Shown piece by piece: positions 1 through 22,112 of a stretch of 22,112 nucleotides of DNA (positions are counted from its first letter, which is position 1; every line of letters begins with the position of its first letter). Source of the DNA: a virus; the IMG/VR virus record IMGVR_UViG_3300032032_000030, positions 1 through 22,112 of that record; one strand, written 5' to 3'. Below the pieces are notes generated by a model. The model searched no databases and was not told the DNA's origin. It saw only the letters and a list, made by a program, of their open reading frames with translations. The position numbers and the translations under genes are program-made.

Positions 1-25
1 ACTTGCGCTCTGTGGGTTCTGTAGA

Positions 26-53
26 ATTATAACCCCCCCTCTTGCCTTGTCTT
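26..53 (-). promoter_or_regulatory. Candidate sigma70 promoter pointing off the left edge
   Basis: On the minus strand a perfect TATAAT (26-31) lies 16 bp downstream of AAGACA (48-53), which matches TTGACA at four of six bases. It sits at the 3' end of the HNH gene and would start transcription near base 19, heading out of the window. If the ends are joined, the transcript would enter terS after about 60 bases. It shares the 16-bp spacing and the GTTATAATYC context with the stronger promoter at 17654-17681. The -35 box is weak and function is inferred. Confidence 0.4.
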
Positions 54-344
54 ACGACTATGGCAGGACTTGCACATAGATTGAAGATTAGTTAGTTCAA
101 GCGCCAGCTCTGGTGCTTTGCGCCTGGGTACTATGTGGTCTACCTCAGATGCAGGGGCTGCATTATGCTGGTGTTCATGGATACCAAAGGGATCACAGCA
201 CAGGGGATTCCTAGCCAGCCACCACACCCGCAGCCTGCGCCACCTTGCCAATGAATAGAAACCATTGTCATCTGCTTTCCTATCCCTTGCCTGGTGTTGC
301 TTGCCTTTGGGCTGGTCTTTGTGGGTGGGTGCGCTCCAGGGCAT
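27..344 (-). CDS. HNH endonuclease, phage packaging type
   Basis: 105 aa. Small phage HNH nucleases of this type assist terminase in cutting at cos in HK97-like phages. The His-Me core is clear: EVDHIVP with the Asp-His pair at residues 69-70, then NLQSMCKSCHSRK at 86-98 with the Asn, the CxxC zinc pair (Cys91, Cys94) and His95. The preceding RWRRLRVWWLARNPLC stretch is also typical of the family. The usual first CxxC is altered: Cys49 and Cys50 are adjacent and the residue three after Cys49 is Pro, so His56 or His58 may complete the zinc site. The ATG shares its A with the upstream stop (TGATG), indicating coupling. Such genes normally sit directly upstream of terS, which is at the other end of this window. 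Confidence 0.92.
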   Translation of the reverse strand: MPWSAPTHKDQPKGKQHQARDRKADDNGFYSLARWRRLRVWWLARNPLCCDPFGIHEHQHNAAPASEVDHIVPRRKAPELALELTNLQSMCKSCHSRKTRQEGGL

Positions 345-505
345 CAGCTGGCCTTGCTGTGTCTGATCTGGCCCAGGCTGCCCTGGTGGTGCGCACCCTC
401 AGCATGGTGGGCACCACGTGCCCTGAAACCGCAGCTGCAATTGCCACGGCTGGTGCTGTGCTGCTTGGCTCTTTGCTTCTTATCTCGTCTGCTCTTGTTG
501 CTCAT
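344..505 (-). CDS. Small basic protein of unknown function, 53 aa
   Basis: An ORF that fills the space between its neighbours exactly. It begins with ATG at 503-505, overlapping the TGA of the upstream gene as ATGA, and its TGA overlaps the HNH start as TGATG. The product starts MSNKSRRDKKQRAKQH, a strongly basic N-terminus, followed by a CSC pair (residues 23-25) and a His/Gly-rich tail with two AHH repeats. No family is recognised. The two-sided stop/start overlap is the main evidence that it is translated. Basic composition would fit nucleic-acid binding, but that is a guess. Confidence 0.6.
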   Translation of the reverse strand: MSNKSRRDKKQRAKQHSTSRGNCSCGFRARGAHHAEGAHHQGSLGQIRHSKAS

Positions 506-810
506 GTTAACTGTACGCTGAACCTCTGGTCTGATTCCTCATTGCCGATGATGTAGATAGCGCCCTGCATTTCCTCTGCCCGGGCATCACTGATACGTTT
601 AATCTTGATCTTAGTAATAGGGAATTCCCCGGCCAGGTAGATCCTTAGCGCCTCAGCGCATGTGTGTGGGCAAACTACCAGCTCCAGGGGATCACGCCGC
701 ATACCCTCTGCAAATGTGCCCACAATGGCCAAGAAATCACACTTGAAGGTTTCAGATAGTTCTGCTTGGCGGCCTGTTAGAAACCCGGTCACATACGATA
801 AATTTGTCAC
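502..810 (-). CDS. Hypothetical phage protein, 102 aa
   Basis: Unrecognised protein with a GTG start that overlaps the stop of the holin-like gene (GTGA). It begins MTNLSYVTGFLTGRQAELSE, has a central hydrophobic stretch around LELVVCPHTCAEALRIYLAG with two Cys in CPHTC, and ends with a probable beta segment (GAIYIIGNEE). No signal peptide or clear membrane helix is visible. It lies between the lysis-like cassette and the HNH gene in a chain of overlapping genes. A mixed alpha/beta cytoplasmic protein is likely; the role is unknown. Confidence 0.65.
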   Translation of the reverse strand: MTNLSYVTGFLTGRQAELSETFKCDFLAIVGTFAEGMRRDPLELVVCPHTCAEALRIYLAGEFPITKIKIKRISDARAEEMQGAIYIIGNEESDQRFSVQLT

Positions 811-1004
811 TTCTTATTGCCTAAATGCCCAAGCCCATCTTCCAGGGCAATGCTGCCAGCGCCAATGCCCACCAACCAGGGCAACAGCTCAAGGAATCTT
901 TCAACTGTGATGCGCTCAAACCCGGCCAGGGCTGCCACGCAGATGATGGCAATGATTGCCAAAGAACTTTTCCTGCCGCCAAAGAATGCAAATAGACCAC
1001 TCAT
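807..1004 (-). CDS. Small two-helix membrane protein, holin candidate
   Basis: 65 aa with two hydrophobic segments: residues about 12-25 (SLAIIAIICVAALAG) and about 34-50 (LLPWLVGIGAGSIALEDG), separated by FERITVERF and ending GHLGNKK. A much longer reading of this frame is open to 1220, but the ATG at 1002-1004 is chosen. It is preceded by a purine-rich AGGAAGGGAAAG ribosome-binding region and overlaps the upstream TGA as ATGA. Size and topology fit small holins, and the neighbouring lipoprotein and lipase-like gene make a lysis role plausible. Family membership cannot be assigned by eye. Confidence 0.6.
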   Translation of the reverse strand: MSGLFAFFGGRKSSLAIIAIICVAALAGFERITVERFLELLPWLVGIGAGSIALEDGLGHLGNKK

Positions 1005-1240
1005 TGTTTCTTTCCCTTCCTTCTTAGAATAACGGTTGTTGCGGCCAGGGCTGCCCCTACGCCGCCGATCACCCAGCCTGCTGGCCCAGCTCCTGCACTG
1101 GCTGCCAGTGCCACCGATGCGGCCCCTGCTGCCTCCACAGCTGGGCTGGTGCCTTCCGGCCCAGGCTGCACCAGCCATTGCAGATCCGCACAGCCTGCCA
1201 GCAGGACAATGGCTATACACATTAATATTATTCTTACCAT
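1001..1240 (-). CDS. Small phage lipoprotein, possible spanin-like protein
   Basis: 79 aa. The N-terminus (MVRIILMCIAIVLLAGC) is a lipoprotein signal peptide with a LAGC lipobox, so Cys17 should be lipidated after signal peptidase II cleavage. A Pro/Gly/Ala-rich linker follows, then a second hydrophobic segment around residues 53-72 (AGWVIGGVGAALAATTVIL), and the protein ends in a basic RRKGKKQ tail. A lipidated N-terminus plus a C-terminal membrane helix is the architecture of unimolecular spanins such as T1 gp11. This protein is about half that size, so spanin function is only a hypothesis. It sits 1 bp from the lipase-like gene and overlaps the holin candidate. Confidence 0.65.
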   Translation of the reverse strand: MVRIILMCIAIVLLAGCADLQWLVQPGPEGTSPAVEAAGAASVALAASAGAGPAGWVIGGVGAALAATTVILRRKGKKQ

Positions 1241-1241
1241 C

Positions 1242-1991
1242 TCACTGGGCCTGCCTCCTGTTTAGATTCTCACAATAAACGCTTATATCATGGCCCGGCC
1301 ATTCCTCCAGGTTGCCCTGGGGTGGTTCTTCCCCGGGCAGCCTGCGCCACTGGGGTGGCCTGTCATTTATTCGGCCACTCTCATCAATAAACTTAAGATT
1401 GCCTGTTTGCTGCAATCCCTTTTCAGCAGCTGGCTGGTGGGGCACTGGATCTGAACAGTAAGCATAGCGCCTGGCCTTGTCCCTGTAATGGTGGTTGAAA
1501 CAATCCACCCAGGCATCCCGGCCCACCATAGGTGCCCCAAAGGTTACAAGATGATCTGCTTGCAGCTTCCTGGTTGCCAGATCATAGCCAAACAGCTGGG
1601 CTGTTGCGCCTCCAAGCCCATGGCCTGTTATCCAGCGCTCCACCTTGCTGCCCTTGTTCTCTGTGCTTTGCCTCACCCGGGCTATCAGGGCAGCTCTAAT
1701 CAGCTTGTAATGGGTCAGGAATGGCCCATAGACATCAACGCCCCGCCAATACCTGATGCTGTAATACCTGGGCTTTATGATTTCGGCCAGCACTGGATCA
1801 TTTAGAAAGCAGATCACCTCCTGCTGCCCATTCCCGGCATAAAACAACCGGGAATCCTCACAGGAAATTATATCGCACCAATAGCCCTGCTGGTGCAGGG
1901 CACTGGTTATGGTTCCGCTGTATCCGTAATCGCTGAACGTGCAGAACTCAGCGCAGATTGCATCGTTGATGGTGTGGCTCCAGGCTGGCAC
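1242..1991 (-). CDS. Lipase class 3-like alpha/beta hydrolase lacking the nucleophile Ser
   Basis: 249 aa. The fold signature is that of class 3 lipases: WITGHGLGGATAQLFG (residues 120-135), then a beta strand with TFGAPMVGRD (150-159), DPVP with the likely catalytic Asp (181-184), and a late His in GHD (234). The nucleophile elbow normally reads GHSLGG. Here the codon is GGG and the residue is Gly125, so the canonical triad is broken. The only reasonable start is GTG at 1991; the frame stays open to a stop at 2097-2099 without an ATG. It occupies the position an endolysin would take beside the holin and lipoprotein genes. It may be an inactive binding protein or use another mechanism. Confidence 0.7.
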   Translation of the reverse strand: MPAWSHTINDAICAEFCTFSDYGYSGTITSALHQQGYWCDIISCEDSRLFYAGNGQQEVICFLNDPVLAEIIKPRYYSIRYWRGVDVYGPFLTHYKLIRAALIARVRQSTENKGSKVERWITGHGLGGATAQLFGYDLATRKLQADHLVTFGAPMVGRDAWVDCFNHHYRDKARRYAYCSDPVPHQPAAEKGLQQTGNLKFIDESGRINDRPPQWRRLPGEEPPQGNLEEWPGHDISVYCENLNRRQAQ

Positions 1992-2050
1992 CTGGTGGTT
2001 GCACCCAGATTCTGAATAGATTGCCGAATAATTACAACTGAAAACAGCTT

Positions 2051-2082
2051 GCGCACCCAGGGGTTGCCTGCCCTGGGTGCGC
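2051..2082 (-). terminator. 12-bp hairpin in the leader of the lysis-like genes
   Basis: A perfect 12-bp inverted repeat (GCGCACCCAGGG at 2051-2062, its complement at 2071-2082) with an 8-base loop. On the minus strand it follows the DUF1580-type gene and is followed by a weak T-rich stretch (AAGCTGTTTT). It could end the integrase-side transcript or act as an attenuator before the lipase-like gene. A second, weaker hairpin (7 bp, 2088-2094 with 2117-2123) lies just upstream of it. The 1992-2136 gap holds no convincing gene. Confidence 0.5.
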
Positions 2083-2136
2083 TCAAAGGGTGCCGACTAG
2101 CAACCACCATCACAGGGGCACCCTGCTGCAAAAGTT

Positions 2137-2508
2137 TTACCCTTTCAACTCTTTCTGCTTATCCAATAAATATTCTGTCACCCATAAGAGCTGTTTTTCT
2201 ACTTGGTCTAGTCTGCTTTCCAGTTTTTGCAGCTGGGTTCTTAGTACTTCCAGCTCAAGATGCGCCTGGTATTCACTCGCTATGGGATTTTCCCCAGCAT
2301 CTACTGCTGCCAATGCCTTGCCGAAACGGTCTAAGGCTTCCATTGAAGTTAGAAAGCGACCGCCTAGTCGCAGGGTTTCCAGCCTGATCCCCTTAATACC
2401 TTTTCTTGCCCAGCGCCAGATGGCGCTGGGGTGAACAGCTTTACCGTTTATTTCGGGTAATGCTTCTGCGGCTTCTGTGAATGAAACTATTTTTTCCGTA
2501 TTGAGCAT
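2137..2508 (-). CDS. DUF1580-like HTH protein
   Basis: 123 aa. The first 65 residues match what I know of DUF1580: a SFTEAAEALP start, then HPSAIWRWARKGIKGIRLET, GGRFLTSMEALDRF. This resembles a MerR/excisionase-type winged HTH that reads an ALWRW recognition helix. The family was described mainly from Rhodopirellula baltica and relatives, where it often lies near integrases. The C-terminal half (about 85-118, LRTQLQKLESRLDQVEKQLLW) is a heptad-like coiled coil, which the usual ~90-aa members lack. An excisionase or small regulator is the likely role given the integrase upstream in the same operon. The ATG is preceded by the AGAAAGGGCC ribosome-binding region, part of the repeated element at 2514-2525. 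Confidence 0.65.
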   Translation of the reverse strand: MLNTEKIVSFTEAAEALPEINGKAVHPSAIWRWARKGIKGIRLETLRLGGRFLTSMEALDRFGKALAAVDAGENPIASEYQAHLELEVLRTQLQKLESRLDQVEKQLLWVTEYLLDKQKELKG

Positions 2509-2513
2509 AGGCC

Positions 2514-2525
2514 CTTTCTGAATGG
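2514..2525 (-). repeat. ATTCAGAAAG element, copy A
   Basis: Minus-strand CCATTCAGAAAG fills the short gap between the winged-helix gene and the DUF1580-like gene, 5 bases before the latter's ATG. Related copies are at 4165-4175, 4507-4522 and 4664-4679. Its purine end probably also serves as the ribosome-binding site. Confidence 0.5.
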
Positions 2526-2987
2526 TTACGGCTTCATGCCATTGGTGGTGGTTGCGATCACTCTATCCAGGCTGGCCCTGTCCCTGTGTTCTTCAATGGC
2601 CCTGCCCAGTTCTTCTGCGCTTAAAGTATCCTCGCTTTCTTTTCTTTCTGTTCTCTTGTCTTCAAGCGCCTGGTATTTGCTGAATCGTTTGCGCTTCAAC
2701 TTCTGAAATAAATTGAAGTTCAACAGCCGCAGGCATTTAGTGCCATCAAATGTGCGCCGTAATAGCATCATACGTGCATCGAATACTTCCAATGTCTGCT
2801 CTATGAATGCTTCACTCATGCGCCTATCTGGGGCGATACGGTTCTTTAAATACCTGGGTTCGGCATTTACCCAACCATAATCATCACTTATGAGGATCAA
2901 GCCCACCCACAAACGCCACTCCTTGCAGCCCAGATCAATGAAATCTGGGCTGGTCAGAATGCTGTCATCAATTAACCGTTTAGCCAT
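2526..2987 (-). CDS. Replication-initiator-like winged helix protein (N-terminal type)
   Basis: 153 aa. The N-terminal ~105 residues follow the pattern of phage replisome-organiser/DnaD-like winged helix domains: MAKRLIDDSILTSPDF, WRLWVGLILISDDYGWVNAE, PRYLKNRIAP, then a strand and LLNFNLFQKLKRKRFSKYQ in the place usually written NWxxHQKxxKPxxSK. The C-terminal ~45 residues are charged and lack any helicase-loader or ATPase motif. This is the only replication-related gene visible, so it may recruit host replication machinery to a phage origin; that role is inferred. The ATG lies inside the last codons of the 54-aa membrane gene upstream. Confidence 0.6.
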   Translation of the reverse strand: MAKRLIDDSILTSPDFIDLGCKEWRLWVGLILISDDYGWVNAEPRYLKNRIAPDRRMSEAFIEQTLEVFDARMMLLRRTFDGTKCLRLLNFNLFQKLKRKRFSKYQALEDKRTERKESEDTLSAEELGRAIEEHRDRASLDRVIATTTNGMKP

Positions 2988-3136
2988 TGGCCTGCCCTCC
3001 AGATCAAGTGAATGGCTATCGGTGCCAGCAGCGCCCCGGCCATAATGAAAAACCAGATTGCATCTGAATACAGCTCATCATCGCTGCGGCCCTGGCCCCC
3101 TTTGACTAGGGGCACCCCGTCTTTCCTTTTGTTCAT
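2972..3136 (-). CDS. Single-span small membrane protein, 54 aa
   Basis: An ORF with one of the best ribosome-binding sites in the window (AGGAGGTG, 5 bases before the ATG at 3134-3136). The N-terminal 25 residues are hydrophilic (MNKRKDGVPLVKGGQGRSDD). Residues about 26-46 form one hydrophobic helix (AIWFFIMAGALLAPIAIHLIW), and a short RAGQWLNG tail follows. Its last 16 bases overlap the next gene. No family is recognised. Its place between integrase and replication-like genes suggests an accessory or immunity-type role, but nothing in the sequence proves it. Confidence 0.7.
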   Translation of the reverse strand: MNKRKDGVPLVKGGQGRSDDELYSDAIWFFIMAGALLAPIAIHLIWRAGQWLNG

Positions 3137-3235
3137 GGCTTCACCTCCTGAACAATTGGGTTGTGGTTGTTGCCCTGATAGCGCAGGGCAATGGCATTAG
3201 ATTAGAGGATTTGGCGCTGCTGGCAATACAATTAT
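3137..3235. other. Gap beside the integrase 3' end
   Basis: This 99-bp gap contains an 8-bp hairpin (TTGCCCTG 3170-3177, complement 3184-3191) and, on the minus strand, an 18-codon ORF starting MPLPCAIR whose TGA lies in the ribosome-binding site of the 54-aa gene. It could be a leader peptide or chance. The position next to int would also suit an attP, but no flanking duplicate is available to show it. Confidence 0.3.
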
Positions 3236-4105
3236 TCAAACACTGGCAGCCTGCTGCACAGCTGCAATCAGCGCATCACCCCTTGAAATGGTGTAACGGT
3301 CAAGGATGCTGCGAGTTTTCATCCCGGCCAGGGCTAGTATTTCACTCTCTGAAATATTCCCTTTCTGCCGATAATGCGTAACCATTGAGCGCCGCAGGGC
3401 ATGAAATACGCATGGGGGATTGATCCCACAGGCCAGCTGTGCTGCTCTCCAGGCCCTGTAGAAACTCTTTACCTGCTGCCCATGCCTGTGAAATAACCAG
3501 GGCACCATCACCCCGGCCACCTCTGCCTGGCTTTTCCTGCGCTCAATGATTGCCTGCATTGGCCCGACTATGGGAAAACTAACAGGGCGCTTGTTCTTGC
3601 TCAGCTCTTGCGGCATGTGAATAAAGCCCGGCCCATCGCTGCGCAGCTCCACATTGCGCCAGGTTAGATTCAAGATGGCATTCTTGCGCCAGCCACTCCA
3701 GAACCCAAAGCGCACCAGATCGCCCAAGGGATCTTTCAACCGGGCTGCTATAGCCCTCACCTGATCAATGCTTAACAGATCGTCCCTTATGTTTTCTTCA
3801 CGTTCCAGCCGGAATGCTGGAAGGTTTTCTATCAGCCCATCTGCCTGCGCCCTGCGCATGGCTGCCCTCAAATATGCCACCTCTCGATTGATGGTGCTAT
3901 CCTGCCTGCCTAAGCGCCTGCGCCCGGCCCTGTAGCGTGTTAGGTGCCAGCCCCGCAGATCCTCTGCATCCAGGCTGCCCAGGGCTGTTTCAACATGCCG
4001 CAGCTGGCCTGCAACGCTTTCTGGGTGTCGGCACCGCAGGGTTTCCAGGTAGTAATCAGCAACATCATTGATGGTAACAGTGGGCAACTGGGGCACCTCG
4101 GGCAA
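3236..4105 (-). CDS. int: Tyrosine recombinase, phage integrase
   Basis: 289 aa. A SAM-like core-binding domain (about 10-95) precedes the catalytic domain. Catalytic residues are visible: Arg140 in FGFWSGWRKNAILNL, Lys172 or nearby in LSKNKRPVSFP, His235 and Arg238 in FHALRRS, and the nucleophile Tyr271 in RSILDRYTIS. The position usually held by His or Trp (GHKTRS or GWKTRS) is Met262 here (AGMKTRS). It would catalyse integration and, with an excisionase, excision. The start is weak: a TTG directly after an in-frame stop, with no clear ribosome-binding site. An alternative N-terminus lies in another frame (see findings). Transcribed toward the DUF1580-like gene. Confidence 0.92.
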   Translation of the reverse strand: MPEVPQLPTVTINDVADYYLETLRCRHPESVAGQLRHVETALGSLDAEDLRGWHLTRYRAGRRRLGRQDSTINREVAYLRAAMRRAQADGLIENLPAFRLEREENIRDDLLSIDQVRAIAARLKDPLGDLVRFGFWSGWRKNAILNLTWRNVELRSDGPGFIHMPQELSKNKRPVSFPIVGPMQAIIERRKSQAEVAGVMVPWLFHRHGQQVKSFYRAWRAAQLACGINPPCVFHALRRSMVTHYRQKGNISESEILALAGMKTRSILDRYTISRGDALIAAVQQAASV

Positions 4106-4114
4106 TTTTTAGGC

Positions 4115-4142
4115 TTGCAGAATCTAATGGGCTTCTTAAGAT
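4115..4142 (+). promoter_or_regulatory. Weak candidate promoter for the plus-strand operon
   Basis: TTGCAG (4115-4120), a 16-bp spacer and TAAGAT (4137-4142) give a plausible but weak sigma70 match in the divergent region between int and the plus-strand genes. The predicted start near 4149 would make the ATG at 4150 nearly leaderless and favours the ATG at 4186. No better promoter is visible here. Confidence 0.3.
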
Positions 4143-4164
4143 ACCGCACATGCAAGAAAAACCA

Positions 4165-4175
4165 ATTCAGAAAGT
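4165..4175 (+). repeat. ATTCAGAAAG element, copy B
   Basis: ATTCAGAAAGT preceded by AAACCA, ten bases before the ATG at 4186. It is a direct repeat of the copy at 4664-4679, which has the same AAACC lead-in; the two lie about 500 bp apart. Confidence 0.5.
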
Positions 4176-4185
4176 AGGTGCAAAC

Positions 4186-4518
4186 ATGCTGCGGCAGGAA
4201 ACTTTCAATCTCAATTTAGGCATTAAGGCAATGCAAGCTGGGCAGGATGATGCTGCCAGTGCCCGGCCCACTGTGCTGGGTGTTGCCCGGGCTGCTGCCA
4301 TTGCAGCTGCCCAGGCTGGTAATGGCACTGCAACTGCCGACGATGCGTACAGGGGCTTGATTGCAGCAGGCTATAAAGCGCAGGACCTGGGCAATGCAGC
4401 AGGGGCGCTGTTTCAAAAATCAACATGGGAATTTACAGGGCAGTTCAAACGGTCTGCCCGTGTTTCCAATCATGGCCGCATGAATCGGGTTTGGCGGCTT
4501 ATAGGCTTCACTTTCTGA
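4186..4518 (+). CDS. Conserved-type phage protein upstream of methyltransferase, unknown function
   Basis: 110 aa. The C-terminal third (WEFTGQFKRSARVSNHGRMN then RVWRLIGF) has the pattern of small phage proteins often found beside methyltransferase or replication genes. The middle is Ala-rich helical (VARAAAIAAAQAG, DDAYRGLIAAGY, GNAAGALFQ), consistent with a small helical or winged-helix domain. ATG 4186 is chosen because GTAGGTG lies 5-10 bases upstream; an in-frame ATG at 4150 would add 12 residues and has no ribosome-binding site. The TGA is followed immediately by the ATG of the 56-aa ORF. The family resemblance is from memory and the function is unknown. Confidence 0.65.
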   Translation: MLRQETFNLNLGIKAMQAGQDDAASARPTVLGVARAAAIAAAQAGNGTATADDAYRGLIAAGYKAQDLGNAAGALFQKSTWEFTGQFKRSARVSNHGRMNRVWRLIGFTF

Positions 4519-4522
4519 ATGG
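4507..4522 (-). repeat. ATTCAGAAAG element, copy C (inverted)
   Basis: TTCACTTTCTGAATGG is the exact complement of CCATTCAGAAAGTGAA at 4664-4679, a 16-bp perfect inverted repeat 141 bp apart. This copy spans the stop codon of the preceding gene and the start codon of the 56-aa ORF. Confidence 0.6.
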
Positions 4523-4689
4523 CCCGGGGTGCTTTGGTCACGACCCAAACACAAATTCCAAATACGCCTGCGCTCCCAAGCGCAGCTCCCGGCCCCGGGC
4601 TTTCTTCTTTTCTTGCAATGACCCGGGCAGCCTTAACCCCGCTGCCTGGGGCATTCTTTAAACCCATTCAGAAAGTGAAACATGAATGA
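4519..4689 (+). CDS. Small Pro/Ala-rich ORF, 56 aa
   Basis: It starts with ATG immediately after the TGA of the preceding gene and ends with TGA overlapping the first codons of the methyltransferase, so it fills the gap exactly. The product (MARGALVTTQTQIPNTPALP, then SAAPGPGLSSFLAMTRAALT, tail KPIQKVKHE) is low in complexity and has no known domain. The KPIQKV tail is encoded by repeat copy D. It could be a real coupled peptide or an open stretch that only carries translation into the methyltransferase. Evidence is positional only. Confidence 0.4.
   Translation: MARGALVTTQTQIPNTPALPSAAPGPGLSSFLAMTRAALTPLPGAFFKPIQKVKHE
4664..4679 (+). repeat. ATTCAGAAAG element, copy D
   Basis: CCATTCAGAAAGTGAA ends three bases before the methyltransferase ATG at 4682 and is the partner of the inverted copy at 4507-4522. 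Its AGAAAGTGA end may be the ribosome-binding region. Confidence 0.6.
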
Positions 4690-5200
4690 AAACACCTATG
4701 AGCTGCGATCAATGGATCTGTTCACCGGGCTGGGCGGCAGCCTCATCGCAGGATCAATGCTGGGATGGCGGCCCGTCTGCCTCGTTGAAATCGAACCCTT
4801 TGCGCAAAGAATCCTCATCCAAAGAATGCAAGATGGCAGCCTGCCCCCCACCCCCATCTGGCCCGATGCCGGAACCTTTGACGCAAAGCCCTGGGCTGGC
4901 TCAGTGGATATCCTTGTTTGCGGCCCACCCTGCCAGGGGTTCTCAGTTGCCGGGAAAGGGCTTGGCCAAGCAGATCCCAGAAACCAAATCCCAAACGTAC
5001 TGCGCATCCTACGGGATCTGGAATGCCCTAGACTCTACCTGGAAAACTCAGCAAACCTTGTTTCCTTTGACTATTTCGGCCAGATCCTCGGAGAGCTGGC
5101 AGAACTCGGGTTCGATGCTCGATGGTCAACTTTATCGGCGGCAGCCTGTGGAGCCAATCATAAGCGCAACAGGCTCTGGCTCTATGCTTGGAAAAGATAA
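4682..5200 (+). CDS. DNA cytosine-C5 methyltransferase, N-terminal part of a frameshifted gene
   Basis: 172 aa before an early stop. It carries the catalytic half of a C5-methyltransferase: motif I DLFTGLGG (residues 12-19, AdoMet binding), motif IV CGPPCQGFS with catalytic Cys84, motif VI ENS (121-123) and a motif VIII-like KRNRLWL (161-167). The frame ends with a premature TAA at 5198-5200, directly after GGAAAAG. The target-recognition region and motifs IX-X continue in the +1 frame (5184-5669). The whole 4682-5669 span is one base longer than a 328-codon protein, so removing one A from the AAAA at 5192-5195 would restore it. An orphan phage methyltransferase would protect phage DNA from host restriction. 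The N-terminal piece alone should be inactive. Confidence 0.85.
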   Translation: MNENTYELRSMDLFTGLGGSLIAGSMLGWRPVCLVEIEPFAQRILIQRMQDGSLPPTPIWPDAGTFDAKPWAGSVDILVCGPPCQGFSVAGKGLGQADPRNQIPNVLRILRDLECPRLYLENSANLVSFDYFGQILGELAELGFDARWSTLSAAACGANHKRNRLWLYAWKR

Positions 5201-5669
5201 CTGGCCCACGCCCACTGCTAGAAGCCCCGGAGATTGCGCTGCTGAAAGAAGAAGAAGAGCACCCAGCCTGGAATCTATAGTAATGATGCAAACCTGGCCC
5301 ACGCCCCAGGCCAATGAGGATGCAGCAGGCACCCCGGCTGGCAAGATGCAGAAAATGCTGGGCAATCACCCTGCAATCAGGGGCACCACGCCAGCTGAAT
5401 GGCAAAAGGGTGCCTTGAACCCTGCCTGGGTTTGCTGGCTCATGGGCTGGCCTTTGGGCTGGGATAGTTTGGAGCCTATGCCAGCCACCAGCCTGGCAGA
5501 TCATGCTGAAAAAACGGCTGCTGGCAGCTGGTGGCAGGATGAACCACCCATCCCCCGTATTGATAAAAATATTCCTAATCGTGCTGCCCGGCTCAAGGGC
5601 CTGGGCAATGGCATGGTTCCACTTTGTTTTGTTCACGCTTTTAATGGTTTAGCATATGAAAATATATAG
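5184..5669 (+). pseudogene. C-terminal part of the split cytosine methyltransferase
   Basis: This frame continues the methyltransferase as DNWPTPTARSPGD, then a second WPTPQANEDAAG, a phage-type variable region, and motif X as RLKGLGNGMVP near the end. The repeated WPTP segments and GNGMVP are typical of phage Dcm-like C-termini. The first in-frame ATG is at 5184 (161 aa if started there), without a ribosome-binding site. It is expected only if ribosomes shift +1 or the frameshift is an assembly error. Its end overlaps the start of the 77-aa gene by 14 bases, which suggests the C-terminal part is or was translated. Confidence 0.7.
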
Positions 5670-5889
5670 AGCCTGGTTTGTAACCTCTCAAGATGGTGAC
5701 GCTGTTTCCGCTTCTCAGGTATTCTTTCCAACAAAGAAGGAAGCGCAGGAATGGGTGGATGCCCAGCCTGCCCAGCCCTGTGGGGTGGATGAGTTCACAG
5801 CAGATAAGCTGCTAAGTGAAAAAGCCCGGCTCTGCCAGGTTGCCAATGCTGCCAGCACCTGGGTGTGCCCTGTTGAGCTGAAAACGTGA
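5656..5889 (+). CDS. Hypothetical small phage protein, 77 aa
   Basis: Starts at an ATG inside the last codons of the methyltransferase frame and ends in a GTGA overlap with the next gene. The product (MKIYRAWFVTSQDGDAVSAS, then QVFFPTKKEAQEWVDA) looks like a small alpha/beta domain: a first strand, then the KKEAQEWVDAQ helix typical of small phage proteins that start MKIYR. No catalytic motif is seen and no function can be assigned. Confidence 0.65.
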   Translation: MKIYRAWFVTSQDGDAVSASQVFFPTKKEAQEWVDAQPAQPCGVDEFTADKLLSEKARLCQVANAASTWVCPVELKT

Positions 5890-6122
5890 ACGCCAACATA
5901 CTAACCACCAGCTGCAAGCTGCGCCGGATCAAGGAAGCCCTGGCCCCTGCTTCAACAGCAGCCCGGCTGGGGCTTGATCGGATCATCCTTGAAGTGGAAA
6001 TCCTTGAAGATTGCAGGGTTGCCATGAACAGAACAATCAAAAACGGCTTGCATAAACCACCACCCCAGCAGGAAACCCCTACTGATTCTAATGTTATGGT
6101 GCAGGGGGAATTAGGCTTTTAA
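5886..6122 (+). CDS. Hypothetical phage protein, 78 aa
   Basis: GTG start overlapping the previous stop (GTGA). The N-terminal ~50 residues look helical (LRRIKEALAPASTAARLGLD, RIILEVEILEDCRVAMNRTI); the tail is polar with PPPQQETPTDS. It is the last gene of the plus-strand operon and is followed by the non-coding block and terminator. No family recognised. Confidence 0.55.
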   Translation: MNANILTTSCKLRRIKEALAPASTAARLGLDRIILEVEILEDCRVAMNRTIKNGLHKPPPQQETPTDSNVMVQGELGF

Positions 6123-6212
6123 TCTAATATTGACAGCGCAGCCCACAGGGGTGGCAGCACCCGGGTTTCCCCTCAGAAGCCCCAGATTGCCCCCTGTTGC
6201 GTTTTAAACTGA

Positions 6213-6324
6213 ATACCAGGGCAGCATTCAATCAACCAGTTAACATGAAAGGCTTTTGCCTGAATCATTCTGGTTGACCACTTCCAGCGCTTAGCCACCG
6301 CATCCACACCCGCTGCCCTGGTAT
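6213..6324. repeat. Three concentric inverted repeats, possible structured RNA or recombination site
   Basis: The outer arms are a perfect 13-bp inverted repeat (ATACCAGGGCAGC at 6213-6225, complement at 6312-6324). Nested inside is an 8-bp pair (TCAACCAG 6232-6239, CTGGTTGA 6270-6277), and inside that AGGC/GCCT around a TTTT loop near 6250-6261. The three are nested about a common centre region rather than scattered. Confidence 0.55.
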
Positions 6325-6338
6325 GTTTATTAAAAAGA

Positions 6339-6368
6339 AAGAACCCGGCCTACAGGTGCCGGGTTCTT
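6339..6368 (-). terminator. Bidirectional intrinsic terminator
   Basis: An 11-bp perfect stem (AAGAACCCGGC 6339-6349, complement 6358-6368) with an 8-base loop. On the minus strand it is followed by TTTCTTTTT and so should end the late structural operon; on the plus strand a shorter T stretch (CTTGTTT) gives weaker termination for the methyltransferase operon. It is the clearest terminator in the window. Confidence 0.85.
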
Positions 6369-6439
6369 GTTTGGACGGGGAGCGCTCCATCGCTATCTGG
6401 TGCGCTCAGTAGGGTGGGGGTTTTCCGGGGGTTTTGTGC

Positions 6440-6703
6440 TTAGTTACCTTTTAGCTTGCCGGAAATTGTTTCTTTCATTTCACGCAGGGTGATATCCAGG
6501 TTGTGAACTGTTTCCCGCAGCACAGCTGATTCCTTGGTGGATTCTCTTGAAGTGCTTTCCAGGCTGGCAACTCTTTCATTGAATAGGTTGATAATGTGGC
6601 GCAGTTCTTCATCTCGCTTGCCCAGGTACCTGATAAACAATGAAACAATCAGGACAACTGCGGCCAGCAGGGGTGCTTCCAATATTAGGCTTTCAAAATT
6701 CAT
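6440..6703 (-). CDS. Membrane-anchored coiled-coil protein, BhlA/UviB-like holin candidate
   Basis: 87 aa. One N-terminal membrane helix (about residues 10-27, PLLAAVVLIVSLFIRYLG) is followed by a charged region (GKRDEEL) and a long coiled coil (HIINLFNERVASLES, then ETVHNLDITLREMKETISG). This layout matches the BhlA/UviB-type holin-like proteins and also small inner-membrane spanins. It is the last gene of the late operon, directly after the tail genes, a common place for lysis genes. Holin function is inferred; together with the small protein at 807-1004 the phage may have two candidates. Confidence 0.6.
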   Translation of the reverse strand: MNFESLILEAPLLAAVVLIVSLFIRYLGKRDEELRHIINLFNERVASLESTSRESTKESAVLRETVHNLDITLREMKETISGKLKGN

Positions 6704-6706
6704 GGC

Positions 6707-7408
6707 TTAAAAGTGGGCTATGTAGGTGTAAACTCGGCTGCCATCATTCAAGCCTGTGGCTGGGTCGTCGTCATAGGCTTTGAAACCATCCTTGATTATC
6801 ACTATGTTTGAGTTGGTTTGTTTCACGGGCAGGGTGGCATTCCCTAACCAGATTTCTGCATTTTCTGAATATACAGTATTAACATCTGCCCGGGTTGTTA
6901 CGGTCACAGCCCTGGGGGTGGCCCCTAAATCTATGTCCTGGCTTGTCGTTCCATCGCCTGTATACGTTCCGATGATATAGCCTGCCCCTTCCCGCCTGTT
7001 TTCATCGTCGGTGGCTGTAATGGCTGAACCACTGGTGGTGATCTTCCCCACCAGCGCTGCATTGCCCGGGTTTGTTAGGGTGGCAGTTTCCACCCAGGCT
7101 GTGGCTGTCACAGCTGGTGGGCTATCCCCGGCCCCTGTGAGTTTCAGCCATAGATAAACCGTTGATGATGCAGTAATGGCAACAGTTTCAGCAGCTGGGA
7201 AACGCACCAAATAACCATCAATCCAGGCTCTGCCTGCTGCAACCTCTAAATCTAAATCCACCGCGCTGGCTGGCAGGGTCATGCCTGAAAGGATGCTGCT
7301 CTGGGTGCTGTATCTGTCCAGGGTTTGCACCATGTTTTCCTCAGTGCCTGTGCGCCCTGTGCCGCTGCCGCCTATGTCGTTGGCTGTTGGGAATACTTCA
7401 ATTGCCAT
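6707..7408 (-). CDS. Tail tip/appendage protein, possible receptor-binding protein
   Basis: 233 aa with a short conserved-looking N-terminus (MAIEVFPTANDIGGSGTGR) and a mostly beta, Thr/Ala-rich body: LEVAAGRAWIDGYLVRFPAA resembles the phage structural domain that starts with a plug-like AGRAWIDGY, then a Thr-rich strand region and a C-terminal DGSRVYTYIAHF. No enzymatic motif is seen. Position at the distal end of the tail module, beta-rich composition and a GAGGC ribosome-binding site fit a virion appendage. Host binding is inferred from location. Confidence 0.6.
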   Translation of the reverse strand: MAIEVFPTANDIGGSGTGRTGTEENMVQTLDRYSTQSSILSGMTLPASAVDLDLEVAAGRAWIDGYLVRFPAAETVAITASSTVYLWLKLTGAGDSPPAVTATAWVETATLTNPGNAALVGKITTSGSAITATDDENRREGAGYIIGTYTGDGTTSQDIDLGATPRAVTVTTRADVNTVYSENAEIWLGNATLPVKQTNSNIVIIKDGFKAYDDDPATGLNDGSRVYTYIAHF

Positions 7409-7410
7409 TG

Positions 7411-7836
7411 TTATGCCTCATATAAGAATTCAATTTCATGGGCTATGGTTACACTGATCGATGAATCTTTGGCAATGGTTGGGGTGATCAAAGCCCGGGC
7501 AATCAATACGCTGCCCCCAAATAACCCTACTTCTGAAAGGGTGTTACCATTGGCTTCATCCTCCAGAAACAGGGTCTGGAAGGTAATTTTCTTGTCTGAA
7601 TCCAAGCGCCTATCAATGGTTTTTTTCAGTACAGATGCTTCCAGGGCTATATCACCAGCTGCTGCCGCTGTTGTCCCTGTGCCCACAGCCTGGCCATCTG
7701 CCCTGCCCACTGTGCCCCCGGCCAGATCCCTGAACCAGTTAAGCCCGGCATTAGTAATCAGGTTCTTGGCCTTGATAACCTCCACCACCTGCTGGCCCTT
7801 CTTGATGGTCAGCTCAACATTGCTCTTAACTTCCAT
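7411..7836 (-). CDS. Tail fibre/baseplate-type structural protein
   Basis: 141 aa starting at the ATG at 7834-7836, which overlaps the TAA of the tail hub gene. The frame is open further upstream to 8019 but that part overlies the hub gene and is low in quality. The product opens MEVKSNVELTIKKGQQVVEV, has NLITNAGLNWFRDLAGG typical of small phage tail-fibre accessory proteins, and ends in a beta domain (FQTLFLEDEANGNTLSEVGL, then SVTIAHEIEFLYEA). The internal LSEVGLFGG is a common motif in such proteins. A role in the distal tail is inferred. Confidence 0.6.
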   Translation of the reverse strand: MEVKSNVELTIKKGQQVVEVIKAKNLITNAGLNWFRDLAGGTVGRADGQAVGTGTTAAAAGDIALEASVLKKTIDRRLDSDKKITFQTLFLEDEANGNTLSEVGLFGGSVLIARALITPTIAKDSSISVTIAHEIEFLYEA

Positions 7837-9469
7837 CCCTAATGCTCCCGATTGTGCCCCCGGCACCCCGCCTGGTACCGTCTGCATTTGTCCAGCCTGC
7901 GCCAATATAACTACCATTTGGATCTGAATAGGCGGCTGCGCTTGATGCCACCAGGAACACACTGTAAGGGTCCAGGGTGAAACTTGAAAGCCCTGCATCC
8001 GCAGTACCTGTTGCGGCATCCTTGATCATTAGCGCCACGTTCTTTTCACGCAGGATGATGAAGATTTCATTATCCCTGATTTCAAAGGTTCTGCCACCAG
8101 CTGCCAGCCTCTTGAAGAATGCCACCCAGCCACCAACCAGCGCACCATCTACGCATTTGTAGTTATAAACCAGGCTGTTGTTTCCCCGGTCCCGGGCTGT
8201 TACTGATTGAATCAGATAATCCCCGCTGATGCCTTCCCTGGTCAGCTCGATAGATTGCACCTGCCCGGCCACCAGCCTGGCATTGTCTGTGCTGATCGTC
8301 ACCACCTCTGGGAATCTTCCGTAACGCCCCAGCAGCCCGGTGGCTCTTTCCAATGCAAACTCTGCATCCTCTATGCGCTCATCATCTTCTATGTTTTCCC
8401 AGATCCCGGTGCCGCCTGATTCATCTGCCCGGGCTGCCTGCTGATCTTCTGCATCGGCCTGCACGATGATGGGTATTAGCCCCTTATAGGTCACGGCCAG
8501 GGTGCTGCCATCTGCTGGCACTGTGCCCGATGAATCCTGTTCCACCTGGTTTGAATCCTTCTGCCAGTAAAAATCCTTCCCACTGTCCACCCCGTTGATG
8601 CCCAGGGTCTGGGCAACAGGGCCTGCCCCTGTATCCAGGGTGATGGTGGGTTCTTCGCCTATTGGCAGGCCCACTGTGAAGGTTCTGCGCTCACCATCCC
8701 CATTGAATGATTCAGTATTGGCGCTGCTTTGTATGTCCCGGCCAGCTCTCAGGTATTGCCTGTTTCTGTAGTTCTTGCGGCTCTTCTCTTTCAGCAGGCT
8801 TCTGATGGGCAGGCTTGAATCCGTATAGCCAAAAGTTGCATTGGTGGTATCCCTGGCTTGAAAGTTTAAAGCCCGGTCATAGTCGATAAACCAGATAAAG
8901 CCCACCAGCTCTGCCAAATCATCAAGGCAATCTGCAACGCTCTGATAGTTGAATGCCACTTGGCCCAGGGTGAAGCTGCCATTTTCAATGTTGCCCAGGG
9001 TCACGCCTTCTGCTTCCAGGTAATTGGTGCGCAGATCCTTGGCTATATCCCCGGGCAGCTGGCCTGCTGCATAGGTGCGCCCCACCAGGAATCTGTCAGC
9101 AATGCTGTTATGGTCAACCGCCTTGATTTTGAGAGTATGAAACGCTGTCACCCTATCCATTGCAGGCCAGCGCTCGTTGATGCTCTGTATGGTGCCCGAA
9201 AACACCAGGGTGGAAACGATGCCCTCATTGAATCGAACTTCCACCGATTGCCCTGGTGTGTATTCCAGGGCATTTGTTTTATCCACCAGGATGAAATCAG
9301 CTGTGCCCCTGCTTTCAAGCTCATCGCTGATGGATAAGCTGCCAGGCTTGTATTCCCCGGTTAGATCCACCCCGTTGATGGTGATTTCTATGCCCTCGAT
9401 GGCAGGGGCTACCGCAAACACCCTGCGCATGGGCAGCCCGATGGGGTTTAGTTGCAGCTGATCTGGCAT
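7826..9469 (-). CDS. Tail hub / baseplate protein
   Basis: 547 aa. The N-terminal two thirds look like a phage tail hub: an early ITINGVDLTGEYKPGSLSIS strand pair, GTADFILVD, EYTPGQSVEVRF, FSGTIQSINERW and later VTISTDNARLVAGQVQSIEL and ISGDYLIQSVTARD, all usual for gp27/Tal-like hub proteins that close the tail tube. The C-terminal ~100 residues form a separate region with FEIRDNEIFIILREKN and a Gly/Ser/Asn-rich tail, perhaps an extension reaching the fibres. No peptidoglycan hydrolase motif is visible. It follows the 243-aa tail protein by 3 bases and overlaps the next gene. Confidence 0.7.
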   Translation of the reverse strand: MPDQLQLNPIGLPMRRVFAVAPAIEGIEITINGVDLTGEYKPGSLSISDELESRGTADFILVDKTNALEYTPGQSVEVRFNEGIVSTLVFSGTIQSINERWPAMDRVTAFHTLKIKAVDHNSIADRFLVGRTYAAGQLPGDIAKDLRTNYLEAEGVTLGNIENGSFTLGQVAFNYQSVADCLDDLAELVGFIWFIDYDRALNFQARDTTNATFGYTDSSLPIRSLLKEKSRKNYRNRQYLRAGRDIQSSANTESFNGDGERRTFTVGLPIGEEPTITLDTGAGPVAQTLGINGVDSGKDFYWQKDSNQVEQDSSGTVPADGSTLAVTYKGLIPIIVQADAEDQQAARADESGGTGIWENIEDDERIEDAEFALERATGLLGRYGRFPEVVTISTDNARLVAGQVQSIELTREGISGDYLIQSVTARDRGNNSLVYNYKCVDGALVGGWVAFFKRLAAGGRTFEIRDNEIFIILREKNVALMIKDAATGTADAGLSSFTLDPYSVFLVASSAAAYSDPNGSYIGAGWTNADGTRRGAGGTIGSIRDGS

Positions 9470-9472
9470 AGA

Positions 9473-10204
9473 TTAAACGATGATGAACTCATCCCCGCTT
9501 GATGGGGCGCTTGTAAAGGCTGTGCCCACTGTAAATGTCTTTGAGCTGCCATCGTATGCGGCCACTGGCCTGGCACTATAGGCCAGATCCCCTGTTGTAA
9601 AAATTATCATCCGGTCTATATAGAAGGAATCGGTAGCCTTAAGGGATGACCCGGTGCCCACTATGCTGCTGGTGGTGCTTCCGGTGGTACACTCTGCCGA
9701 AACAATAGAATCAGCCCCCAGCGCCAGGTGCTTGGCGGCTGTTGCGCTTTCATTCACCTTGGCTATATCTGCTTGCACCTGGGTGCTATGGAATGCTGGC
9801 TGAATGCCATAACCTGTGCCATTAAAGGCATCATCCAAGTTAGAAACAGGGGTGGCATCGCCGTCTATTTCCTTTATATCCGCCTGCATCTTGTTCTTAT
9901 CTGTGAAGATATAAAATGGGTCTGTTTGGTAATATTCATACCCCATATTGGGATCGAGGGCGCAGGCAATCACCCCATAAGCTGTTTCTGATGCTGAAAT
10001 ATCGCAAGAATACAGCCCGGGCATATAGGTGCTGCTAACTTCTGTCAGGCTGCCAGCAGGGTTAACTGGGGCACCGCCATCCTGGGATAGCCAAACGGTA
10101 AAATAACTGCCGTATCCGGCTGCGGCCACGCCATAGCTGGTCAATGACTTGATGAAAAAATAGGCTTTGGTTGCTGTGTTGTATTTTATAAAACTGGCTG
10201 CCAT
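9473..10204 (-). CDS. Tail-associated structural protein
   Basis: 243 aa. The N-terminus contains an Ig-like or jelly-roll-like stretch (FTVWLSQDGGAPVN). The C-terminal ~70 residues carry a motif common in virion appendages: FYIDRMIIFTTGDLAYSARP, then VAAYDGSSKTFTVG and SAPSSGDEFIIV. A very good ribosome-binding site (GGAGGAATT) spans the end of the tape-measure gene. It lies where a distal tail or tail-tip protein would be expected after the tape measure. It is not a recognisable Dit by sequence. Confidence 0.6.
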   Translation of the reverse strand: MAASFIKYNTATKAYFFIKSLTSYGVAAAGYGSYFTVWLSQDGGAPVNPAGSLTEVSSTYMPGLYSCDISASETAYGVIACALDPNMGYEYYQTDPFYIFTDKNKMQADIKEIDGDATPVSNLDDAFNGTGYGIQPAFHSTQVQADIAKVNESATAAKHLALGADSIVSAECTTGSTTSSIVGTGSSLKATDSFYIDRMIIFTTGDLAYSARPVAAYDGSSKTFTVGTAFTSAPSSGDEFIIV

Positions 10205-10206
10205 TT

Positions 10207-12825
10207 CTAAATTCCTCCAAGCCTGGCATCAATGAATGCAGGCATCCCTTTCACCACTTCTTGAGTTATTAATTCGCCATCAACGTGCAGATTGATTACC
10301 TGGCCCCCTCCACCGAACTGCCCCAGCCTATCCAGGGGAATGATGGCCTCTGGGCCTGCCTCGCCTACCAGCCCGATGGTTGGCCCTGTGACAATGCCGC
10401 CATCTGCAAAGGCTCCAAAGGCTAATGATCCTGCCGCCACCGCCACCGCTGCCGCCTTTGCCAGCCCAGGGGCTGCCAGTATATTGGCAGGATATGGCAG
10501 CCCGGCAATGACTGATTTAAACATGTGTCCAAAGGTTTCACCTGCCTGGGTGGATGCTGTAGCGGCCAGCCCTTCTTGGCCCAGGGCTTTTTGCATCTTT
10601 GAAAACACGGCCATCTGAATGGCAATCGAGATCAACCGCTGGATTATCATTTTGGCTATGTCTTTCCAAAGTGCTTTCAATGAATCTGTGAAGCTCTTGC
10701 CATCAACAATCGCCGATGAAAACGCCTCGCCTATCCCATCTGAAAAGCGCTGCATCACGTTGAAATTAAATTCATCAAACAGGGTGGTGGTGCCATCGAT
10801 GATCATTGCCATCTCTGTTTTCCACTCTTTCCAAACGTCCAGGGTGCTGGTGGCTGCCTCTTTCTGGGCATCTTTAAACTTCTGCACAACATCAATATTG
10901 TTGCCCATTTGAGATCCAACATCGGCAAGTATTGAGCGCAACTGCTGGTAACGCCCCCGGCTTTCATCAAGCGCATCTGCTGCATCTTTTCCAGTTATCC
11001 TGGCCAGCTTTTCCTGTAGGGCTGTTTCTTCTGCCAACAGGCCATGATATAGCTCCATTTCTTGCCCGGCCCCACCCTTGGCAATTCGCACATGCTCAAT
11101 GCGCTTTTCCCATTCATCCAGGGCACCCTGGGTTTTTTCGATGGCTATGTTTTCATCGATGATGGCTGTTGTCAGGCCCTGGGCTGCTTGTCGGGCAGCT
11201 CTTAATGCCTCGGTGGCATTCTTAATGGATTGTGCTTGGCCCTCGCCTATGCCCAGCCTCTGGCCCTGTGCCCCCATCTTGGCAGGGTCAAATGCCTTAG
11301 CCTTAGCCAGCTTGATTTCAGCTTCTTTCACCCGGGTTAATAACTTGTAACCCTCGGCCAACTTGGCAACCCGCTTTTCTGATTCCGTCATTTCAGCCCC
11401 CACACCAGCTGTGAGCGCCTTCATTTTTCTGGAAGCCGAATTATAGCCGACAATGCCCACCACCAGGGCTGCAATGCCTGATAGCAGGGCAACAATGGGA
11501 TGTTTGGATATAAGTGTCATCATGCTGGCAACGCCTGCCAGCGCCCCTGTCAGGGCGCTTGCCATGAATATTAGCGGCCCGATGGCAGCTGCCAGCCCCA
11601 CCAGGGTGACAATCAGCGCCTTGGTGCTGGGTGCCAGGGCTGTGAATGCTGCAATCCACCCCTGAATCATGGGCATGAAACTGGTCTGGATCATTTCAAT
11701 CAGGCTTTCAAGGGCTGGTGCCAGGGCTGCCCCCAGGGTGGTGGACATAATCTTGAATTTGTTTTGTAACATGCGCAAACGGGCACCAGCTGTTTTGAAG
11801 CGCTCATCTGATAGCGCCGTAAGCGCATTGTTTTCTTCCCAGGCTGCATTGGATCTGTCCAGGGTTCTTGTAAGCAGATCCCCTGCGCCGCTGGCCCTCA
11901 GCAGGGCATCCCTGATTCTAACATTTGAAAAGCCCACCTTGTCCAATGTATCGAACAGGCTCATCCCCCGCTTATCCAGCTTGCCCAGGCCACCGATGAA
12001 ATCCTTAACCGCCCCGGCTGCATTCTGTTTGAATTGTGAGCTGAATTCCTGGGTTGTTTGGCCTGCAATGTCGGCAAACTGTTCTAGTTTTTTGCCGCCC
12101 TCATCCACTGCGACTGCAATATCAATAAAAACCCGGCTCATTGCAGTACCGCCTGATTCTGCATTGATGCCCAGGCTGGTTAGTGCAGCAGAAAACCCTG
12201 TAATCTCTGCCCCACTCAAGCCAATTTGTGAACCTGCACCTGCCAAGCGCAGACTCATTTCCTGAATTTCATTCTCGGTGGTGGCAAACTCTGAACCCAG
12301 CACAGTTAGACTGTTCGCCAGGTTTTCAATGTTGCCCTGGGGCAGCTTGGTTATGTTCGCAAACCTTGCCAGCCCGGTGGCGGCTTCCTCAGCTCCCAGG
12401 GTGCTGGTTTCTGCCAGCCTGGTGATGACTTCCACAAAGCCCATCTTGCCACCACCGCCCAGCAGCTTATCAGATTCGATGCCTAGCCGCCCGGCTTCCT
12501 CTGCAATAGATGCCAGCCCTGCTGCGCTCTTTGGCACCCGGGTTGATAATTGCTGCAAACCCTCTTCAAGCTCTTTTAACTCTTCTGCTGTGCCCTTAAC
12601 CGTTTTGCGAACATTGGCAAAGCTGGTTTCCCAGTCTATGGCTGCTTTGGTTGCAAGAATGCCAATCCCGGCCAGGGGCACTGTTAGCGCCCGGGTTAGA
12701 TCACCCCCGGCCATGCGCAGCTGGCTGGACAAGCGCCCAAACCTGCGCCTGATCCCCTTCATCTGTTTCTCAAACTTTGAGAGATCCAGCCCCAGGGTAA
12801 TATTCATGCCGCCAATATTAACCAT
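10207..12825 (-). CDS. Tail tape measure protein, TP901 type
   Basis: 872 aa, the longest gene here. The N-terminus (DLSKFEKQMKGIRRRFGRLS, SFANVRKTVKGTAEELKELE, then LSTRVPKSAAGLASIAEEAG) is typical of the TP901/PhageMin_Tail core. A hydrophobic stretch at about 401-461 should form membrane segments for DNA injection. The C-terminus has the common FADGGIVTGPTIGLVGEAGP and EAIIPLDRLG signature. At about 1.5 Å per residue the tail would be roughly 130 nm. Its ATG overlaps the stop of the tail chaperone fusion, as expected. Confidence 0.9.
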   Translation of the reverse strand: MVNIGGMNITLGLDLSKFEKQMKGIRRRFGRLSSQLRMAGGDLTRALTVPLAGIGILATKAAIDWETSFANVRKTVKGTAEELKELEEGLQQLSTRVPKSAAGLASIAEEAGRLGIESDKLLGGGGKMGFVEVITRLAETSTLGAEEAATGLARFANITKLPQGNIENLANSLTVLGSEFATTENEIQEMSLRLAGAGSQIGLSGAEITGFSAALTSLGINAESGGTAMSRVFIDIAVAVDEGGKKLEQFADIAGQTTQEFSSQFKQNAAGAVKDFIGGLGKLDKRGMSLFDTLDKVGFSNVRIRDALLRASGAGDLLTRTLDRSNAAWEENNALTALSDERFKTAGARLRMLQNKFKIMSTTLGAALAPALESLIEMIQTSFMPMIQGWIAAFTALAPSTKALIVTLVGLAAAIGPLIFMASALTGALAGVASMMTLISKHPIVALLSGIAALVVGIVGYNSASRKMKALTAGVGAEMTESEKRVAKLAEGYKLLTRVKEAEIKLAKAKAFDPAKMGAQGQRLGIGEGQAQSIKNATEALRAARQAAQGLTTAIIDENIAIEKTQGALDEWEKRIEHVRIAKGGAGQEMELYHGLLAEETALQEKLARITGKDAADALDESRGRYQQLRSILADVGSQMGNNIDVVQKFKDAQKEAATSTLDVWKEWKTEMAMIIDGTTTLFDEFNFNVMQRFSDGIGEAFSSAIVDGKSFTDSLKALWKDIAKMIIQRLISIAIQMAVFSKMQKALGQEGLAATASTQAGETFGHMFKSVIAGLPYPANILAAPGLAKAAAVAVAAGSLAFGAFADGGIVTGPTIGLVGEAGPEAIIPLDRLGQFGGGGQVINLHVDGELITQEVVKGMPAFIDARLGGI

Positions 12826-13521
12826 CTGCCGCAGCCTGCTTTCTTGCTACTCGTTCCCGGGATTCCTGAAAAATTCGGGCAATCTTTTCATTCCCCTGGT
12901 GCTTGCCTTTTCTCTCTTTAGCCCTGCCGGAAAGCTCATCAAACATCTTCCTTGGGTTTGGTTTGCGCTTGAACTGGCCCAGGGCGCAGATAAGGGTTGA
13001 AACTGTCCAGGCCCTGGCATCATGCGCTGCCTTTTCATTCTCGTTAAAGGCTTCAATCATCAACTGAAACTCCCTTGGGGTTAACCTCCAGAACTGCGCA
13101 GGCTCCAGGTTGATCCTGAATGCCATGCGCAGCAGCTCATCCCAGTTGGTTTTCAGCTGGCCTGTGCTTTGGCCCTTGTCTTTTTTTTTGCCTTTGGGTG
13201 TTGCGCAGTAAATGCCAGCAGGCACCGATCTGCCACGTACCTGGCCCGGTCATGTATTTCTGATGCCTCATCCTCTGGCACGTAATCAATTAGTGATCCG
13301 GCCTGCTCTAGGGTTAACGTAGGTTCTTCCCAGAGCAGGCCAGCCCACAGCAATGCACGTATTGTGGAAAAACCTATCTGTTCTTCACTGGTCAAAGATG
13401 CCCCGATGGGCTTGCCCATTGCGTTTTCAAACTCACACAGGGCATTGTGCCCATACTTGATGCGCCTTTCACGGTCCAGGTTAATGGAAACGCCAGATGG
13501 AAACGTAGGTTCTTCGGTCAT
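12818..13521 (-). CDS. Tail assembly chaperone fusion (G-T type) via -1 frameshift
   Basis: Predicted 234-aa product made when ribosomes reading the 13153-13521 frame slip back one base on an A9 run (13181-13189) and continue in the frame ending at 12818. The downstream part (about 120 residues from DKGQSTGQLKTNWDELLRMA, with FWRLTPREFQLMIEAFNENE and a basic Lys/Arg-rich tail) resembles the T domain of tail assembly chaperones that binds the tape measure. It has no credible start of its own: the ATG at 13225 has no good ribosome-binding site and lies inside the first gene. Position directly before the tape measure matches lambda G/GT. Confidence 0.8.
13153..13521 (-). CDS. Tail assembly chaperone, short form (G-like)
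   Basis: 122 aa. It starts with MTEEPTFPSGVSINLDRERR and RIKYGHNALCEFENAMGKPI, a pattern typical of chaperones that bind the growing tail tube. It includes FSTIRALLWAGLLWEEPTLT and a helical C-terminal part (ADRCLLAFTAQHPK), then the Lys-rich slippery end and a short AKAQAS tail. It is expected in excess over the fusion product. The gene begins 4 bases after the tail tube gene. Confidence 0.8.
   Translation of the reverse strand: MTEEPTFPSGVSINLDRERRIKYGHNALCEFENAMGKPIGASLTSEEQIGFSTIRALLWAGLLWEEPTLTLEQAGSLIDYVPEDEASEIHDRARYVADRCLLAFTAQHPKAKKKTRAKAQAS
13181..13189 (-). promoter_or_regulatory. A9 slippery site for -1 frameshifting
   Basis: Nine A's on the minus strand, read GCA AAA AAA AAG in the zero frame and GGC AAA AAA AAA GAC in the -1 frame. 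A AAA AAA is a classic bacterial -1 slippery heptamer. The two frames encode the two halves of a tail chaperone, as in many siphophages. Confidence 0.8.
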
Positions 13522-13525
13522 TTAA

Positions 13526-13957
13526 TTAGGCCCTCGCCAGGGTCAATGCACCACGCCCGGTGAAACTGATCGAATAAGAAACCAGATCACCCTCGGGGCA
13601 ATCAAGCTCTATTGAATCCATTGTGGTTGATCCGGTGTATACGTCACCAGCTGCATCCACCATCTTGATGTAAACATCATAATCTGTGACACCACCAGAA
13701 AGCTGGTTGGTATCAATCAGATATTGAAGCGCAGCATCATCATTTTCATATGCTCCATCACAGCTGGCAGTCCAGCCACGCCTGGTGCTAACGGAATCTT
13801 CCCATCCGCTGTTATCTTTGTTCGTCGCATCCACGTCCGTTTTGCTGAAATTCAGATTGCCACCACGCTGCTGGGGCAGCTTCGCCCATGTTGGGCTGGA
13901 CGGATCATCTGCTGTATCTACATAAAATAGCCAGGAAAGCCCTGTTTCTACTGCCAT
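13526..13957 (-). CDS. Major tail tube protein, TP901-1 type
   Basis: 143 aa. Its beginning (MAVETGLSWLFYVDTADDPS), PQQRGGNLNFSKTDVDATNK with GWEDSVSTRRGWTASCDGAY, and the C-terminal DLVSYSISFTGRGALTL are the hallmarks of the TP901-1-like major tail family, whose rings stack to form the tube. The size is normal for the family. A strong ribosome-binding site (AAGGAG, nine bases before the ATG) fits high expression. It sits between the tail completion gene and the tail chaperone as usual. Confidence 0.85.
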   Translation of the reverse strand: MAVETGLSWLFYVDTADDPSSPTWAKLPQQRGGNLNFSKTDVDATNKDNSGWEDSVSTRRGWTASCDGAYENDDAALQYLIDTNQLSGGVTDYDVYIKMVDAAGDVYTGSTTMDSIELDCPEGDLVSYSISFTGRGALTLARA

Positions 13958-13969
13958 TGTCTTTACTCC

Positions 13970-14377
13970 TTATGAATCGTCAGAAAGAATCCAACGTAAC
14001 CTTAAAACCCCATGCCTGACTAGTTTCCCGTCAGCATGGTATTCCTTAAAAATTTCTGCCATTTCCAAGCGGCACAGCGCCTGGGTAAAACTTTCATCTA
14101 AAGATAGAGCTGAACCCGTCAGGCTCTCAATGCTGGCCTCCAGTATATCGTTGCAGGCTTTGTTCCCTGCACTATCACTGAATGCGTGCAGGGTGGTGGT
14201 GGCCTCGCTGATCTTCTCCAGATCCAGGCTTACAGAACAACTGCCAATTTCCACGTAGGGCAGCGCTGTGCCTTCTGGCACCTCATCAAATACGGTTGTT
14301 GATATACCAGCGCTGACATCTGTTAAGCGGCCATAGATGCCCTTCTGTAATGAATTAAGTGGGAGTCTTTCGCTCAT
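13970..14377 (-). CDS. Tail completion/terminator protein, DUF3168 type
   Basis: 135 aa. MSERLPLNSLQKGIYGRLTD, then TALPYVEIGSCS and a ending in GVLRLRWIL match the DUF3168/gpU-like family that caps the tail tube and joins it to the head. Internal helices EATTTLHAFSDSAGNKACND and ILEASIESLTGS are typical. It overlaps the HK97 gp10-like gene by four bases (ATGA). Confidence 0.8.
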   Translation of the reverse strand: MSERLPLNSLQKGIYGRLTDVSAGISTTVFDEVPEGTALPYVEIGSCSVSLDLEKISEATTTLHAFSDSAGNKACNDILEASIESLTGSALSLDESFTQALCRLEMAEIFKEYHADGKLVRHGVLRLRWILSDDS

Positions 14378-14934
14378 GCCGCCCTACGCCTTGCAAACTT
14401 TAAAACGCCCCGGTTCCAGATAGCCCGGCGCAAACCACGCTGAAAGCTCTTTTTCTCACCCTCAAATGCCGGGAAAAGAAACGGCCTGCCTTTTACGCCG
14501 CCACGCATACCGATTGCCCGGGCAACCGGGAATGCTGGCAGGTTTTTTCTTTCACTCCAGGCACCTAACATGCCCCGGCTGGCTGGTCTGTATGGCCCAC
14601 CGCCGCCCCTTTTCCCCACCCCCCTGGGTGGTGAATAGAAAGCGCCGCTGCCGAATTCCACCAGGTGAGCATAGCCAACACCAGAGCTGGACCCGGCCCG
14701 GCTGGTTCTGGTGTATACCACCCCGGTTAAACCGTCATTTAATTTCTTAATGCTGATGGATCTGGATAGCCTGCCTGTGTCCCTGGGTGCCCTGGCCCTG
14801 GCTTCTGTCCTGATGGCCTTGGTTGACTTGTCCACTTCTTCTGCCACCTGCCGCTGGATTTCCCCAGACATCAACAATAGGCGCTTAAAAACCACCTGCT
14901 GGCTGTTCTTGCTGATCTGTAGATTAAATTTCAT
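14374..14934 (-). CDS. HK97 gp10-like head-tail joining / tail completion protein
   Basis: 186 aa. The core (EEVDKSTKAIRTEARARAPR then DTGRLSRSISIKK) is the diagnostic stretch of HK97 gp10/gpZ-like proteins. A Gly/Arg-rich middle (SSGVGYAHLVEFGSGAFYSP) carries the usual AHLVEFG motif, and the end is basic. These proteins act in the neck between connector and tail. It is overlapped by its neighbours on both sides (ATGA junctions). Confidence 0.85.
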   Translation of the reverse strand: MKFNLQISKNSQQVVFKRLLLMSGEIQRQVAEEVDKSTKAIRTEARARAPRDTGRLSRSISIKKLNDGLTGVVYTRTSRAGSSSGVGYAHLVEFGSGAFYSPPRGVGKRGGGGPYRPASRGMLGAWSERKNLPAFPVARAIGMRGGVKGRPFLFPAFEGEKKSFQRGLRRAIWNRGVLKFARRRAA

Positions 14935-15251
14935 AGGTCCAGCTCTTTGCAGGTGATAACCAGCTGCTTATCCAGCTCGTTGGTGTTGATAATTCCAACT
15001 ATCTGAAAATAGCGGCTGCCATACTTTACCCGGTCTGTGGGTTCAATGTCTGATCTATACCTGATAAGCAGGCTGTGGGTGCCATTGTGTTGCAGCTGTT
15101 CATTGTAAAACCGTTCTTCTGCTCTCAGGGGCTTGATAGATGCACTCACAGTTGCCCGGGTTGCCCAAGTACGTGTTGAACCACCCTGCCCATCGCTGGC
15201 CAGGCTTTCATTCTGGAATTCCACCCGGTGCCGCAAACGCCCTGCAAGCAT
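14931..15251 (-). CDS. Phage head-tail adaptor (head closure)
   Basis: 106 aa. MLAGRLRHRVEFQNESLASD and GQGGSTRTWATRATVSASIK follow the phage H-T-joining family (PF05521), with the later HSLLIRYRSDIEPTDRVKY and YFQIVGIINTNELDKQLVI. It closes the portal exit after DNA packaging. Its start overlaps the stop of the connector gene as TAATG. Confidence 0.88.
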   Translation of the reverse strand: MLAGRLRHRVEFQNESLASDGQGGSTRTWATRATVSASIKPLRAEERFYNEQLQHNGTHSLLIRYRSDIEPTDRVKYGSRYFQIVGIINTNELDKQLVITCKELDL

Positions 15252-15823
15252 TACACCTCCGGCATCTTGTATGGGTATAGCAATCTTTCCAGGCCATACT
15301 GCAAGGATCTGGACAAGTGGCCCAGGGTCACAGCTTCCCGGTGTTCATACAGGTGGCCCACCAGCAGTTTCATGGCTGCCTTGATGGTTTCAGGCACAGC
15401 ACTGGCCCCGCCATACCCTGCATCAAATCTGATTGTCACGCAGTTGGGGGTGGCTCTACGATCATCCGGCCAGCTCTTGCCATAGGCCAAGCGCACCCGG
15501 CCTGGCTGCTGGTCAATATCCACATCATAGGTGGCGGCTGCCACTGTCTGGGTGGCACCGTCTGAATCTATATATTTAATTGAACCCACAGATTCCAGCT
15601 CCGGCTTTGGCAGCAGCAGCTCATTTTGAAACCGATCAATAGACCAGTCCCAGGTGGCTGTTACAAACTGCCGATTGCAGAAACCCTCGCACCATTCCCG
15701 GGCACTCTGCCCCAGGCCAGTGATATAGGTGTCATCATCGGTGGTATCCACCCGCAGATGCGTTTTCAGCTCTGCCAGGGTTAAGGGTTCTTCTGTGGGT
15801 GCAGTGACCAATGCCAGGCCCAT
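15251..15823 (-). CDS. Head-tail connector, HK97 gp6-like
   Basis: 190 aa. The N-terminal PLTLAELKTHLRVDTTDDDT and YITGLGQSAREWCEGFCNRQ are typical of the gp6/phage connector family that forms a ring under the portal. A beta-rich middle (TWDWSIDRFQNELLLPKPEL with ESVGSIKYIDSDGATQTV) and a C-terminal AAMKLLVGHLYEHREAVTLG helix are also usual of phiE125 gp8-type members, which explains the length above HK97 gp6. Four bases separate it from the upstream gene. Confidence 0.85.
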   Translation of the reverse strand: MGLALVTAPTEEPLTLAELKTHLRVDTTDDDTYITGLGQSAREWCEGFCNRQFVTATWDWSIDRFQNELLLPKPELESVGSIKYIDSDGATQTVAAATYDVDIDQQPGRVRLAYGKSWPDDRRATPNCVTIRFDAGYGGASAVPETIKAAMKLLVGHLYEHREAVTLGHLSRSLQYGLERLLYPYKMPEV

Positions 15824-15826
15824 GAA

Positions 15827-16024
15827 TTACCTCTTTTCTGGTCCGGGTTCTGCTGCGTTTTCGGTGTCGGGTTTCACGGCTGCCGCTTCCTTTTTGCCGG
15901 AAGCTGGCAGCGCCTGGCCTATTTCCACCAAGCGCTGCCCGACTGCCTTTGAAACTTCAATGATATCCCCGACACAATGGGTGCCTTCCTCCCTGCGCCA
16001 GTTAACCAGAAGTTTTATTTTCAT
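15827..16024 (-). CDS. Small protein, paralogue B of a tandem pair
   Basis: 65 aa, MKIKLLVNWRREEGTHCVGD, then IIEVSKAVGQRLVEIGQALP and a disordered Ala/Glu/Pro tail. Its first 40 residues align with the adjacent gene 16024-16206: the same MKIKLL start, GD-I-I/D-V-S element and AGQA/GQA turn. It looks like a small SH3-like beta domain seen in several phages between capsid and connector genes. Possibly a head decoration or accessory protein. Start overlaps the upstream stop (TAATG). Confidence 0.65.
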   Translation of the reverse strand: MKIKLLVNWRREEGTHCVGDIIEVSKAVGQRLVEIGQALPASGKKEAAAVKPDTENAAEPGPEKR

Positions 16025-16206
16025 TACTCAGCCTTCTTCTTGGGTTTAGAAGTAGGGGCAGCGCCCTTAGCGCTGCCCCCCTTAACTGCTACGGCCTGCC
16101 CAGCTGCGATTAGGCTTTTGGCCTCATCGCCCGAAACGTCAATGACATCTCCAGCCTTCTGGCAAACCGTTGGCCCTGCTCTTCCACAAAGTAATTTAAT
16201 CTTCAT
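16024..16206 (-). CDS. Small protein, paralogue A of a tandem pair
   Basis: 60 aa, MKIKLLCGRAGPTVCQKAGD, then VIDVSGDEAKSLIAAGQAVA and a Lys/Ala-rich tail (KPKKKAE). It is similar to the next gene over the first ~40 residues, indicating a tandem duplication. Cys7 and Cys15 could pair or bind metal. It directly follows the major capsid gene (3-base gap), a place where small capsid-decoration or linker proteins are found; the role is unproven. Confidence 0.65.
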   Translation of the reverse strand: MKIKLLCGRAGPTVCQKAGDVIDVSGDEAKSLIAAGQAVAVKGGSAKGAAPTSKPKKKAE

Positions 16207-16209
16207 GGA

Positions 16210-17514
16210 TTAGGCCATAGTGATGAATTTGATGGGGTTAGTACCTGCATTCAGCAAATCACCATCATGGCGGCTGAACGCAACAAAGCCCTGCTGATCA
16301 TAATCAGCATATCTTTCAACCAGCCTGCGCAGCCTGAGAGATGCCACGTCCCTGATCTTGTACAGGTTGAACTGCCCAAAGAGAATTGGCTTAGTTCCGG
16401 TGGCAATGTCAGCGCAGTCCTGGTTGATAACCACAGCCCGGCCATATAGCCGATCTGGGATGCCAGCCTGCATTCCTGATTGCCACAGGAACTGCCCATC
16501 TGAATCAACGAGCTTGCGCACAGCTGCAACACTCGAATCATTCATCATAAACACCGATGAATCAGAATCCCTATAGGCCGGATCAACACCGTGGAAAAGA
16601 TCAATGATTTCAGCTGCTGTTATAGCTGTGGCACTGGCTGCCGTAAAAGCAGAAGTGGAAGCTGTAACAACGCCATTGGGCTGGCTGGAGCCTGTCCCGG
16701 TGGTGAAGTGCGTATTCAGGATACGTGCAACACGTTCACCCAGGAGAGAACCCAGAACCTGTGCCAGATTGAAAGCACTGTCCTGCATCAACTCTTCTGA
16801 AACCCTCACCAGCTTGCTGGTGTACTTGTAAGCATTCAGGGTGACTGACCCAAAGACCACATCCTGCTCGCTCACCTCGGTGTTTTCGGCAAGAATGGCA
16901 CCTGCATTGCTGGTGTCATTCACCGTCGGCCATGGCAAGTCATTCCCGGAATCTGTCCTGATAACAGAACTTACCTGCCGCATACCGCCAAACGCCAGCA
17001 GCGCCCGTTCCAGCTCGAACACAAAGCCCTCGGGAATCGTGTAACCGCCTGCACTGTCGGTGGTGCTTTGCGCTCTTAATTCCCGCCTGATGGTGTCATA
17101 GTTGGCCCGGCTTAACTTGGCTTCATAGTATTCCTTTGCCGGGTTAACATTACATTTCCGGCACGCCATCTGGTGGCGCTCTTCCAGATCCATGCCAAGC
17201 TGCTGCCTGGCCCATCCTTGCAGCGCATCATTTCTGTCCTCTTCACTGGGCAGAATTTCCCTCACCTTTTCTGGGGCATTTTCCCTGAACAGCTGCCGGG
17301 TTTCGGCTTTCTCTTCCAGCTGCTTTTCAAGTTCCTCTGTACGCTCTGTAAGATCAATACTTCTGCTTACTCTGTCGTAATCGCCATTACAAGCAGACCA
17401 ATTGGTTTCATCTTCTGAACTCCATTTATGCTCAGAATCATTTGCCAGGTTCCGCAGCTCTTCAAGCTTCTTGAAAATCTCAAAGCGCTGTTCTTTAAGT
17501 GCTTTAATGCTCAT
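16210..17514 (-). CDS. Major capsid protein, HK97 fold
   Basis: 434 aa from the ATG at 17512-17514, chosen over an upstream in-frame GTG because GGAGG lies eight bases before it. The first ~110 residues are a charged coiled-coil delta (scaffold-like) domain (ALKEQRFEIFKKLEELRNLA, TERTEELEKQLEEKAETRQL) that the protease would remove. The HK97-fold body follows from about 145 (GGYTIPEGFVFELERALL, then LPWPTVNDTSNAGAILAE and VSEQDVVFGSVTLNAYKYTS, LVRVSEELMQDS), ending HDGDLLNAGTNPIKFITMA. It is preceded by its own promoter and an RNA-like segment, unlike the other late genes. Confidence 0.95.
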   Translation of the reverse strand: MSIKALKEQRFEIFKKLEELRNLANDSEHKWSSEDETNWSACNGDYDRVSRSIDLTERTEELEKQLEEKAETRQLFRENAPEKVREILPSEEDRNDALQGWARQQLGMDLEERHQMACRKCNVNPAKEYYEAKLSRANYDTIRRELRAQSTTDSAGGYTIPEGFVFELERALLAFGGMRQVSSVIRTDSGNDLPWPTVNDTSNAGAILAENTEVSEQDVVFGSVTLNAYKYTSKLVRVSEELMQDSAFNLAQVLGSLLGERVARILNTHFTTGTGSSQPNGVVTASTSAFTAASATAITAAEIIDLFHGVDPAYRDSDSSVFMMNDSSVAAVRKLVDSDGQFLWQSGMQAGIPDRLYGRAVVINQDCADIATGTKPILFGQFNLYKIRDVASLRLRRLVERYADYDQQGFVAFSRHDGDLLNAGTNPIKFITMA

Positions 17515-17539
17515 GTGTTTTTCCTCCAGGCTGCCCACG

Positions 17540-17580
17540 AAAAAGAGCCGCCAACTAGTGATTAGTTTGCGGCCCTTTTT
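17540..17580 (-). terminator. Terminator-like hairpin between protease and capsid genes
   Basis: A long imperfect stem: AAAAAG (17540-17545) pairs with CTTTTT (17575-17580), an A-C mismatch follows, then GCCGC (17547-17551) pairs with GCGGC (17569-17573), and an inner AACTA (17553-17557) pairs with TAGTT (17563-17567) round a GTGAT loop. On the minus strand it ends in TTTTT, typical of an intrinsic terminator, just 26 bases before the capsid ATG. A second 6-bp hairpin (CCAGGT/ACCTGG, 17581-17596) lies next to it. Confidence 0.7.
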
Positions 17581-17647
17581 CCAGGTTTGGACCTGGCAAG
17601 GATTCGCACCCTGGGCATTAGAGCCTGGGCTTGGGTTCTTGATTAAC
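17540..17647 (-). ncRNA. Candidate small RNA, tRNA-like, between promoter and terminator
   Basis: A consensus promoter (17654-17681) and the terminator hairpin (17540-17580) would define an RNA of about 105 bases with no ORF. Its middle contains a T-arm-like element: CAGGG, loop TGCGAAT, CCTTG (about 17600-17616), and a D-arm-like GTTAATCAAGAAC upstream near 17640-17650. However the loop has G where tRNAs have T/pseudouridine, no GG is present in the D-like loop, and no acceptor or 5-bp anticodon stem can be drawn. It may be a decayed tRNA or a tRNA-like or regulatory RNA. Confidence 0.35.
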
Positions 17648-17653
17648 TACCGG

Positions 17654-17681
17654 ATTATAACTTTAGGGGTTTTTCTGTCAA
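17654..17681 (-). promoter_or_regulatory. Consensus sigma70 promoter upstream of the capsid gene
   Basis: Perfect TTGACA (-35, 17676-17681) and perfect TATAAT (-10, 17654-17659) with a 16-bp spacer on the minus strand. It is the best promoter in the window and points to the capsid gene through the RNA-like segment. Start site predicted near 17647. Confidence 0.75.
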
Positions 17682-17706
17682 GTGCCGCCCCTGGTTGCCC
17701 TGTAAG

Positions 17707-17726
17707 CGCCTGCCTTTTGGCAGGTG
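17707..17726 (-). other. Hairpin after the protease stop
   Basis: CCTGCC (17709-17714), TTTT loop, GGCAGG (17719-17724), extended by two more pairs to about eight. It lies four bases after the protease stop on the minus strand. It is not followed by a T run, so it is more likely a pause, RNA-stabilising or rho-dependent element than a strong terminator. Confidence 0.45.
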
Positions 17727-17729
17727 TAT

Positions 17730-18401
17730 TTACTCAGGGTGCCCTGCTTGCGGCTCTTCAGCGCCTTCTGTGGGCTTCTCATCGGGGTTTTCTTGCAACA
17801 TTTCAGCTGTAATTGCGTCGAAACGGTCATTTACCAGCTTTTTATGCTTTTCGGCTTCATGGTCTGAAAGGCTTTCCTTTGCCCCGGCCAGATCCCGGCT
17901 TTTCACAGTGCTGGCATCATAGGCTGGGAAGGTAACAGGCCCCACATCAAAGAGCTGCACCCCTGAAATGGTGCGCACCTGGGTGCCTTCCTCATCTGTC
18001 CATTCTTCCTCTGTCACTTTGAATGAAAAGCTGCTGCCTGTGAGATCCCCCCGGCTGATCATCTCTTTTACATCCCGGGCAATGCTGGTATTCCCCAGGT
18101 TGATCCTGTAATGCAGCCCCTTGCCATCTTCACGCAGTTGCAGGGTGCCAGCTGAAACACGGCCCAGCAGCTTATCAGGTTCATGGTTGAACAGCGCCCG
18201 GGCATCATCACGTTCTGTAATGGCCCTGGCAAACGCCCCAGGGGCTATACGTTCCCGGGCACCTTCCCACAGGCCAAATTCTGTACCGCCTCCAGGCTGC
18301 CCATCATAAAACACGGCTGCATAACCTGAAATGTCACCGTTGGCATCCTGCCTGATTTCACAATCGGCCACGGCTGGTTGATATCTTCTCTCAGCTTCCA
18401 T
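17730..18401 (-). CDS. Prohead maturation protease, HK97/S78 family
   Basis: 223 aa. The catalytic layout of HK97-type proteases is visible: an SGYAAVFYDGQ strand, IAPGAFARAI with a helix, His73 in LFNHEPDKLLGR, then KEMISRGDLTGSSFSFKV with the likely nucleophile Ser123 or Ser124. It processes the capsid delta domain during maturation. The C-terminal 40 residues are acidic and disordered and may be cleaved off. Its ATG overlaps the portal end by 11 bases. Confidence 0.93.
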   Translation of the reverse strand: MEAERRYQPAVADCEIRQDANGDISGYAAVFYDGQPGGGTEFGLWEGARERIAPGAFARAITERDDARALFNHEPDKLLGRVSAGTLQLREDGKGLHYRINLGNTSIARDVKEMISRGDLTGSSFSFKVTEEEWTDEEGTQVRTISGVQLFDVGPVTFPAYDASTVKSRDLAGAKESLSDHEAEKHKKLVNDRFDAITAEMLQENPDEKPTEGAEEPQAGHPE

Positions 18402-19995
18402 TTTTTATCCCTTCTATCCACCGCCTGGTCAGCTCTTCACAGACTGTGGTTATTATGTTTTCCATATCTTCTGACTTGATCCCGGGCAGCACCCCTTGGC
18501 GCTTATTAAGTAAGCCCGAAAATTCATCTTTCAGGGTGTAAAAGAATTCCAGCATCTGGCTGCTTCTGTCACCCTTGATTTCTAACAGATCCAGAACAGG
18601 TGTTAAGGCATCAAGTACAACCGCCCTTGATTCATCAACCATCCCCTGGTTTAGCCAATTATTAAAGCGCCCCTTCTTGGCTGCTCGATGGGCACCTGTG
18701 CAAACCCGTTTAGCCATGCGCTGCAAGGTGTCATGCAAAAGCACTTCCCCTGATTCCCGGGCAGCCAGTTCTTCGCCGCCCTGGTCAGCTTCCGCCGCAG
18801 CAGATGCTGGCCCCATGTTCAAGGGCACCATGAACGTGCTGCCGCCCTCGCCTGGGATGGGGTTCAGGTTTTCCCTGCCCCTGATTTCATCGCGGGACAT
18901 CCAGCCGCCCTGAATAGCCAGATTGTAATAGCTGCCCCGGGCTTCCATGTTGGCCCTCACCAGGGCATTTCTGTTGAACTCCACAAAATGGGTGTCCCGC
19001 TGCTGCTGGCTCTGGGTTAGCAGTTTGGCCCGGCATTCTGTTTCCCAAGTGCATAACCAGGGATCTAATGAACTGTCTAAATAGGCTTGGTTTTCACTTT
19101 CCAGGCTGTTGTAGCTGGTTCTGGTGTTGTCGGCCAGCATGTGGGGTGGAATTCCGAACCATGATGCTATGTTGCGCACCTCCAGCTGCCGGGTTTCGTT
19201 GAACTCAGCATCCTTGTTGCTGCTGGCAAATGGCTTTAGCTGCATACCTTCTTCAAGGATTGCCACTTTGTGGCTGTTGGAAACATTCCCATGCATTGCC
19301 TGCCATGATCTGCGCAGGTTATCCCTGGCATCATTATCTAAATGCCCTGGGTGTTCAAGCACAGCAGATGGCCTTGCATTGTTTTTGAAAAATACGCTGC
19401 CATATAATTCAGCTGCCATGCCCAGGCCGATGCTTTCCCTTGCCAGCTCCACCACCCCCAGGCCATACAGTGCCCGTATATGCAGCACATCTTCTGCCCG
19501 AAGGGTTTCTTCAACATTGTTGATGGTGGTTACATACGATCTAACGTCACCATTCCAGTTTTCCTTGGTGGCTCCAGGGCTTAGGGGAATCAGCTCCTGC
19601 GCTGTGCCTGCGTTGTTGCGCATGATTGCTGCATAGCCGCTGCCGTATAGCAGGGCATCCGCTGTCAGGGTGGCTTTGAATTCAAAAGCGCTCATGGTGC
19701 TACTGGTCTGGTACCTAAGCACCCTGTATGCCGGGTGCTGGGTTGCCTTGTCCTTGCCTTCACCATTGCGCCTGTAAACAACCAGGGGCAGCTTGGCAAC
19801 GTCCTGGCTGATTAGGTTCACCGCCCTGTATACAGGGGCATAGGTCATTGCAGACTGTGGGTTAACGTTCACGCCGCTGCTGGTAGATCCCCCGGCCAGA
19901 TCCAACAACCAATCATCTGGTGCGCTCAGGGGTGTTGAAGGGTTTTCTATGCTGCGCTTTTTAAAAAAGCCTGAAAGGGTTTCAAGGAATCCCAT
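18391..19995 (-). CDS. Portal protein, HK97 family
   Basis: 534 aa. The N-terminal MTYAPVYRAVNLISQDVAKL and PLVVYRRNGEGKDKATQHPA followed by YRVLRYQTSSTMSAFEFKAT, and later VRNIASWFGIPPHMLADNTR and TSYNSLESENQAYLDSSLDP, are the family signature of HK97-type portals, which form the dodecameric DNA channel. The C-terminal ~110 residues (RMAKRVCTGAHRAAKKGRFN onward) are an extra helical region beyond the core, explaining the size above the usual ~420 aa. The ATG is nine bases after the terminase stop. Confidence 0.93.
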   Translation of the reverse strand: MGFLETLSGFFKKRSIENPSTPLSAPDDWLLDLAGGSTSSGVNVNPQSAMTYAPVYRAVNLISQDVAKLPLVVYRRNGEGKDKATQHPAYRVLRYQTSSTMSAFEFKATLTADALLYGSGYAAIMRNNAGTAQELIPLSPGATKENWNGDVRSYVTTINNVEETLRAEDVLHIRALYGLGVVELARESIGLGMAAELYGSVFFKNNARPSAVLEHPGHLDNDARDNLRRSWQAMHGNVSNSHKVAILEEGMQLKPFASSNKDAEFNETRQLEVRNIASWFGIPPHMLADNTRTSYNSLESENQAYLDSSLDPWLCTWETECRAKLLTQSQQQRDTHFVEFNRNALVRANMEARGSYYNLAIQGGWMSRDEIRGRENLNPIPGEGGSTFMVPLNMGPASAAAEADQGGEELAARESGEVLLHDTLQRMAKRVCTGAHRAAKKGRFNNWLNQGMVDESRAVVLDALTPVLDLLEIKGDRSSQMLEFFYTLKDEFSGLLNKRQGVLPGIKSEDMENIITTVCEELTRRWIEGIKNGS

Positions 19996-20004
19996 ATTTT
20001 CACC

Positions 20005-21612
20005 TTATACAAAGGAAAGCCCACCTGCGCTGTAAACGCTCTTGGTGGGTTCTGTTCTAACATTGGCCCGGCCCAGTGCCATAACAAGCGCCACCAGGCC
20101 ATCGATTTTTTCCTGTGATTTCTTTTTAGACAATTTCAGATTGCCTGCTGCATCCTGTTCGACTGTCACGTGCCCGGCCATCCACCGCAACACAGGGCAG
20201 CCCCCATGGTTCAGCTCTTTTGAGTAGACTATTCTTTCAAGCTCTTTGGTGGGTGCGCTCATAGATGCAAAGCCTTGCCCGAACATCACCACCTCAAACC
20301 CATCGCCTTGCAGCTGGGTGGTGATCTGGGCTGCATTCCATCTATCAATGGCTATTTCCTGAATGTTGTAGGTTTCGTTCAGCTCGTTGATGCTCTCTCG
20401 GATTACATCATAATCTATTACGTCCCCATCTGTCAGGGTCACTATTCCATCTTTAGCCCAGGTTAAGTAGGGCACCCGGTCGCGCCGTTCCCGTTCCAGG
20501 GCATTTTCCTTGGGAATCCAGAAACGTGATAGAACGCTGAAACCCTCATCGGTGGGAAACACCATTGCCAGGGCTGCTATGTCCCGGGTGCTTGCCAGAT
20601 CCAGGCCACAATAACAGGGCTGCCCCTCCAGCTGTGCCAGATCCCCGGCACAGGCATCCCACTTTTTCAGGGGCATCCACCTGGTATCCTGTTCTGTCCA
20701 AATATTCAGCCTGTAGCGCTTGAAGCTGTTTTCTTTGGTAGGGCTTTCCTGGGCTTCTATACAAGCTGCCTTGATATCATCCCGGCTGATGGTCACTCCC
20801 AGGCTGGGGTTGGCCTGTGCCCACACCTTGGGGCTGGTCCAGTCTGCATCTTCTGGGGCATTCCTGATGAACCCGAAAAATGTTAGATCCTCGGTGGTGC
20901 CATTCAGAACCCTTTCAGCCTGGCTGCGCTGCTCATAGCAGATTGAATGCCTATCAAACCCCGCCGTAGTTATAGAGATTAACAGGGGTTCCCTGCGGCT
21001 GGCCCCCCCATAGCGCAGGCAATCCCACAGCCTGCGATCCGGCTGGGCATGGAGTTCATCGAATATCAAACCATGCCAATTTAGCCCCTCCTGCCTGTGA
21101 TGCTCTGCGCTTAGGGCTTTCAGAAATGAATTGCTGCTGGGGATTGCCAGATGCTTTTGGGAATCCCTTGCCAGCACGTAATCATTCAGCAGGGGTGAGC
21201 CCTGCGCCATCTTGCTGGCCTCCCGGTAAACAATAGCGGCCTGGTCACGGCTGGCAGCTGCACAGAAAACCTGTGCCCCAGGTTCACCATCTGCCGCCAG
21301 AAGATACAGCGCCAGGCCGCTGCATAAAGTGCTCTTGCCGTTCTTTTTGGGCACCTCGATATATGCCGTTCTGAACCTGCGCAGGCCAGTATCTTTATGC
21401 ACCCAACCGAACAAAGGTTTTAACAGCTCTTCTTTCTGCCACTTCATCAGCTCGATTGGCTGCCCGGCCCACTGGCCCATTGTGTGGCGCAGGTATTCTG
21501 AAAAGAAACTAACAACATGCCCGGCCCTTTTGAGATCCATCTTGAATCCGGCCCGGGCTGCTTTCTCATCGGTTTCATTCCTGATGAAACGCTTTGTGGT
21601 CTTATCAACCAT
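20005..21612 (-). CDS. terL: Terminase large subunit
   Basis: 535 aa, an ATP-driven DNA packaging motor and nuclease. Walker A is VPKKNGKSTLCSG (about 88-100), Walker B LIFDELHAQ (182-190) with the coupling ISITTAG (213-219), and the nuclease part begins with the acidic YCGLDLASTRDIAAL (334-348) and AIDRWNAAQI later. These fit HK97/phiE125-type TerL. The ATG at 21610-21612 overlaps the terS stop by 8 bases. Complete in length. Confidence 0.95.
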   Translation of the reverse strand: MVDKTTKRFIRNETDEKAARAGFKMDLKRAGHVVSFFSEYLRHTMGQWAGQPIELMKWQKEELLKPLFGWVHKDTGLRRFRTAYIEVPKKNGKSTLCSGLALYLLAADGEPGAQVFCAAASRDQAAIVYREASKMAQGSPLLNDYVLARDSQKHLAIPSSNSFLKALSAEHHRQEGLNWHGLIFDELHAQPDRRLWDCLRYGGASRREPLLISITTAGFDRHSICYEQRSQAERVLNGTTEDLTFFGFIRNAPEDADWTSPKVWAQANPSLGVTISRDDIKAACIEAQESPTKENSFKRYRLNIWTEQDTRWMPLKKWDACAGDLAQLEGQPCYCGLDLASTRDIAALAMVFPTDEGFSVLSRFWIPKENALERERRDRVPYLTWAKDGIVTLTDGDVIDYDVIRESINELNETYNIQEIAIDRWNAAQITTQLQGDGFEVVMFGQGFASMSAPTKELERIVYSKELNHGGCPVLRWMAGHVTVEQDAAGNLKLSKKKSQEKIDGLVALVMALGRANVRTEPTKSVYSAGGLSFV

Positions 21613-22069
21613 GCTTTTTACGGGTGAATTCCGTCAAAGGGTCCAGGTTTTCGGTTTCCTTCTGCGCCAGTCCCACCCGGCCTGATGGGGTTAATCCAAA
21701 CTGCGATGCAAACTTTATCAGGGCCTGCCTGGCTGCATTGAGTATTGAAACAGCAGGGTGTTGCTGAATGTACCCCGCAGGGGTTTTAAAGGTTTCCCCC
21801 TCTTTGCGCAGGGTTTTTACCGCCTGGTAAAACTGGTTCCATGTTTCACAGTAGGCGCTCAGGGCTGCCCGGTCAACCTGATCGATGATGCCCAGGGCTT
21901 CCAGCTTGGGCACAATGCGTTTCCACTCGGCCTTTCCTTCCCGGCTTAACCAGCTCGGGCAGGGCGGCTTCTTCCCGCTGGCTGGCAGTTCGGTTCTGGT
22001 TCCAATCGAACCTGAACCCAACAGTTTCAGAACTTTGGCAGGTTTTGGAGCTGGACCCCGCTTCCCCAT
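21605..22069 (-). CDS. terS: Terminase small subunit, P27 family
   Basis: 154 aa. MGKRGPAPKPAKVLKLLGSG and PPCPSWLSREGKAEWKRIVP, followed by KLEALGIIDQVDRAALSAYC and LNAARQALIKFASQFGLTPS, are typical of the P27-type terS family that recognises the packaging site. Gly-Pro-Ala-Pro-Lys-Pro-like N-termini are usual here. The ribosome-binding site is an unusual pure-G run on the minus strand, which is one arm of the hairpin at the window end. Confidence 0.92.
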   Translation of the reverse strand: MGKRGPAPKPAKVLKLLGSGSIGTRTELPASGKKPPCPSWLSREGKAEWKRIVPKLEALGIIDQVDRAALSAYCETWNQFYQAVKTLRKEGETFKTPAGYIQQHPAVSILNAARQALIKFASQFGLTPSGRVGLAQKETENLDPLTEFTRKKHG

Positions 22070-22073
22070 TAGA

Positions 22074-22112
22074 CCCCCCCCCCTAAATTTCTCTGAAATT
22101 TGGGGGTGGGGG
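22074..22112 (-). repeat. G/C-run hairpin upstream of terS, possible cos-region element
   Basis: A run of ten C's and AAATTT (22085-22090), loop CTCTG, then AAATTT (22096-22101) and GGGGGTGGGGG. The arms pair over about 16 positions with one bulged T and one mismatch. It lies directly upstream of terS and its base is the last base of the window. A structured element at this spot would suit a terminase-binding or cos-associated site, or a translational regulator that hides the G-run ribosome-binding site. Confidence 0.55.

Follow-up and report, generated by a model that had tools for sequence, protein, structure and literature searches.

Why would a phage that packs its late genes tightly leave a gene-free gap directly in front of the gene for its most abundant protein? 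This question was raised by the window, the whole stretch of DNA analyzed here (22,112 bases; an IMG/VR virus record), a compact siphophage genome, or part of one, of the HK97 type. Its late operon lies on the minus strand, in the order of the terminase small and large subunits, portal, prohead protease (17730..18401; phrog_80, PF04586), and major capsid protein (MCP; 16210..17514; phrog_10, 1e-71; PF05065). As the original prediction had stated, the packed operon is interrupted by a gap of 215 nt; the stop codon of the protease ends at 17730, the ATG of the MCP gene is at 17514, and there is no gene between them. The gap contains, in order, a promoter, a non-coding stretch of about 108 nt, a strong intrinsic terminator, a Shine-Dalgarno sequence, and the MCP start codon.

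The host is probably a marine planctomycete, judging from gene content, since the window gene at 2137-2508 belongs to the DUF1580 family, which is present in 11 of 12 planctomycete genomes versus 0 of 14 control genomes searched, and since most of the best bacterial relatives of the MCP (43-51%) are in planctomycetes. Some other features of the window were noted. An HNH gene (27-344) and the terminase small subunit gene (21605-22069) lie at opposite ends on the same strand, so that the window may represent a near-complete genome that is circularly permuted and was opened between these two genes. The gene for the terminase small subunit has a run of ten G residues directly before its start codon (about 22076-22085, minus strand). 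A DNA methyltransferase frame (4682-5669, plus strand) is apparently split into overlapping frames at 4682-5200 and 4686-5669, which appears to be due to a frameshift or a sequencing error. A class 3 lipase gene (PF01764; 1242-1991, minus strand) is found near phage replication and small genes. Two adjacent small genes after the MCP gene (15827-16206, minus strand) both begin with MKIKLL and look like tandem paralogues.

Promoter, hairpins, and terminator of the gap

The sigma-70 promoter TTGACA-16-TATAAT (17654..17681, minus strand) has its -35 box at 17681-17676 and its -10 box at 17659-17654, separated by a spacer of 16 nt. It is the sole 12/12 match in 12 kb scanned. Among 19 relatives, 11 of the 12 hexamer columns are invariant, versus 41 of 168 other columns and none of the 16 spacer columns (Fisher 5e-6, a value made optimistic by shared ancestry). 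The hexamers have thus been kept while the spacer drifted, and therefore the promoter match, which had been predicted as perfect, exceeds chance. In clade B (see below), the protease stop codon overlaps with the -35 box. A start about 7 nt past the -10 box and an end at the U-run would give a transcript of about 108 nt (17540..17647, minus strand).

The gap region folds more stably than shuffled sequences (z = -4.6). When the 19 distinct leaders were aligned and folded with RNAalifold, exactly three hairpins were obtained, all on the minus strand. Hairpin 1 (17608..17630) has an inner stem GGC/GCC and a hexaloop UCUAAU at 17622-17617, while hairpin 2 (17581..17596) has a stem CCAGG/CCUGG and a hexaloop UCCAAA at 17591-17586; both are supported by RNAalifold, by compensatory pair counts, and by the single-sequence fold. 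The third is the strong terminator-like hairpin with a U5 tail of the original prediction (17540..17578). The pairing of GGGCCGC with GCGGCUC, followed by U5 (17578-17540), is present in both the minimum-energy and the centroid structures, and the stem is kept in relatives with G-C, A-U, and G-U changes. This terminator was not listed by a pattern scan and was revealed by folding. It is followed by a post-terminator leader (17512..17539, minus strand), identified from its Shine-Dalgarno sequence GGAGGA and the MCP start codon.

In the three-hairpin structure, 89.8% of the cells are paired and 10 of 19 pairs have changed on both sides; these cells count sequences, so that inherited changes are counted repeatedly, and several pair types per position are present nonetheless. 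The covariation is 0.376 versus 0.150 after shuffling. The terminated RNA alone also folds into three hairpins in clades A and B, and in clade C hairpin 2 is predicted to have a larger loop. A single fold contains both hairpin 2 and the terminator, which do not overlap, and folding gave no alternative structure in which the terminator is opened.

Is this RNA a tRNA? The original prediction had pointed to D-arm- and T-arm-like elements, and this part did not survive. ARAGORN found 0 tRNA genes in the window and related loci, Rfam gave no match at or above the gathering score, and the fold consists of three hairpins in a row, not a cloverleaf. The GGTGCGAATCC piece sits between hairpins 1 and 2 in the fold, outside any T-arm. 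A tRNA or degenerate tRNA was therefore rejected, given that neither ARAGORN nor Rfam supports it. Neither the window group nor the prophage loci described below match any Rfam family, and no known RNA family fits the element.

Three other ideas were discarded. A leader peptide was rejected; clade A has an 18-aa ORF, but this ORF lacks a Shine-Dalgarno sequence, its ATG is lost in L004, and clades B and C do not have it at all. That the RNA pairs with the MCP start or sequesters the Shine-Dalgarno sequence was tested and is not convincing, since the enrichment is modest and the MCP gene is only fifth among the gene starts of the window. The terminator sequence is shared by 52 matches elsewhere in IMG/VR, and their surroundings are unrelated outside the MCP leaders.

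Leaders of close relatives

Relatives were collected from IMG/VR by MCP searches (68-100% identity). Related phages with neither a conserved structure nor a conserved promoter in the gap would have counted against the original prediction; on this point the finding survived, as the promoter hexamers and the three hairpins are conserved in these relatives, the latter with compensatory changes. The promoter, the hairpins, and the terminator are found in the gap of every MCP relative of at least 68% identity with upstream DNA, except L012, whose gap has an unrelated insert; this contains a U5-tailed hairpin and an element weakly resembling a promoter. The 19 distinct leaders fall into three clades, and the pre-terminator RNA is just 36-51% identical between clades. 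In this window group, the stems vary and the loops are kept. The loop of hairpin 1 is UCUAAU, UCAAAU, UCAAAA, UCCAAC, or UCCAAU, and that of hairpin 2 is UCCAAA, UCCAAU, or CCCAGA.

In four relatives (L017, L018, L042, and L043), there is a recombination junction about 340 nt inside the MCP gene. The protease gene, the RNA, and the first 340 nt or so of the MCP gene derive from one lineage, and the remaining MCP gene derives from another. An earlier idea, in which the RNA itself was the exact point of recombination between MCP alleles, was thereby ruled out. Because the block of protease, RNA, and MCP start was exchanged as one while the rest of the MCP gene was swapped, it could be hypothesized that the partner of the RNA is encoded in this block.

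Hexaloop hairpins in distant lineages

Does the loop pair extend beyond the close group? A consensus YCHARH (UCUAAU, UCCAAY, CCCAGA) for the hexaloops of hairpins 1 and 2 was written from the window-group loops only. In the protease-MCP gaps of planctomycete prophages, which had already been inspected when the rule was written, nine YCHARH hexaloops with a stem of at least 5 pairs were found versus 0.25 expected, and 0 of 300 dinucleotide shuffles reached nine. Their density in these loci is 1.80/kb in the 350 nt before the MCP gene versus 0.07/kb elsewhere in the same loci, counting both strands. Two loci fetched after the rule had been fixed are both positive (L171, and L174 with two hexaloops). 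An independent set of 64 viral leaders has 0.49/kb versus 0.054/kb in the rest of the loci (p = 2.5e-7, again optimistic due to shared ancestry). The enrichment before the MCP gene is thus 9-26-fold over the rest of the same loci in prophages and viral contigs.

The hexaloops of the viral leaders are often paired, 27-49 nt apart; L180, for example, has CCCAGU and UCCAAU within one leader. The stems differ widely between lineages with hexaloops and include G-U pairs, which point to an RNA rather than a DNA element. No YCHARH hairpin with a stem of at least 5 pairs was found in 25 leaders of non-planctomycete relatives. Moreover, 51 of the 64 viral leaders have no YCHARH hexaloop even at a stem of at least 4 pairs, and therefore the element is a trait of only some of these phages and is not needed for the capsid family as such.

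Most of the distant hexaloop leaders lack a promoter and a terminator of their own, and therefore the shared function must be possible within the MCP mRNA. There are leaders with more of the arrangement. L256, a prophage locus from the planctomycete phylum, has the whole of it, with TTGACA-16-TAGAGT, two CCCAGA hexaloops, a hairpin with U7, and the MCP gene in this order, and L211 has TTGACA-15-TATAGG ahead of a hexaloop pair. Wider scans gave little: a covariance model (R1) yielded only weak matches in 98 planctomycete genomes (E 0.003-0.08 per genome), which were taken as chance, and there was no match in the first scan of genome contigs with A1 or in the viral scan with the L151 capsid.

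A distinct conserved non-coding leader of 160-196 nt was found between the protease and MCP genes of some distant relatives: L029 (2786-2981), L031 (1442-1633), L032 (4198-4389), L039, L040, L028, and L030. This leader contains GGGTCGCAATTTTA and, twice, a block resembling TACGCCNATGCGA. It gave no Rfam match at the gathering score, and none was convincing in a permissive search with L029.

Possible functions and known systems

The RNA element is real and conserved, and it is apparently undescribed. The reading I put foremost, with about an even chance of being right, is that the gap is a transcribed MCP leader whose tandem YCHARH hairpins act in cis and are bound by a factor, and that it forms an attenuator in the window lineage. 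The widest-shared part is the hairpin pair before the MCP gene, mostly without a promoter or a terminator, and therefore the simplest common function is one in cis on MCP. The hairpin pair would be the conserved core and the binding site for a putative factor, which might be a phage or planctomycete protein or an RNA, setting MCP expression. In the window lineage, the constitutive promoter in front and the intrinsic terminator behind would make the leader an attenuator. Since they enclose the hairpins there, a short RNA is probably produced continuously, with MCP needing read-through. The host polymerase would start near 17647, mostly stop at 17540, and release the short RNA, and read-through, brought about by action of the factor or by antitermination of the late polymerase, would yield MCP. 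In this scheme, I infer transcription, the efficiency of termination, action in cis, and the existence of the factor. Against this reading, no RNA-binding candidate was recognized among the window proteins tested, and folding gave hairpin 2 together with an intact terminator.

What else might the element be? The original prediction put first a moron encoding only RNA. As a free-standing small RNA gene, it would produce the 108-nt RNA also in lysogens and act in trans, its two or three near-identical loops pairing with or sequestering a partner, like CsrB-type sponges or the EutX decoy RNA. A perfect conserved promoter, an own terminator, and a clean three-hairpin fold of the terminated RNA would suit such a gene, and so would the repeated loops, with a third one (CCCAAA) at the terminator apex in most leaders of clades B and C. 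However, the hexaloop pair stays before the MCP gene in distant phages, mostly without the promoter and terminator, no other copy of the element was found in the window, and no relative was found with an empty site flanked by otherwise similar sequence. I consider this explanation somewhat unlikely, and less likely than a capsid-gene leader. The promoter, the RNA, and the terminator of the proposed moron are there and conserved, while the tRNA-likeness has gone and a core tied to MCP across distant phages fits poorly. The capsid-specific leader, offered at the outset as the alternative, fits better, as the most widely conserved part is the hexaloop hairpin pair shortly before the MCP start.

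It is rather unlikely that the gap is a leader for processive antitermination. Its hairpins would either modify the polymerase themselves (put-like) or flag it for an antiterminator of the phage (N/Q-like); polymerase from this promoter would then read through into the MCP and tail genes, and the most abundant protein would gain an additional late promoter. The terminator lies within about 110 nt of the promoter with conserved hairpins between them, and hairpin 2 is clear of the terminator, which suits a polymerase-borne mechanism; on the other hand, no antiterminator gene was recognized among the window proteins tested, and most planctomycete hexaloop leaders have no promoter or terminator nearby. 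Very improbable is a merely passive structure, with hairpins that insulate or stabilize the 5′ end of an abundant MCP mRNA, loops read by no factor, and a terminator-like hairpin that is one of many before phage capsid genes. Bare terminator-like hairpins with U-runs do occur before the MCP gene in Burkholderia phage KS9, Halomonas phage H4907, Variovorax phage VarioGold, L027, and L054, and are absent in several other named phages examined. However, mere stability does not require loops to be kept while stems change almost completely between lineages, and the conserved promoter would be left unexplained.

The proposed cis-acting leader looks like an undescribed RNA control element for virus shell production. 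To my knowledge, no description exists of a dedicated RNA element that controls the dosage of capsid protein in a tailed dsDNA phage, and literature searches for a capsid-gene RNA leader found nothing relevant. Regulatory RNAs have hardly been studied in planctomycete phages. A precise signature, namely paired YCHARH hexaloops on free stems before the MCP gene, recurs in distant lineages, and therefore a short RNA could serve as bait in a direct search for a binding partner.

How does the element compare with known systems? Like phage morons, it has its own promoter and terminator between two late-operon genes; unlike them, it encodes no protein and its core is tied to the capsid gene across distant phages. 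The coat-protein operators of RNA phages such as MS2 and PP7 are conserved-loop hairpins close to a viral gene start. The window element shares the conserved loop, the position near a viral gene start, and the capsid context, but its two hairpins lie 60-110 nt ahead of the capsid gene in a tailed dsDNA phage, and binding by the capsid protein is hypothetical. The capsid N-terminal region was exchanged together with the RNA and protease. By analogy, tandem YCHARH hexaloops might represent a novel class of RNA operator among tailed dsDNA phages. The capsid precursor, through its N-terminal region, or another phage factor would bind them and so exert feedback on shell production, a possibility that I regard as a long shot.

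In the lambda-type late leader pR'-tR' and the put antitermination RNAs, a constitutive promoter, a short hairpin RNA, and a terminator precede the late genes. The window element has the same order, with promoter, leader RNA, and terminator ahead of the MCP gene, as in an attenuator or antitermination arrangement, for which regulated read-through would be predicted. In contrast to lambda, it lies inside the late operon and not ahead of the whole operon, and no Q- or N-like gene was recognized; the comparison concerns the arrangement of the parts.

The target RNAs of ANTAR-domain proteins (dual-hexaloop leaders such as eut, and the EutX/rli55 decoy RNA) also have tandem hexaloop hairpins beside an intrinsic terminator, with the loop and not the stem conserved. 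These hexaloops need a G at position 4 (PMC8934654), whereas both hairpins of the window have an A there. The P2 hairpin of ANTAR leaders is embedded in the terminator, whereas hairpin 2 of the window and the terminator form together. An ANTAR target was therefore rejected, as G4 is absent and the second hairpin and the terminator are not mutually exclusive; no ANTAR domain was found among the window proteins tested, and a host protein is a possible partner. Among the systems compared, it is nevertheless a dual-hexaloop leader of this kind that the element would, by analogy, most resemble in its working.
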